Shown one piece after another: positions 1 through 64,000 of a DNA stretch of 64,000 nucleotides. Made by a program: the position numbers and the translations under genes. The stretch lies in NCBI RefSeq assembly GCF_000827595.2, contig NZ_LN776189.1, forward strand, positions 124,001 to 188,000. The letters run 5' to 3'. The DNA is from Necropsobacter massiliensis (GTDB taxonomy: Bacteria; Pseudomonadota; Gammaproteobacteria; Enterobacterales; Pasteurellaceae). Every line of letters begins with the position of its first letter. Position 1 is the first letter of the stretch. The notes beneath the pieces were generated by a model. That model was not told the DNA's origin. It saw nothing but the letters and a program-made list of their open reading frames with translations, and made no database searches.

Positions 1-2540
1 AGCAGGCGCTGGCGGAAGCGCAGTCGCTGGCATTGGGCAAGGATAACCAGTTTATTGAACCGGTGCATTTAATGACGGCGCTGCTAAATCAGCAAGACGG
101 TTCGGTTGCGCCGATTTTAACCGCCGCTGGCGTTAATGTCGGGTTGTTGCGCAATGAATTACACGCCGAGCTTAACCGCTTGCCGCAGGTTTCCGGCAAC
201 GGCGGCGATGTGCAGATTTCGCGCGCCTTGCTGAATTTGCTGAATCTGTGCGATAAACTTGCGCAGCAAAAACAGGATAAATTTATTTCTTCCGAGTTGT
301 TTTTATTGGCGGCATTGGAAGATAAAGGCAGTTTAAGCGATATTTTACGTAAGTGCGGTGTAAAAAAAGAACGTTTGCAGCAGGCGATTGAGCAAATACG
401 CGGAGGACAACAGGTGAACGATCAGAATGCAGAAGACAGCCGTCAGGCATTGGAAAAATATACCATTGATTTAACTGCAAGAGCGGAAAGCGGCAAGCTG
501 GATCCGGTGATTGGGCGTGATGAAGAGATCCGCCGCACCATTCAAGTGCTGCAACGGCGTACTAAAAACAATCCGGTACTTATCGGTGAACCTGGCGTGG
601 GGAAAACCGCTATTGTCGAAGGGCTGGCACAGCGTATTGTGAACGGCGAAGTGCCGGAAGGATTAAAGAACAAACGAGTGCTGTCGTTGGATATGGGCGC
701 GCTAATTGCCGGGGCGAAATACCGCGGTGAATTTGAAGAACGTCTAAAAGCCGTATTAAACGAACTGGCGAAAGAAGAAGGGCGCATTATTTTATTTATT
801 GATGAAATTCATACCATGGTCGGCGCCGGTAAAACCGACGGTGCCATGGATGCGGGCAATTTGCTGAAACCGTCTTTGGCACGTGGCGAATTGCATTGCG
901 TGGGCGCAACGACGTTAGATGAATATCGTCAGTATATTGAAAAAGATGCCGCGCTGGAACGGCGTTTTCAGAAGGTGTTTGTGGATGAACCTAGCGTTGA
1001 AGACACCATTGCGATTTTGCGCGGATTGAAAGAACGCTATGAAATTCACCACCATGTACAGATTACCGACCCGGCAATTGTGGCGGCGGCAACGTTATCG
1101 CACCGTTATATCAGTGATCGTCAGTTGCCGGATAAAGCCATTGACTTAATTGATGAAGCGGCAAGTTCGATTCGAATGGAAATTGATTCCAAACCGCAGC
1201 CGCTGGATCGGCTGGATCGCCGGATTATTCAGTTAAAACTGGAACAGCAAGCGTTGCAAAAAGAAGATGACGATGCCAGCCACAAACGGTTGGAAATGCT
1301 GGAACAGGAATTGGCGGAAAAAGAACGCGAATATGCCGAATTGGAAGAGGTGTGGAAAAGTGAAAAAGCCGCGCTTTCCGGGGCGCAGCACATTAAAGCG
1401 GAACTGGAAAACGCCCGCACACAGATGGAGCAGGCGCGCCGTGCCGGTGATTTGAACAAAATGTCCGAATTACAATATGGTCGTATTCCTGAGTTGGAAA
1501 AACAACTGGCGCAGGCGGAAAGTTCAGAAGGCAAGGAAATGACCTTATTGCGCTATCGCGTTACCGATGAGGAAATTGCCGAAGTGCTTTCCCGCGCCAC
1601 CGGTATTCCGGTTGCCCGTATGATGGAAGGCGAGAAAGAAAAATTGCTGCGTATGGAAGATGAACTGCACAAACGGGTTGTCGGTCAGGATGAAGCCGTA
1701 GTGGCGGTGGCAAATGCGATTCGCCGCAGCCGAGCAGGGTTGTCCGACCCAAATCGTCCGATCGGTTCGTTCCTGTTTTTAGGACCGACCGGGGTTGGGA
1801 AAACCGAACTGTGCAAAACGCTAGCGAATTTTATGTTTGACGACGAAAATGCCATGGTGCGTATTGATATGTCCGAATTCATGGAAAAACACAGTGTTTC
1901 CCGTTTAGTGGGGGCGCCTCCGGGCTATGTGGGCTATGAAGAAGGCGGCTATCTGACCGAAGCGGTACGTCGCCGTCCGTATTCCGTGATTTTGCTCGAC
2001 GAAGTGGAAAAGGCGCATCATGATGTGTTTAACATTTTATTGCAAGTGCTGGATGATGGTCGTTTAACCGACGGTCAGGGGCGCACCGTGGATTTCCGCA
2101 ATACCGTTGTGATTATGACCTCAAACCTGGGTTCCGATCTAATTCAGGAAAACCGCGACCTCGGTTATGACGGCATGAAAGAAATCGTGATGTCGGTGGT
2201 GAGCAAACACTTCCGTCCGGAATTTATCAATCGTATTGATGAAACCGTAGTGTTCCACCCGCTAGGCAAAGAAAATATCCGCGCCATTGCGACGATTCAG
2301 TTACAACGGCTGGTCAAACGCATGGAAACCCATGGCTACGCATTGCAATTTAGCGACGCGGCACTGGATTTCATTGCAGAAATCGGTTATGACCCGATTT
2401 ACGGCGCAAGACCGCTGAAACGTATGATTCAGCAGGAAGTGGAAAATCCATTGGCACAGCAAATTCTATCGGGTAAATTACTGCCGGGTAAAACCGTGAA
2501 TATTGATGTTGTTGAAGGGAAAGTGGTCGCAACTCAATAA
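1..2540 (+). CDS. clpB: ATP-dependent disaggregase ClpB (5'-truncated by window edge)
   Basis: Hsp100 chaperone that works with DnaK/DnaJ/GrpE to extract polypeptides from cytosolic aggregates. The reading frame is open from the first bases of the window and aligns with ClpB from about residue 11, so only about ten N-terminal codons lie outside; a TTG at 33 is internal, not a start. Visible parts in order are the Clp N-domain repeats, the first AAA+ module with Walker A GEPGVGKT (nt 585-608), the long coiled-coil middle domain (about nt 1200-1540, rich in E, K, Q and A), and the second AAA+ module with Walker A GPTGVGKT (nt 1782-1805), then the ClpB C-domain ending at TAA 2538-2540. The middle domain separates it from ClpA. 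Family assignment is secure; sigma-32 control is usual for the family, but the promoter is not in view. Confidence 0.97.
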
Positions 2541-2583
2541 AAATAGTTAAAAATCCGACCGCACTTTGATCTGCACCCCAAAG

Positions 2584-2602
2584 GTTGGGCTAAATGCCCA
2601 AC
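2584..2602 (+). terminator. Hairpin after clpB, possible terminator
   Basis: Perfect 7-bp arms GTTGGGC / GCCCAAC around a TAAAT loop, 44 bases after the clpB stop. Only a weak T-rich stretch follows, so Rho-independent termination is uncertain. Confidence 0.45.
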
Positions 2603-2667
2603 TTATTAAGGTGCGGATTTAGCTGGCGTTTTGAAAATGTTGGCGAAAATGACCGCACTTTTATGTC

Positions 2668-2850
2668 TTAAAAATAACACTGTCGCAACAATCTCATTCT
2701 GTTTGCAATACCTTTATCTTGTAAAGCGTTGGTAAATCGGTTGGCGCTGGCTGTGGAAATGCCCGTTTTTTTCGATAAATGGCTGTTACGCAACACAGGA
2801 AAAGTAAACACAAAATCCAATACCGTCAGATAAACAAACTGTTTTGTTAA
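2668..2850 (-). pseudogene. Decayed C-terminal fragment resembling a Fic-family protein
   Basis: Between TGA (2851-2853) and TAA (2668-2670) the minus strand reads about 60 codons without an ATG. The translation contains FVFTFPVLRNSHLSKKTG followed by STASANRFTNALQDKGI. This resembles the winged-helix tail of many Fic proteins (pattern: hydrophobic run, PV.R...L....GVS..TA.R.L..L...GI). No Fic core (HPFxxGNG) remains in any frame around it. I read it as a remnant of a lost gene. The match is from memory of the family pattern and the fragment is short, so the call is tentative. Confidence 0.35.
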
Positions 2851-3154
2851 TCATCTGTGAGCAATAAATTATTTTGTTTATCATATTTCTCATTTTTTGA
2901 TTCACAATCAATCCGTGCATTGTTGATATATGGCTACGAAAGCCCCAATGTTTTTCCACGCTGTATTTCATGCTGTTGCGTTGAAATGCAATGGAATACG
3001 TTTGCCCATAAAAATCCGCATCTTAATCAGCCACTTGCGATGTTCGACTTTCAGATGCGGATTAAAGTGCGGTCGTTTTTTTATTGATTTGCGGTAAAAT
3101 ATTTAACCGGTTCTTGAGTTAAGATTTTGCTTTTATTTGCCGGAGAACAGGCGG

Positions 3155-4318
3155 TTAATCTGCGACGTGGCGAATATCCGCCAGATAAATGGCCGGTTTG
3201 CCCCCGGCGTCACTGCCGAATAGCACCGCACTATCATCCGGCGTAAAAGACGGATGCGGGTGAGTAATTTGGCGGTCGCCGTCCAACACTTTCCATGAAG
3301 AATTGTGTTTCGCCAGTTTCACGATACGCTGTTTTTCTATATTGAATAAATACAGGAACGGATCGTTTTCGATGTTGTAGCTGTCGCTGTCGTCTACATC
3401 CACTGGCGAATCGCAACCATCGCCGACCAACAGCTTGCCGTTGAAATTACTCATTAAGTGCGAGCAGGGCGGCATGGTAATTAAGCGGGTATTTTCCAAT
3501 GTCATCGGATCCACACTGTAAATAACGCGTTCAGTTTGCCCTTTAAAGTAGGATACGTAAATCATCTTTGAACCGTCCGGCACCCAGAATTCGTGGGTAC
3601 AGGATTCCCCTAGCTGCTGTACTTTAGCTTTTCTGACGTTGCTGCCGTCTGCGTTGATAAACCACATGCGCGCATCCACCAAATCGTGCGGACCTTCGTG
3701 GCAGAAGCCGATAATGCTGTCGTCAAACGGGCGATAAGTCGGATGACCCAGCCAGCCGTTTTCCTGATGCACCACCTCCAGCTCGCCGGTTAAAATATCC
3801 ACTTTAATTAAGCGGCAAGTAGGCTTGGTGTGATAAAACGCTTTGAATTTATCCCAATCGGTCAGTGGCTGCCAGCAAGATTTTAGAATTTCGATACCGA
3901 CTAATTTCGTGCAATCGGAATTAGCTACCCATGTGCCGTAACCTTTCCAGTTTTCATCCACGGTATAAATGACTTTTTCTTCCAACGTGTGCAAATTCAC
4001 TTTGCGTAAACTGGATTCGTTTTTTACATAGAAAAAGGCTTGATCATCATTGGCGATAAAGCCGCCGAACGTATTATCGCCTTTTCCTTCGGTTAGCTGG
4101 GTTGCGATTTGCGTTTGCATATCTAACAAATAATAATTGCGATTGCCGTCGAAATCACCGGCAAACAGCAATTTGCCGCCGTCTTTGGTGAAGCATTTTT
4201 GATAGAAATAATTGCGGTGGCAAGTGATGTCTTGCGGGGTTAAACGGGTCACTTTGGTTTGGGTATCCGAATCGATAAACGATTCGAACCGTAACTGAAT
4301 TTTCTTTCCTTTAGCCAT
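3155..4318 (-). CDS. ogl: Oligogalacturonate lyase (PL22)
   Basis: Cytoplasmic beta-eliminase that splits unsaturated digalacturonate and short oligogalacturonides to 4,5-unsaturated galacturonate, the entry step of the intracellular pectin pathway. The 387-residue protein has no signal peptide and the length of characterised Ogl. The family's metal ligands are visible as Gln350, His353 and His355 (Q-I-T-H-P-H-P) together with the His of PPCSHLMSN; the SCTHEFW segment carries the His equivalent to the proposed catalytic residue. Start chosen at ATG 4318 because GAGGA lies 8 bases upstream and the protein then begins MAKGKK as in known Ogl; a longer in-frame start lacks such a site. It lies 77 bp downstream of the SSS symporter, and a strong hairpin sits in that gap. 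Confidence 0.95.
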   Translation of the reverse strand: MAKGKKIQLRFESFIDSDTQTKVTRLTPQDITCHRNYFYQKCFTKDGGKLLFAGDFDGNRNYYLLDMQTQIATQLTEGKGDNTFGGFIANDDQAFFYVKNESSLRKVNLHTLEEKVIYTVDENWKGYGTWVANSDCTKLVGIEILKSCWQPLTDWDKFKAFYHTKPTCRLIKVDILTGELEVVHQENGWLGHPTYRPFDDSIIGFCHEGPHDLVDARMWFINADGSNVRKAKVQQLGESCTHEFWVPDGSKMIYVSYFKGQTERVIYSVDPMTLENTRLITMPPCSHLMSNFNGKLLVGDGCDSPVDVDDSDSYNIENDPFLYLFNIEKQRIVKLAKHNSSWKVLDGDRQITHPHPSFTPDDSAVLFGSDAGGKPAIYLADIRHVAD

Positions 4319-4348
4319 AAATATATCCTCAATGTTGCTCATTATCCG

Positions 4349-4384
4349 GAAAAACAATAAATGAGCCTACGCCCATTTATTGTT
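4349..4384 (-). terminator. Strong intercistronic hairpin between symporter gene and ogl
   Basis: On the minus strand AACAATAAATG pairs perfectly with CATTTATTGTT; the stem continues through TGGGC/GCTCA (one G-T wobble) to a GTAG loop, giving about 16 bp, and the 3' arm runs into TTGTTTTT. It has the form of an intrinsic terminator, so it should separate or attenuate ogl from the upstream symporter gene. On the plus strand it would not have a T-tract. Confidence 0.7.
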
Positions 4385-4395
4385 GTAAGTGAAAG

Positions 4396-6132
4396 TTATT
4401 TTAGCTCCGCACTGCGTTTTAAGCCGTAACCGACGGCGAATATTGCCAAAGAACAACAGGCGAACAGCATTCTGCCCCACATTGGGTTCGGAATCAGTAC
4501 CATTAATAATAAACCCGCTGCCATGATTAAAACCAATGTACTGAGTTTTTTGCGTTGAGCGCGGTCGATTTCATCCTGACCTTCAACGGCGATACATTCG
4601 GTATCCACGTCTTTAAAGAAAGCGATTCTGTTTGCTTTGTTATCGTCTTTTTCTTCTTTGTAGAACAGCATGGTTAAGCAGAAGAAGCCGGCGGTAAAGA
4701 ACAAATGTGCGGCAATGGTGATAATGACTTTGAGTTCGGAAATTTCGCGTTTAGTTAAGTCTTCTACCCCAAACCAGCTCGCCACATATTCCGGCGTGAA
4801 TAGGTTAACCACAGACCACGAAACGAACATACCGAATACAACAGTCGCCCACGGCGCCCATTTCGGAGTTTTGCGGATTATAATTCCTAAGAATAACGGC
4901 ACCAGAATCGGGGATTGCAACAAAGTTGCCACTTGCATCATCAGATCAAACAAACTTAAATGTTTTAAAGAGTTGAAAAATTGTGCCATTAAGATAACCA
5001 AAATACCGTTCACAATGCACACAATCTGACCTGCGCGTAATAATTCTGTATCGTCGGCTTTGCCTTTCCGCACAATCGGTGCATAAAAGCTGCGCACGAA
5101 TACGCCGGAGTTGCGGTTTAAGGCGGAGTCCATGGATGACATGGTGGCGGCGAATAAGCCCGCCATTAACAAACCGACGGTGCCAAGCGGCATAACGTTG
5201 CGTGCGAATACCAGATAAACTGCATCGGAGGCTTTTTTGCCCAATTCCGGATAAGCCTGTGCAGCGTCAGGATAAATGATTGCGGTTACCCAAGGCGGGA
5301 TAAACCAGATGATCGTTCCGAACAACATTAACAGCAAGGCAAAGATTGCTGCTTTGCTGGCGTTTTTAGAATCTTTGGCGTTTAAGAAACGATAAGATTC
5401 CTGCATGTTATTGATACTTTGTAATTGTTTTACGATAAAAAACAGGAAGGTGCACACAAGAATCAACGGATAATTCATATTCGGTCCAGATACAAAACCG
5501 CCCGGGAATTTTTCGATAATTTCACTTGGCCCGCCGACAACCACTAAACCGACCACTGCGCAGGCAACGGAAATAACAGCAACTACCAGCATTTGTACGA
5601 AGTCCGATGCCACCACGCCCCATGCTCCGCTTAGCAAGGACACTAATAAGACAGAAATCCCAGTGACATAGATGGTGACAGTAATATCGGCGTCAAATAC
5701 CGCGGAGGCAAAGACGGACAAACCGTTCAACCATACACCGGCATTGATCACGCTGAGCGGGATAATTACCCAAGTGAAGAATTGCTCATTAGTCGAACCG
5801 AAACGACGTCCGACGGCTTCGGTCGGTGTATCGACGCGCATTTGGCGGAATCGTTTGGCGAAATAGAAATAAGCGAATACATAAGCGACCATATTACCGA
5901 CGAATACGGCAATCACCGACAAACCATCAGTAAAGGCTTTGCCGGCTGCACCGGTGAACGTCCAGGCGGAGAATTGAGTCATAAATGCGGTACCGCCGAC
6001 CATCCACCACAACATTCTGCCGCCGCCACGAAAGTAATCGCTGGTGCTGTTGCTTGCCATTTTTTTAAACACTAAGCTGATTGCCACAATGATGCAGAAA
6101 TAGCCGGTTATCACTAAATAATCCGTAATCAT
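4396..6132 (-). CDS. Sodium:solute symporter (SSS family), probable oligogalacturonide/uronate importer
   Basis: Inner-membrane carrier of about 578 residues with 13-14 hydrophobic segments typical of the SSS family (SGLT/PanF type), longer than the 500-residue norm because of a cytoplasmic stretch after about residue 470 (EEKDDNKANR..) and one more C-terminal membrane pair. Start taken at ATG 6132: GGAGG stands 9 bases upstream, while the upstream in-frame start has none. A KdgR-like palindrome and a TGTGATC half-site lie about 70-100 bases upstream, and ogl follows in the same direction. From this context I infer import of unsaturated digalacturonate or related uronates with Na+, in place of TogMNAB or TogT. 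The family is certain, the substrate is not. Confidence 0.85.
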   Translation of the reverse strand: MITDYLVITGYFCIIVAISLVFKKMASNSTSDYFRGGGRMLWWMVGGTAFMTQFSAWTFTGAAGKAFTDGLSVIAVFVGNMVAYVFAYFYFAKRFRQMRVDTPTEAVGRRFGSTNEQFFTWVIIPLSVINAGVWLNGLSVFASAVFDADITVTIYVTGISVLLVSLLSGAWGVVASDFVQMLVVAVISVACAVVGLVVVGGPSEIIEKFPGGFVSGPNMNYPLILVCTFLFFIVKQLQSINNMQESYRFLNAKDSKNASKAAIFALLLMLFGTIIWFIPPWVTAIIYPDAAQAYPELGKKASDAVYLVFARNVMPLGTVGLLMAGLFAATMSSMDSALNRNSGVFVRSFYAPIVRKGKADDTELLRAGQIVCIVNGILVILMAQFFNSLKHLSLFDLMMQVATLLQSPILVPLFLGIIIRKTPKWAPWATVVFGMFVSWSVVNLFTPEYVASWFGVEDLTKREISELKVIITIAAHLFFTAGFFCLTMLFYKEEKDDNKANRIAFFKDVDTECIAVEGQDEIDRAQRKKLSTLVLIMAAGLLLMVLIPNPMWGRMLFACCSLAIFAVGYGLKRSAELK

Positions 6133-6201
6133 AGAATAACGCCTCCAATAAGTCATGTCTTATTACCGGCGTTAAATCTAGCATATCGGGAAACAAAAAA
6201 A

Positions 6202-6235
6202 TGTGATCAATATCTATTATTCAAAACATTGTTTT
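6202..6235 (-). promoter_or_regulatory. KdgR-type operator with CRP-like half-site, upstream of symporter
   Basis: AAAACATTGTTTT (6223-6235) is a palindrome with the layout of the KdgR box (AAAC, 3 bases, GTTT in an AT-rich frame). TGTGATC with a degenerate second half lies at 6202-6217, nearer to the gene. The same two elements with the same 21-base offset occur upstream of pelX, which supports a functional module. Confidence 0.6.
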
Positions 6236-6310
6236 ATTTTTATAGAATTTTGGTTTTGTATTTTTTAAATTTGATATTTGTTTCTCTGTCTGACCGCTTC
6301 ATCCCAAAAA

Positions 6311-6340
6311 CTAAAGCAGGGCAGCGAATCCGATGCCCTG
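6311..6340 (-). terminator. Terminator of pelX
   Basis: Minus strand: CAGGGCA, a 10-base loop, TGCCCTG, then CTTTAGTTTTTGGG. The stem is 7 bp and lies 27 bases after the pelX stop. Confidence 0.7.
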
Positions 6341-6366
6341 TGATTTTATCGAAACAAGTCAATGTG

Positions 6367-8583
6367 TTAACGCAATAATTGCTGAATTTTTTTCACCTCT
6401 TGCAGACCATCGTTATTTTCGGAAAACTCTATCTGGGTTAATGCCTGCAATTTTGTTATGACATCAGTGTCTGCTTGCGTCATGTCAGTGGTTGTTAAAA
6501 ACACATTGTCGGTTAACACATCGCCGTTGACCACATCCGGATATCGGCTTTCCTGATGAAAGCGGAAAGAGCGGTTGTGTGTAAAGTTGCCTTGCTTAGG
6601 GCCGTTCTCATACGGACTCTTTCTGAACAGAAAATTAAAGCGTTTGTTGTCGATTGCCACATTGTTCGCGACGGTGAACGTACCGGGATTAAAGTTGTCG
6701 GTAAAACCGTCCATATTGTTGCGAAACGCAAGACTGTGGGTAATCACATGGGGTACCGGAATGCCTTCGCCACCCAGTTTAAAGCCGTTGCCGATGGAGG
6801 CGCTTTTGCTTTTGACTTGCAAGGTTTGCCCGTTCATAAAGGCGACAGAATCTTTAATGGTGACCACGCCGTTCGGACCGTCTTCCACTTTATTGAACAG
6901 ATCCCAACCGTCGTCAATATTATGGTGCGAAATACAACGGATAAAGGTATTACCGTCGCCCACTCGCATTTTGGCGGCAAAACCATCGGCGTTAATTTGT
7001 GAATCGTCCATATTATTAAAGCTGATACTGTCGCTAACGATATTGTCGCGGGCCCACAGCGGTCTGCCGATTTTTTCCGCCGAGGTAATTTGAAAACCGG
7101 TATCCGGTGCACCGTGGGTGACGATATTGCTGAAATTATTGTAGCTGCCCTGTATGATTAAACTGGCGCCCTCCACTTCAATATCCTTCACGTTCCAGAA
7201 ACTAGCGTTGTGTCGTACTTCGCCAACGAATTTTACCTGATCTTGGGAGCCTTGCAGTGTTTTTAATGCGCCTTTTAAACCGCTGCTTTCGGCACTGATT
7301 TCAACCGCAGGGTATTCGCCCGGCTGTAACTGAATGGTGCCGCCTGGCGGCAATAGCTGAAGTGCGGTGTTTAAATCCAATGGTTTTTGTTGAGAACCGT
7401 CGCCATCCGCCGTACCTTTCGGCGCGACATATAATAAATCAGGCTGTGTTAACTGAGAGTATTCGATATTGAAGGTTGTTGCAAAGCCTTTTTCTTTCAG
7501 CTTTTCTTCCGGTATGAATTGTACGTTCAGCTCGGTGTGTGCGGCGATTAATTTCATTTTATAGGTCATAAATTCCCCGGCTTTGATCAGCGCCGACCGA
7601 AACGCGGGTTTACCCTTTTGATTCAGTATAAATTGACCGTCATAATTCGCGCGCGCTTGGAAGATATAATCTTTGGCGGCGGTTTTATGTGCGGATTCGA
7701 TACTGACCACTAACGGCAATGTTTTCGGCGTAAATGCGACCGGTTTAACCGGTTTGCCGTCGTATAGTTGTAAATTCACATTTTCCACCGTAATTTTGGC
7801 ATTGCGGGCGGCGAAAAAGCCGAGATATTGGGTTTGAGCGTTCTGGTTAGCAAGAATGCCGGGATTGACGTGATCCAATACTTTTTTATATTCTTTGTCT
7901 CCCTGACGGTAAGTAAGCACAAACCCCCGATCGTTTTTCTCCACTGTTAAATGTAATTTCCGCTCTTTAAAATCAATACCTTCTGCATAATCTTCGCGTA
8001 CCAGTCGATTGCCCGCGGTACCCCAAGGATCGTTAATGCCTTCGCGATAAGACGCGTTGATATTCACTTTGCCGTTATGTTCTCTGGCATTGCTGCGCAA
8101 TAAATTCATTACCATATTGGACGCGGCGGGGAATTCTTCGTAACCGACTGGCTGCGGCACTGCTCTCGGTTTGCCGATAATATCGCGTACCATAATGCCA
8201 GCACCTTCCTGACGATTCGGCTTAGCGCCGGTTTCCGGACCGAGTTGCTCCAGATACACATCCGCCGCAATCACAAAATTGGTATTAATCGGCAGTTCGG
8301 TGTAGTAATAGGTGACGCCTTCATGCGAATTAGCCAGCTTGCCGCCACGACTTTCAATGCTAAAGCGGGGCGCAAGCGCGCCCTCTTGCACCGGCATGCC
8401 GTCAACGGTGGTGTGGTTGATGCCGACTTTTTCCGGCAAAATGGTCGAACCGAAGTTTAAATCGGTAGATTGACCGAAAGTGATACTTTTCCATATCAAA
8501 TCCTTCGGATTCAAGGGCGCGGCAATAGCAGACGCCGAACATAACGTTAAATAAAAAAGAGCGGTCAGTTTTTTTGTGAGCAT
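6367..8583 (-). CDS. pelX: Exopolygalacturonate lyase, PL9 family, periplasmic
   Basis: Removes unsaturated digalacturonate from pectate ends; in Dickeya PelX acts in the periplasm. The 738-residue protein begins with a Sec signal peptide (MLTKKLTALFYLTLCSASAIAA), matches PelX in length, and has a large N-terminal half of unclear role followed by a right-handed beta-helix half. Family landmarks near the C-terminal half are ADGFAAKMRVG, HNIDDGWDLF (Ca-binding Asp cluster by analogy with Pel9A) and NGFKLGGEG, whose Lys is the presumed catalytic base. AGGAGA lies 7 bases before the ATG. It is transcribed alone, with its own terminator and its own KdgR-like site upstream. No outer-membrane secretion signal is visible, so substrate must reach the periplasm as oligomers. 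Confidence 0.93.
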   Translation of the reverse strand: MLTKKLTALFYLTLCSASAIAAPLNPKDLIWKSITFGQSTDLNFGSTILPEKVGINHTTVDGMPVQEGALAPRFSIESRGGKLANSHEGVTYYYTELPINTNFVIAADVYLEQLGPETGAKPNRQEGAGIMVRDIIGKPRAVPQPVGYEEFPAASNMVMNLLRSNAREHNGKVNINASYREGINDPWGTAGNRLVREDYAEGIDFKERKLHLTVEKNDRGFVLTYRQGDKEYKKVLDHVNPGILANQNAQTQYLGFFAARNAKITVENVNLQLYDGKPVKPVAFTPKTLPLVVSIESAHKTAAKDYIFQARANYDGQFILNQKGKPAFRSALIKAGEFMTYKMKLIAAHTELNVQFIPEEKLKEKGFATTFNIEYSQLTQPDLLYVAPKGTADGDGSQQKPLDLNTALQLLPPGGTIQLQPGEYPAVEISAESSGLKGALKTLQGSQDQVKFVGEVRHNASFWNVKDIEVEGASLIIQGSYNNFSNIVTHGAPDTGFQITSAEKIGRPLWARDNIVSDSISFNNMDDSQINADGFAAKMRVGDGNTFIRCISHHNIDDGWDLFNKVEDGPNGVVTIKDSVAFMNGQTLQVKSKSASIGNGFKLGGEGIPVPHVITHSLAFRNNMDGFTDNFNPGTFTVANNVAIDNKRFNFLFRKSPYENGPKQGNFTHNRSFRFHQESRYPDVVNGDVLTDNVFLTTTDMTQADTDVITKLQALTQIEFSENNDGLQEVKKIQQLLR

Positions 8584-8775
8584 AGAGATTCTCCTGCGTG
8601 TTCAAACAAATGCGCCTAATGTATTCGCCTCGCAGAAAACAACGGATTTTCTGTGCGGCAGTGTTGTTTGACGATGTGGTATGCACGTCATCATTGCAAT
8701 ATGTGAAAATAGCTTCGACAACCTTTAATCATGGGATCGACGATGGGCAATGTAGCACAGCGAAAACACGAAAAC

Positions 8776-8809
8776 TGTGATCGTTATCTTAAAATCAAAA
8801 CAATGTTTT
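8776..8809 (-). promoter_or_regulatory. KdgR-type operator with CRP-like half-site, upstream of pelX
   Basis: AAAACAATGTTTT at 8797-8809 is a palindrome of KdgR-box layout; TGTGATC lies 21 bases away at 8776-8782. Surrounding bases match those of the site at 6202-6235 closely (shared TGTGATC..TATCT and TGTTTTATTTTTAT). Confidence 0.6.
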
Positions 8810-8830
8810 ATTTTTATTGGTTGGTTGTGT

Positions 8831-8855
8831 AAAAAAGGGCAGTCGAATACTGCCC
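8831..8855 (-). terminator. Terminator of the kduD-kdgF operon
   Basis: Minus strand: GGGCAGT, loop ATTCG, ACTGCCC, then TTTTTT. A perfect 7-bp stem with a six-T tract, about 100 bases after the kdgF stop. Confidence 0.85.
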
Positions 8856-8956
8856 GAAAGTCGCCTGTGTTGGGGAAAAGGCGTGAATAATATTGGGGTT
8901 GAGATTTTTTATGCTGTCATCTTCAGTTCAATGAAAAGAGAAATGCAGTGTCAAAG

Positions 8957-9283
8957 CTATTTAAGAAAATCCTTTCTCATCGGCGTGAAGGTGTCTAATA
9001 AGACGCCGGCTTGCCGGCAGACACAGCCGTGCATCACGTTCGGCGCTTTATATAATACATCTCCGGCATTGACCATCTTCGTTTCGTCACCGATAGTAAA
9101 TTCAAAGCTGCCGGACAACACATAGGTTAATTGTTCGTGCGGATGATTGTGCATTGCGCCAACGGCACCTTGTTCAAAATGCACTTCCACCGCCATAATG
9201 TGCTCACTGTAAGCCAGCACTTTGCGTTTAACACCGCCGCCAAGATCCTCAAGAGGAATATCGTTGTTATACACAAACGTCAT
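8957..9283 (-). CDS. kdgF: KdgF, unsaturated uronate linearising cupin
   Basis: Small single-domain cupin that speeds conversion of 4,5-unsaturated galacturonate, the Ogl product, to the linear ketouronate (DKI). The 108-residue length matches KdgF, and the metal ligands of the family are seen as His45, His47, Gln51 (MHNHPHEQ) and His85 (NVMHGC). It starts with MTFVYNND and keeps LEDLGGGV and TPMRxDFL, both typical of enteric KdgF. It lies 10 bp downstream of kdgA as the last gene of the operon, followed by a clear terminator. Confidence 0.93.
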   Translation of the reverse strand: MTFVYNNDIPLEDLGGGVKRKVLAYSEHIMAVEVHFEQGAVGAMHNHPHEQLTYVLSGSFEFTIGDETKMVNAGDVLYKAPNVMHGCVCRQAGVLLDTFTPMRKDFLK

Positions 9284-9293
9284 GTTTCTTTCC

Positions 9294-9932
9294 TTATTTC
9301 ACTACATTTACTACTTCGCGCACCAGGCGTCCGATTTCATCCCAGTTTTTTGCCGCGATCAGGGATTTTTCCACAAACCAAGAACCGCCGCAGGCAATGA
9401 CATTAGGAACGGCGAGATAATCTCGGATATTGTGGATGCCGATACCGCCGGTCGGCATGATCTGCAATTGCGCATAAGGACCGAGTAACGCTTTGATCAT
9501 TTTCACACCGCCACTGGCCTCCGCCGGGAAAAATTTTACCGCACGAATCCCCATTTCCAGCGCCGCTTCAATCGCCATAGGGTTATTGACGCCCGGCGTA
9601 ACGGGAATATTCAGTGCCTGACATAATTGCACGATCCGCGGGTTAAAGCCCGGTGTGACGATACAATCAGCGCCGGCATGTTGGGCGCGCACCACCTGAT
9701 CTGGCGTCAGCACTGTGCCTGCCGCAATCAAAATAGCCGGATTATGGCGGCGCAGCAGACCAATAGCCTCTTCCGCCGCGGCGGAACGAAACGTGATTTC
9801 CACTACCGGCAACCCGTTGGTTGCCAAGGTTTCGGCAAGAGGCAGAATATCAGCCGCATTGTCCAGTGCGATCACCGGCACCACTTTTAATTGCGCCAGT
9901 GTGTCGATAATTTGTGCTGTGCTATAACTCAT
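9294..9932 (-). CDS. kdgA: 2-dehydro-3-deoxy-phosphogluconate (KDPG) aldolase
   Basis: Class I aldolase splitting KDPG to pyruvate and glyceraldehyde-3-phosphate, the last step of the uronate pathway. The 212 residues form one TIM barrel. The Schiff-base lysine is Lys133 in VKFFPAE and the catalytic glutamate is Glu45 in VVEITFR, at the same positions as in E. coli Eda. It lies 9 bp after kdgK and 10 bp before kdgF, so it is co-transcribed with them. E. coli calls the orthologue eda; kdgA is used here because of the context. Confidence 0.95.
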   Translation of the reverse strand: MSYSTAQIIDTLAQLKVVPVIALDNAADILPLAETLATNGLPVVEITFRSAAAEEAIGLLRRHNPAILIAAGTVLTPDQVVRAQHAGADCIVTPGFNPRIVQLCQALNIPVTPGVNNPMAIEAALEMGIRAVKFFPAEASGGVKMIKALLGPYAQLQIMPTGGIGIHNIRDYLAVPNVIACGGSWFVEKSLIAAKNWDEIGRLVREVVNVVK

Positions 9933-9941
9933 AATCTATTC

Positions 9942-10883
9942 CTAATTAAATTCGTCAATAAAATGTGCGGTGGCGGCGCTGTCGATAATCGCACCTTTAT
10001 GCTGAATCACCACGCCTGCCAGCGCATTGCCTTGTCGGCAGCAGTGAGCAAGCGGTTTATTTTGCAGATAGCCGTTTAAAAAGCCGGCGTTGAACGCATC
10101 GCCTGCCGAGGTGGTATCTACCACATTAGCAACCGCGTCGGTATGGATTTGTTGTTCTTCACCGTTAAAACTGCTGAAAAACGCACCGCACTTTCCTTGT
10201 TTCACCACCACGCTGTTTACTCCGGCATTTTTCAAGCGGCGCACCGTGTGTTGCGGATGTTCATCCTGCCAGACGGCCTGTTCGTCATCAAAGGTGACTA
10301 ATGCCAGACTGACGGCGGGGAAAAGTGCGGTGTAAATTTGCTGCGTTTCCGCCAAAGACGCCCATAAATTCGGGCGATAATTGCTGTCAAAAGCGATTTC
10401 AACACCTTGTTGCGCAAGCTGTTTAAGCCGATTGATAAGGGTGATGCGATCCGGCGGCGGCAAAATTGCCAGCGAAATGCCGCTCAGATAAATCATATCG
10501 ACCTTTTCCAGTTGCGCCGAAATTTGCGGGTAGTCTTGATGTTGCAATAAATAGCGGGCGGCGGATTGGTTGCGCCAATATAAAAAGGTGCGTTCGCCCT
10601 GTGGATCAAGCTGAATCAAATATAAACCCGGCTGCCGCTGCCCATCGCGCAGTACCAGAGCCGTGTTGATATTATCCGCCTGCCAGTGCTCGAGCATACC
10701 TTGACTGAGTTTGTCCGTACCCAGCGCCGAGACATATCGGATGTCAAGCTGTTGCGTTGGGCTGATACGGGCTAAATACGTCGCCGTATTCAGTGTATCG
10801 CCGCCGTAAGTCTGGCGCATAGTGCCGAACGGTTCGCCGTTCAGCTCAATCATACATTCGCCGATTATCGCTATTTTTTTCAT
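9942..10883 (-). CDS. kdgK: 2-dehydro-3-deoxygluconate (KDG) kinase, PfkB family
   Basis: Cytosolic ribokinase-type enzyme that phosphorylates KDG to KDPG with ATP. The 313 residues show the N-terminal PfkB signature region (GGDTLNTATYLARI, about residues 28-41) and the C-terminal anion-hole motif DTTSAGDAFNAGF with the catalytic Asp, near residue 252. GGGAGCAGG precedes the ATG. It follows the RpiB-like gene after a 60-bp gap containing a strong hairpin and precedes kdgA by 9 bp. Two USS cores lie inside (near 10187 and 10326). Confidence 0.94.
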   Translation of the reverse strand: MKKIAIIGECMIELNGEPFGTMRQTYGGDTLNTATYLARISPTQQLDIRYVSALGTDKLSQGMLEHWQADNINTALVLRDGQRQPGLYLIQLDPQGERTFLYWRNQSAARYLLQHQDYPQISAQLEKVDMIYLSGISLAILPPPDRITLINRLKQLAQQGVEIAFDSNYRPNLWASLAETQQIYTALFPAVSLALVTFDDEQAVWQDEHPQHTVRRLKNAGVNSVVVKQGKCGAFFSSFNGEEQQIHTDAVANVVDTTSAGDAFNAGFLNGYLQNKPLAHCCRQGNALAGVVIQHKGAIIDSAATAHFIDEFN

Positions 10884-10899
10884 TGCCTGCTCCCGTGTG

Positions 10900-10934
10900 A
10901 ATAAACCCGCCTGTTTGATATAAGCGGGTTTATT
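10900..10934 (-). terminator. Intercistronic hairpin between rpiB-like gene and kdgK
   Basis: Perfect 11-bp arms AATAAACCCGC / GCGGGTTTATT around a 13-base loop. No T-tract follows on the minus strand, so it is more likely an mRNA-stability or partial attenuation element than a full terminator. Confidence 0.5.
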
Positions 10935-10943
10935 GCGGATTGA

Positions 10944-11585
10944 TTAGCTCGCCAAAATGTCGCGGACGAATTGTTCGATTGCTTTGTCCTGACAGTTGGC
11001 AAAGAAACATTGCTGGAAGCGTTCGCCGCTGACGGCAGTTTTCACCAGTTCCGGATCGATTGCGCGCAGCGTATCCAAATAATTGTCTTTTACCACCGCT
11101 CTTTTCACTTGATCCAAAATACCGGCGTTGCGAATCTGCGGTTCCTTGCGTTCTGCCGGATAGCCCTCGCCGCGTACGCCGGTAAAGGCTTTTTCAAACA
11201 TATAGCGCAGGTTTAATTCCGCTCCCCAGCCGAAACCTTTGGCGAAGGCTAATGCCAGTGCATTGCCGTTATTGATCTGACAAAACAGGAACGCATCAGT
11301 CGGATCCAAACAATAGCCGCACACCACGCCGGGGTGGATATTGAGCGACATCATCGCGCCTTGTCCGGTGCCGCAACCGGTCACTACAAAATCCACCGCT
11401 TTGGAATTAAGCAGGATGCTAGCCATAATGCCTAGGTGAATGTAAGTCAGGTGGTGATCGTTTTCATCGGACATGCCTACATTAAACACTGCATAGCCTT
11501 TTGGATCGACCACGGTTTTTAATTCTTTCAGTACCACAGCGTTTTTAGCTGCTTGGCTGTTTTCCATCATTAATGCAATTTTCAT
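10944..11585 (-). CDS. RpiB/LacAB-family isomerase, probable DKI isomerase replacing KduI
   Basis: A 213-residue member of the RpiB/LacA/LacB fold, longer than the 150-residue ribose-phosphate isomerases. The catalytic-cysteine motif is kept as TGCGTGQGAM (Cys71). Start set at ATG 11585, since AAGG stands 9 bases upstream; the ATG two codons earlier is too close. It sits between kduD and kdgK, where the pathway needs an isomerase for 5-keto-4-deoxyuronate, and no kduI is present. Streptococcal DhuI, an RpiB-family protein beside a KduD-like dehydrogenase, carries out this reaction on unsaturated uronates. A DhuI-like role is therefore inferred; an ordinary pentose-phosphate role is unlikely because rpiA is present at 42306. 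Confidence 0.8.
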   Translation of the reverse strand: MKIALMMENSQAAKNAVVLKELKTVVDPKGYAVFNVGMSDENDHHLTYIHLGIMASILLNSKAVDFVVTGCGTGQGAMMSLNIHPGVVCGYCLDPTDAFLFCQINNGNALALAFAKGFGWGAELNLRYMFEKAFTGVRGEGYPAERKEPQIRNAGILDQVKRAVVKDNYLDTLRAIDPELVKTAVSGERFQQCFFANCQDKAIEQFVRDILAS

Positions 11586-11639
11586 CGTCATACACCTTTT
11601 ATCAATTAAGTTAAAAAATACTCTGGCACGGCGTTGTGA

Positions 11640-12395
11640 CTATCTTGCCAGCCAGCCGCCGTCAACTGCAACGCTATAACCGTTGACATAATCGCTGGCT
11701 GCCGAGGCTAAGAATACACAAGGGCCGACTAAATCGTTTGGCGTTCCCCAGCGGCCTGCTGGGATACGGTCTAAAATTTCTTTGCTACGGGCTTCGTCGG
11801 CGCGTAAGGCGGCAGTGTTGTCGGTGGCCATATAGCCCGGCGCAACGGCATTCACATTAATATGATATTTTGCCCATTCATTTGCCATGGCGCGGGTAAT
11901 GCCCATCACGGCGCTTTTTGATGCGGTGTAGGACGGCACCCGAATGCCGCCTTGAAATGACAGCATAGAGGCAACATTGATGATTTTACCGCCATGACCT
12001 TGTTTGATGAATTGTTTTGCCGCCAGTTGAGACAGAAAGAACACGGTTTTTAAGTTGATATTAATGACGTCATCCCAGTTCTGTTCGCTGAAATCAATGG
12101 CATCTTCGCGACGGATAATCCCAGCGTTGTTGACTAAAATATCAATTTTACCGAATACGGCAACGGCTTTTTCGATGATCTCGGCAAGTCCTTCTTGTTT
12201 CATTAGATTGGCTTCAAGATTGACGAATTTGCGCCCCGCGGCTTCGATTTTTTGTTTGGTTTCTAGCGGTTCGACCAGATTAATCCCGACGATATCACAG
12301 CCGGCTTGCGCCAGACCCAGCGCCATGCCTTGACCGAGACCTGTGTTGCAACCTGTCACTACGGCGACTTTTCCGGTGAGATCAAATAAGTTCAT
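11640..12395 (-). CDS. kduD: 2-deoxy-D-gluconate 3-dehydrogenase (SDR family)
   Basis: Reduces 2,5-diketo-3-deoxygluconate (DKII) to KDG with NAD(P)H. The 251-residue short-chain dehydrogenase has the cofactor motif TGCNTGLGQG near residue 15, NNAG near residue 90, and the catalytic Tyr/Lys in PSYTASKSA near residue 155. It ends in DGGWLAR like E. coli KduD, to which it is very similar along its whole length. It is the first gene of the minus-strand operon and stands divergently to kdgR, with a KdgR-type palindrome between the two. Confidence 0.95.
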   Translation of the reverse strand: MNLFDLTGKVAVVTGCNTGLGQGMALGLAQAGCDIVGINLVEPLETKQKIEAAGRKFVNLEANLMKQEGLAEIIEKAVAVFGKIDILVNNAGIIRREDAIDFSEQNWDDVININLKTVFFLSQLAAKQFIKQGHGGKIINVASMLSFQGGIRVPSYTASKSAVMGITRAMANEWAKYHINVNAVAPGYMATDNTAALRADEARSKEILDRIPAGRWGTPNDLVGPCVFLASAASDYVNGYSVAVDGGWLAR

Positions 12396-12505
12396 ATAAC
12401 ATCTCCTTGAGACCTGAATGTGTTGGATTGAAATAAAATAGCAGCGTTACTCTCTGTGCTGTATGAACCGCATTATACATAGAATAAAAATATATTACAA
12501 TAAAT

Positions 12506-12522
12506 ATGAAACATTATTTCAT
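12506..12522. promoter_or_regulatory. KdgR operator in the kduD-kdgR divergent region
   Basis: ATGAAACATTATTTCAT is a near-perfect inverted repeat (ATGAAAC / ATTTCAT) and fits the enterobacterial KdgR box. It lies 111 bases before the kduD start and 120 before kdgR. Control of the operon and autoregulation are inferred. Confidence 0.75.
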
Positions 12523-12641
12523 TTTTTATATCTAAATTTGAGATAGCGTAAGTTTTTTTCTAAAAGAAAACTTTTATGCTATTATTTGCGCTATTACAAG
12601 AGAATTTCGTTTAATCATAAACAGATAACATATGGATCACC

Positions 12642-13433
12642 ATGGAAAAAGAAACGCAACCGGAAGCAGTATCTTCAGTATTAAAAGTGTTCGGTATTAT
12701 TGAAGCATTGGCTGAACAGAAAGAAATCGGCATTACTGACTTGGCGCAGCGCTTAATGATGTCTAAAAGTACGACCTATCGTTTTTTACAGACAATGAAA
12801 ACGCTGGGTTTTGTATCTCAGGAGGGAGAAACGGATAAATACCGTTTAACCTTAAAGCTGTTTGAGGTCGGGGCGAAATCCTTAGAATATGTGGATTTAA
12901 TCACATTAGCCAACAAGGAAATGGCCTATATTGCCAAGCAAACCAATGAGACGTTGCATTTAGGGATGCTGGAGGGCAATGAAATCATTTATTTGCACAA
13001 GATTGATTCTAATTACAGCTTAAGAATGCACTCCCGTATTGGGCGACGTAACCCGTTATACAGCACAGCGATCGGAAAAGTGCTGCTGTCCGACTATAGC
13101 GAGGCGGAGGTTAGAGAGATATTGAAAGACGTCGCTTTCATTAAACACACCGAAAAAACGCTGGAAAACATTGAGCAGCTTGCACAGGAACTGGATAAAG
13201 TACGGCAACAGCATTATGCGGAAGATAATGAAGAGCAGGAACCGGGCTTAAGATGTATTGCGGCGCCGGTGTATAACCGCTTCGGGCATATTATTGCTGG
13301 CATTTCGATTTCCCTGCCGACTATCCGTTTTAAAGAAGAGCAACTGCCGTATTTGGTCGGTTTGCTGCAACAGGCGGGCAAGAAAGTCTCTGAGCAACTA
13401 GGCTATCACAATTATCCGCCGATTGCCGATTAG
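12642..13433 (+). CDS. kdgR: Transcriptional repressor KdgR (IclR family)
   Basis: IclR-type regulator, in enterobacteria released from DNA by KDG. The 263 residues contain an N-terminal winged helix-turn-helix (IGITDLAQRLMMSKSTTYRF, about residues 28-47) and the C-terminal IclR effector domain, with GRRNPLYSTAIGKVLL and NEEQEPGLRCIA close to E. coli KdgR. The protein matches KdgR throughout and ends YHNYPPIAD against YHDYPF. It faces away from kduD, and KdgR-type palindromes occur at three promoters of this locus, so it most probably governs all of them. Confidence 0.93.
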   Translation: MEKETQPEAVSSVLKVFGIIEALAEQKEIGITDLAQRLMMSKSTTYRFLQTMKTLGFVSQEGETDKYRLTLKLFEVGAKSLEYVDLITLANKEMAYIAKQTNETLHLGMLEGNEIIYLHKIDSNYSLRMHSRIGRRNPLYSTAIGKVLLSDYSEAEVREILKDVAFIKHTEKTLENIEQLAQELDKVRQQHYAEDNEEQEPGLRCIAAPVYNRFGHIIAGISISLPTIRFKEEQLPYLVGLLQQAGKKVSEQLGYHNYPPIAD

Positions 13434-13579
13434 CGACACGCCACTTAATGGCTGCCTCGCGCTGAACGTCAGTCACATACATGAAGTAACCTCATGATTT
13501 TATTATGGGGTTATTGTTTAATCGGCTTAGAACCGGTAAAGATTGCGGTACTGGCCGTGTTATGATCAGATATACCAAT

Positions 13580-14335
13580 TTATTCGGTTTGTATATTCAG
13601 TGAAACCTTTGGGGTCAATGGCTGAATGTCCAAAACTTCCGCAATATCCACCGCACTTTTTTTAATCCGCCAGCGAATGTTGAATTCATATAAGGCAATG
13701 CCGTAAATTCGTTCACTGATTTTACCTTGATGGTAGGCGGGGCGGGGATCCTGCTGGATAACCTGACGGATAAAGCGGATAAAGTGCGGTCGGTTTTTTT
13801 CCAGTTTTTGCGCGGTATGGTATGCGTGCGCTGTGAATTCAACCTGCAATAACCCTTGTGGTTTGTGTTGCGCGAAGCTGCATTGTGCGGCAGGTTCGCT
13901 GTCGGCATAGGCAATGTAGGGTTTGATGTCAAAAATCGGGGTGCCGTCCACTAAATCGACGGCGCCGAGATGCAGCAGCACTTTACCGTCACGGCATTCG
14001 ATACGATGCAGTCGCGCTTTGGACAGACCCAGCGGATTCGGGCGGTGCGTGGCGCGCGAGGCAAATACACCAATGCGTCGATTGCCGCCTAATCGGGGCG
14101 GACGTACTGTCGGCTGCCATTTCCCGGCGGGGATTCTATCAAAGCGGAAGATCAGCCAGATGTGCGAAAATTGTTCTAATCCGCGTACTGCCTCAGGCTG
14201 ATTATAGGGCGGCAGCAGTTCGACAATACCGATACCGTCTTCGATCAGATCAGGTTGGCGGGGCACTGAAAATTTTTCTTTGTATGGGCTGTGGATAATA
14301 GCAACCGGCTGTAATTGCAGGGATAAATCCGACAT
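13580..14335 (-). CDS. trmO: tRNA (N6-threonylcarbamoyladenosine37-N6)-methyltransferase TrmO
   Basis: SAM-dependent enzyme that N6-methylates t6A37 in tRNA-Thr(GGU); also known as YaeB/TsaA/VirR family. The N-terminal domain shows the family blocks [39 protein letters not shown] in slightly varied form ([18 protein letters not shown]) and [18 protein letters not shown]. Start at ATG 14335 with GAGGA 6 bases upstream; the in-frame TTG-type extension lacks a site. It is monocistronic on the minus strand and carries two USS cores near its 3' end (13652, 13782). menA is divergent. Confidence 0.93.
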
Positions 14336-14443
14336 ATTTTCCTCAAAATAGTTAAAAAGCACGCGATAAACTTGTAGAATATGCCATTATTGTACGCAAA
14401 GTGCGGTGAAAAAAAGACTTTTTTCTGAAGTTAAGTGAGAATT

Positions 14444-15349
14444 ATGACAAAAGACACATTGAAAATGTGGATAGAAACGGCAAGACCGAAAACCCTGCCT
14501 CTTGCCGCGGCATCAATTATTATGGGCGCGGCGCTAGCCTATCATAGCGGAGCGTTCAGCTGGCGCATTACGTTGTTGTGCCTGTTGACGACATTATTAT
14601 TGCAAGTGTTATCAAATTTCGCCAATGATTATGGCGATCATCAGAAAGGTTCGGATACAGCCGAGCGTATCGGACCGTTACGCGGCATTCAGCATGGACT
14701 AATCAGTGCTTCTCAGCTTAAAACGGGACTGTTGGCGGTAGTCGCGGCCAGTCTCGTAAGCGGTACCGTGTTGCTTGCTGTCGCCTATCGAAACCTAACG
14801 GATTTGATGACTTTTGGGCTATTGGGCGGCGTGGCGATTATTGCCGCGATAACCTACACTGTGGGCGAAAAGCCTTACGGTTATTTGGGCTTAGGCGATA
14901 TTTCGGTGTTTATTTTTTTTGGTTTACTGGGGGTGGCGGGCTGCTATTATTTGCAGACCCACAGCCTGCAAGCGGCGATTTTTTTACCGGCGGCGGCAAC
15001 TGGGCTGCTTGCCACTGCCGTGCTGAACATTAATAATTTGCGCGATATTGAACAGGATCGCAAAGCCGGAAAAAATACTTTGGTGGTGCGGCTGGGCGCT
15101 TATCGAGGACGGCTTTATCATTGCGCGTTATTATTGGTTGCGGCGCTGTGCTATTTGCTGTTTGCCGTGCTGCATTTTCACCATTGGTTCAGCTTCGTCT
15201 TCATATGTGCGTTTCCTTTGTTAATCCGACATGCTTGGTTTGTTTATCGTAACAGGGAACCACATCGGTTGCGTCCGATGTTGGCGCAGATGTCGTTATT
15301 TGCGCTGCTGACCAATTTGTTGTTCAGTTTCGGCTTGCTTGCGGGATAA
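14444..15349 (+). CDS. menA: 1,4-dihydroxy-2-naphthoate polyprenyltransferase MenA
   Basis: Integral membrane UbiA-family prenyltransferase that attaches the isoprenoid chain to DHNA, making demethylmenaquinone for anaerobic respiration. About 301 residues with eight or nine membrane helices. The two Mg-diphosphate motifs are NDYGDHQKGSD (about residue 63) and NNLRDIEQDRKAGK (about residue 202); RPKTLPLA near the start is typical of MenA. ATG 14444 is preferred to the in-frame GTG 14435, which resembles part of the ribosome binding site (AAGTGAGA). rraA follows 53 bp later, the same order as menA-rraA in E. coli. Confidence 0.95.
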   Translation: MTKDTLKMWIETARPKTLPLAAASIIMGAALAYHSGAFSWRITLLCLLTTLLLQVLSNFANDYGDHQKGSDTAERIGPLRGIQHGLISASQLKTGLLAVVAASLVSGTVLLAVAYRNLTDLMTFGLLGGVAIIAAITYTVGEKPYGYLGLGDISVFIFFGLLGVAGCYYLQTHSLQAAIFLPAAATGLLATAVLNINNLRDIEQDRKAGKNTLVVRLGAYRGRLYHCALLLVAALCYLLFAVLHFHHWFSFVFICAFPLLIRHAWFVYRNREPHRLRPMLAQMSLFALLTNLLFSFGLLAG

Positions 15350-15402
15350 GAAAGCGCATATACTAGCGGGTGATTTTTCAGCTTACATTAAAGGGTACTC
15401 TT

Positions 15403-15903
15403 ATGTATATTGATACTTCGGAACTGTGCGATATTTATCTTGATCAGATTGATGTCGTCGAACCTGTTTTTTCAAGCTTTGGCGGTTTAAGTTCGTTTTA
15501 TGGCAAAGTGACGACAGTAAAATGTTTTGAAAGCAACGGACTGATTGCCGAGATTTTAGAAGAGAACGGTGAAGGCCGGGTGTTGCTGATTGACGGCGGC
15601 GGTGCGGTACGCCGGGCATTGATTGACGCCGAGCTGGCACGTCTGGCGGCGGATAACGGCTGGGAGGGCATTATTGTGTACGGTGCCGTTCGCCAGTTAC
15701 AGCAGCTGGAAAATATTGATATCGGTATTCAGGCGTTGGCGCCGATTCCGGTGGGCGCGGATGATAATACGGTGGGTGAGGCGGATGTGCCAGTCAATTT
15801 CGGCGGCGTCACTTTCTTCCCAGAAGATTATGTTTATGCGGATTTGACCGGTATTATCCTGTCTCAGGAACCACTGGAACTTGAAGACGCAGAAGAAGAA
15901 TAA
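15403..15903 (+). CDS. rraA: Regulator of RNase E activity RraA
   Basis: Trimeric protein that binds RNase E and restrains mRNA decay; the fold is shared with class II aldolases but RraA lacks their activity. The 166 residues begin [12 protein letters not shown] and contain the glycine-rich block [15 protein letters not shown] and [12 protein letters not shown] seen in RraA, with an acidic tail (LELEDAEEE). ATG 15403 follows AAGGG by 6 bases. It is followed by a strong terminator. Confidence 0.95.
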
Positions 15904-15927
15904 CATTGACAGTGTTTCCATTTGATA

Positions 15928-15962
15928 AAATACGGCTGGTCTGCTTGATCAGCCGTATTTTT
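15928..15962 (+). terminator. Terminator after rraA
   Basis: AAATACGGCT pairs with AGCCGTATTT and the stem continues through GGTC/GATC to a TGCTT loop, followed by TTTTTT. It lies 25 bases after the rraA stop. Confidence 0.9.
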
Positions 15963-16095
15963 TATGATTTTTTCTGATGAAGTTCAAAAAACCATAAAAA
16001 AATCATTGCTTTTTTTTAACAAGTTGATAACGTCATATCGTCTGCTATTGCAGGACAAGGTTTTTATCCGTGTTTATTCGTTTGAGGATATTATT

Positions 16096-17484
16096 ATGAG
16101 TTCGACTTCACCGACAAAAACAGCATCAAATAAAAGTGCGATTATTTTTTTAGTCGATATTGTGTTGTTTATTATTTTACTGAATGTATTACCGTTTGAT
16201 CCGAAAGCGAATAAGGGATTAGCTTTACTCGTCTTTATTGCGGTGTTATGGCTGACGGAAGCGTTGCATGTTACCGTTACCGCGTTGTTGGTGCCGTTGT
16301 TGGCTATCGGACTTGGGCTGGTGGCGACCAAAGATGCGCTGGTCGCCTTCGCAGATCCGACGATCTTTTTATTTTTCGGTGGCTTTGCGCTCGCCACGGC
16401 GCTGCATATTCAGAGACTTGATCGCATGATCGCCAACAAAATTATGGCGTTGGCAAAGGGCAAGTTATTTGTGGCGGTAATTTATCTGTTTTCGATAACC
16501 GCATTTTTATCAATGTGGATGAGTAATACCGCAACGGCGGCGATGATGTTACCGCTGGCAATGGGCATTTTGAGCCAAATAGATAAAACCCGCAATCATA
16601 ATACTTATGTGTTTGTGCTGTTGGGTATCGCCTACAGCGCCAGTATCGGCGGCATGGGGACGCTGGTTGGCAGCCCGCCAAATGCGATTGTGGCTTCTCA
16701 GCTGAAATTAACCTTCTCCGATTGGTTGTGGTATGGGCTGCCGGTTGCGATTATTTTGATGCCGGTAATGATCGGTACGCTGTATCTGGTCTTCAAACCG
16801 AAACTGAATATTCGTTTTGAACAAAGTTTTGAAAAAATCGAAATGACTAAACCGCGGATTATCACGCTGGTGATTTTCGCTATTATCGCCGCTTGTTGGG
16901 TGTTTAGCAGTCAAATTAACCCGCTGTTGTCTTCTCTGCTCGGTATGACGAAAAAGATCGGCAGTTTTGACAGCGTTGTGGCGCTGCTCGCCGCCGTGGT
17001 TATTTGTGTCACCGGCGTGGCATCTTGGAAACAGCTCCAGGAAAATACCGATTGGGGCGTATTGATGTTGTTCGGCGGTGGTTTAACCTTAAGTGCGGTA
17101 TTAAGAGATTCTGGTGCAAGCAAAATTTTGGCTGACGGCATTGTATTTATGATTGAAGGCGGTCATTTCTATCTTATCGGATTGCTGGTGGCGGCATTTA
17201 TCATTTTCTTAACTGAATTTACCTCCAATACCGCAAGTGCCGCGTTGTTGGTGCCGATCTTTATTTCCATTGCACAATCGTTAGGTATGCCGGAACTGGG
17301 CTTAGCCCTGATTATCGGTTTGGGGGCGTCTTGTGCCTTTATGCTGCCGGTGGCAACACCACCGAACGCGATTGTATTCGGTACCGGCGAGGTGCGGCAG
17401 CGAGAAATGGTACGCGCCGGCGTGGTGTTGAATATTTTATGCGTGCTGGTTATTGCTACAACCGCTTACCTGTTCTGGTTTTAG
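16096..17484 (+). CDS. SLC13/DASS-family anion symporter, probable di/tricarboxylate carrier
   Basis: Inner-membrane Na+-coupled carrier, 462 residues with about 11-12 hydrophobic segments. The two SNT signatures of the DASS family are present (WMSNTATAAMMLP about residue 137; FTSNTASAALLVP about residue 376), each followed by a PPNAI hairpin element (GSPPNAIV, ATPPNAIVFG). This is the SdcS/VcINDY-type architecture, so succinate, malate or related C4 acids are the likely cargo; sulfate cannot be excluded. Start at ATG 16096 with GAGGA 10 bases upstream; the open frame extends further 5' into the rraA terminator without a plausible site. It stands alone between two terminators. Confidence 0.9.
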   Translation: MSSTSPTKTASNKSAIIFLVDIVLFIILLNVLPFDPKANKGLALLVFIAVLWLTEALHVTVTALLVPLLAIGLGLVATKDALVAFADPTIFLFFGGFALATALHIQRLDRMIANKIMALAKGKLFVAVIYLFSITAFLSMWMSNTATAAMMLPLAMGILSQIDKTRNHNTYVFVLLGIAYSASIGGMGTLVGSPPNAIVASQLKLTFSDWLWYGLPVAIILMPVMIGTLYLVFKPKLNIRFEQSFEKIEMTKPRIITLVIFAIIAACWVFSSQINPLLSSLLGMTKKIGSFDSVVALLAAVVICVTGVASWKQLQENTDWGVLMLFGGGLTLSAVLRDSGASKILADGIVFMIEGGHFYLIGLLVAAFIIFLTEFTSNTASAALLVPIFISIAQSLGMPELGLALIIGLGASCAFMLPVATPPNAIVFGTGEVRQREMVRAGVVLNILCVLVIATTAYLFWF

Positions 17485-17505
17485 TTAATTACCTATTGAT
17501 TGGTG

Positions 17506-17535
17506 AAATAGCGAAGCATACTTCGCTATTTTTTT
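17506..17535 (+). terminator. Terminator after the DASS carrier
   Basis: AAATAGCGAAG, loop CATA, CTTCGCTATTT then more T. The 11-bp stem is symmetric and has A/T runs on both sides, so it may also stop the minus-strand flavoprotein gene that ends at 17554. Confidence 0.85.
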
Positions 17536-17553
17536 GTGCCGAAATGTCGAGTG

Positions 17554-19146
17554 TCAGCAATTCGTTGCGATTTGGTGAGCACCGAGGCTGAGTGTCCGAC
17601 AGCGCATCTGGCGAACGACTTCTTGTGCGGTTTTCAGCGCGTTGTAAATGTCAATGCCCTGCGAATCGGCATAGTGCAGCGGACAGTAATGTTTTTCCAG
17701 TTCCTCAAGTGTTGTTGCAAGCAAGGCTAAATTGCTTTGAGTGCGATAAACATTGGCAAATCGCGTCATATTTTCGCGTATAGTTGCAAGCACGGTGGAG
17801 GCGGAAAGGGCAGGATTGCCATTTGGATTGTCCAGTGCGGCGAAATACGCCTGTATTTGTTCGGCGACATTAACGGTGCTTTCGACGATATTGAGCGCTT
17901 GATTTTGTTTGATTTTTTGCACCGCTCTTTTGGCAAATACCAGACTGCCGCCGACGGAATTTCCGCCCAGACGGTTGGCGCCCTCAATACAGGACGCCGC
18001 TTCGCCTACGGCAAATAAACCGTTCACCTCGCTTTGCGCGTATTGATTGATTTTAATTCCGCCGTTGCAACTGTGGGCGAAAGGGCGGATAGCGATGTTA
18101 TCCCGACACAGATTGATACCGACTTCTCGCTCCAGCCATTGCAGATAAACCTGATAGAATTCCGTTTTGTCCTGATACAGCGCGGGCGAATAATGCAGGT
18201 AAACGCCTTTTTCTTCCGGATGCGCCAGCAGGTGCCGCATCATGCTGAGATCAAATTCTACGCCGGGAAAATCCATACTGAACGGCGCATAATCGCTACG
18301 CGCGTTCATCATGGCTCGGAATTGCTGCGGATGCAGGTGCGCAAATAAGTTGCGCCCGCGCCGATCCGTGACGCTGGTGACATATTTCAATGTGTGTTCA
18401 CCGAACAGCACTTTATATTTCGGCTCAGTGAAAGACGGAATAAACTGAATAAACTCAAGATTAACCAGACTTGCGCCGGCCTGCTTGGCGATATAATGCG
18501 CCGAACCGATAATGTCTGCCGGATAGAGATTATCTTGATATAAGCCGGCAATTCCGCCCGAGGCTAAAATAATATTTCGGGTACGGCAGAAAATATAAAA
18601 AATTCGACCGCACTTTTGCTGCCCCAAAATGGCGCCCTGTACCTGATTATGTTGGCAGACGATATGCAGCAGAGTCGTATGTTCGTATTGCTCGGTGTTT
18701 GTTTGATTGGCGATAATCCGTTGCGCCCGAGCTGCCGCATCTCGCCATTGATCAATCAGATAGATCGGACGGCTGTAGCGGGCGAAACAGGCCGGTCGGT
18801 TATCACTGCGTTTGCGCGGTCGAAAGCCGATTCGGTTGAGTAATTCGATCGACTGTGCCGATTCTTCAATATAAGCACGGACGATATGCGGATCACTTAA
18901 ACCGTGACCGACACGGTTGATCTCTTCCTGAAAGCGGACTTCATCCTCTTTGCCGCCGCTGACCTGAACACCTAAGGTGGCTTTTAGCGGAAAATAACTG
19001 GCACCACCGCCGATGACAGTTTTACAAACTAAGATCGAGCGCAGGTGTTGGCGTCCGGCTTCTACGCAGCAGGCTAGACCGGCGATTCCACCACCGATAA
19101 TCAGCACATCGGTTTCAATGAATTGGTTAACGTTAATCTTGTGCAT
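17554..19146 (-). CDS. Fumarate reductase/L-aspartate oxidase-like FAD-binding flavoprotein, substrate unknown
   Basis: A 530-residue cytoplasmic flavoprotein without signal peptide. The N-terminal dinucleotide motif VLIIGGGIAGLACC (about residues 14-27) and the C-terminal FAD block GLFAVGEA..GANRLGGNSVGGSLVFAKRA place it in the FAD_binding_2 family with FrdA, SdhA, NadB and AprA. HSCNGGIKIN keeps the conserved His of that family, but the FrdA covalent-flavin and substrate motifs (HPTGL..) are not seen, so it is not the respiratory fumarate reductase. No FrdB-like partner is adjacent. It is the last gene after a solute-binding protein/ABC system, which suggests it oxidises or reduces the imported compound. 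The ATG at 19146 has no clear ribosome site. One USS core at 18608. Confidence 0.8.
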   Translation of the reverse strand: MHKINVNQFIETDVLIIGGGIAGLACCVEAGRQHLRSILVCKTVIGGGASYFPLKATLGVQVSGGKEDEVRFQEEINRVGHGLSDPHIVRAYIEESAQSIELLNRIGFRPRKRSDNRPACFARYSRPIYLIDQWRDAAARAQRIIANQTNTEQYEHTTLLHIVCQHNQVQGAILGQQKCGRIFYIFCRTRNIILASGGIAGLYQDNLYPADIIGSAHYIAKQAGASLVNLEFIQFIPSFTEPKYKVLFGEHTLKYVTSVTDRRGRNLFAHLHPQQFRAMMNARSDYAPFSMDFPGVEFDLSMMRHLLAHPEEKGVYLHYSPALYQDKTEFYQVYLQWLEREVGINLCRDNIAIRPFAHSCNGGIKINQYAQSEVNGLFAVGEAASCIEGANRLGGNSVGGSLVFAKRAVQKIKQNQALNIVESTVNVAEQIQAYFAALDNPNGNPALSASTVLATIRENMTRFANVYRTQSNLALLATTLEELEKHYCPLHYADSQGIDIYNALKTAQEVVRQMRCRTLSLGAHQIATNC

Positions 19147-19152
19147 AGGCAA

Positions 19153-19183
19153 AAATGGGCGGTGAGGCAGATTGTCTCACCGC
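19153..19183 (-). terminator. Hairpin between ABC operon and flavoprotein gene
   Basis: Minus strand: GCGGTGAG, 9-base loop, CTCACCGC, then CCATTTTTG. It is 8 bp perfect, starts 12 bases after the ATPase stop and ends just before the flavoprotein start codon. It may act as a leaky terminator. Confidence 0.6.
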
Positions 19184-19194
19184 GTATTGAGGCG

Positions 19195-20001
19195 TTACAA
19201 CAGAGACGGCGCCGCATTTAGCAGAATTCTGGTATATTCCTGCTGCGGCTGATCAAACACGCGTGATGCGTCGCCTTGCTCAACGATCAAGCCGCCGTTC
19301 ATCACGATAATCCGGTCGGAAACCTGACGGACCGTTTGTAAGTCGTGCGAGATAAATACCATGGCGAGGTTTAATTCTTTTTTTAGATCAGCCAGTAGGT
19401 TCAGCACCTGCGCGCGCACCGACACATCCAATGCCGATGTCGGTTCGTCCGCGACAATCAGCTTGGGGCTAAGCGCCAGCGCACGGGCGATTGCCACTCG
19501 TTGTTTCTGACCGCCGGATAAGCGGGTGGGTTCGACTAATGCTGCCGAACGTGGCAAGCCAACCCGTGAAAGCAGTTCGTAAACCCGTTTTTCCCGTTCG
19601 TGGGGTTTCAGCACATGATGAATATCCATTGGATCTTTTAAAATATCCAACACTCGCATTCTTGGATTCAGTGCCGTGGCGGGATCCTGAAAGATGACCG
19701 AAACTTGACGTCCGAACTGTTTACGGGCTTCTGCGCTGCCGTATTTCATTTGCAATCCGTTGAATTTAACCACACCGGAAGTCGGCTTTTGCAGTCCGAT
19801 AATCACATTTGCCAGTGTGGATTTTCCGCATCCCGACTGACCGACCAGCCCGACGGTTTCGCCTGCGTGAATATTGAGGCTGACGCCGCCTACGGCAGTG
19901 AATTTTTTCGGGTTCAACAATGTACCGTCGCGAGAAGGAAACTGTACTACAATTTCTTCCAGTTCAATAATCGGTTGCGTTTTTATGACTTTCATGCTCA
20001 T
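19195..20001 (-). CDS. Oligopeptide/dipeptide-type ABC transporter ATP-binding protein (DppF/OppF-like)
   Basis: Cytosolic ATPase of the peptide/nickel importer class, 268 residues. Walker A is GQSGCGKST (about residue 54), the signature is LSGGQKQRVAIARAL, Walker B is LIVADEPTSALD, and the switch His is in FISHDL. It lacks most of the C-terminal oligopeptide-binding extension found in OppF (usual length about 330), ending shortly after EYTRILLNAAPSLL. GGAGG stands 8 bases before ATG 20001, and the gene begins 3 bp after the fused permease-ATPase gene. Confidence 0.92.
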   Translation of the reverse strand: MSMKVIKTQPIIELEEIVVQFPSRDGTLLNPKKFTAVGGVSLNIHAGETVGLVGQSGCGKSTLANVIIGLQKPTSGVVKFNGLQMKYGSAEARKQFGRQVSVIFQDPATALNPRMRVLDILKDPMDIHHVLKPHEREKRVYELLSRVGLPRSAALVEPTRLSGGQKQRVAIARALALSPKLIVADEPTSALDVSVRAQVLNLLADLKKELNLAMVFISHDLQTVRQVSDRIIVMNGGLIVEQGDASRVFDQPQQEYTRILLNAAPSLL

Positions 20002-20004
20002 TGT

Positions 20005-21960
20005 TTACTCCTCCGAATGAGATGCCCAGATATGTTTAGGGTGATCCCCGACTGGGACAAGTTTTAACTGTTGGTGCGGATTGGCGTCCGGTCGTAACGA
20101 ACGGCTGGCGAAACGATCTCCGTCTGAGAAATCAAACGGCGATGGTACGCTGCCCGGAATCTGGTACAGGCGTTCTGCCCGGCATTCGGTGGACAGCACA
20201 GAACCGAGCAGACCGCGCGTGTATTCATGAGTTGGGTTCATCAGCAGCGGTGTTGTCGGTGCCGCTTCCACCACCTGACCGGCATACATCACCGTGATAT
20301 GGTGTGCGATTTGTGCCACTAAAGCTAAATCGTGGCTGACGAAGACCATCGCGAAACCAAGTTTTTCGCGTAGTTCATTGAGCAGTTTAATCACTTCCGC
20401 CTGTACGGTAACGTCCAATGCCGTAGTCGGTTCATCGGCAATCAGTAACTTCGGTTCGCGAGCCAGCGCCATCGCAATCAATACCCGCTGTCTTTGACCG
20501 CCGGATAATTCGTGCGGATAGCGGTTTAAGGTTTTTTCCGGATCCAGTTTTACCCATTGCAATAAGGTTTCGGCACTTTGTTTGCCGCCGCGGCTAATCA
20601 GCTGCGCCATTTGATCCTTAATCCGCATGGACGGGTTTAAGGCGCTTAAGGCATCCTGATAAATCATGGAAATTTCATGTCCGCGTAATTCATTGAGCTT
20701 ATCGGTTTTTAACAGATCATGTTGATTGCCGGCACGATCGGTAAATAAGATTTCTCCGCTGATTTTGGCGGTTTTCGGTAATAATCCCATGATCGAAAAT
20801 GCCGAGATCGATTTACCGCAGCCGGATTCGCCGACTAACCCCATGGTTTCACCTTCGTGTACGGTGAAGCTGATATTGTCCACCAACGGCGTTTCACCGT
20901 AACGGTTCGGAAAGCGAATAGACAGATTTTTCACCTGAAGAATCGGTTTCGCATTAGGGTTGAGTTGCATGCGATCGGTGCGGGATGCCTCTTTATTCTG
21001 TAATTTGAGCAGGTAACGTTTTAATGCCAAGCCTTCTGCCATGGCTTCCTGTACGTCGGTTGACAGCGGTTTTGATACATCGGATTTGGCAACGGTCGGG
21101 CTGCGTTTCAGTTTCGGGTTGACTAAAGCGTCGGTTAAGCCTTCGGATAAAATATTCAGCGATAGCACGGTTAATAAAATCATTAGACCGGCGAAGGTTG
21201 TCGCCCACCAAAAACCGCTCAAAACCAGATTACGTCCTTCGGACAATACATTGCCCCAAGACGGATGCGGCGGTTGCACGCCGGCGCCGAGGAAAGACAA
21301 CGAGGCTTCCAGCACAATGGCATCGGCAACCATCACAGTGGCGAAAACCAGCACCGGTGCGGCGGTATTACGAACTACGTGTTTCAGTAAGATATAAGTG
21401 CGGCTGCCGCCAATTACGCGTTCGGCGCGGATGTAATCCTCCTCCCATTGCGATACGACGTTAGCGCGTACTACGCGGGCAAGCTGCGGTGTATAAACGA
21501 CGGCAATCGTCAAAATGATAACTGGTACAGTGTTACCGAACGTGGCAAGCAACACGGCAGCCAACGCAATGCCCGGAAATGCCATTAAAATATCCATTAA
21601 GCGCATAATAACTTCGTTGCCGAATTTATTGGCGGTTGCCGCTGTCGCCCCTAAAATACTGCCGAATACAATTGCCGTGCCGACCGCACCCAGACCGATA
21701 AATAGCGAGGTTTGCGCGCCATAAACCAGCCGGGAAAAAATATCGCGCCCTAGCCGGTCGGTACCGAACAGGTATTCGCTGCCGGGAGCCTGTACCGGAC
21801 GTAATGTTTGCAGCGGATCATAAGGTGCGACCCAAGGCGCAAAAATGGCGATTAATGCGACAAACAGAATAAAAATCAGCGCAATTTTGGAGGCGGTCGA
21901 TAATGCTTTGAATCTTGCACCGCCCGAAGCAAGTCGATCTGCTAATCCTTGACGAAACAT
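20005..21960 (-). CDS. Fused ABC permease-ATPase (DppC-DppD type)
   Basis: One 651-residue chain carrying an inner-membrane DppC-like permease (about residues 1-285, EAA-type loop at IRAERVIGGSRTYILLKHVV) joined by a charged linker of about 50 residues to a DppD-like ATPase (from about 340; Walker A GESGCGKS, signature LSGGQRQRV, Walker B LLIADEPTTALD). The linker has no stop or frame change, so this is a true fusion, known from other peptide-class importers. The C-terminal tail keeps IPGSVPSP, but the usual GCxFxxRCp cysteines are replaced (SDGDRFASRSLRP), so the iron-sulfur-type site of DppD is missing. Its ATG overlaps the upstream permease stop as TAATG, implying translational coupling. 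Confidence 0.92.
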   Translation of the reverse strand: MFRQGLADRLASGGARFKALSTASKIALIFILFVALIAIFAPWVAPYDPLQTLRPVQAPGSEYLFGTDRLGRDIFSRLVYGAQTSLFIGLGAVGTAIVFGSILGATAATANKFGNEVIMRLMDILMAFPGIALAAVLLATFGNTVPVIILTIAVVYTPQLARVVRANVVSQWEEDYIRAERVIGGSRTYILLKHVVRNTAAPVLVFATVMVADAIVLEASLSFLGAGVQPPHPSWGNVLSEGRNLVLSGFWWATTFAGLMILLTVLSLNILSEGLTDALVNPKLKRSPTVAKSDVSKPLSTDVQEAMAEGLALKRYLLKLQNKEASRTDRMQLNPNAKPILQVKNLSIRFPNRYGETPLVDNISFTVHEGETMGLVGESGCGKSISAFSIMGLLPKTAKISGEILFTDRAGNQHDLLKTDKLNELRGHEISMIYQDALSALNPSMRIKDQMAQLISRGGKQSAETLLQWVKLDPEKTLNRYPHELSGGQRQRVLIAMALAREPKLLIADEPTTALDVTVQAEVIKLLNELREKLGFAMVFVSHDLALVAQIAHHITVMYAGQVVEAAPTTPLLMNPTHEYTRGLLGSVLSTECRAERLYQIPGSVPSPFDFSDGDRFASRSLRPDANPHQQLKLVPVGDHPKHIWASHSEE

Positions 21961-22913
21961 TATAAACTCCGAATTTTTGGATTGATGATAAGATACAGAA
22001 TATCAACAATGATATTGACCAATACGAAGGTAAATGCGATTGTCAGTACCACACCTTGTACTAAATGTAAGTCATGGTTCACGATACCGTTAAAAATCAA
22101 TTTACCCATTCCCGGTAGGTCGAAAATTTGTTCGATTACCACCGCACCGCCGAGCAAGTAACCTACGCGTAAACCCAGTACGGTAACCGGGGTAATCAGC
22201 GCATTGCGCAAGACGTTATGACGAATAACCGTTGCATAAGGTACGCCGTTGCCGATTGCGGTGCGCACGTAGTCTTTGTCCATTTCTTCCACCATGGTGG
22301 TGCGTACCACACGAATTAACGAGGCGCAGACCGGCACTGCCAAGGCGAGCGAGGGCAGCGTCATTGAACGGAGATAGCCGCTTGGATCTTCACTGAACGG
22401 AATAAAACCGCCCGACGGAAACCAGTCCAGTTCCAGTGCAAACCATTGAATTAATAAAATACCCAGCCAGAAAGAAGGGGTTGCGACCGCCGCCACAGAA
22501 AGTAACCGGATAATTTGGTCAACCCAGCTGTCACGATAAAGGGCTGCGATAACCCCTAAGGTGAATGAAACCACAGCTGCCAAAAAGACACCGATAAAGG
22601 TGAGCTGTAATGTGAGCGGAAAAGATTTTGCGATAAGCGAGGTAATCGGTTGTTCCGGCGGTGTTGTCATGCCGAAATCGAATTGAATTGCGTTGCCGAT
22701 AAAACGGATATATTGAACGATAATCGGATCGTTGAGGCCGTGTTGTTCGCGGTAAAGTTGTTTCGCTGCTTCACTGGCGCTTTCACCCAGCGCGACGGTA
22801 GCCGGATCACCGGGGGTGAATTGCAGAATAATAAAAACTAATGCACTTACACCGAGCATCATTATCGGTAATGCCATTAAACGGCGTAATAACAAACGAA
22901 GTACGATTTCCAT
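21960..22913 (-). CDS. ABC transporter permease, DppB type
   Basis: Inner-membrane permease of 317 residues with six hydrophobic segments. The first segment reads LMALPIMMLGVSALVFIILQ followed by the class motif FTPGDPA, and the EAA-type coupling loop lies at DKDYVRTAIGNGVPYATVIRHNVLRNAL near residue 215. ATG 22913 has GGAG 7 bases upstream; the TTG four codons earlier overlaps that site. It forms the transmembrane pore with the permease half of the next gene. It follows the solute-binding protein gene after a hairpin. Confidence 0.92.
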   Translation of the reverse strand: MEIVLRLLLRRLMALPIMMLGVSALVFIILQFTPGDPATVALGESASEAAKQLYREQHGLNDPIIVQYIRFIGNAIQFDFGMTTPPEQPITSLIAKSFPLTLQLTFIGVFLAAVVSFTLGVIAALYRDSWVDQIIRLLSVAAVATPSFWLGILLIQWFALELDWFPSGGFIPFSEDPSGYLRSMTLPSLALAVPVCASLIRVVRTTMVEEMDKDYVRTAIGNGVPYATVIRHNVLRNALITPVTVLGLRVGYLLGGAVVIEQIFDLPGMGKLIFNGIVNHDLHLVQGVVLTIAFTFVLVNIIVDILYLIINPKIRSL

Positions 22914-23043
22914 TTTTTTCTCCAACTACAAGAACGGTTCGTAGGATAGCTTGTATAAATAAATTGTATAAAAACGGCGGGTTGATTAATTATTTGATTA
23001 ATTGTGCCGCCGTTGAAACAGTTGAGGAAGATGCCCAAAATTT

Positions 23044-23067
23044 CCCGCCTCATTCGGTCGAGGCGGG
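23044..23067 (-). terminator. Hairpin between solute-binding protein and permease genes
   Basis: CCCGCCTC / GAGGCGGG, perfect 8-bp GC-rich arms with an 8-base loop, 15 bases after the binding-protein stop. It is followed on the minus strand by AAATTTTGGG. Such hairpins commonly raise binding-protein levels over downstream permeases by stabilising the upstream mRNA or partly ending transcription. Confidence 0.65.
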
Positions 23068-23081
23068 TTTTCAGCCTATGG

Positions 23082-24671
23082 CTATTTACGACCTACGCCA
23101 AGGAATGACATACCTGTTGTCGGTAACGGTTGGAAGCCGTCCAGGGTTTTGTCGTTCCATGCGGTAGGCAATTTGCGGTGCACAATCGGATAAAGCGGTA
23201 CTTGCTCGGCGATAATATTAATCGCTTTTTCCCAAGCCTCTTTTGCCTCGCCGGGCGCTTTGGCTTTAATCGCTGTATCAAGCAACTCCTGTACCTGCGC
23301 ATATTCTGGGGTGTCTGACCAGCCGAAGCGTTTTTTCGGCCAGACGTCGCCGCGATACCACCAGCTCAGCAATAAATCCAGATCGTTACTGAATACGGAA
23401 GGATCGCCCGGCGCCATAACAACTTCATAAGCGCCTTTATCCACATGACCGCCGTATAATGCGCCGGATTGCAGGTGTTGTAAGGTGACTTTCACGCCCG
23501 GCAGTTTATTCCAAGATTCCAATACCAGTGGCGCACATTCTTTCACCCAAGAGTGATCGGTGGACAACAGCTGGAAACTCAGGCTGTCAACGCCGGCTTC
23601 TTTTAATAACGCAACGGCTTTTTTCTCGTCATAGCCATATTGAGTGGCGGCTTTCACGTAATCCGGATGCGTCGTTTGTACATAAGAAGTTGCGGCTTCC
23701 GCATTGCCGAGGAATACCACATCAATCAGTTTCTGCGTATCCAACGCATAGTGCAGAGCCTGACGTACTTTCGGATTGTCAAACGGGGCTTTTTTGCAGT
23801 TAAACATTAAAAACAGCAAACCGAAAGATTGTACCGATTCGACCGTGCCTTTACGTTTTAAGCGTTCGGAATCTAGATACGGTACGCTTTCCATTGCCTG
23901 GGTACGACCGGATTCCTGTGCGGTGACACGGGCAGCATCATCGGAAAGCAAGAACCAGTTCATTTTTTCTACGCGCGCCGGATAAGGACCGTTATATGCG
24001 TTGAACGCTTCAAAAACGATACGGTCATCTTTTACCGCAGACACGAATTTATACGGACCGGAACCGACCGGGTTGGCGTCAAACGCGGTTTGTCCGACGG
24101 ATTCGATAATATGTTTCGGGACGATTTTTACAATACCCAGACGTAATTTCAAAATGGCAAACGGGTATTTGAGTTTGAATTCGACCACTTTGTCATCTAC
24201 CGCTTTGACCGATTCAATAAACGGAATGAACTGGGCGAATAAAGAATTTTTCGCTGGATCCAGCACGCGTTCGTAGGAATACACCACATCTTCTGTCGTA
24301 ACCGGTTTGCCGTCGTGGAATGTTGCCCCGTCACGCAGGGTAATGCGCCAGGTGGTTTCGTCCACCTGTTCCGGTTCTTTTGCCGCCAGTGCCAGATAAG
24401 GCTGGCGGGTGGCTGGATGCAGATCTACCAAACCTTCGAAAATATGCAGATTAGCCGCCATTGCCGAAGCACCGCTGGAAGTCGCAGGGTCGAAACCGGT
24501 GGAAAGCGGATAGGCGATACCCGCCTGAATAACGCTGCCAGCCGCAGGTGCTGCCGCGAAAGCTTTCGGTGCGAATGAACCCAAGGTACCGCTAAACGCA
24601 ATTCCGGCGCCGACGCCGGCAAGTACTTTCATAAAATTACGGCGAGATTCATTTTCAATATGATTTGTCAT
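23082..24671 (-). CDS. Tat-exported family-5 solute-binding protein of an ABC importer
   Basis: Periplasmic receptor of the DppA/OppA class, 529 residues. The N-terminus carries a twin-arginine signal: SRRNFMK, then the hydrophobic run [18 protein letters not shown] and an AFAAAP cleavage region. The mature part shows the SBP_bac_5 blocks [25 protein letters not shown] and GSGPYKFV. Export by Tat implies the protein folds in the cytoplasm first, sometimes because it binds a cofactor or metal. It heads the operon with two permease domains, two ATPases and a flavoprotein. The ligand is not evident; peptides, opine-like compounds or glycosides are all possible for this class. A CRP-like site lies about 200 bases upstream. 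Confidence 0.88.
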
Positions 24672-25029
24672 AAACGCTCCTTTAGTGATAACTAAATTTC
24701 CAATGAGTAACCGACATCAGAAATAACATGCTCTAAACAACCGTGGGTTCATTTCAGCGTTGTAAAAAATGAAGTGAATTTATCAATATTTAAACATGAA
24801 ATGAATTGTTTTTATCATAATATGTTGTGTAACGCTGTCAAGAAGATATCGGAAGGATAATTTATATTTGTGACTTCTATCACGAAAATCAGTCGCTTAG
24901 ACAAGCCGATTGAGAATATCGACGGGATTTTAGCGTTATCGCGATTTTTATCGTTGGGCGAAAATAACAAAGAAAATGTTAGCGTTTTTTGTTATCCTAA
25001 GGTTCATCTTTATTTTACGGATAATCTTT
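24672..25029. other. Divergent control region between the binding-protein gene and ubiE
   Basis: 358 AT-rich bases that must hold promoters for both directions. I see a CRP-like palindrome at 24869-24884, and an imperfect repeat ATGAAATGAATTGTTTTTAT near 24796 that does not fit the KdgR spacing. No gene is supported here; the open frames lack ribosome sites. Confidence 0.5.
24869..24884. promoter_or_regulatory. CRP-binding-site candidate
   Basis: TGTGACTTCTATCACG matches the CRP consensus TGTGA-N6-TCACA in 9 of 10 conserved positions. It is about 200 bases from the binding-protein start and about 145 from ubiE; control of the transport operon by cAMP-CRP is inferred. Confidence 0.55.
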
Positions 25030-25818
25030 ATGCACACCGAAAATCTCAAGCAAAATCCACCGCACTTTTCCGACGCGCAAGAAACAACGCATTTCGGCTT
25101 TAAAACGGTCGCCAAGTCTGACAAACAGAAAATGGTGGCGAATGTTTTTCATTCCGTAGCGGGAAAATACGATTTAATGAATGATCTGTTATCGTTCGGC
25201 ATTCACCGGCTCTGGAAGCGTTTTAGCATTGATTGCAGCGGCGTGCGTAAAGGGCATAAAGTGCTGGACCTTGCTGGCGGCACGGGCGATTTTTCCGCCA
25301 AGTTTTCGCGCATTGTCGGCGAGGCAGGCGAGGTTATTTTGGCGGACATCAATTCTTCCATGCTGGAAGTCGGGCGCGAAAAGCTGCGTAATCTCGGTGT
25401 GGTGGGCAATATTCATTACGTACAGGCGAATGCCGAGGCATTGCCGTTTCCCGACAATACGTTCGATTGCGTGATTATCAGTTTCGGTTTGCGCAATGTG
25501 ACCGATAAAGAAAAAGCGCTGCGTTCTATGTTTCGGGTGTTAAAACCGGGCGGTCGTTTACTGGTGCTGGAATTTTCCAAACCGATTTTGGATCCGTTGA
25601 GTAAAATTTATAATTTCTATTCCTTTAATATTCTGCCGAAAATCGGCGAAGTGGTGGTTAACGACGGCGACAGTTATCGCTATTTGGCGGAATCGATCCG
25701 CATGCACCCGGCGCAGAACGTGCTGAAAACGATGATGAGCGAGGCGGGCTTTGAGCAAGTAAGCTACTACAATCTGAGTGCCGGCATTGTGGCGCTGCAT
25801 CGCGGTTATAAATTTTAG
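25030..25818 (+). CDS. ubiE: Ubiquinone/menaquinone C-methyltransferase UbiE
   Basis: SAM-dependent methylase acting in both ubiquinone (C2) and menaquinone (final step) synthesis, consistent with menA in the same window. The 262 residues contain motif [13 protein letters not shown] (about residue 78), [19 protein letters not shown] near residue 40, and [28 protein letters not shown], all characteristic of UbiE/COQ5. Start at ATG 25030 gives [13 protein letters not shown]; the upstream extension is hydrophobic and without a ribosome site. A USS core lies in codons 11-14. ubiJ starts 10 bp after the stop. Confidence 0.95.
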
Positions 25819-25828
25819 GACGGATGAT

Positions 25829-26464
25829 ATGCTGCCGGATTTTGACATGTTAAAAACGCAATTAATGCTGCCTCAGCTGTTTAACGGCGGTTTGGAAACG
25901 CTACTGAATTATCTGTTGCGGCGTGCCGACGGCGGTGAAGCTTATTTGCGCAAATTAAACGGTAAGGTGTTGGCGTTGCGCTTGCAGAAAATCGGCTTGC
26001 CGCTTTATGTTGTGTTTTCCGCCCAACGCATCGACCTGCTGCACCAATATGATGACGAGCCGGATTGCGCCGTAGAAATCGCCGCCAACTTATTGTTTAA
26101 CATACCGAAAAAATCACAGCTCAGCGCATGTATTAACGCGCAATCCATTCGGCTGCAAGGCGACTTGCAAGTGTTACAGGATTTTGCCGGTTTGCTTGAA
26201 CGGCTGGAAAACGATCCCGCCGAACTGATTTCCCCTTATGTGGGAGACGTGGTGGCGCATAGTGCGGTCAATTTTTGGCGCGTTTTCAGTACGGCAATTA
26301 AGCGCAAAAGTGCACAAAGTCAACGTTATTGGGGCGAACGTTTAAGCGAGGAATGGGCGGTGCTGGCACCGAGTTTAGCCGTCGCAGATTTTTGTGAACA
26401 GGTAAAAACACTGGAAAAACAGACCGCACTTTTTGAGCGCAAGTTGGCGGATTATGTAAAATAA
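25829..26464 (+). CDS. ubiJ: Ubiquinone biosynthesis accessory factor UbiJ (SCP2 domain)
   Basis: Lipid-binding SCP2-type protein that with UbiK helps assemble the ubiquinone-synthesis complex. The 211 residues show the SCP2 region (about 15-115: KVLALRLQKIGLPLYVVFS, SIRLQGDLQVLQDFAGLLE) and a C-terminal coiled region (CEQVKTLEKQTALFERKL). The identification rests on this domain and on the fixed gene order ubiE-ubiJ-ubiB. AGGACGG lies 5-6 bases before ATG 25829. A USS core is placed near the 3' end (26432). Confidence 0.9.
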   Translation: MLPDFDMLKTQLMLPQLFNGGLETLLNYLLRRADGGEAYLRKLNGKVLALRLQKIGLPLYVVFSAQRIDLLHQYDDEPDCAVEIAANLLFNIPKKSQLSACINAQSIRLQGDLQVLQDFAGLLERLENDPAELISPYVGDVVAHSAVNFWRVFSTAIKRKSAQSQRYWGERLSEEWAVLAPSLAVADFCEQVKTLEKQTALFERKLADYVK

Positions 26465-26550
26465 TATGCCATTTGGCATCATGTTCTCGCCGTCATGATA
26501 TTTTTGTTATAACCGCGCGAAGGCAAATTTCGCAGCGATGATTTGAGCGA

Positions 26551-28188
26551 ATGAAATTAAAAGACATCAAACGATTATACACCATCGTCAAAACCTTTCT
26601 GCATTACGGCATTGATGACATTTTGCCGCATAATCGCTATACCCGCCCGCTTCGTTGCTGGCGCAATACGTTGTTTTGGCTGCGCAATCGACATCCGCAT
26701 CAAGCGTTTGGGCTGCGCCTGCGTCTGGCGTTGCAAGAGCTTGGACCGGTGTGGATTAAACTGGGGCAAATGCTGTCCACTCGGCGCGATTTGTTTCCGC
26801 CGGATATTGCCGATGAACTGGCGTTGTTGCAGGATCAGGTCGCGCCTTTCAACGGACAGACCGCTCGCGCGCAAATCGAACGGGCATTGGGGGCGAAACT
26901 TGAAACTTGGTTTGCGGAATTTGACGAAAACGCGCTGGCATCGGCGTCTATCGCGCAGGTTCATACGGCAAAATTCAATGCCCAGCAAGAGGCCGCCGGC
27001 AAAGATGTGGTGATTAAGGTGCTGCGTCCGGACATTCAGCCGCAAATCGAGGCGGATTTAAGCTGGATGTATAAGTTGGCGGGCTGGATTCCACGTTTGT
27101 CGGCGGAAGGCTATCGTTTGCGCGCGGTGGAAGTGATTCGCGAATATGAGAAGACATTGCGAGACGAGCTGGATTTGCGTACGGAAATGGCGAATGCCGT
27201 TCGTCTGCGCAATAATTTTATTGATAGCCCCATGTTGTATATTCCGCAGATGTATCCGCAGTTCTGCCATCAGAATGTGATTGTGATGGAACGTATTTAC
27301 GGCATTCCGGTATCGGATATTGAGGCGTTAGAGCGTAATGGCACGGATATGAAATTACTGGCGGAACGCGGCGTGCAGGTGTTTTTCACACAGGTTTTCC
27401 GCGACAGCTTTTTTCACGCCGATATGCACCCCGGCAATATTTTCGTTAACCCGCAGCATCCGGCGGATCCGCAATATATCGGGATTGACTGCGGTATCGT
27501 AGGAAAACTGAATGACAATGACAAACGCTATTTGGCGGAAAGTTTCGTGGCGTTTTTCAATCGTGATTACCGCCGTGTGGCGCAAATGCACGTGGATGCC
27601 GGCTGGACGCCGCGCGATACCGACATTGACGCATTTGAACAAGCCTTTCGTGAGGTGTGCGAACCGATTTTCGCCAAACCGTTATCAGAGATTTCTTTCG
27701 CTCAGGTGCTGCTTAATCTGTTTAATGTGGCGCGTGAATTTAATATGCAGGTACAGCCGCAGCTGGTGTTGTTGCAGAAAACGTTGCTTTATATCGAGGG
27801 GCTGGGGCGCCAGTTATATCCGCAGCTGGATTTATGGGATACCGCGAAACCGTTTTTGCAGGATTGGCTGAATGAGCAAATGGGCGTAAAAAACTTGGCT
27901 AAACGCATGGTGGGAAAGTTACCTTATTTGCAAGAACACTTGCCGGAATTTCCGGAAATGCTGATCGGCGCTTTACGGCAACAGCGATTAATCAGCGAAC
28001 AGTTGCGTGAGATAAATCTCAAGCTGGGTCGACAGCAGCGCTGGGCTAAAAAGGCGTTTGCCTTGTTCAGCGGCGGGATTATTTTTATTGGCACGTTGTG
28101 GCAATTCAGTGCACTGCCCGTTGGCTTAAGCGGACTATTATTGATATTCGGTCTGCTGATTTGGTTAGTTGGCTTTCTCTTGCCGTAG
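26551..28188 (+). CDS. ubiB: Ubiquinone biosynthesis regulatory ATPase UbiB
   Basis: Atypical protein-kinase-like ATPase tied to the inner membrane, needed for ubiquinone synthesis. The 545 residues have the UbiB hallmark KxGQ motif ([11 protein letters not shown], about residue 70), the Ala-rich loop [23 protein letters not shown] and GIDCGIVG, and two hydrophobic segments at the C-terminus (about 495-545). It is nearly collinear with E. coli UbiB. It begins 86 bp after ubiJ and precedes tatABC as in E. coli. Confidence 0.96.
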
Positions 28189-28290
28189 CCGCACAATTTT
28201 AAAAATAATCTTAATTGACTATTGTTCAGATAAGGCAAAACAGTTATAGTCAGCGGTGGTTTTATAAATTGATTCCATAGGAGATGAAAA

Positions 28291-28521
28291 ATGGGTCTTG
28301 GTGGTGTAAGTATTTGGCAATTATTGATTGTTTTGCTGATTGTATTAGTGTTTTTCGGCACGAAAAAACTGCGTAATATCGGTTCTGATTTAGGTACGGC
28401 GGTAAAAGGGTTCAAGGATGCGATGAAAGATGAACCGAAAGATGCCGAATTTAAAAAAATCAGTGATGACGCCGAAAAAAAAGCGCAAACTGACAATGTA
28501 AAAGAAAAGGAACAGGCATAA
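28291..28521 (+). CDS. tatA: Sec-independent protein translocase subunit TatA
   Basis: Pore-forming subunit of the twin-arginine translocase. It has 76 residues, with an N-terminal membrane helix ([15 protein letters not shown]), the [14 protein letters not shown] amphipathic helix and a charged tail rich in K, E and D. GGAGATG precedes the start. tatB follows 3 bp after the stop. The system serves the Tat-signal binding protein at 23082-24671, among others. Confidence 0.96.
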
Positions 28522-28524
28522 TCC

Positions 28525-29064
28525 GTGTTTGATATTGGTTTTTCCGAATTAGTTTTAATTCTGATTGTCGGGCTGGTGGTACTGGGACCGCAGCGTTTGC
28601 CGGTAGCAATCCGTACCGTAATGGGTTGGGTGCGGACAATTCGCGGTATGGCGGCGAATGTGCAAAATGAGCTGAATCAGGAGTTAAAATTACAAGAGTT
28701 GCAGGACAGTATTAAAAAAGCCGAGCACCTCAATCTTCAGCAATTATCGCCGGAGCTCGGCAAAACCGTGGAAGAACTGAGAGCGTCGGCGCAAAAAATG
28801 AAAGCGGATCTGGAGAAAAAAGCCGCAGCAACCAATACCGATTTTCAACAACAGATTCGGGAGCTGAAAGATTCCGTTGAAAAAGCCGCCGACGACAGTG
28901 AACGGAATACGCAAGGTGCCGAACGACAAGATGATCTTTCGCCAGCGGAGCTTGCCGAATTGGCGGAGCAGGATGATCCAATAACCCGGATGGCGAATTA
29001 TTATCCCGAAGAGGATACGCTTGCCAATGTTACGCCAACGGAAAAGAATAAATCAGCGAGTTAA
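28525..29064 (+). CDS. tatB: Sec-independent protein translocase subunit TatB
   Basis: Twin-arginine signal receptor subunit working with TatC. It starts at GTG 28525 ([12 protein letters not shown]), the start that restores the conserved FDIGFSEL N-terminus. One membrane helix ([19 protein letters not shown]) is followed by an amphipathic helix and a long charged coiled-coil tail; 179 residues is the usual length. It lies between tatA (3 bp) and tatC (6 bp). Confidence 0.95.
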
Positions 29065-29070
29065 CTTGTT

Positions 29071-30902
<1,832 letters not shown>

Positions 30903-30911
30903 GGATGGCTT

Positions 30912-31280
30912 ATGCGTAAAAATGAAATCGATCTGTCCACGCTGTTTCCGGAAAAAGATAAAAACTATATGCTGATCACCTATTTGGCATTTGCTGGCGG
31001 CGTTTTTATTCCTCTGCTGCCGATTGTCGGTGTGATATTGGCTTATGTCAAACGCAACGAGGTGTGGGGCTCGGTTTACTACGCTCATTTGACTTATCTG
31101 ATCCGCACATTCTGGGGATTTGTTGCCGGCGTAGTGCTGGGATCGATCTTGCTGATTATCGCAGTTGGCAAGCTCATTTTGCTTGCTGTCTGGATCTGGT
31201 TTCTGTTCCGCATTATTTACGGCTTTATCAAATTGTTGGATCGACAAACGGTAACGACTACCGGCTGGTTTATTAAGTAA
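30912..31280 (+). CDS. Small integral membrane protein, DUF4870/COG3671-like
   Basis: A 122-residue protein with about three hydrophobic segments (LITYLAFAGGVFIPLLPIVGVILAYV, FWGFVAGVVLGSILLIIAVG and LAVWIWFLFRIIYGFIKLL). The YVKRNEVWGSVYYAHLTYLIRTFW segment between the first two resembles the conserved part of this uncharacterised family (W..SHY.Y.IRTFW). No catalytic residues are apparent. AAGGATGG precedes the ATG. It is 9 bp after hemB, so probably co-transcribed, but no link to haem synthesis is known to me. Confidence 0.8.
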   Translation: MRKNEIDLSTLFPEKDKNYMLITYLAFAGGVFIPLLPIVGVILAYVKRNEVWGSVYYAHLTYLIRTFWGFVAGVVLGSILLIIAVGKLILLAVWIWFLFRIIYGFIKLLDRQTVTTTGWFIK

Positions 31281-31348
31281 AAATCCACCTGCTATGAGCA
31301 TGAATTTTTATAGTTTATCAATAGGTTAGCGTTTTTCGCAAAATATGC

Positions 31349-31380
31349 ACCGCACTTTTCTTGCGTTAAAAAAGTGCGGT
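31349..31380 (+). terminator. Inverted USS pair acting as terminator before mnmE
   Basis: ACCGCACTTTT (31349-31359) and AAAAGTGCGGT (31370-31380) are perfect 11-bp arms around a 10-base loop. Both arms are USS cores. It lies 68 bases after the membrane protein stop and 20 before mnmE. Confidence 0.65.
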
Positions 31381-31399
31381 TAAATTTAGGAAAGAATTT

Positions 31400-32755
31400 A
31401 TGAAAGAAACAATCGTGGCACAAGCGACCCCTATCGGACGCGGCGGGATCGGGATTTTGCGCGTGTCCGGTCCGCTGGCGGCGGAAGTGGCGCGGCAAGT
31501 GCTGGGAAAATGCCCGAAAGTGCGGATGGCAGATTATTTACCGTTTAAACAGGCGGACGGTAGCGTGCTTGATCAAGGCATCGCCTTATATTTTAAAGCA
31601 CCGCATTCCTTTACCGGCGAAGATGTGCTGGAATTACAAGGACATGGCGGTCAGGTGGTGCTTGATCTGTTGCTGAAACGCATTTTGCAAATTGACGGCG
31701 TGCGATTGGCGCGCCCGGGCGAGTTTTCCGAACAGGCATTTTTAAATGATAAGCTCGATCTGGCGCAGGCAGAAGCCATTGCCGATTTAATCGACGCCAG
31801 CTCGGAGCAGGCGGCGCGTTCGGCGTTGAAATCCCTGCAAGGTGAATTTTCGCGCAAGGTGAATCAGCTGGTGGATGCCGTGATTTATTTGCGTACTTAT
31901 GTGGAAGCCGCGATTGATTTTCCCGATGAGGAGATTGATTTTCTGGCGGACGGCAAAATAGAAGGACAGCTGCGCGATATTATCGCTCAGCTGGATGGCG
32001 TCAGCGCGGAGGCAAAACAGGGGGCATTGTTGCGCGAGGGCATGAAAGTGGTGATTGCCGGGCGCCCGAATGCTGGCAAATCCAGCCTACTCAATGCGCT
32101 TGCCGGGCGGGAAGCGGCAATTGTTACCGATATTGCCGGTACCACGCGCGATGTGTTGCGTGAGCATATTCATATTGACGGTATGCCGTTGCATATTATT
32201 GACACCGCTGGTTTGCGTGATGCCACCGACGAAGTGGAACGCATTGGTATCAGCCGCGCGTGGGATGAAATTGCACAGGCGGATCGGATCTTATTGATGC
32301 AAGACAGTACGGATAGCAGTCAGGATCCGGCTCAAGTGCGGTCGGAATTTCTGGCGAAATTACCGAAGGATATTCCGCTGACGGTGGTGCGCAATAAAGC
32401 GGATTTAAGCGGTGAACGTGAAGGAATCAGCGAACAGGACGGCTATAGCGTCATTTGCTTATCGGCGAAAACTCGGCAGGGCATTGATTTGCTGCGCGAC
32501 CATTTGAAGCAATCTATGGGCTATCAGACCGGCTCGGAAGGCGGTTTTCTTGCTCGTCGTCGCCATTTGGAAGCCTTACGGCAGGCATCGGAGCATTTAC
32601 GCGCGGGGCTGGTTCAGCTGGTTGAATTTCATGCCGGCGAATTGTTGGCGGAAGAGCTGCGCATTGTGCAGACGCACCTTGGCGAGATTACCGGTCAGTT
32701 TACCTCCGATGACTTGCTGGGCAATATTTTCAGTTCATTTTGTATCGGAAAATAG
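31400..32755 (+). CDS. mnmE: tRNA uridine-5-carboxymethylaminomethyl modification GTPase MnmE
   Basis: GTPase that with MnmG builds cmnm5U34 on several tRNAs. The 451 residues show the N-terminal tetrahydrofolate-binding domain, a helical domain with an inserted G domain (G1 [14 protein letters not shown] about residue 222, [19 protein letters not shown]), and the invariant C-terminal FCIGK with the catalytic Cys. AGGAAAG stands 5-6 bases upstream of the ATG. A USS core is inside at 32335. Confidence 0.97.
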
Positions 32756-32760
32756 CATCA

Positions 32761-32779
32761 GGGCGTATTTGATACGCCC
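32761..32779 (+). terminator. Hairpin after mnmE
   Basis: GGGCGTAT, loop TTG, ATACGCCC directly after the mnmE stop; followed by GATTATTCGGTTTTTTG, so the T-tract is displaced. A weak terminator is likely. Confidence 0.55.
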
Positions 32780-32868
32780 GATTATTCGGTTTTTTGATCT
32801 GGTTAAACAAAATCAACGGATTTTTGTTCTATAATTCAGTTCCTTTATTTTGTTGTATTTGTTTGTTT

Positions 32869-33429
32869 ATGAGTTTTTATGCACTGTGGGTGATAGCTTT
32901 CGGGCTGTCAATGGACGCTTTCGCCGTGTCGGTTTGCAAAGGTCTGTCTTCATCTTCTTTTCAATGGCGCAATGCGCTGAAAACCGGAATTTATTTCGGT
33001 TTGTTTCAGGCCGGTATGCCCTTGCTTGGCTTTTTGCTGGGCGTTCAGTTCAGTGAATCCATTCGGGAAGTCGACCACTGGGTTTCGTTTGTGTTGCTGA
33101 TGATTATCGGCGTCAATATGCTGAAAAATGGTTTCAGCGCAAAACAGGAAACGCCCTGTGACGATAATTTCAGCTGTAAATCCTTGTTGGCGCTCGGGGT
33201 GGCAACCAGCATCGATGCACTGGCGGTGGGCGTGTCTTTTGCCTTTTTGGCGGTGGATATTGTCAGCGCCATTGCGATTATCGGTTTGATTACCATGCTG
33301 CTGTCGATTATCGGAGTGAAAGGCGGGCATCTGCTGGGCGGTAAACTGAAAAATAAAACCGAATTGCTGGGCGGCGCGATGCTGATTGCGATTGCAATCA
33401 AAATTCTGTTTGAACATCATGTGTTTTAA
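32869..33429 (+). CDS. mntP: Manganese efflux pump MntP
   Basis: Inner-membrane Mn2+ exporter, 186 residues with six hydrophobic segments. Both family signatures are present, each with an acidic residue in the membrane: AFGLSMDAFAVSV near the N-terminus and ATSIDALAVGVSFAF in the second half. ATG 32869 is chosen from alignment to E. coli MntP; the upstream bases are T-rich with no clear ribosome site, which may mean weak translation or a different start. The leader is too short to hold the yybP-ykoY manganese riboswitch seen in E. coli. Confidence 0.92.
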   Translation: MSFYALWVIAFGLSMDAFAVSVCKGLSSSSFQWRNALKTGIYFGLFQAGMPLLGFLLGVQFSESIREVDHWVSFVLLMIIGVNMLKNGFSAKQETPCDDNFSCKSLLALGVATSIDALAVGVSFAFLAVDIVSAIAIIGLITMLLSIIGVKGGHLLGGKLKNKTELLGGAMLIAIAIKILFEHHVF

Positions 33430-33467
33430 TGGCGCCGTCTGATTTTATCGGACGGACGACCCCGCCT

Positions 33468-33495
33468 TTGATCTTGCCCGATTTATGCGTATAAT
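33468..33495 (+). promoter_or_regulatory. Promoter of ribF
   Basis: TTGATC (33468-33473), 16-base spacer, TATAAT (33490-33495), placing transcription start about 25-30 bases before the ribF ATG. The segment CTTGCC..ATTTATGCGTATAAT recurs almost unchanged upstream of ileS. Confidence 0.65.
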
Positions 33496-33528
33496 CTGCC
33501 ATTATTTCAATTTTATACGGACCAACTC

Positions 33529-34482
33529 ATGCGCCTCATTCGCGGTATTCACAATCTTCCGGCAATTTTACGACAACAGGGCTGCGCGCTGACTATCGGT
33601 AATTTCGACGGTGTTCATTTGGGGCATCAGGCGGTATTGCGTCATCTGCGCGACAAAGCCAACGCCTTGGCATTGCCGGTGGTCGTAATGCTGTTTGAAC
33701 CGCAGCCGAGCGAGTATTTTCTGGCACAACAGGCGCCGGCGCGTTTAATGCGATTGCGCGATAAGCTGTATTATCTGACGCAGGTCGGGGTGGATTACGT
33801 TTTCTGTGTAAAATTCGACCGCACTTTTGCCGCGTTGCCCGCACGGCAGTTTATTGCCGATTGGCTGGTGGCGCGCTTAAATGTGAAATTTCTCAGCATT
33901 GGTGACGATTTTCGCTTCGGTGCCGGGCGCGCGGGAGATTTTGCCCTGCTACAGCGTGCCGGTGCGCAGTTTGGTTTTAGCGTGGAAGATAACCGCAGTT
34001 TTCAGCTGGATAATCAGCGCATCAGCAGTACCGCAATCCGCCAGGCGCTGGCAGATGACGATTTGATGGCGGCGGAAAAATTGCTCGGTAAGCCGTATCG
34101 GATTTTCGGTCGCGTGATTCACGGTAATAAACTGGGGCGCACAATCGGTTTTCCCACTGCCAATATCAGCCTGCATCGTCAGGTTAATCCGGTGAAGGGC
34201 GTTTATGCAGTAAAAGTGCGGTTGAAAAACGAACAGATTTTCTGCGGCGTGGCGAATATCGGCAAACGTCCGACCATCAACGGCGTGAAACAATTGCTGG
34301 AAGTGCATATTTTTGATTTCGACCGTGATTTATACGGTCAGAACGTGCAGGTTGAGTTTTGTTATAAGCTGCGCAATGAAATCAAGTTTCCTTCCTTTGC
34401 GCGCCTACAGCAACAGATTAAGCGCGATGTAGAGATTGCGCGCGCATTTTTTGCCCATAGAGACGAGCTATGTGGTATCTGA
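33529..34482 (+). CDS. ribF: Bifunctional riboflavin kinase / FAD synthetase
   Basis: Makes FMN from riboflavin and then FAD. The 317 residues have an N-terminal nucleotidyltransferase domain (TIGNFDGVHLGHQ about residue 22; ISSTAIRQAL) and a C-terminal flavokinase domain (GRVIHGNKLGRTIGFPTAN, GVANIGKRPT, VEFCYKLRNEIKF). The start is ATG 33529 with ACGGA upstream. It overlaps the next gene by 13 bp. In many gamma-proteobacteria ribF is followed by ileS-lspA-ispH; here only one transporter gene intervenes. USS cores near 33822 and 34212. Confidence 0.96.
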   Translation: MRLIRGIHNLPAILRQQGCALTIGNFDGVHLGHQAVLRHLRDKANALALPVVVMLFEPQPSEYFLAQQAPARLMRLRDKLYYLTQVGVDYVFCVKFDRTFAALPARQFIADWLVARLNVKFLSIGDDFRFGAGRAGDFALLQRAGAQFGFSVEDNRSFQLDNQRISSTAIRQALADDDLMAAEKLLGKPYRIFGRVIHGNKLGRTIGFPTANISLHRQVNPVKGVYAVKVRLKNEQIFCGVANIGKRPTINGVKQLLEVHIFDFDRDLYGQNVQVEFCYKLRNEIKFPSFARLQQQIKRDVEIARAFFAHRDELCGI

Positions 34483-35345
34483 TTGCGGCGGTAACCATTT
34501 GGGCGAGTTCGTTAATCGCCGGTAAATTCTCCTACGAAACCTTTGATCCGGCGCTTACCGTACAGATTCGGCTGCTGATTTCCGCGTTGCTGTTATTACC
34601 GCTGTTTAAACGCAATTACCACCGCGTGCCGCCGCATTTACGGCTTAAAGTATGGCTGCTGGCGATGATGAATTTGCCGTTGGTGCTTAATTTACAGTTT
34701 ATCGGCTTGTATTATACCTCGGCCGCCAGTGCCAGCACCATTGTGGGGATGGAGCCGTTGCTGGTGGTATTTATCGGTCGCTTATGCTTCGGTCAAGCGG
34801 CTAAACCTATTGATTGGCTGTTAAGCACGCTGGCGTTTATCGGCATTGCTTTGGTGGTTTTAGGTGGTGGAGAAGAGGGTGAAATCAGCCTCTGGGGCTG
34901 TTTTCTGGTGCTGGTGGCAGAGGTGATTTTCGCCCTTTGTCTGTATTTAGGCAAAAGCGTGATGAAGGAAATCGAGCCGCGGGTTTACACTAACTGCATT
35001 CTGGTGCTCGGTGCGTTGCTATGCTTGCCGTTTACTTTATTGTTTACTCGAGATTGGCAAATTACACCGACGTTCAACGGCATTGCCGCTGTGCTGTATC
35101 TTGCCGTTGCCTGCACCTGGTTTGCGATGCTGCTGTTTAATAAAGGGTTGCAGCAGGTGAGCGCCAATGTGTCCGGTATTTTGATTACGCTTGAACCGGT
35201 GTTCGGTGTGTTGCTGGCGGTATTGGTGCTGGGCGAAAGTTTTTCGTTGGTCAGCGGTATCGGTATGGCGTTGGTGATGGCGACGACCTTTTTATCCGTC
35301 AGTCTGCCGATGTTGGTTAAAAGACTGCGTCGCAAAGCGGCTTAA
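34470..35345 (+). CDS. EamA-type (DMT superfamily) transporter
   Basis: A 291-residue inner-membrane protein with ten hydrophobic segments arranged as two EamA repeats; the second ends in VSANVSGILITLEPVFGVLLAVLVLGE, the diagnostic EamA block. Such proteins export or import small metabolites such as amino acids; the cargo cannot be read from sequence. It overlaps ribF by 13 bp, so translation is coupled, which is an unusual insertion into the ribF-ileS order. A perfect palindrome GGCTGAATTCAGCC (35370-35383) followed by TTT lies after the gene and may terminate it. Confidence 0.88.
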   Translation: MWYLIAAVTIWASSLIAGKFSYETFDPALTVQIRLLISALLLLPLFKRNYHRVPPHLRLKVWLLAMMNLPLVLNLQFIGLYYTSAASASTIVGMEPLLVVFIGRLCFGQAAKPIDWLLSTLAFIGIALVVLGGGEEGEISLWGCFLVLVAEVIFALCLYLGKSVMKEIEPRVYTNCILVLGALLCLPFTLLFTRDWQITPTFNGIAAVLYLAVACTWFAMLLFNKGLQQVSANVSGILITLEPVFGVLLAVLVLGESFSLVSGIGMALVMATTFLSVSLPMLVKRLRRKAA

Positions 35346-35369
35346 GTCCGTGTTCCGCTCCCTTTCCGT

Positions 35370-35386
35370 GGCTGAATTCAGCCTTT
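35370..35386 (+). terminator. Palindrome after the EamA gene
   Basis: GGCTGAATTCAGCC is a 14-base perfect palindrome followed by TTTAAT. The loop would be short (at least four bases unpaired), so it is a weak terminator candidate. Confidence 0.35.
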
Positions 35387-35412
35387 AATCTTGCCACATT
35401 TATGCGTATAAT
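35385..35412 (+). promoter_or_regulatory. Promoter of ileS
   Basis: TTAATC (35385-35390), 16-base spacer, TATAAT (35407-35412). The -10 element and its flank match the ribF promoter, leaving a leader of about 58 bases before the ileS ATG. Confidence 0.6.
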
Positions 35413-35476
35413 GCTGAAATTCGTCTGCGTGTTATAGGCAGATTATTTTTTAATATTTACAACCTGGAATAAACAA

Positions 35477-38284
35477 ATGTCGAATGAAACTGTAGATTAC
35501 AAAAGCACGCTGAACCTGCCGGAAACCGGCTTTCCTATGCGTGGTGATTTGGCGAAACGTGAGCCGGATATGTTGAAAAACTGGTATGAGAAAAAACTGT
35601 ATCAGAAAATCCGGGCGGCATCGAAGGGCAAGAAAACCTTTATTTTGCACGACGGCCCGCCCTATGCGAACGGTACCCTTCATCTTGGTCATGCAGTAAA
35701 TAAAATTCTGAAAGACATTATTTTGAAATCAAAAACCGCACTGGGTTTCGATACGCCTTATGTGCCGGGCTGGGACTGTCACGGTCTACCGATTGAATTG
35801 AAAGTGGAAGGCATTGTCGGCAAACCGAATGAAAAAGTGTCCGCCGCCGAGTTTCGTAAAGCCTGTCGCGCCTATGCTAAAGAACAGGTTGAAGGGCAAA
35901 AAGCCGATTTTATCCGCATGGGCGTGCTGGGTGACTGGGATAATCCTTACCTGACCATGAATTTCGACACGGAAGCCAGCATTATTCGCACGCTGGGCAA
36001 AGTAATCGCCAACGGGCATTTGTATAAAGGTTCGAAACCGGTACACTGGTGTCTGGACTGCGGTTCGTCGCTGGCGGAAGCGGAAGTGGAATATGAAGAC
36101 AAGGTTTCGCCGTCAATTTATGTGCGCTTTAGTGCAGTGGATCCGACCGCGGTGGAAGACAAATTTAACGCACAGGGCAAAGGTCACGGACAAATTTCAG
36201 CGGTAATCTGGACCACAACCCCTTGGACCTTACCGTCCAACCGTGCCATTGCGATTAATCCAGAATTGGATTATCAGCTGGTGCAGTTCGGTGACGAACG
36301 GGTGATTTTGGCACAGGCGCTGGTTGAAGATGTGCAAAAAGCTGTCGGTGTTGAGCAGGTTGAGGTGTTGGGGACGACAAAAGGTGCCGAGCTTGAATTG
36401 TTGCGCTTTAATCATCCGTTCTATGAATTCAACGTGCCGTTTATTTTCGGCGATCACGTTACTACCGACGGCGGTACTGGTCTGGTGCATACCGCACCGG
36501 ATCACGGTCTGGACGACTACATTGTCTCGCAGAAATATCATCTGGAAATGGCGGGGCTGGTCGGCAACGACGGCAAATTTATTTCTACTACGCCGTTTTT
36601 TGCCGGTAAAGGCGTGTTTGAAGCCAATGATTTGGTGATCGAAAAAATGCGCGAAACCGGTGCGTTAATGAAACTGGAACGCATTAAGCACAGTTACCCG
36701 CATTGCTGGCGGCATAAAACCCCGATTATTTTCCGTGCAACACCGCAATGGTTTATCGGAATGGAAACAAAAGGTTTGCGCCGACAGGCATTAAGCGAAA
36801 TTAAGCAAGTTCGCTGGATCCCGAGCTGGGGTGAAGCGCGGATCGATACCATGGTGGCAAACCGTCCGGACTGGTGTATTTCCCGTCAACGTACTTGGGG
36901 CGTGCCGATGACCATGTTCGTGCATAACGAAACGGAAGAACTGCATCCGCGCACGTTGGAATTATTGGAAGAAGTGGCGAAACGGGTGGAAAAAGAGGGC
37001 ATTCAGGCATGGTGGGATCTGGATCCCGCCGAGCTGCTGGGCGAAGACGCCAACACTTATCACAAGGTGCCGGATACGCTGGATGTATGGTTTGATTCCG
37101 GCTCCACTTATGCTTCCGTTGTGGCACAGCGCCCGGAATTTCGCGGGCTGTCGGCGGATATGTATCTTGAAGGTTCCGACCAGCATCGCGGCTGGTTTAT
37201 GTCCTCGCTGATGCTGTCCACCGCAACCGAGGGCAAAGCGCCGTATCATCAGGTATTAACACATGGTTTCACGGTAGATGAAAAAGGGCGCAAAATGTCC
37301 AAATCCCTTGGTAATACTATTTTGCCGAGCGAAGTGTGGAACAAAAACGGAGCGGATATTTTGCGTTTATGGGTGGCGTCCACCGATTACACCGGTGAAA
37401 TTGCGGTATCCCATAATATCTTAAACCGCGCGGCGGACGCTTACCGTCGTATCCGTAATACCGCCCGTTTTCTGTTGGCAAACCTGAATGGATTTGATCC
37501 GAAACGCGATATGGTGAAACCGGAAGCAATGATTTCACTGGATCGTTGGGCGGTAGATTGTGCATTGCGGGCGCAGAATGAAATTAAAGACGCTTACGAT
37601 AATTACCAGTTCCATGCCGTAGTGCAGCGCTTAATGAAGTTCTGTTCGATTGAAATGGGTTCTTTCTATCTGGATATTATCAAAGACCGTCAATATACCA
37701 CCAAAGCGGACAGTCTTGCCCGTCGCAGTTGTCAAACCGCACTGTGGCATATCGCCGAAGCGTTGGTGCGCTGGATTGCGCCGATTTTATCCTTTACCGC
37801 CGATGAAATCTGGCACTACATTCCGGGCGAGCGCGGTGAATTCGTGTTTACCGAAGAATTCTATGACGGGCTTTTTGCGCTGGATGAACACGAAGTCATG
37901 GGTGACCAATACTGGCAGCAGATTTTAACCGTGCGGGATGAAATTAACCGCGTATTGGAACAGGCGCGTAACGAGAAAATTATCGGTGCGGCGCTGGAAG
38001 CGGAGCTGACGATTTATGCCGATGAACGCTATGCCGCGTTATTGGCGCAATTGCAAGATGAACTGCGCTTCGTGCTGATTACCTCGAAAGCGGAGGTCAA
38101 ACCGCTGGCGCAAGCTGATGTGGCGGAAGGCGAGCTGAAAGGACTGGCGGTGAAAGTGGTGCGTTCCACTAACCATAAATGCCCGCGCTGCTGGCATTAT
38201 TCTGACAGCAAAGACGACGCGTCTCTGTGTTCGCGCTGCGTAGAAAATGTAGAAGGGCAGGGCGAAGTTAGACAATTCGCTTAA
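35477..38284 (+). CDS. ileS: Isoleucyl-tRNA synthetase
   Basis: Class I synthetase charging tRNA-Ile, 935 residues, the normal bacterial length. The HIGH-type motif is HLGHAVNK after PPYANGT (about residue 65), the KMSKS loop is [10 protein letters not shown] (about residue 604), and the C-terminal zinc site is CPRCWHY..CSRCV. The connective editing domain contains [13 protein letters not shown]. It is followed by an inverted USS pair and then lspA. Confidence 0.98.
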
Positions 38285-38299
38285 TCTGTATTAACGTCA

Positions 38300-38328
38300 A
38301 AAAGTGCGGTTAATTTGACCGCACTTTT
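38300..38328 (+). terminator. Inverted USS pair after ileS
   Basis: AAAAGTGCGGT (38300-38310) and ACCGCACTTTT (38318-38328) form an 11-bp stem with a 7-base loop, 15 bases after the ileS stop. lspA begins 17 bases later. Confidence 0.7.
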
Positions 38329-38345
38329 CGTAACTAGGAATTTTT

Positions 38346-38849
38346 ATGTCCAATAACAAAACCGGACTTTCATTTTTATGGCTGAGTTGCATCGCCTTTA
38401 TCCTTGATCTGGCGACCAAATATCTGGTTGTCAGCCGTTTCGAATTATACGAAAGTGTGAATATTTTGCCGGTATTTAATCTAACGTATGTGCGCAACCC
38501 GGGGGCGGCGTTCAGTTTTTTAGCCGACCATTCCGGCTGGCAGCAGTATTTTTTTATTCTGTTGGCGCTGGCGATTTCGGCAATGCTGGTGTATTTTCTG
38601 TATCAAAACAGCCGGCGACAAACCTTGCAAAATAGCGCCTATGCGCTGATTATCGGTGGCGCGCTGGCGAATATGGCGGATCGCGCCTATCATGGTTTTG
38701 TGGTGGATTTTCTCGATTTTTACTGGCGGGACTGGCATTATCCGGTGTTTAACGTGGCGGACATCGCCATTTGCGTGGGTGCTGGACTACTGGCGCTGGA
38801 CGCCTTTAAACCGGGCGATAAAGCAACGAAAAAGAGTAAAGGGGCATGA
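38346..38849 (+). CDS. lspA: Prolipoprotein signal peptidase (signal peptidase II)
   Basis: Inner-membrane aspartic protease that removes lipoprotein signal peptides. 167 residues with four hydrophobic segments. The catalytic aspartates are in [19 protein letters not shown] and [10 protein letters not shown], and NPGAAFSFL is the conserved third block. It overlaps ispH by 4 bp (ATGA), the usual lspA-ispH coupling. Confidence 0.96.
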
Positions 38850-39790
38850 AAATTATCTTAGCTAATCCGCGCGGTTTTTGTGCCGGCGTGGATCGTGCGA
38901 TCAGTATTGTGGAACTGGCGCTGGAAATTCACGGTGCGCCGATTTATGTGCGGCACGAAGTGGTGCATAACCGTTTTGTAGTGAACGGATTACGTCAGCG
39001 CGGCGCGATTTTTGTGGAAGAATTAAACGAAGTGCCGGACGGGGCGATTGTAATTTTTTCCGCGCACGGCGTATCACAAGCGGTGCGTCAGGAAGCCAAA
39101 AATCGTGAACTGAAAGTGTTCGACGCCACCTGTCCGCTGGTTACTAAAGTGCATATGCAGGTGGCGCGCGCCAGTCGCAAAGGAACGCAAGCGATTCTGA
39201 TCGGACATGAGGGGCATCCGGAAGTGGAAGGTACCATGGGTCAGTATGATAACCGCGAGGGCGGCATTTATCTGGTGGAAAATGTCGAAGATATCGCCAA
39301 ATTGTCGCTGCGTAAGGAGGATGACATCACCTTTATGACCCAAACCACGCTGTCTATTGATGACACCAGCGAGGTGATCGAAGCGCTGAAACAAAAATAT
39401 CCGGCAATTCAGGGACCGCGCAAGAATGATATTTGTTATGCCACCACCAATCGCCAGCAGGCGGTGCGCGAGCTGGCGAAACAGTCGGATCTGGTTATTG
39501 TGGTCGGCTCAAAAAATTCTTCCAATTCCAACCGTCTGGCGGAGCTGGCTTCGCGTATGGGGGTGAGCGCAAAACTGATTGACGATGCTGATGATATTGA
39601 ACCGCAATGGCTGGATAACGTGAAAGTAATCGGGGTTACTGCGGGCGCTTCGGCACCGGAAGTACTGGTACAATCCGTTGTCGCCCGCTTAAAGGCATTG
39701 GGCGTGGAAACGGTGGAGGAATTGCAGGGTTGCGAGGAAAATACCGTGTTTGAAGTGCCGAGAGAATTGCGCATAAGCCCGGTTGAATAA
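38846..39790 (+). CDS. ispH: 4-hydroxy-3-methylbut-2-enyl diphosphate reductase
   Basis: Last enzyme of the MEP isoprenoid pathway, yielding IPP and DMAPP with a [4Fe-4S] cluster. The three cluster cysteines are in [10 protein letters not shown] (Cys12), [11 protein letters not shown] and [11 protein letters not shown], and the proton-relay Glu lies in [14 protein letters not shown]. 314 residues, matching E. coli IspH. It follows lspA with a 4-bp overlap and ends the ileS-lspA-ispH group. Confidence 0.97.
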
Positions 39791-39892
39791 TGGAGCGGCG
39801 CCACGTTAAGCACTTATGGTGGCACGGTTTCGGCAGCATTGGCTTGTCGGTTTATAGTGGTTGCAGCAGGCTTAAAAACTTTGCCATTTTTA

Positions 39893-39938
39893 ACCGCACT
39901 TTTTATTCACTTTGCGATCCGGATCGTAAAAGTGCGGT
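39893..39938 (+). terminator. Inverted USS pair enclosing the comE1 CRP-S site
   Basis: ACCGCACTTTT (39893-39903) and AAAAGTGCGGT (39928-39938) are perfect 11-bp arms with a 24-base interior that contains CGATCCGGATCG, itself a perfect palindrome. In RNA this could end ispH transcripts; in DNA the interior is the regulatory site listed next. Confidence 0.5.
39911..39930 (+). promoter_or_regulatory. CRP-S (competence, Sxy-dependent) site upstream of comE1
   Basis: TTTGCGATCCGGATCGTAAA has the TGCGA-N6-TCGTA core that distinguishes Pasteurellaceae CRP-S sites from ordinary CRP sites (TGTGA-N6-TCACA). It is centred about 107 bases before the comE1 start. comE1 is a known member of the competence regulon in Haemophilus, so control by CRP with Sxy is expected. 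Confidence 0.75.
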
Positions 39939-39980
39939 CGTTAAGTTGTCAGTTTTTGTCTTTTCGTACACAGTAATGCC

Positions 39981-39999
39981 CGTTGGATTAAATCCAACG
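39981..39999 (+). repeat. Inverted repeat in the comE1 leader
   Basis: CGTTGGATT A AATCCAACG, perfect 9-bp arms with one central base, 29 bases before the comE1 ATG. With a necessarily small loop it could fold in mRNA or serve as a protein-binding site; no T-tract follows. Confidence 0.55.
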
Positions 40000-40027
40000 A
40001 CCGCTTAACTAGACAAAAGGACAGATT

Positions 40028-40351
40028 ATGAAAACAGTTAACGCGCTTTTCAGCGCATTCTTTTTATTCATCGCCCTGTGCGGCACAACCGCCTTTGCCC
40101 AACCGGCTAAAAATGCGCAAGACGAGCAGCCGAGCGCGGAGGTTGTAGTCGGCGATAAGCTGAATATCAACGCGGCGAGTGCGGAAGAGATTGAAAAATC
40201 CCTGCTTGGTATCGGCGCGAAAAAAGCGCAGGCGGTGGTTGAGTATCGCGAAAAGCACGGTAATTTTACCGCTCTTGAGCAATTACTGGAGGTGCAGGGG
40301 ATCGGTAAAGCGACGTTGGATAAAAACAGAGCGCGCATCAGATTGAATTAG
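40028..40351 (+). CDS. comE1: Competence DNA-binding protein ComE1 (ComEA-type helix-hairpin-helix)
   Basis: Periplasmic DNA-binding protein that helps pull transforming DNA across the outer membrane. 107 residues: a Sec signal peptide (MKTVNALFSAFFLFIALCGTTAFA), a short linker, then the ComEA helix-hairpin-helix pair, LNINAASAEEIEKSLLGIGAKKAQAVVEYR and LLEVQGIGKATLDKNRARI. AAGGACAG precedes the ATG. It stands alone with a CRP-S site upstream and a terminator downstream. It is the only clear DNA-uptake machinery gene in this window, and fits the dense USS content. Confidence 0.93.
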   Translation: MKTVNALFSAFFLFIALCGTTAFAQPAKNAQDEQPSAEVVVGDKLNINAASAEEIEKSLLGIGAKKAQAVVEYREKHGNFTALEQLLEVQGIGKATLDKNRARIRLN

Positions 40352-40378
40352 TCCGCAAATCCGTAACCTTATTTTGCC

Positions 40379-40413
40379 AAGCCGAAACCGTTAGGTATTC
40401 GGCTTTTGTTATT
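40379..40413 (+). terminator. Terminator after comE1
   Basis: AAGCCGAA, an 11-base loop, TTCGGCTT followed by TTGTTATTTT; 8-bp perfect stem, 27 bases after the stop. Confidence 0.8.
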
Positions 40414-40459
40414 TTCAGCGTATAATTAAACGCGATTCCAACCCATTCAAGGAGTGAAC

Positions 40460-41056
40460 ATGAAACAGAAAATCGTGCTTGCCACCGGCAATCCGGGCAA
40501 AGTAAAAGAAATGGCGGATGTGCTGGCGGACTTCGGCTTTGAAGTGGTGGCGCAGTCCGATTTGGCGATTGAAAGTCCGCCGGAAACCGGTCTGACCTTT
40601 GTCGAAAATGCCATTTTAAAAGCGCGCCATGCAGCGAAGATGTCTGGTTTGCCAGCAATTGCCGATGACAGCGGGCTGGTGGTTGCGGCGCTGGGCGGTG
40701 AGCCGGGGTTATACTCCGCCCGTTATGCCGGAGTGGACGGCGAGAATGCCGATGATGCAAACCGGCGTAAATTGCTGGAAAATTTGGCGCAGATTCCGGC
40801 AGAAAAACGGCAGGCGAAATTTGTCAGTTGTATTGTCATGTTGATGCACGAAACCGATCCGTCGCCGATTATCGCCGAGGGAGAATGCGTAGGTAGCATC
40901 ACCTTTGAAGAACGCGGCAGCAATGGTTTTGGCTATGACAGCCTGTTTTTCTATCCGGACAAAAACTGTACCTTCGGCGAGTTAGAACGCGCCGAGAAAA
41001 AACGCATTTCTCATCGTGCCAGAGCGCTGGCGGTGCTGCAAGAGCGTTTGAAATAA
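40460..41056 (+). CDS. rdgB: dITP/XTP pyrophosphatase (RdgB/HAM1 family)
   Basis: House-cleaning enzyme hydrolysing dITP, ITP and XTP. 198 residues with the family blocks [13 protein letters not shown] at the N-terminus, [40 protein letters not shown] and the C-terminal [11 protein letters not shown] / [13 protein letters not shown] 40460 follows AAGGAG by 6 bases; the GTG two codons earlier overlaps that site. The stop overlaps the hemW start as TAATG. Confidence 0.95.
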
Positions 41057-42204
41057 TGCTGATACCGCCGCCTCTCAGCCTGTATATTCATATTCCGTGG
41101 TGCGTGCAAAAATGCCCTTACTGCGATTTTAATTCGCATGCACAGAAAGGCGCCGTTCCCGAGCGGGATTATCTGCATCACCTGCTGGCGGATTTGGAGC
41201 AGGATCTGGTGCGATACCGTCATTACATTAATGATCGGGCGCTGCATTCCATTTTTATCGGTGGCGGTACGCCGAGCCTGTTTTCCGCCGAGGGGATTGC
41301 ATTTTTATTACACCGTATCCGACAGCGCATTCCTTTTGAAGCGGAAATTGAAATAACGCTGGAAGCCAACCCCGGTACGGCGGAAGCCCAGCGTTTTATC
41401 GGCTATGCCGAGGCCGGGGTAAACCGCATTTCCATGGGCGTGCAAAGTTTTAACGATGAAAAATTGCGCAGCCTCGGGCGGATTCACAATGCCGACGAAG
41501 CTAAAAGTGCGGTCGGTTTTGCCAAAGTTTGCGGGCTGAAATCGTTTAATCTGGATCTGATGCACGGGCTGCCGGCACAGAGCACGGCACAGGCGCTTGC
41601 AGATCTGCATCAGGCGATTGCATTAGCGCCGCCGCATTTGTCTTGGTATCAGCTGACGATTGAACCCAATACCCTGTTTGCTTCACGACCGCCGACATTG
41701 CCTGATGACGATGAGCTGTGGTCGATCTTTGAGCAGGGACATCGTTTATTGACGCAGGCGGGATATCAACAATATGAAACTTCCGCCTATGCCAAAGCGG
41801 GCTATCAGTGCCAGCATAATCTTAATTATTGGCGTTTCGGTGATTATCTGGCGCTCGGTTGCGGCGCGCACGGCAAGCTGAGTGCCGCCGACGGCGAGAT
41901 TATCCGCTTTTGCAAAACCAAACACCCGCGTGGCTATTTGCGCGGTGATTATCTGTATGAAGAAAAAGCGGTAGCGGCGGCGGAGCGCCCTTTTGAGTTT
42001 TTTATGAATCGTTTCCGTCTGCTGGAACCGGTGCCGAAAGCGGCGTTTGAACAACTTACCGCGCTGCCGTTAAGTGCGGTGCAACAACCAACCGATTTAG
42101 CGCTGGCACGGCAATATATCACGGAAACCGACCGCACTTGGCAGGTGACTGAGCACGGCAAGTTGTTTTTAAACGAGTTGCTAACGCTGTTTTTACCGGA
42201 ATAG
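41056..42204 (+). CDS. hemW: Radical SAM haem chaperone HemW (HemN-like)
   Basis: Radical SAM protein that delivers haem to respiratory enzymes; often misnamed coproporphyrinogen oxidase. 382 residues with the cluster motif CVQKCPYCDF near residue 16. The fourth cysteine found in true HemN (CxxxCxxCxC) is Phe here, which points to HemW. GGGTPSLF, ANPGT and GVNRISMGVQSF are further family blocks, and the HemN_C region begins near residue 300. Coupled to rdgB by a TAATG overlap. Three USS cores (41508, 42070, 42130). Confidence 0.94.
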   Translation: MLIPPPLSLYIHIPWCVQKCPYCDFNSHAQKGAVPERDYLHHLLADLEQDLVRYRHYINDRALHSIFIGGGTPSLFSAEGIAFLLHRIRQRIPFEAEIEITLEANPGTAEAQRFIGYAEAGVNRISMGVQSFNDEKLRSLGRIHNADEAKSAVGFAKVCGLKSFNLDLMHGLPAQSTAQALADLHQAIALAPPHLSWYQLTIEPNTLFASRPPTLPDDDELWSIFEQGHRLLTQAGYQQYETSAYAKAGYQCQHNLNYWRFGDYLALGCGAHGKLSAADGEIIRFCKTKHPRGYLRGDYLYEEKAVAAAERPFEFFMNRFRLLEPVPKAAFEQLTALPLSAVQQPTDLALARQYITETDRTWQVTEHGKLFLNELLTLFLPE

Positions 42205-42305
42205 GGCTTGTGTATCCGGTCCAATAGCATTAAAGTATGGCGGTTACAGGCAAACGTTTACGTCAGGCGGCGATTGAGTTTCCCCGTCTGCATAAAGGAA
42301 AGAAT

Positions 42306-42965
42306 ATGGATCAATTAACCATGAAAAAACAGGCGGCGCAGGCAGCGTTAGCCTATGTAAAAGCGGATACCATTGTCGGCGTTGGCAGCGGTTCGACGGT
42401 AAACTGTTTTATTGAAGCGCTCGGTACGCTGAAAAACCAGATTAAAGGCGCGGTGGCGGCGTCGAAACATTCGGAAGAATTATTGAGAAAGCAAGGCATT
42501 GAAGTGTTCAGTGCCAACGATGTGTCAAGTTTGGATATTTATGTGGACGGCGCCGATGAGGTGAATCCGCAGAAAATGATGATTAAAGGCGGCGGCGCGG
42601 CGCTGACACGTGAAAAAATTGTGGCTGCATTAGCAAAAAAATTCATCTGCATCGTGGATAGCAGCAAACGGGTAGATGTGTTAGGCTCTACATTCGCCCT
42701 GCCGGTGGAAGTGATTCCGATGGCGCGTTCGCAAGTAGCGCGCAAATTGGTTGCGCTGGGCGGTTTGCCGGAATATCGCGAAGGCGTTGTGACCGATAAC
42801 GGTAATGTGATTTTAGACGTATATAATTTTAAAATTATGAACCCGGTGGAAATGGAAAAAACCTTGAATAATGTCGCCGGCGTGGTCACTAACGGGATTT
42901 TCGCCCTGCGCGCGGCGGATATTATTATTGTCGGCACTCCCGACGGTACTGAAATCATTGAATAA
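42306..42965 (+). CDS. rpiA: Ribose-5-phosphate isomerase A
   Basis: Interconverts ribose-5-phosphate and ribulose-5-phosphate in the pentose phosphate pathway. 219 residues with [16 protein letters not shown] (phosphate loop), [27 protein letters not shown] carrying the catalytic Asp/Glu/Lys set, and [12 protein letters not shown] near the C-terminus. ATG 42306 has AAGGAAAG upstream. serA follows 25 bp later, the same rpiA-serA pairing as in E. coli. Confidence 0.96.
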
Positions 42966-42990
42966 TCATAAATCATTACGGAGAGCAAAC

Positions 42991-44223
42991 ATGACAGCAA
43001 AAGTATCGCTGGATAAATCAAAAATTAAGTTTTTACTTTTGGAAGGCGTACACCAGAACGCGTTGGACGTATTGCATGCGGCGGGTTACACCAATATCGA
43101 ATATCATAAAAAAGCGCTGGCGCCGGAAGAACTGAAAGAGGCGATTAAAGATGCACATTTCGTCGGGCTGCGCTCGCGCACGCATCTGACCGCCGAAATT
43201 TTGGAACATGCCGGTAAGCTGATTGCCATCGGTTGTTTTTGTATCGGTACCAATCAGGTGGATTTGGAGGCGGCAAAAGCGCGCGGTATTCCAGTGTTTA
43301 ATGCGCCATTTTCCAATACCCGTTCGGTTGCCGAGCTGGTGCTGGGTGAAATTTTGCTGTTGATGCGCAATATCCCGCAGGCGAATGCGGAAGTACACCG
43401 CGGGTTATGGAACAAATCCGCCGTTGGTTCGCACGAAGTGCGCGGCAAAAAACTGGGGATCGTAGGCTACGGACATATCGGTTCGCAGCTGAGTATCGTT
43501 GCTGAATCGCTGGGCATGAACGTCTTTTTCTATGATCTGGAAACCAAATTACCGCTTGGTAATGCGCAGCAGGTGAGTACGTTGGAAGAGCTGTTGTCCG
43601 GCTGCGATGTGATCTCGCTGCACGTGCCGGAAAATGCCTCAACCAAGAATTTAATGAGCGCGGAGCGTATCGCACAGCTCAAACAGGATTGTATTTTTAT
43701 CAATGCGGCACGCGGCACGGTGGTGGATATTGATGCGCTGGCGCAGGCGTTGAAAGAAGGTCGCATTCGCGGTGCCGCCATTGACGTATTCCCGCAGGAA
43801 CCGGCGTCGATTAATGAAGAATTCGTTTCGCCGTTGCGTGAATTTGACAATGTTCTGTTGACCCCACATATCGGCGGTTCCACGGCGGAAGCACAGGAAA
43901 ATATCGGTACTGAGGTGGCGACCAAATTCGTCAAATATTCTGACAATGGTTCCACTTTATCGGCGGTGAATTTTCCGGAAGTGTCTTTACCGGAGCATCG
44001 TACCGCCAAACGGTTGCTGCATATTCATGAAAATCGCCCGGGTATTTTGAATAAAATCAACCAATTATTTGTGGATGCCAATATTAACGTGGCGGCACAA
44101 TATTTGCAGACCGATTCGAAAATCGGTTATGTGGTCATTGACGTAGAAACCGATGACAGCAGTGAATTGCTCCAGCAATTACGCGCAATTGACGGTACTA
44201 TTCGCGCTCGCGTGCTGTTCTAA
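42991..44223 (+). CDS. serA: D-3-phosphoglycerate dehydrogenase
   Basis: First committed enzyme of serine synthesis. 410 residues: catalytic halves around an NAD Rossmann domain (LGIVGYGHIGSQLS, about residue 153), active-site Arg in NAARGTVVD, Glu in the DVFPQEP region and His in LLTPHIGGST, and a C-terminal ACT domain (LLHIHENRPGILNKINQLF to the end), the site of serine feedback in E. coli SerA. ATG 42991 follows GGAGAG by about 6 bases. Confidence 0.96.
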   Translation: MTAKVSLDKSKIKFLLLEGVHQNALDVLHAAGYTNIEYHKKALAPEELKEAIKDAHFVGLRSRTHLTAEILEHAGKLIAIGCFCIGTNQVDLEAAKARGIPVFNAPFSNTRSVAELVLGEILLLMRNIPQANAEVHRGLWNKSAVGSHEVRGKKLGIVGYGHIGSQLSIVAESLGMNVFFYDLETKLPLGNAQQVSTLEELLSGCDVISLHVPENASTKNLMSAERIAQLKQDCIFINAARGTVVDIDALAQALKEGRIRGAAIDVFPQEPASINEEFVSPLREFDNVLLTPHIGGSTAEAQENIGTEVATKFVKYSDNGSTLSAVNFPEVSLPEHRTAKRLLHIHENRPGILNKINQLFVDANINVAAQYLQTDSKIGYVVIDVETDDSSELLQQLRAIDGTIRARVLF

Positions 44224-44230
44224 TCTGTTC

Positions 44231-44256
44231 GGCGGTTTTGATTAGCCGCCGTTTTT
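44231..44256 (+). terminator. Terminator after serA
   Basis: GGCGG and CCGCC arms around TTTTGATTAG, followed by GTTTTT; lies 7 bases after the serA stop and just before an inverted USS pair. Confidence 0.65.
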
Positions 44257-44260
44257 CAGC

Positions 44261-44304
44261 AAAGTGCGGTTGATTTTTTAGTAAAAAATTGACCGCACTT
44301 TTTT
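44261..44304 (+). terminator. Inverted USS pair between serA and mltG
   Basis: AAAGTGCGGT (44261-44270) and ACCGCACTTT (44292-44301), with the A/T-rich interior also complementary (ATTTTTT / AAAAAAT), followed by TTT. A second, longer terminator-like stem after serA. Confidence 0.7.
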
Positions 44305-44356
44305 GTTGTCCTGTGTTACACTTGCCGATAATTTTTATCGGTGGTTAACTGTTTGT

Positions 44357-45397
44357 ATGAAGAAATGTTTTTCTGTTCTTTTGATTTTGCTGATGCTTGC
44401 CAGCGGTAGTGCGTGGTGGGGGTATCGACAGCTGTTAGGCTTTGCCGCACAACCGGTGCAGGTGGCACATTCGGATCAGCTCTTGACCGTTGAACGCGGT
44501 GTAACCGGCACTAAACTGGCGGCATTGTTGGAACAACAAGGCTTGCTGCAAGATGCGCGTCTGCTGCCTTGGTTGCTGAAACTACAGCCGCAGCTGAATA
44601 AAGTCAAAGCGGGAACTTATTCATTAAACGGCGTGCATACCGTCGCCGACTTATTACAGGTGCTGAATGCGGGCAAAGAGGCGCAGTTCAGTGTTCAATT
44701 TATTGAAGGAGATACCTTTAAAAGCTGGCGAAAAAAACTGGAAAACGCACCGCACTTAGCGCAAACCCTACAGGGAAAAAACGAAGCGGAGATTTATCAC
44801 CTGCTGGCACTGCCGCAGGATTTTGCGGCGCCAGCGAAAATCGAAGGTTGGCTGTATCCCGATACTTATCACTATACCCCCGGTTCTTCCGATCTTGAGC
44901 TGTTGCAACGTGCTGCGGCGCAAATGAAAAAACGCTTGGCGCAGGCTTGGGCGCAGCGAGATAACGCCTTGCCGCTGGAAAATCCGTACCAGATGCTGAT
45001 TTTAGCGTCCATTGTGGAAAAGGAAACCGCATTGACCACCGAGCGTGGCAAAATCGCTGGCGTATTTGTTAACCGCTTGAATAATAATATGAAATTACAG
45101 ACGGATCCGACCGTGATTTACGGCATGGGCGAGCATTATACGGGCAATATCCGGCGTAAGGATTTGGAACAGGCAACGCCTTACAATACCTATGTGATTG
45201 ACGGATTGCCGCCGACGCCGATCGCCATGCCGAGTGAAAGTGCTTTAATGGCGGTAGCGCAGCCGGAAAAACATGATTTTTTATATTTTGTGGCGGACGG
45301 TAGCGGCGGGCATAAATTCAGTCGCACGTTGACAGAACATCATCGCGCGGTGCAGGAATATTTGCGCTGGTATCGTACTCAGCAGGGACAGAAATAA
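44357..45397 (+). CDS. mltG: Endolytic murein transglycosylase MltG
   Basis: Inner-membrane lytic transglycosylase (YceG family) that cuts nascent glycan strands and sets their length. 346 residues: one N-terminal membrane anchor ([20 protein letters not shown]), a LysM-like region, and the YceG catalytic domain with the Glu in [11 protein letters not shown] and the [12 protein letters not shown] and [14 protein letters not shown] blocks. The gene order mltG-tmk-holB-tatD matches E. coli yceG-tmk-holB-ycfH. Confidence 0.95.
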
Positions 45398-45408
45398 CAG
45401 GGTGATGT

Positions 45409-46041
45409 ATGAAATCGGGGAAATTTATTGTGGTTGAGGGGCTGGAAGGCGCAGGCAAAACTACCGCACTGCAAACCGTAGTGCAAACTTTGCATGCCGA
45501 AGGCGTAACGGATTTAGTGTTTACCCGTGAGCCGGGCGGCACGCCGTTGGCGGAAAAACTGCGCCAGCTGATTAAGTATGAAAGTGAGGAACCGATAACC
45601 GATAAAGCGGAATTGCTGATGCTGTATGCTGCCCGTATTCAGCTGGTAGAAAATGTGATTAAACCAGCTCTGGCGCAGGGTAAGTGGGTGATCGGCGACC
45701 GGCATGACTTATCTTCGCAGGCTTATCAGGGTGGCGGTCGTCAAATTGATCAAAGGCTATTACAAACTTTAAAGCACACCGTATTGCAGGATTTTGAACC
45801 GGATTTTACCCTGTATCTGGATATTGACCCTGCCGTCGGGCTGGCGCGTGCCAAAGGGCGCGGCGAGCTGGATCGAATTGAGCGGCAGCAATTGGATTTT
45901 TTTCATCGTACCAGAGCGCGTTATTTAGAATTAGTGCAGGCAAATCCGAAAGTCGTGATGATTGATGCCGGGCGGGATCTTGCGCAAGTCGGCGCAGATA
46001 TTCAGGCGGCAGTCAGAAATTTTGTGGAACACAATCAATAA
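45409..46041 (+). CDS. tmk: Thymidylate kinase
   Basis: Phosphorylates dTMP to dTDP. 210 residues with the P-loop [11 protein letters not shown] (about residue 9), [12 protein letters not shown], the DRH motif in [17 protein letters not shown], and the LID region [12 protein letters not shown], the arrangement of the enterobacterial type. It starts 11 bp after mltG and ends 1 bp before holB. Confidence 0.96.
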
Positions 46042-46042
46042 T

Positions 46043-47026
46043 ATGTCCGTAGATTATCCGTGGCTTGGCGAACGTTACGCCGAGATTATCAGCACTTTTC
46101 AGCAAGGTCATGGCCATCATGCGCTGCTGTTCCGCTCCGAACCGGGGCTGGGAACGGAACGTCTGATCAATGATATTGCCGCTTGGCTGCTGTGTCGGAA
46201 TCCGCAGGCGTTACAGCGTTGTGGGCAGTGTCACAGCTGTCGCTTGTTCGCGGCGAGCAATCACCCGGATTTTTATACTTTGGCGCCGCTGGATAATAAA
46301 GACATCAGTATTGAGCAGGTGCGCGACGTCAATGAAAAAATCACCCAGCATGCTCAGCAACAGGGCAATAAAGTGGTGTATATCGCTGCGGCGGAACGGT
46401 TAACCGACGCGGCAGCGAACGCCCTGTTAAAAACGTTGGAAGAACCGCGTCCGAATACTTATTTTTTGTTGCTGGCGGCGCTGTCCGCACCGTTGTTAGC
46501 CACGATTCACAGCCGTTGTCAAACATGGTTGATTCCGCTGCCAGCAGAGGAAACGGCACTGCATTGGCTACAGGCGCAGTGTTCGGCTCCAAGTGAGGAT
46601 ATTTGCACCGCACTGCGCATTAATTATGGGCGCCCGTTAACGGCGCTGGCGGCGTTGCAGCAAGGATGGTTGGCGCAGCGTAAAGATTTCTTGCGCCGAT
46701 TTTGGCTGTTTTATACCCGCCGTTCGCCGCTGGAATTATTAGCGCATTTTGATAAAGAACTGGTTTTTCAGCAGTTGGACTGGCTGGCATCGTTTTTATC
46801 CGACAGCTTAAAGGCGAAACTGGGCGTACATCAGGGCTGGATTAATGCCGATCTGGTGCGCGGCATTGAACAGTTTAGCGCACAGCAAAGCGCCCTTGGT
46901 TTGCTGAAAGCCAACGAAATTGTGCAGCAAGTGCGGTTCGATTTGTTGCGGATTAACGGTGTAAATCAGGAACTGATCCTACTGGATGGGCTCACCCGTT
47001 TAATCACCGAAGTATTTGAAGCCTAA
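46043..47026 (+). CDS. holB: DNA polymerase III delta-prime subunit
   Basis: Clamp-loader subunit of the replicase. 327 residues; the AAA+ P-loop position reads RSEPGLGTERL, without the Lys, as expected for delta-prime, which does not bind ATP productively. The zinc module has four cysteines, CRNPQALQRCGQCHSC. The SRC motif is in IHSRCQTW, and NALLKTLEEP is invariant in the family. It directly follows tmk. A USS core lies at 46929. Confidence 0.94.
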   Translation: MSVDYPWLGERYAEIISTFQQGHGHHALLFRSEPGLGTERLINDIAAWLLCRNPQALQRCGQCHSCRLFAASNHPDFYTLAPLDNKDISIEQVRDVNEKITQHAQQQGNKVVYIAAAERLTDAAANALLKTLEEPRPNTYFLLLAALSAPLLATIHSRCQTWLIPLPAEETALHWLQAQCSAPSEDICTALRINYGRPLTALAALQQGWLAQRKDFLRRFWLFYTRRSPLELLAHFDKELVFQQLDWLASFLSDSLKAKLGVHQGWINADLVRGIEQFSAQQSALGLLKANEIVQQVRFDLLRINGVNQELILLDGLTRLITEVFEA

Positions 47027-47097
47027 AGCCGAAATCAGCGGCTGCGGTTTGTCCGCAACGGATAATATTTAACGTCAATAATAAATAAGGAATCAAT

Positions 47098-47880
47098 GTG
47101 TTTATCGTAGATAGTCATTGTCATTTGGATGCGCTGGATTATGAAAATTTGCATGCCGATATCGCTGATGTGGTGGAAAAAGCAAAGCAGCGCGAGGTGA
47201 AACATCTGCTTGCGGTCGGCGTAACCTTAAGCCGGTTTGAACAAATGTATGCGCAGCTTCAGTCTTTTGCGAACGTTTCGCTGGCGTGCGGCGTACATCC
47301 GCTCGATCTGGATGACGAACCTTTCGATTCTGCGCGGCTGCTGCGTTTGGCAGCGGATAAAAAAGTGGTGGCAATCGGCGAAACTGGACTGGATTATTAT
47401 TACAGCGAACAGAATAAAACCTTACAGCAGGCGGTGTTTGCGCAACAGATTCAAATCGCAAATCAACTGAATAAACCGCTGATTGTGCATACGCGTTGCG
47501 CACGGGAAGATACCCTTGCCCTACTGCAAGAACATCAGGCGCAACAGTGCGGTGGTGTTTTGCACTGTTTTACTGAAAGCTGGGAGATGGCGAAACGGGC
47601 ACTGGATATGGGGTTTTATATTTCCATATCGGGGATTATTACCTTTAAGAATGCGCAGGCGTTGCGCGAAGTGGTGCGCCAAGTGCCGTTGGATCGTCTA
47701 CTGGTGGAAACTGACAGCCCGTATCTTGCGCCGGTGCCTTATCGTGGCAAGCAAAATCAACCTGCCTATGTGCGCGAAGTGTGCGAATATGTGGCAGCGC
47801 TAAAAGGTATGGACGTCGAGCAGTTTGCGCAGATTACCACACGAAATTTCGAGCGTTTATTTAAAATTAATGTACAATAA
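47098..47880 (+). CDS. TatD-family metal-dependent hydrolase (YcfH-like)
   Basis: TIM-barrel hydrolase or 3'-5' exonuclease of the TatD family, 260 residues. Metal ligands are seen in VDSHCHLD (HxH near residue 6), GETGLDYYY (Glu), IVHTRCA (His), VLHCFTES (His) and ETDSPYLAP (Asp). The start is GTG 47098, preceded by AAGGAATCA; an overlapping ATG is out of frame. As the fourth gene of the mltG-tmk-holB cluster it is the YcfH orthologue. Its physiological substrate is unsettled. Confidence 0.92.
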
Positions 47881-47916
47881 ATTAGCGCTAATAGTTGATA
47901 AATGAAGGAAAGTCGC

Positions 47917-48444
47917 ATGAGAAAATTGTTAAAGTATTTTTTCCTTATCGCCATTTTTGCCTTTCATGGATTTTTATTTGCGGTGATCAGTTATGTGATG
48001 CCGCATTATGAAATCACCCGTGTGACCGGCGTTGAAGTGAAACGGGTGGACAAAGACGGGCCGATTACCAAATCCAATCCGGCGGACGGACCGACTCGTG
48101 ATGTGTATTATATTTATACTCAGAAGCCGAATGAAAGCAAAGTGATGGTTTACCGCAACGAAGATACCCGCTGGGGATTTCCGTTTTATTTTAAATTCGG
48201 TTCAGCGGATTTGCAGGCGAAAGCGCAGAGTTTTTCGGTGGAGCATAAATTGGTGCAGGTGAAATATTACGGCTGGCGGATAGTCATGTTGGATGAGTTC
48301 CGCAATGCCACTTCTATTAAGGAAGTGACCTTGGACGAGGGCGCCTCGCACCCGATTTTGGCGTATATTTTCTATTTCTTCCTGCTGATTACGCTGTTTT
48401 TCTCCGTACAATTTGTGCGCGGCTGGTTTGACAGCGAAAAATAA
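47917..48444 (+). CDS. DUF1523 family membrane protein
   Basis: A 175-residue protein of unknown function with an N-terminal membrane segment (YFFLIAIFAFHGFLFAVISYVM), a periplasmic or cytoplasmic beta-rich central part (EITRVTGVEVKRVDKDGP...VYYIYTQ...YRNEDTRWGFPFYFKF) and a C-terminal membrane segment (YIFYFFLLITLFFSVQFV). The RWGFPFYFKF region and YGWR are typical of DUF1523. ATG 47917 is preferred because AAGGAAAG stands 5 bases upstream. It ends with a terminator 43 bases later. Confidence 0.82.
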   Translation: MRKLLKYFFLIAIFAFHGFLFAVISYVMPHYEITRVTGVEVKRVDKDGPITKSNPADGPTRDVYYIYTQKPNESKVMVYRNEDTRWGFPFYFKFGSADLQAKAQSFSVEHKLVQVKYYGWRIVMLDEFRNATSIKEVTLDEGASHPILAYIFYFFLLITLFFSVQFVRGWFDSEK

Positions 48445-48487
48445 TTTCAGTACAACGCGCGATATGCGCGATTTCAATTGGATCAAG

Positions 48488-48518
48488 CTGGTGCGATTTA
48501 CGCACCAGTTTCGTCTTT
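48488..48518 (+). terminator. Terminator after the DUF1523 gene
   Basis: CTGGTGCG, loop ATTTA, CGCACCAG followed by TTTCGTCTTT; perfect 8-bp stem. Confidence 0.8.
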
Positions 48519-48542
48519 CGTTAATCGGATAGAGTAACTATT

Positions 48543-49832
48543 ATGGGTTTATTTGAAGCGATTTTAATTTTAATTCTGCTAATTGCGATTAGTGCGGTCA
48601 TTTCTTCCGCCGAAATTTCGCTTGCCGGTGCGCGGAAACTGAAATTGCAGAGTCTGGCGCATGAGGGCGATGAACGGGCGGAAATGGTGTTGCAGTTGCA
48701 AGCGCAGCCGGGGCGTTTTATTACGGTGGTGCAAATCGGTCTGAATATGGTGGCGATTCTGGGCGGGATGATCGGCGAAAGCGCGATTAGTCCGTTTTTA
48801 GAAACGCTTTTAGCCCGTTATACCGCCTTGCAGGCGGTAGAATCCGTTGCCTCTTGGTTGTCTTTTGTGGTGGTCACGGTGGCGTTTATTTTACTGGCGG
48901 ATTTAATCCCGAAACGGTTGGCGATGACCAGCCCGGAAACCGTGGCATTGCGCACTGTGCGGGTAATGAAGTTCAGTATGCTGGTGTTAAAGCCGCTGGT
49001 TTGGCTATTTGATACCGTTGCCAACAATGTTTTTCGTCTGTTTAAGATTTCCACTGAACGGGATGATAATCTGACTTCCGAGGATATTGTGGCGTTGGTG
49101 GATGCTGGCGCCGAGGCGGGCGTGCTGAAAGCACAGGAACATTATTTGATCGAAAATATTTTTGATATGCAAGAACGCACCGTCACCTCAACGATGACGA
49201 CCCGCGAAAACATTGTTTTTTTAGACCGCACTTTTGCCCGCGAGAAAGTGCTGGCGACGATTAAAGACAATCCCCATTCCAAACTGTTGATTTGTGATAA
49301 CGGCTTAGACAAAATTTTAGGTTATGTGGAATCGCATTCGCTGCTGACCCTCTATTTGCAGGAACAAAAAGTGGCGTTGACGGATCAGCGCGTATTGCGT
49401 AAGCCGCTGTTTATTCCGGATACGTTGTCGTTGTTTGAGGTGTTGGAACTGTTTAAATCGGCAGGCGAGGATTTTGCGGTTATCGTAAACGAATATGCTT
49501 TGGTAGTGGGCATCGTGACGCTGAAAGATGTGATGAGCATCGTCATGGGCGAGCTGGTTTCCAGCGAGGAAGAACAAATTGTTCGCCGAGATGAAACCTC
49601 TTGGTTGATTGACGGTGCGACGCCGCTGGAAGATGTGATGCGTGCGCTGAATATTGAATCCTTTCCCGGCGAGGAAAATTATGAAACCGTAGGCGGTTTT
49701 ATGATGTATATGCTGCGTAAAATCCCGAAAAAAACAGATTTTGTGCTGTATGACAAATATAAATTTGAAATTATTGATACCGAGAATTTTAAAATCGATC
49801 AGCTGCTGGTGTCGCTGCGGGTGGATGTATAA
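48543..49832 (+). CDS. CNNM/CorC-type membrane protein with CBS pair (YtfL/PaeA-like)
   Basis: A 429-residue protein with an N-terminal DUF21 (CNNM) membrane domain of about four segments (SSAEISLAGARKLKL near residue 22; QIGLNMVAILGG; ILLADLIPKRLA), two CBS domains (about residues 205-335) and a C-terminal CorC_HlyC domain (WLIDGATPLEDVMRAL, GGFMMYMLRKIPKK). E. coli YtfL/PaeA, which promotes survival under cadaverine or putrescine stress, has the same layout; other relatives handle Mg2+ or Co2+. The exact cargo is inferred only. A USS core lies at 49224. Confidence 0.88.
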   Translation: MGLFEAILILILLIAISAVISSAEISLAGARKLKLQSLAHEGDERAEMVLQLQAQPGRFITVVQIGLNMVAILGGMIGESAISPFLETLLARYTALQAVESVASWLSFVVVTVAFILLADLIPKRLAMTSPETVALRTVRVMKFSMLVLKPLVWLFDTVANNVFRLFKISTERDDNLTSEDIVALVDAGAEAGVLKAQEHYLIENIFDMQERTVTSTMTTRENIVFLDRTFAREKVLATIKDNPHSKLLICDNGLDKILGYVESHSLLTLYLQEQKVALTDQRVLRKPLFIPDTLSLFEVLELFKSAGEDFAVIVNEYALVVGIVTLKDVMSIVMGELVSSEEEQIVRRDETSWLIDGATPLEDVMRALNIESFPGEENYETVGGFMMYMLRKIPKKTDFVLYDKYKFEIIDTENFKIDQLLVSLRVDV

Positions 49833-49838
49833 CCGTTG

Positions 49839-49864
49839 AGGGCGGTTTCCGCCCTTGCGTTTTG
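49839..49864 (+). terminator. Terminator after the CBS-domain gene
   Basis: AGGGCGG, loop TTT, CCGCCCT then TTGCGTTTTG, directly after the stop and only 8-30 bases from the convergent DUF554 gene end. Confidence 0.75.
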
Positions 49865-49871
49865 ATAACGA

Positions 49872-50591
49872 TCAGAAAAACGAACTCCAGCATGCAGAAA
49901 TTGGCATCACGAGCAACAACGCCGGCAGCATATTAGCGACACGGAACATCGTAATACCGCAGATCCGAAAACCCGCCGCTATCATCAGCATGCCACCTAC
50001 GGCGCCGAAATCGGCGCGCAATTCGGGCGTCACCCAAGGAATAATAAAAACCGCACAGTAAGCCAGTATCAGCTGTAACAAGGTTTGCGGCACAAAAATA
50101 GTGGCGACGGAAATGCCCAGCGTTGTGGCAAAGATGATGGCAGTGAAAAAATCCAGTGAGGCTTTAACGATCAGAATACTGGCATCACCGCTCATGCCTT
50201 CGTTCATAGCGCCAAAAATGCCGGTGCCGCTGAATGAAAACAGAATCATAATTGCCACGAATTTACTCAGAAATTCTTCTTGCGACGACATCGCCCTCGG
50301 TTTATTCGGCACTATTTTCTCAATCAAATTTTTCGCCCCAGCGGCGAATTTATTGATGCCGTTTTCCAGAAAAATGATTTCGCCGATAATGGTGCCGAGC
50401 AGCACGGCGAGAATCATTGCTGGCATGGTGTTGACTTTGGCGACCATTGTTATCCCCATGCCCATGGAACTCAGCCCGAAAATTAAGGTCAGGTTCTGGC
50501 GCAGCTGCGCCGGTATGCGTCCGCCCAGCGCTGCACCGATGCAGGCGCCGAGAATAATAGCGGCGCCGTTGATATAAGGTCCGATAATCAT
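49872..50591 (-). CDS. DUF554 family membrane protein
   Basis: A 239-residue integral membrane protein with about seven hydrophobic segments; glycine-rich starts of helices such as INGAAIILGACIGAALG and the block FSGTGIFGAMNEGMSGD are typical of DUF554 (E. coli YqgA). The family is thought to be a transporter but no cargo is established. It is minus-strand and convergent with the CBS-domain gene; the glycosyltransferase gene upstream of it ends 39 bp before its start, so the three minus-strand genes may form one unit. Confidence 0.85.
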   Translation of the reverse strand: MIIGPYINGAAIILGACIGAALGGRIPAQLRQNLTLIFGLSSMGMGITMVAKVNTMPAMILAVLLGTIIGEIIFLENGINKFAAGAKNLIEKIVPNKPRAMSSQEEFLSKFVAIMILFSFSGTGIFGAMNEGMSGDASILIVKASLDFFTAIIFATTLGISVATIFVPQTLLQLILAYCAVFIIPWVTPELRADFGAVGGMLMIAAGFRICGITMFRVANMLPALLLVMPISACWSSFF

Positions 50592-50630
50592 ATTGCTTTC
50601 CTGTCAGTCAATGAGAGTGATAAAGATAAA

Positions 50631-51497
50631 TTAAGAAAAATAATGGATATTTTTCGGCTTAAACAACTTATCGATTACGCGTTTTAATTGTGCGTTAGTG
50701 TTGCGTTGCTTTTTAGATAACGGAATTTGTTGCCAATCGAAAGTGCGCAGCGATTCGACGGCTTGCGTCAGACTTAAATTTTGCAACTGCGTTTTAATGA
50801 AAAACTCGGCGATAAGACGATTCCATTCCGTTTTATTGCCCCAATAATGCCCGATCACATTATCACACGCGCTCAGTCCGCCCACATGGTTTAACGCGAC
50901 GGAAAAGGCAAATTGCTCAACCAGACGGCGCGGGCAGGTGGTGGCGCACATTTCGTCACAGGCGTGTAATGCAAGGCGAATCATTGCCTGCGCCTGTTGC
51001 GCCGGCAAGCCGATGACACCGGCGTTCCACATTTGTGTTTTATCCGTAATCGGAATACCGGCAAAAGTGTTGGCGGCTAAAGTGCGGTGCATTTTGCGCA
51101 AGGTTTTGTCGCAACCGGCATCCAGCGTGCATTCCGCTTTGTGCATTAGCGCGGTGCCTTGTGCCAATCGGCTTTCCGCCGCGGACAGATTGCCTGCCAG
51201 AAAGGTATCACTGTCTACATACAACAAATGTTCTGCGGGATAATGTTGCTGCGCCAATTCCAGCGCCTTGATTTTTATCCGCCAGAAAAAATTTTGCGCA
51301 CCCTGCCATTCGCGCAATGTTTGCGTACTGATTTCCATCACCTCCGCCCGCTCGCGCAGCCAGGCATAATATTGCGGACGATCCGTAATTATCAATACCC
51401 GTTTGATGAGCGGATCTTTTAAATAAGTCAGCACGGAAAATACCGCCTGATAATGATTTTCCAAGCGCTCGCCGAAGGTGAGTAAAACAAGTTGCAT
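50631..51497 (-). CDS. Putative GT-A fold glycosyltransferase, unclassified
   Basis: A 288-residue cytosolic protein without signal or membrane segments. LLYVDSDTFLAGNL (about residue 90) carries a DxD motif in a hydrophobic strand context as in GT-A glycosyltransferases; FWRIKIKALELA before it and QMWNAGVIGLP and EQFAFSVAL after it resemble nucleotide-sugar transferases that grip GT8/GT32-like substrates. No sugar specificity can be read. It is 9 bp downstream of a GT9-type gene, so the pair is co-transcribed, most likely for lipooligosaccharide outer core assembly. It may instead belong to a DUF family I do not recall. Confidence 0.65.
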   Translation of the reverse strand: MQLVLLTFGERLENHYQAVFSVLTYLKDPLIKRVLIITDRPQYYAWLRERAEVMEISTQTLREWQGAQNFFWRIKIKALELAQQHYPAEHLLYVDSDTFLAGNLSAAESRLAQGTALMHKAECTLDAGCDKTLRKMHRTLAANTFAGIPITDKTQMWNAGVIGLPAQQAQAMIRLALHACDEMCATTCPRRLVEQFAFSVALNHVGGLSACDNVIGHYWGNKTEWNRLIAEFFIKTQLQNLSLTQAVESLRTFDWQQIPLSKKQRNTNAQLKRVIDKLFKPKNIHYFS

Positions 51498-51506
51498 TAT
51501 TTCTCC

Positions 51507-52562
51507 TTATTTGAGCCATTCGGGTAAGAGTTGTGCGGGCTGAATTTCATTGACGTTTTCTTTATAACGCAAAATATGCGTCGTATTGTGATTGTTCGGG
51601 TGCCAGTGAATAAAATTGTCCTGATCCTGACTGTAAAACGCAATCATCGGTTTGTTTAACCCCGCCGCAATATGAACTGTCGCCGTATCCGGTGAAATTA
51701 ATAAAGCGGAATAACGAATCAGTTCAATATTATGAAATATGGTCTTGGTATTTTCGTTAATAAATAGTTTTTGTGGCACGCTCGATAATGCGCTAACAGA
51801 TTGCATAATTTGTTTTAATTGCGCAGTCACAGCGGGATACGTTAATAATACAATCGGTAAGGTCGTATTTTTCAATAAATATTCTAATACGGCGGCAATA
51901 TTCCGTTGGTTAAAGCGACGTGCGGAACCGTGCCCGAAAAAATTCACGCTAATAAAGCCAGACAATCCGTTGTGTTCAAGAAAGGAAACTATATCAAGAT
52001 TTGCTTGTCTATCAAAAGGCACATCGTATTGCGTATTAATATGATTAAATCCAAGTGCTTCCAATGCCGCTTTATAAATATCGGCAAAATGCAGCGTCGG
52101 CTCGGTAATATTCAAATTGAAGATACCGTAATCGGATTTCAGATAGCCTAAATTGATGCGTGCATTAATTAAACGAATAAACAGTAAATCGCGGTTGCGC
52201 AGTAGCATGGTAGGATCAATTAAGGCGTCAAACTGTAATTTTCTTAAATTCAGACCGCACTTTATTAAATCCGCAATACTGCGTTTTTTGATCAAATAAA
52301 GCTGATCAATATAAGGATTGGCGTTAAATAAATAGGCATTGTTTGCGCGACAGACGACGCCGATAATTATATCGGGACGCTGTCTTTTTATTTCACGGAA
52401 AACAAAAGAGCTGACAATATAATCGCCGATTTTTCCATCTTGACGCAGAAAAAGGATTTTCTTTATAGTTGCCGGTATGTGATAATAATTCTCTTTTCGA
52501 GTGTCGATTAACCGTTTACCCAAACGAAGACGGATTTTTCTCAGGGTATTTTTTATATTCAT
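51507..52562 (-). CDS. GT9 family glycosyltransferase (heptosyltransferase-like)
   Basis: A 351-residue cytosolic protein of GT-B fold. The N-terminal motif ILFLRQDGKIGDYIVSSFVF (acceptor side) and the donor-side SPDTATVHIAAGLNKPMIAFY (about residue 295) match ADP-heptose:LPS heptosyltransferases. In sequence it is visibly more AT-rich than its neighbours, a common sign of exchange at surface-sugar loci. ATG 52562 is used; the upstream in-frame TTG has no ribosome site. The donor sugar is not certain. The next GT9 gene is divergent, 114 bp away. Confidence 0.82.
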   Translation of the reverse strand: MNIKNTLRKIRLRLGKRLIDTRKENYYHIPATIKKILFLRQDGKIGDYIVSSFVFREIKRQRPDIIIGVVCRANNAYLFNANPYIDQLYLIKKRSIADLIKCGLNLRKLQFDALIDPTMLLRNRDLLFIRLINARINLGYLKSDYGIFNLNITEPTLHFADIYKAALEALGFNHINTQYDVPFDRQANLDIVSFLEHNGLSGFISVNFFGHGSARRFNQRNIAAVLEYLLKNTTLPIVLLTYPAVTAQLKQIMQSVSALSSVPQKLFINENTKTIFHNIELIRYSALLISPDTATVHIAAGLNKPMIAFYSQDQDNFIHWHPNNHNTTHILRYKENVNEIQPAQLLPEWLK

Positions 52563-52676
52563 AAATTCAGGCTCGGCATAGTGTATCAAATCGCGACGTG
52601 CTGGCTATTATAACGAATTATATCTATTTGAACCACTCGGGCGGTGCTTGCCCGGTTGTTTTTGTTATGGGGTTAT

Positions 52677-53756
52677 ATGTTGATAAAACGAGTTATTGCT
52701 AACGTGTTCGGTTCTCGCCGACCGACTAAAAAAACCGATCTGGGACAGCTTGATTCTGTCTTGCTGAATCCTGTCGGCGATGCCATTGGCGATGCGGTTG
52801 CGCACGGGTTGCATTTACGCCAGTTAAAAGCCTGTTATCCGCATTTAAAAATCGGGGTATTTGTCACTGAGCGTAATCGGGCGGTGTTTGCCGCAAGTGG
52901 CGTGGTGGATGAACTGATTACCATGACGCCGGTAGCTTATGTTAAACAGCGGAAAAAGTGGGATCTTTATCTCGATTTCACCACCCGTTTTAATTCTAAG
53001 AGCTTGATTTTAGACAAGATACTAGCACCTGAGCGGGTGATGATCTTTGTTAAAACCGCAAAAAAATATTATTCGTTAGATAATATTCATAATTATGATT
53101 TTTATACTCCGCTGCCGCCACATACACATTTTAAGGATTATCTGAAACACAGCGCGCTGGGCGTTTATCTCGCCTCTCAGCCACCGTTGTTTTATCAGTT
53201 ACGGCTGTCCGAGGCGGTTTGCCAGCTGGCGGAAAAACAATGGCAAATAGACAAAATCCGTGTGCTGTTATGTCCGCAGGGCAGCTCAAAACGGCGCCAA
53301 CTGCCGGCGCAGGAATGTGCTGCGATTCTGCATAAAATTCCACCGCACTTGCAGGATAACATCGATCTTCAATTAGGTTACAGCGCCCAGAATCAAGCCT
53401 ATTTGGCGCAGCTGAGCCAATTCGGCGCCTTGCCCGAAATTCGAGAAGCGCAGAAAACCACGGTGGAACAATATCTGGCGTTGGTGAATTCTGCCGATAT
53501 TGTACTGGCGGTAGATAGTGGCACGGTGCATGTCGCCTGCGCATTTGATAAACCCTTGCTGGCGTTTTATGCGAATTTCCCGACCAATATCGCCAAATGG
53601 CAACCTTATGCGCGCGATACCGCGAACATTAAAATGCTCGTCGGGCAGGGGGCGGCAGCGGATTCGGATGCCACGCAAAATTTTGATACAGAACAGGCAA
53701 GTGCGTGGTTGAATGCGCAACTTGCCGTCCGTGTAAGCGGCAAAAACAACAATTAA
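52677..53756 (+). CDS. GT9 family glycosyltransferase (heptosyltransferase-like)
   Basis: A 359-residue GT-B type transferase. LNPVGDAIGDAVAHGLHLRQL near residue 30 and AVDSGTVHVACAFDKPLLAFY near residue 285 are the acceptor and donor signatures of family 9. The short basic N-terminus (MLIKRVIANVFGSRRPTKK) suits peripheral membrane binding. ATG 52677 has GGGG about 5 bases upstream. It is divergent from the other GT9 gene and followed 11 bp later by a GT2 gene. Likely a heptose or related addition to the LOS core. USS core at 53342. Confidence 0.82.
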   Translation: MLIKRVIANVFGSRRPTKKTDLGQLDSVLLNPVGDAIGDAVAHGLHLRQLKACYPHLKIGVFVTERNRAVFAASGVVDELITMTPVAYVKQRKKWDLYLDFTTRFNSKSLILDKILAPERVMIFVKTAKKYYSLDNIHNYDFYTPLPPHTHFKDYLKHSALGVYLASQPPLFYQLRLSEAVCQLAEKQWQIDKIRVLLCPQGSSKRRQLPAQECAAILHKIPPHLQDNIDLQLGYSAQNQAYLAQLSQFGALPEIREAQKTTVEQYLALVNSADIVLAVDSGTVHVACAFDKPLLAFYANFPTNIAKWQPYARDTANIKMLVGQGAAADSDATQNFDTEQASAWLNAQLAVRVSGKNNN

Positions 53757-53767
53757 GAGAAAAGATT

Positions 53768-54610
53768 ATGCACGATATTGCTGTTGTAGTGCCGACAGTT
53801 TGCCGCCGTTCGTTACTGCGTGCGGTCACCTCGATTTACCGACAGGATTTTAGCGGACGCATTCAGATTTTGGTCGGCGTAGATAAAGACTTAACGGGGA
53901 AATCCGCCGAATTGCGGCGGACGTTGGAGAAGCAACTGCCGCAAAATTGTTCGTTGTTATGGTTTGAGCCCGGCTATTCCACTTCCGTCCGACATGGCGG
54001 CGTTCATAAATGCACTTTTGGCGGTGCGCTGAGAACCGTTTTATCTTTTGCGGCCGATTCGCCTTTGGTGATGTATTTGGACGACGATGACTGGCTAGCG
54101 CCGCAGCATTGCCGACTGATTGTGCAGGCGATAGCAGATAAGAGTTGGGCTTTTTCATATTGCATTTATGCCAACGGAAATCAAGGTACGGGTTTGTGTC
54201 CCGATTATTTAGAAAGTGTCGGACCGGACAAAGGTTTCTTTGCCGCACAAGGCGGTTTTGTGCGTCCGTCCGGCATGCTGGTCAATAAAATCAAAACGGC
54301 AGATATTTTACATTTGTGGGCGGATTCGCCAAATGAAAACGGCGATGGGGAAGATCGTTTAATTTTTGAAAAATTAAGACACAAGCCTTACGGCGAAACG
54401 AGTGTGGCGACAGTTTATTATGCGCTGGATCCGCGCGACGGCATGCATCAACAGCGATTAGATTATATTGCCCGGCAGGGCATGATGTTTAATGAGGTGG
54501 ATAAAGTCGGTTCTGTCAGAGAAAACAAATCCGTATTCCGCATTTTATGGCGTCGACTGACGAAAAAATATTTAAAACGGGCGATATGCCGCATAACCGG
54601 AAAAGTTTAG
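53768..54610 (+). CDS. GT2 family glycosyltransferase
   Basis: A 280-residue GT-A transferase. It begins with the GT2 strand IAVVVPTVCRRSLLRAVTSIYRQ, and the metal-binding aspartates are in SPLVMYLDDDDWLAPQHC (about residue 104). A possible catalytic base lies in SPNENGDGEDRL (ED about residue 198). It ends with a basic tail (RRLTKKYLKRAICR) that may touch the membrane. AGAAAAGATT precedes the ATG. Sugar specificity is not deducible. It is probably co-transcribed with the GT9 gene before it. Confidence 0.82.
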   Translation: MHDIAVVVPTVCRRSLLRAVTSIYRQDFSGRIQILVGVDKDLTGKSAELRRTLEKQLPQNCSLLWFEPGYSTSVRHGGVHKCTFGGALRTVLSFAADSPLVMYLDDDDWLAPQHCRLIVQAIADKSWAFSYCIYANGNQGTGLCPDYLESVGPDKGFFAAQGGFVRPSGMLVNKIKTADILHLWADSPNENGDGEDRLIFEKLRHKPYGETSVATVYYALDPRDGMHQQRLDYIARQGMMFNEVDKVGSVRENKSVFRILWRRLTKKYLKRAICRITGKV

Positions 54611-54653
54611 CCTTGATGTGCTGCTGAAACGGTGGCAAACGCCTGTTTCACGC

Positions 54654-54684
54654 TATAAAACAAAACCTCGCCGAAGCGAGGTTT
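54654..54684 (-). terminator. Terminator of rpmE (also serves the GT2 gene)
   Basis: Minus strand: AAACCTCG, CTTCGG-type loop, CGAGGTTT then TGTTTTAT. The UUCG-like loop makes a very stable hairpin. It lies between two convergent genes and could stop both. Confidence 0.85.
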
Positions 54685-54700
54685 CTGATAAGAATTCGAA

Positions 54701-54913
54701 TTATTTTGTCGCCGGAATTTTGAAACGGCTGTTAAAGCGTTCGACACGACCGCCGGTGTCAACCACGCGTTGTTTACCGGTATAGAACGGATGGCAATTG
54801 CCACATACGTCCAAGTTTAAGTCTTTGCCTACGGTAGAACGTGTTTTGATGACATTACCGCAAGAACAAGTGACGGTAATTTCTTTATATTCTGGATGAA
54901 TACCTTGTTTCAT
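54701..54913 (-). CDS. rpmE: 50S ribosomal protein L31 (zinc-binding type)
   Basis: Ribosomal large-subunit protein, 70 residues, start at ATG 54913 with GAGG 6-7 bases upstream. The four zinc-ligand cysteines are present (CSCGN at 16 and 18, [13 protein letters not shown] at 37 and 40), so it is the C+ form rather than the zinc-free paralogue made under zinc starvation. It is divergent from priA, as in E. coli. Confidence 0.96.
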
Positions 54914-55095
54914 AGAAAACCTCAATCTGAAGCCACTCCGCTTTCCGAAACTGAATTCGGCACCGAGTGTGGTTAATATTACGCCGTATAACGGCAATGC
55001 TAATAAGGAGGCAGATTATACCCGAAAAAAAGGAATATTCAAGGGGCGGGATAAATTCGTTATAATAACGGCAATTTATATCATTTGAGTGAGTT

Positions 55096-57303
55096 ATGAG
55101 ACTTATCCGCATCGCTTTAGCCGTACCGCTTTTCCGTTTTTTCGACTATATGCTGACCGACGACATGCCGCAGCCGCAAATCGGCTCGCGGGTGTTGGTG
55201 CCGTTCGGCAGACAACGGCGAGTCGGCATCGTGTTGGATTTTCCGGTGGAAACGACGGTGCCGTCTGCCCGTCTTAAGCCGATCATCGCCTGTTTAGATG
55301 CGCAATCGGTGTTTAACCCACCGATGCGAGCATTGCTGGATTGGGCGGCGAGCTATTATCAGGCTCCGCTGGGCGAAGTATTGTTGCAGGCGCTACCGGT
55401 TAAACTGCGGCAGGGCGAAAGTGCGGTGGAAAAAACGAAAGTTTTATTTAAATTGACCGCACTTGGACGTCAGGCGCTGGAAAATAACAGCCTGAAGCGG
55501 GCAAAAAAACAAGCGCAAGCTTTAACGGCGTTGGCAATATCGCCGCAGGAAAAAGGCAATAATCCATTTAGCGCCGCCGTTTGGTCGATGCTGCGGGAAA
55601 AAGCCTATATTGAAGAATCTGAAATCACACCACGACCGTTGAGTTGGCGGCAGGCCTTAGGCGATAAGCCGATAGCCGACCAGCAGGATCGGCTGACGCT
55701 GAATAAAGAGCAGGCGCTGGCATTAACGCAGCTGATTTTTCATCAAGGCTTTGCCGCTTGGCTGCTCGACGGCATTACCGGTTCCGGCAAAACGGAAATT
55801 TACCTGCAATTTATTGAGGATGTGCTGAAAAAGGGGCGTCAGGTGCTGGTGCTGGTGCCGGAAATTGGACTGACCCCGCAAACCGTGCGGCGTTTTCAAG
55901 CGCGTTTTAATGCGGAAATCGACGTGTTGCATTCTAATTTGAATGATACCCAGCGTTTACAGGTTTGGCAGCGGGCGCGCAGCGGGCAAAGTGCGGTGGT
56001 AATCGGCACGCGTTCTGCGTTATTTACTCAGTTTCAGGATTTGGGGCTGATTGTGATCGATGAAGAACATGATCTCTCATTTAAACAGCAGGACGGCTGG
56101 CGTTATCATGCACGGGATTTGGCGGTGGTTTATGCCAAGCAGCAGAATATTCCCATTGTACTCGGGTCTGCCACGCCGAGTCTGGAAAGTCTGAATAACG
56201 TGCAAAGCGGCAAATATCGCCATATTTTATTGTCCAAACGTGCCGGTAGCGGCGGCGCATTGCGTCATTTTGTGATTGATTTAAAACAGCAGCGGGTGCG
56301 ACATGGCTTGTCCGATGCGTTGCTGGCAAAGATGGACGAGCATTTACGGCAAGGTAATCAGGTGCTGTTGTTTTTAAATCGGCGCGGGTTTGCCCCGGTT
56401 TTGTTTTGCCATGAATGCGGCTGGGTGGCGCAATGCCGGCATTGCGATAAACCTTATACTTATCACCGTCATGCGCGGGTGTTGCGTTGTCATCATTGTG
56501 CGACGCAGGCGCCGGTACCGATGCAATGCGCCGAGTGCGGTTCGACCCATTTGATGACCACGGGGCAAGGCACGGAACAGTTGGAGGAGATCTTGCATCA
56601 GCGATTTCCGCAGTATCACATTACCCGGATCGATCGCGACAGTACGGCGCGTAAAGGCAAATTGGAAAGCCATTTGCAGGATATTCAGCAAGGTAAAAGC
56701 CGGATTTTGATCGGAACACAAATGCTGGCGAAAGGTCATCATTTTCCCGATGTGACGCTGGTGGCGTTATTAAATGTGGACGGCGCACTGTTTTCGCCGG
56801 ATTTTCGCGCGGAAGAACGTCTGGCGCAGTTGTATATGCAAGTGTCGGGGCGCGCAGGGCGCGCTGAAAAGCGTGGCGAAGTGGTATTGCAGACCCATTA
56901 TCCTGATCATCCGTTGCTGCGCTGTTTGCTGACCGAGGGGTACGGCGCTTTTGCCGCACAGGCGTTGAATTTTCGGCGCACTATGGATTTACCGCCTTTT
57001 AGCGCACAGGCGTTGTTTAAAGCGCACGGTCGACACAATGAAGAGGTCGAACTCCTGTTAGCGCAGATTGCCGATCATTTGCGGAAACTGGCAGACTGCG
57101 AACATCTTCATAACTTGCAGATTTTAGGCCCGATGCCGGCGCCGTTCAGTAAAAAAGCCGGCTATTATCGCTGGCAGCTGTTGCTACAGCATGATTCCCG
57201 CGCGGCATTGCAGCGAATTCTGACCAGCTTTCAACAACAGGAAGCACTGAAGGCAGGACAAGTGCGGTGGATTTTGGACGTGGATCCGCTGGATTTAACT
57301 TAG
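55096..57303 (+). CDS. priA: Primosomal replication helicase PriA
   Basis: Superfamily 2 helicase that restarts stalled forks. 735 residues: N-terminal 3'-end-binding domain (RIALAVPLFRFFDYML, RVLVPFGRQRRVGIV), Walker A GITGSGKTEIY (about residue 231), DEEHD box, eight zinc cysteines in CHECGWVAQCRHCDKPY...CHHCATQAPVPMQCAECG, and the helicase C blocks GTQMLAKGHHFPDVTLV and QVSGRAGRAEKRGEV. Four USS cores lie in the gene (55417, 55456, 55988, 57259). Confidence 0.97.
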   Translation: MRLIRIALAVPLFRFFDYMLTDDMPQPQIGSRVLVPFGRQRRVGIVLDFPVETTVPSARLKPIIACLDAQSVFNPPMRALLDWAASYYQAPLGEVLLQALPVKLRQGESAVEKTKVLFKLTALGRQALENNSLKRAKKQAQALTALAISPQEKGNNPFSAAVWSMLREKAYIEESEITPRPLSWRQALGDKPIADQQDRLTLNKEQALALTQLIFHQGFAAWLLDGITGSGKTEIYLQFIEDVLKKGRQVLVLVPEIGLTPQTVRRFQARFNAEIDVLHSNLNDTQRLQVWQRARSGQSAVVIGTRSALFTQFQDLGLIVIDEEHDLSFKQQDGWRYHARDLAVVYAKQQNIPIVLGSATPSLESLNNVQSGKYRHILLSKRAGSGGALRHFVIDLKQQRVRHGLSDALLAKMDEHLRQGNQVLLFLNRRGFAPVLFCHECGWVAQCRHCDKPYTYHRHARVLRCHHCATQAPVPMQCAECGSTHLMTTGQGTEQLEEILHQRFPQYHITRIDRDSTARKGKLESHLQDIQQGKSRILIGTQMLAKGHHFPDVTLVALLNVDGALFSPDFRAEERLAQLYMQVSGRAGRAEKRGEVVLQTHYPDHPLLRCLLTEGYGAFAAQALNFRRTMDLPPFSAQALFKAHGRHNEEVELLLAQIADHLRKLADCEHLHNLQILGPMPAPFSKKAGYYRWQLLLQHDSRAALQRILTSFQQQEALKAGQVRWILDVDPLDLT

Positions 57304-57506
57304 CGCTGGAAAAAAATGCGCTTTTTCAGTAGAATTGCCGTGATTTTTTATTTATTCACGCCGTTATCGACATTCTCTTGCCGCTTAGCGATTGCTTTTT
57401 GGAAACTCAATGGGAGTGCGGGCGGCGTGAGGTTTTTCAAACATTGCGCCGCCTTTTATTGTCGCACTGTATTGAAATATAACTTTGGAACGGAACAGGT
57501 TTTATT

Positions 57507-58304
57507 GTGGCTCAACGTGACTATGTCGCTCGCAGCGGCTCAAAGAAGAAAAAGAAACAGACAAAAAGAACCAGTAGATCATTGCTGTTGCTCATCGCAT
57601 TGATTGTACCGGTTGTTTTTGTCGGTGGATTATATTTATTGAAAGAAAAATCTGCCGATATGACGCCGGCACTGGAATCGAGCGAGAAGAAAATGCCGAA
57701 AAGCATGTTGCCGACGCCACCGGAAGAGGTGTGGAGCTATATTAAAGCGTTGGAAACTCGCACTGTGCCAGTGGATGATAATCCGCAGTCGCTGGAAAAA
57801 AATATGCGTTTGACGGAAGAACAGAAAAAAGTGCTATTGGCTATGGAACAGGAACAGCAAGCGGCGGAAAATGCGCGCCGGAAGCAGGCGGAAGAACGTA
57901 AAAAAGCTGAGGAAGACGGCTTGAAAGCAGCCCTTCAAAGCGCCGAAGACAAACCTGTGCAGGAAGCGAAACCGGCACCTGTCGCCGAAGTCAAAAAAGC
58001 GGAGACGAAAAAGCCAGCGGAGGAAGTGGCGCGTGAACAGCCGAAGAAAGCAGAAACTACACAGACGGCACAAAGTAGCGCAACAACAGAGAAAAAATTC
58101 GGGTTGCAGTGCGGCGCCTTTAAAAATCGGCAGCAGGCTGAAAATATGCAGGCACGTCTGGCAATGGCAGGGTTTAATGCGCGGGTTAACGCCAGTGCCG
58201 ACTGGAATCGGGTTGTGGTCGGCCCGGTTGGCGACCGAATAGCTGCCAATCGCGCATTGGAACAAGCGAAATCTATTGCCGGTTGTGTGGTGATCGGCAT
58301 GTAA
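57507..58304 (+). CDS. ftsN: Cell division protein FtsN (SPOR domain)
   Basis: Late divisome protein that binds denuded peptidoglycan. 265 residues: a short basic cytoplasmic tail (MAQRDYVARSGSKKKKKQTK), one membrane helix (SLLLLIALIVPVVFVGGLYLL), a long Glu/Lys/Ala-rich periplasmic linker (about 115-195), and a C-terminal SPOR domain (FGLQCGAFKNRQQAENMQARL to the end). Two cysteines (LQCGAF and AGCVVIGM) could form the SPOR disulphide seen in E. coli. GTG 57507 is the start, fixed by MAQRDYV. It follows priA by 203 bp. Confidence 0.93.
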   Translation: MAQRDYVARSGSKKKKKQTKRTSRSLLLLIALIVPVVFVGGLYLLKEKSADMTPALESSEKKMPKSMLPTPPEEVWSYIKALETRTVPVDDNPQSLEKNMRLTEEQKKVLLAMEQEQQAAENARRKQAEERKKAEEDGLKAALQSAEDKPVQEAKPAPVAEVKKAETKKPAEEVAREQPKKAETTQTAQSSATTEKKFGLQCGAFKNRQQAENMQARLAMAGFNARVNASADWNRVVVGPVGDRIAANRALEQAKSIAGCVVIGM

Positions 58305-58332
58305 CGCGATTAAAAGCGATTGAAATGAATGC

Positions 58333-58365
58333 AAAAGAGTCGTTATTTACGGCTCTTTTGTTTTA
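58333..58365 (+). terminator. Terminator after ftsN
   Basis: AAAAGAGTCG, loop TTATTTA, CGGCTCTTTT (one G-T wobble) followed by GTTTTAT; 29 bases after the stop. Confidence 0.8.
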
Positions 58366-58522
58366 TCGCGTGGTAACGGCTAGATTGCGGTGCAAAGTGC
58401 GGTCATTTTTTGTTGAGTTTTCGGCATCTTATCGCAAATGCACCGTTGCGAATGTGCCACGCATTTACCCGCAGACGTTTTGTGTAACCGCCCTATAATA
58501 CGGCGATTGTCGGATTTATTGC

Positions 58523-58550
58523 TTGCTAAACCGAAAAAAATCATTAAAAT
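58523..58550 (+). promoter_or_regulatory. Promoter candidate of the TetR-RND operon
   Basis: TTGCTA (58523-58528), 16-base spacer, TAAAAT (58545-58550). The palindromic operator overlaps the -10 element and the start point, a repressing position. Confidence 0.45.
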
Positions 58551-58565
58551 GAACGAACGTTCATT
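58548..58565. promoter_or_regulatory. TetR-type operator palindrome
   Basis: AATGAACGAACGTTCATT: perfect 8-bp arms around a central AA, 92 bases before the regulator start. It is the best candidate for the site where the regulator represses its own operon. Confidence 0.7.
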
Positions 58566-58657
58566 CAGTCCCCTCGTTCGGACGCTTATTTGTAAATAAA
58601 CCTCCTGACTTACTGTATGCGACTTTTTCTTTAATTTCATAACTTATTTTAATTATT

Positions 58658-59224
58658 ATGCGTCAATTAGAAACAGACATGGCCGAGCAGATTTTTGCCG
58701 CGACGGAGCGTTTAATGGCGGAAAAGGGATTGCACAACCTTTCAATGCACAAGATCGCAAAAGAAGCGAAGATTTCTCCCGGTACCATTTATATTTATTT
58801 TAAAAGTAAGGATGAGCTGCTGGAGCAGTTTGCCCGTCGGCTTTTTTCGCTTTTTTCCGCCGAATTAGAACGGCACCATGATGAAACCCGCTCTTATTTT
58901 GAACAATACCGACAGATGTGGTGGAATATTTGGCGCTTTTTGCAAAACAATCCGAAAACCGTGCTGAATATGAGCCAGTATCAGTCTTTGCCCCATTTTT
59001 ACGAGATTTGCACCGAACTGGAACACCAGAGCCATTGGAGCCATTTTTGCCAGAAAGGAATTAAGGAGGCGGTGTTGGCAGAGTTGCCGAGTCAGATTTT
59101 GTTTTCACTGGGGTTGGGCAGTGCAATCAATTTAGCCTTTGATCGGATCTTTTTTAAACAAGAGTTATCCGATGAAATGCTGGAAGCTGTGATCGAAAGA
59201 ACATGGCGCGCAATTCAGAAATAA
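58658..59224 (+). CDS. TetR/AcrR family transcriptional regulator
   Basis: Repressor of 188 residues. The N-terminal TetR helix-turn-helix is clear (LSMHKIAKEAKISPGTIYIYFKSKDELL, about residues 27-54); the C-terminal ligand domain is Trp/Phe-rich (MWWNIWRFL), as in drug-sensing members. It precedes the RND adaptor and pump genes by 42 bp in the same direction, the layout of the Haemophilus acrR-acrAB-type operon. Autoregulation through the palindrome at 58548-58565 is inferred. Confidence 0.88.
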   Translation: MRQLETDMAEQIFAATERLMAEKGLHNLSMHKIAKEAKISPGTIYIYFKSKDELLEQFARRLFSLFSAELERHHDETRSYFEQYRQMWWNIWRFLQNNPKTVLNMSQYQSLPHFYEICTELEHQSHWSHFCQKGIKEAVLAELPSQILFSLGLGSAINLAFDRIFFKQELSDEMLEAVIERTWRAIQK

Positions 59225-59266
59225 TTTGTATTTGTTTTATCTCTATCTTTTTTACGGAGTTTTTTT

Positions 59267-60484
59267 ATGAGTAATCAAGCTCAAAATACGAGACCAAAAC
59301 GCTCTCATGCTTTTACCATGAAAGTGATATTAGCTGTGCTGGTGTTGGTATTTGTCGCGATGATCGGTGCCAATATTATTAAAGGCATTGCTGTCGGGAA
59401 ATATCTGTCAAGCATGCCTGAAACCGCGAACCCGGTTACGGCAATCAAGGTGGAGTCCAAACAGTGGACGCCGGTGATTGAAACTACCGGTCTGGTGCGA
59501 CCGAATCAGGGCGCGATGCTTAGTGCACAGGTTGCAGGTGCGGTCTCAAAAGTCTTGGTTCAATCCGGTCAAAGTGTAAAAAAAGGCGAGTTACTGGTGG
59601 AACTGGACAGTTCGGTGGAGCAGGCGACCTTGCAAGCGTCGGTTGCGAAATTACCGTCCGCCAAGCAAACCTATCAGCGCTATTTGTCGTTGTTTAAAAG
59701 CCAAAGCATTTCGCAACAGGATTTAGACGACGCTAAAGCGACTTACGATTCGTTGGTCGCCAATATCAATTCGTTGAAAGCGACTATTGAGCGCCGTCAG
59801 ATTGTGGCGCCATTTGACGGTGTTGCCGGGATCGTTAAAGTCAATGTCGGACAATATGTCACCACCGGTACCGAAATTGTGCGGGTGGAAGATACCAGCT
59901 CAATGAAAATTGATTTCTCCGTGGCGCAAAATTTACTTGAGCATCTGCATGTAGGACAGAAAGTGACTGCCACTGCTGATGCGCGTTTAGGGGAAACCTT
60001 CGGCGCGAAAGTGACCGCGATTGAACCTGCAATCAGCTCTTCCACCGGCTTAATCGATTTACAGGCGACCTTTGAACCCGAAGACGGACGCAAACTGCTG
60101 TCTGGTATGTTTACCCGTTTGCGTATTGCTTTGCCAACTGAGAGCAATCAAATCGTGGTGCCGCAGGTGGCGGTGAGCTACAACATGTACGGTGAAATCG
60201 CCTATTTATTGGTGCCGCTTTCCGAAGAAGATAAAAGCAAGCTGATGGATAACGACAATTTCCCGCATAAAGACAATATTGATAAAGTGTACCGCGCTAA
60301 GCAGATTACAGTGTTCACCAAAGATCGTCAGGGCATTTATGCGCAGTTAAGCGGTGATGAAGTGAAAGTCGGTGATCAGCTGGTGACCGGTGGGCAGCAG
60401 AACCTTAGCAACGGCAGTTTAGTGATTGTTGCGGATAAAGAGGGCGTAGGTACCTCTGAACCGGTACAGAAAACCAATCTTTAA
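59267..60484 (+). CDS. RND efflux periplasmic adaptor (AcrA/MFP family)
   Basis: Links the inner-membrane pump to an outer-membrane channel. 405 residues: an N-terminal membrane anchor (VILAVLVLVFVAMIGANIIKG) with no lipobox Cys, a lipoyl half-motif (GAVSKVLVQSGQSVKKGELLVELD), a rather short alpha-hairpin (about residues 115-180), the second lipoyl half (RRQIVAPFDGVAGIVKVNVGQYV) and beta-barrel and membrane-proximal domains. The single anchor and short hairpin are closer to MexP/VexA-like adaptors than to E. coli AcrA lipoprotein. No tolC-type gene is adjacent, so it must borrow a channel encoded elsewhere. Confidence 0.92.
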   Translation: MSNQAQNTRPKRSHAFTMKVILAVLVLVFVAMIGANIIKGIAVGKYLSSMPETANPVTAIKVESKQWTPVIETTGLVRPNQGAMLSAQVAGAVSKVLVQSGQSVKKGELLVELDSSVEQATLQASVAKLPSAKQTYQRYLSLFKSQSISQQDLDDAKATYDSLVANINSLKATIERRQIVAPFDGVAGIVKVNVGQYVTTGTEIVRVEDTSSMKIDFSVAQNLLEHLHVGQKVTATADARLGETFGAKVTAIEPAISSSTGLIDLQATFEPEDGRKLLSGMFTRLRIALPTESNQIVVPQVAVSYNMYGEIAYLLVPLSEEDKSKLMDNDNFPHKDNIDKVYRAKQITVFTKDRQGIYAQLSGDEVKVGDQLVTGGQQNLSNGSLVIVADKEGVGTSEPVQKTNL

Positions 60485-60506
60485 TTAAGCTTAGGAATAC
60501 AAACGA

Positions 60507-63500
60507 ATGAAATTTACAGATATATTTATTCGTCGTCCGGTATTAGCGATTTCAATCAGTCTGTTAATCATTATTCTTGGATTGCAGGCGATTGCGAAGC
60601 TGACGGTGCGTGAATATCCTAAAATGACGACGACGGTTATCAGTGTCAGCACCACTTATGCTGGTGCTGATGCCAGCCTGATTCAGGCTTTCGTGACTTC
60701 AAAACTGGAAGAGGCGATTGCACAGGCGGATAATATTGACTATATGTCTTCTTCCAGCAGCCCGAGCGCCTCTTCCATTACGGTAAAAATGAAGCTCAAT
60801 ACGGATCCGAACGCCGCTTTGGCAGATATTCTGGCAAAGGTGAACTCAGTACGTTCGGAACTGCCGAGTGGTATTGATGATCCGACGATTACTTCGTCAA
60901 CCGGTGGTTCGGGGATTATGTACATCAGTTTTCGCTCCAAAAAGCTGGATGCCAGTCAAGTTACCGATTATATTGAACGTGTGATTAAGCCGCAGTTCTT
61001 TACGGTTGAAGGCGTGGCGAAAGTCACCATTTACGGGGCGTCACAGTATGCGATGCGGATTTGGTTAGATCCGCAGAAAATGGCGTCGCAGAATTTATCG
61101 GCGACGGAAGTGGCATCGGCGTTGTCCGCCAATAATATCCAGACCGCAGCCGGTAATGATAACGGTTATTTCACGGTCTATAAAAATAAGGTCGAAACCA
61201 CGACAACCACCATTGAGCAGCTACAAAATCTGATCGTATATTCCGACGGCGATAAGTTGGTGCGTTTACGCGATATTGCCGATGTCGAACTCAATAAAGA
61301 AAGCGACGACAGCCGTGCGGTGGCGAATGGTTCCGACTCCGTCGTATTGGCGATTGACCCGACGTCGACCGCCAACCCGCTGACCGTGGCGGAGAATATT
61401 CGTCCGTTATATGAGAATATCAAGAAAAGTTTACCGGACAGTATGGAAACCGATATTCTGTACGATACGACCATTGCGATTAACAGCTCAATCAATGAGG
61501 TGGTTCATACCATTTTGGAAGCCACCGTGATCGTGCTGGTGGTGATTACGCTGTTTATTGGTTCGTTCCGGGCAATTTTGATTCCGATCATTACTATTCC
61601 GATTTCTTTAATCGGGGTAATTATGATGCTGCAAACGTTTGACTTTTCAATCAATCTGATGACTTTACTGGCGCTGATTTTAGCAATCGGGCTGGTGGTG
61701 GACGACGCGATTGTGGTACTGGAGAATGTGGATCGCCATATTAAGCTGGGCGAGACACCGTTCCGAGCGGCAATTATCGGTACCCGCGAAATTGCGGTGC
61801 CGGTGATTTCAATGACCATTGCGCTGGTGGCGGTATATTCACCTATGGCGTTGATGGGCGGGATTACCGGTTCATTGTTTAAAGAGTTTGCACTGACGCT
61901 GGCAGGTGCGGTGTTTATTTCGGGAATTGTAGCGTTAACCCTATCACCGATGATGAGCAGTAAACTGCTGAAAGCGCATACCAATCCATCCAAACTAGAA
62001 GAAATAATTGAACGCACTCTGGGCAAATTAAATCGCGGTTATGCTTATGCGCTCGGTTTGGTGATGGCAAGTCGCCGCTGTATGTTGGCGTTCGCGGCGA
62101 TTATTTTCACCACCTTGCCGATGTTGTTTAATTCGCTGTCCAGTGAATTAACTCCGGCAGAAGATAAAGGGGCGTTTATTGCGGTAGGCACGGCACCATC
62201 GAATGTCAATATCGATTATGTACAGGGCGCCATGAAAGAATATGAAAAAATTCTGCGCAATACCGAAGAAGTGCAGTTCTCCATGGTGATTTCCGGTGCG
62301 CCGAGCAGCAATCAATCTTTAAATGTGATCTCATTGAAAGACTGGAACGAACGTAAACGTAAACAAAGTGAAGTGTTGGCGGATCTGAACAGTCAGGCGA
62401 AGGCAATTCCTGAAATTTCAGTCAGCGGTTTCCCGTTTCCGGAAATTAATACCGGTGAACAAGGACCGCCGATTGGTTTTGTGATCAGTACGGCGAACGA
62501 TTATAGCAATTTAGCCAATGTTGCCGGTAACTTCTTACAGGCGATGCAGAAATCCGGGCAGTTTATTTATACCTCGCTGGATCTGAAATTTGACACGGCG
62601 CAGATGAAAATTACTGTGGATAAAGAAAAAGCCGGTTCTTATGGTATTTCCATGAGCCAGATCAGTAATACGCTGGGAAGTTATTTGTCTGCGGCGACCA
62701 TTACCCGCGTGGATATTGACGGTCGTGCTTATAAAGTGATTTCGCAGGTAAAACGTAAAGACCGTCTGTCACCGGAAAGTATGGACAATTACTTTGTCGA
62801 AGCCAGCAATGGGCAGTCCGTGCCGTTGAGCAGCCTGTTACATGTTAAGCTGGAGTCGCAGCCAAGTTCATTACCACGTTTCAATCAGCTGAACTCCGCG
62901 ATTATTCAGGCGGTGCCGTCGCCGTCCAGCAGTATCGGTGATGCGGTACAGTGGCTGAAAGATACCGCGGCGACTGAACTGCCGCAAGGTTATAACTATG
63001 ACTTCAAGAGTGAGGCCCGTCAATTAGTACAGGAAGGCAACTCGTTGACAGTAACGTTCGCTTTGGCGGTGGTGATTATTTTCTTGGTACTGGCCATTCA
63101 GTTCGAATCTATCCGCGATCCGCTGGTAATTATGATTTCCGTGCCGTTGGCGGTCAGTGGCGCGCTGTTGGCGCTGAATTTCTTCGGCTTCTTCGGCGTA
63201 GCAGGAACGACGCTTAATATTTATTCGGAAGTCGGCTTGATTACGCTGGTCGGACTTATCACCAAACACGGTATTTTAATGTGTGAAGTGGCGAAAGAAG
63301 AACAGCTTAATCACGGCAAAAACCGAATCGATGCGATTACCCATGCGGCAAAAGTGCGGTTGCGTCCGATTTTGATGACGACAGCAGCGATGATCGCCGG
63401 TCTGATACCGTTATTATACGCTTCTGGTGCTGGCGCGGTGTCCCGTTTCAGTATCGGTATCGTGATTGTCGCCGGTCTTGCGATCGGAACATTATTCACG

Positions 63501-63605
63501 CTGTTCGTATTGCCGGTGATTTATACTTATATCGCAAGTGAACATAAACCGTTACCGGTGTTCGACGAAACCATTAAACCGATTGAAAGCGATACGCGCG
63601 ATTAA
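60507..63605 (+). CDS. RND multidrug efflux pump, inner-membrane transporter (AcrB-like)
   Basis: Proton-driven trimeric exporter of 1032 residues with the RND layout of two sets of six membrane helices and two large periplasmic loops. The proton-relay pair is in GLVVDDAIVVLENV (TM4, about residue 400) and its Lys partner in GLITKHGILMCEVAKEE (TM10 region, about residue 925). N-terminus MKFTDIFIRRPVLAISISLLI is typical of the hydrophobic/amphiphilic exporter group. It is 22 bp after the adaptor gene. Drugs, bile salts or dyes are likely cargo. It is followed by a terminator. USS core at 63352. Confidence 0.95.
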   Translation: MKFTDIFIRRPVLAISISLLIIILGLQAIAKLTVREYPKMTTTVISVSTTYAGADASLIQAFVTSKLEEAIAQADNIDYMSSSSSPSASSITVKMKLNTDPNAALADILAKVNSVRSELPSGIDDPTITSSTGGSGIMYISFRSKKLDASQVTDYIERVIKPQFFTVEGVAKVTIYGASQYAMRIWLDPQKMASQNLSATEVASALSANNIQTAAGNDNGYFTVYKNKVETTTTTIEQLQNLIVYSDGDKLVRLRDIADVELNKESDDSRAVANGSDSVVLAIDPTSTANPLTVAENIRPLYENIKKSLPDSMETDILYDTTIAINSSINEVVHTILEATVIVLVVITLFIGSFRAILIPIITIPISLIGVIMMLQTFDFSINLMTLLALILAIGLVVDDAIVVLENVDRHIKLGETPFRAAIIGTREIAVPVISMTIALVAVYSPMALMGGITGSLFKEFALTLAGAVFISGIVALTLSPMMSSKLLKAHTNPSKLEEIIERTLGKLNRGYAYALGLVMASRRCMLAFAAIIFTTLPMLFNSLSSELTPAEDKGAFIAVGTAPSNVNIDYVQGAMKEYEKILRNTEEVQFSMVISGAPSSNQSLNVISLKDWNERKRKQSEVLADLNSQAKAIPEISVSGFPFPEINTGEQGPPIGFVISTANDYSNLANVAGNFLQAMQKSGQFIYTSLDLKFDTAQMKITVDKEKAGSYGISMSQISNTLGSYLSAATITRVDIDGRAYKVISQVKRKDRLSPESMDNYFVEASNGQSVPLSSLLHVKLESQPSSLPRFNQLNSAIIQAVPSPSSSIGDAVQWLKDTAATELPQGYNYDFKSEARQLVQEGNSLTVTFALAVVIIFLVLAIQFESIRDPLVIMISVPLAVSGALLALNFFGFFGVAGTTLNIYSEVGLITLVGLITKHGILMCEVAKEEQLNHGKNRIDAITHAAKVRLRPILMTTAAMIAGLIPLLYASGAGAVSRFSIGIVIVAGLAIGTLFTLFVLPVIYTYIASEHKPLPVFDETIKPIESDTRD

Positions 63606-63834
63606 TCAAGCGCTTAATTCGGTTACAGAAGGCTGTTGTTACGGCCTTCTTTTTTGCCGAAAACTGTGTAAAAAAGCACCGCACTTTGAGAATGGGCCAA
63701 CGGCGGAAATCTGTCGCGCGGGCACAAATTCTTATTGCACAGCGATTGAGTTAAACCGCCTTTTACTGTAGACTGTCATCCCGTCTTATTGCATTTATTA
63801 TCATACTTTTTCATTCCAAATACATAGGTTTAAT
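63606..63834. other. Intergenic region between the RND pump gene and pyrG
   Basis: Contains the pump terminator, a USS core (63679), and a possible pyrG promoter TTGAGT (63746-63751), 17-base spacer, TAGACT (63769-63774), which is only a fair match. Confidence 0.45.
63627..63655 (+). terminator. Terminator of the RND operon
   Basis: AGAAGGC, 10-base loop, GCCTTCT followed by TTTTT; 22 bases after the pump stop. Confidence 0.85.
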
Positions 63835-64000
63835 ATGGCTACCAATTATATTTTTGTCACAGGCGGTGTGGTTTCTTCTTTGGGTAAAGGTATTGCCGCG
63901 GCATCTTTAGCGGCGATCCTTGAGGCGCGCGGTCTTAACGTGACTATCATGAAGCTTGACCCTTATATTAACGTTGACCCGGGCACGATGAGCCCGACCC
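63835..64000 (+). CDS. pyrG: CTP synthase, N-terminal fragment (cut by window end)
   Basis: Converts UTP to CTP with glutamine and ATP. The first 55 codons read [20 protein letters not shown], then [13 protein letters not shown] and [15 protein letters not shown], which are the invariant start of PyrG including the P-loop-like [10 protein letters not shown]. The rest lies outside the window. The ATG at 63835 is preceded by TAGGTTTAAT, a weak ribosome site. Confidence 0.96.

Follow-up and report, generated by a model that had tools for sequence, protein, structure and literature searches.

A DhuI-type isomerase of the RpiB/LacAB fold, predicted to act in place of KduI, in a pectin operon of Necropsobacter massiliensis

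Organisation of the locus

The window analysed here, a stretch of 64,000 nucleotides of the Necropsobacter massiliensis contig NZ_LN776189.1, contains an operon with the gene order kduD-dhuI-kdgK-kdgA-kdgF (Table 1). It is neighboured by genes encoding a PL9 lyase, a symporter and an oligogalacturonate lyase (OGL), and by a divergent gene encoding an IclR/KdgR-type regulator. The gene dhuI is separated by 48 bp from kduD and by 60 bp from kdgK, which is followed by kdgA and kdgF with gaps of 9-10 bp. The hairpin found 3' of kdgF is probably the end of the kduD-dhuI-kdgK-kdgA-kdgF transcript.

Table 1. Positions of the genes and sequence features of the pectin locus in the window
Feature	Position	Strand	Remarks
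dhuI-type DKI/DHU isomerase, predicted (PRK09273, RpiB/LacAB fold), 213 aa	10944..11585	-	upstream alternative start at 11591
kduD, 2-dehydro-3-deoxy-D-gluconate 5-dehydrogenase	11640..12395	-	TIGR01832 above cut-off
kdgK, PfkB-type 2-keto-3-deoxygluconokinase	9942..10883	-	top NCBIfam match KdgK, 360 bits, below the 400-bit cut-off
kdgA (eda), KDPG/KHG aldolase	9294..9932	-	profile match
kdgF-type cupin	8957..9283	-	matches to cupin domains only; named from context and similarity
Terminator-like hairpin with T run, 3' of kdgF	8837..8855	-	
PL9-type polysaccharide lyase (Pel9A-like beta helix)	6367..8583	-	domain match
Sodium:solute symporter, candidate for oligogalacturonide uptake	4396..6156	-	domain match
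Oligogalacturonate lyase (PL22), cytoplasmic supplier of the DHU precursor	3155..4357	-	domain match
IclR-family regulator, KdgR-like, divergent to kduD	12642..13433	+	domain match
KdgR-like palindrome TATGAAACATTATTTCATT (minus strand AATGAAATAATGTTTCATA)	12505..12523	.	14/16 positions of the presumed consensus

A preliminary description of this DNA had placed a 213-residue protein of the RpiB fold, with the motif TGCGTGQGAM, between kduD and kdgK, and a KdgF in the same cluster. Both were found, the former as an intact open reading frame at that position and the latter as a KdgF-type cupin gene downstream of kdgA. The longest form of the dhuI reading frame (10944-11591) encodes 215 residues, and the start at 11585 gives a product of 213 residues beginning with MKIALMM. 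This second start was preferred because it is preceded, at about 7 nt, by the Shine-Dalgarno-like sequence AAAGGTG and because all relatives begin with MKIAL. The cysteine of the motif is residue 73 in the 215-residue form and Cys71 in the numbering used here.

The KdgR-like palindrome lies between kduD and the divergent IclR-type gene. It was scored over 16 positions against what we take to be the KdgR box consensus, and an equal score with this consensus was obtained in 1 of 2000 dinucleotide shuffles. A promoter-like site (TTGTAA-17-TATAAT, minus strand, 12500-12472) adjoins it, and the kduD-dhuI operon is predicted to be controlled by KdgR. A weaker KdgR-like palindrome (12/16) is located at 8794-8812, between kdgF and the PL9 gene and past the terminator-like hairpin, as expected if the genes for the PL9 lyase, the symporter and OGL formed a second KdgR-controlled unit.

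Search for kduI, rpiA and further RpiB-family genes

The preliminary description reported that kduI is absent from the cluster. The genome (2.49 Mb in 42 contigs, rated 100% complete) was searched in all six frames with profiles, and no candidate for the KduI model PRK00924 was found in the whole genome, which extends this absence well beyond the cluster. A kduI elsewhere had been named beforehand as evidence against the proposed role of DhuI; none was detected, and the only gene of the KduI/IolB family is iolB. This gene, the sole match to PF04962 in the genome, was considered a kduI candidate at first and was then recognised as IolB (TIGR04378, E 5e-100). It adjoins a gene labelled as RpiR-type by reading its sequence, in a locus unrelated to the pectin operon. 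The rpiA gene that had been reported elsewhere in the window was located at about 42450-42947, and the whole genome holds no second RpiB-family gene.

Identity of the protein

The protein matched the NCBIfam model PRK09273 with 369 bits (E 5e-111, cut-off 137) over positions 1-210 of the 211 of the profile, and it passed the Pfam models LacAB_rpiB and DUF3666, the latter corresponding to the C-terminal domain. The score obtained with the RpiB equivalog model was 21.5 bits, against a cut-off of 138.65, and the scores of all NCBIfam RpiB, LacA and LacB models were far below their cut-offs. Streptococcal DhuI had been put forward as the precedent for an RpiB-family enzyme isomerising DKI, and the comparison supports this choice, as the protein belongs to the same PRK09273/DUF3666 family and is 56% identical to DhuI of Streptococcus agalactiae (gbs1892, PDB 4u8e) over 210 aligned residues without long gaps. 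Among the other solved structures the closest is 3ono (74% identity), followed by 2ppw (55%) and 3c5y (54%), and the identity to four genuine RpiB proteins of Pasteurellaceae is 20-22%. In a tree of 51 sequences, RpiB is separated by a 100/100 branch from a DhuI-type group that includes the characterised DhuI. The protein from the window is placed among Pasteurellaceae genes adjoining kduD, many of the inner branches being weak.

In RpiB the Cys of the CGTG motif is the catalytic base, a His opens the sugar ring and the His of the SDH motif binds the phosphate (PMC4783025, PMC3212906). The alignment revealed that the protein keeps the catalytic Cys, has Ile at the position of the ring-opening His99 and carries MEN in place of SDH. 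By analogy with the RpiB fold, Cys71 would be the base for proton transfer via an enediolate. The loss of the ring-opening His and of part of the phosphate-binding pattern could be explained by a substrate that is a linear, unphosphorylated uronate, and the active site as a whole would suit a substrate of this kind, such as DHU.

The RpiB/LacAB fold and the conserved Cys, along with the frequent public annotation 'RpiB/LacA/LacB family sugar-phosphate isomerase', would also agree with an enzyme for ribose-5-phosphate, allose-6-phosphate or galactose-6-phosphate that is located in the pectin operon by chance. However, besides the low model scores and the missing residues, the genome has rpiA, other Pasteurellaceae have genuine rpiB as a separate gene with a product of about 150 residues, and the linkage of dhuI with lyase, GH88 and kduD genes is a repeated one (see below). 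The scores of the models, the residues of the active site and the gene context all speak against a role on these sugar phosphates, which was rejected and is considered highly improbable. The presence of rpiA had already been held against a pentose role in the preliminary description.

Distribution in Pasteurellaceae

Among 140 Pasteurellaceae genomes dhuI was found above the cut-off in 23, kduI in 17 and strict KduD (above the TIGR01832 cut-off) in 18. Eight of these 18 have dhuI only (including the genome studied here), five have kduI only, five have both and none has neither; the association of kduD with dhuI gave a Fisher p of 9e-9, and relatedness is ignored both in the counts and in this statistic. 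In 22 of the 23 genomes dhuI lies within 3.5 kb, on the same strand, of kduD or of a gene encoding a GH88 glucuronyl hydrolase, and in the remaining one it is placed at a contig edge adjoining kdgK and kduI. The GH88 loci hold PTS components, a sulfatase, a radical-SAM/SPASM protein (putatively anSME-like) and a LacD-type aldolase, a gene content by which they are identified as glycosaminoglycan loci resembling the streptococcal one. In one genome (locus L112) the pair kduD-dhuI is itself within a glycosaminoglycan-type locus. DHU/DKI is the product common to the pectin and the glycosaminoglycan dhuI loci.

Some further features of these genomes were observed. In nine of them (L105, L109, L122, L123, L131, L132, L108, L133 and L134) dhuI is found beside GH88 in a locus of the glycosaminoglycan type, without a KduD above the TIGR01832 cut-off, a point to be weighed against the DKI-isomerase reading. 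In one kduD-positive genome counted as kduI only (G036; locus L117, G036:C6:53677-54509) the kduI match is in two pieces, with a frameshift or stop, and no full-length dhuI is present; either the isomerase is broken or the sequence contains an error. Moreover, kduI of Pasteurellaceae is often followed by a TRAP-like transporter, whether dhuI is present or not (L111, which is G100:C7, L113, L115, L117 and L124), the genes being read from sequence as a DctP-type binding protein and two permeases.

Occurrence in other bacteria

In Rahnella megaplasmids kduD-dhuI adjoins genes for a cupin and OGL, Vibrio tritonius has the order kdgR-kduD-ygjV-cupin-dhuI close to TRAP and GH88 genes, and Novosphingobium has dhuI-kduD. 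Many enterobacteria (Citrobacter, Klebsiella, Enterobacter, Kosakonia and Yersinia) have an orphan gene, 84-88% identical, at a distance from kduD. Annotation, available for Klebsiella and for Salmonella (whose copy is 80% identical), places the orphan gene near ftnA. A full kduI is also present in 19 of the 24 sampled genomes carrying dhuI, which are mostly enterobacteria and include the two nearest Pasteurellaceae. Together with the orphan genes this indicates that a role as stand-in for KduI is too simple a description of the DhuI family in enterobacteria. From these occurrences DhuI is recognised as a widespread gammaproteobacterial enzyme, and the genome studied here as one of those with DhuI alone.

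A KdgR-like box is found about 110 bp upstream of most copies of the orphan enterobacterial dhuI (loci L006-L082), its position varying little, and most of the genomes with such a copy have kduI too. This orphan gene may be spiX of the published Dickeya KdgR regulon (PMC6127512).

Proposed function and history

DhuI homology, the changes in the active site, the operon context, the absence of kduI from the genome and the pattern of presence and absence in 140 relatives all agree, and it is therefore very likely that the protein is a DKI/DHU isomerase doing the job of KduI, as the preliminary description had proposed. DhuI would fill the step of KduI, which is missing from the genome. The activity of DhuI on DHU, together with DhuD, and an assay of the pairing of DhuI with KduD are described in PMC6045597.

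Since relatives of the same genus and most sampled enterobacteria hold both dhuI and kduI, the two enzymes may not be fully equivalent, and DhuI might isomerise DKI as an auxiliary enzyme only, with an unrecognised isomerase providing the main KduI function. This is quite unlikely in view of the lack of both kduI and any kduI remnant in the genome, of the seven other kduD-positive Pasteurellaceae with dhuI only, and of the identity and unrelated locus of iolB, the sole relative with the KduI fold. A further idea, also unlikely, is that where both enzymes are present the gammaproteobacterial DhuI takes a distinct form or epimer of 4-deoxy-5-keto-uronate, or acts in another flux state, and that the species studied here has come to depend on DhuI alone.

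The non-orthologous replacement of KduI suggested earlier is supported for DhuI as a functional stand-in, but not as history. The two relatives of the same genus, which are the nearest ones, have dhuI beside kduD and a separate kduI on a different contig. In the relative whose kduI locus was inspected, this gene shares an operon with a TRAP transporter. As both isomerases are present in these two relatives, 'replacement' is too strong a word, and the loss of kduI as one of two redundant isomerases is the simplest account.

Comparison with known systems

The protein shares with S. agalactiae DhuI (gbs1892, 4u8e/4u8f) the full-length PRK09273/DUF3666 architecture, the catalytic Cys and the company of an SDR reductase, kdgK and kdgA. 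The partner reductase is KduD in the window, in the order kduD-dhuI, whereas it is DhuD in S. agalactiae, and the context is pectin (OGL, PL9) rather than glycosaminoglycan. The structure 3ono, the closest one, is entered as 'Ribose/Galactose Isomerase', a molecule name that gives no specific function. KduI (PRK00924) of Dickeya and E. coli would have the same reaction and position in the pathway as DhuI, but has a cupin-type fold unrelated to the RpiB/LacAB fold. RpiB has the same fold and catalytic Cys, whereas the protein from the window is only 21% identical to it, lacks the ring-opening His and has the C-terminal extension DUF3666.

Nishimura et al. (2025; PMC12838403) classified clusters of KduI/DhuI with KduD/DhuD across 3,550 genomes. 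Their type H, kduD-dhuI, comprises 41 strains, 40 of them Pseudomonadota; 28 of the 41 are without kduI, a KdgF-type cupin gene lies between kduD and dhuI in 12, and type H DhuI forms its own clade. Pasteurellaceae are not named in the main text. In the window dhuI comes after kduD and is co-oriented with it, and the cluster is without kduI, as in type H; nothing essential differs, the cupin gene being downstream of kdgA. Since type H clusters without kduI have been published for Pseudomonadota, the arrangement belongs to a class that is already covered and is not the new case that the preliminary description had expected. Nevertheless, DhuI offers a functional label for Pasteurellaceae genes commonly annotated as sugar-phosphate isomerases and would explain seemingly incomplete pectin operons of this family that have no kduI. 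One isomerase for pectin and glycosaminoglycan loci in the same family is, moreover, a useful rule for annotation. The general principle of DhuI in the place of KduI is already in print, and the window provides a clean example of it.
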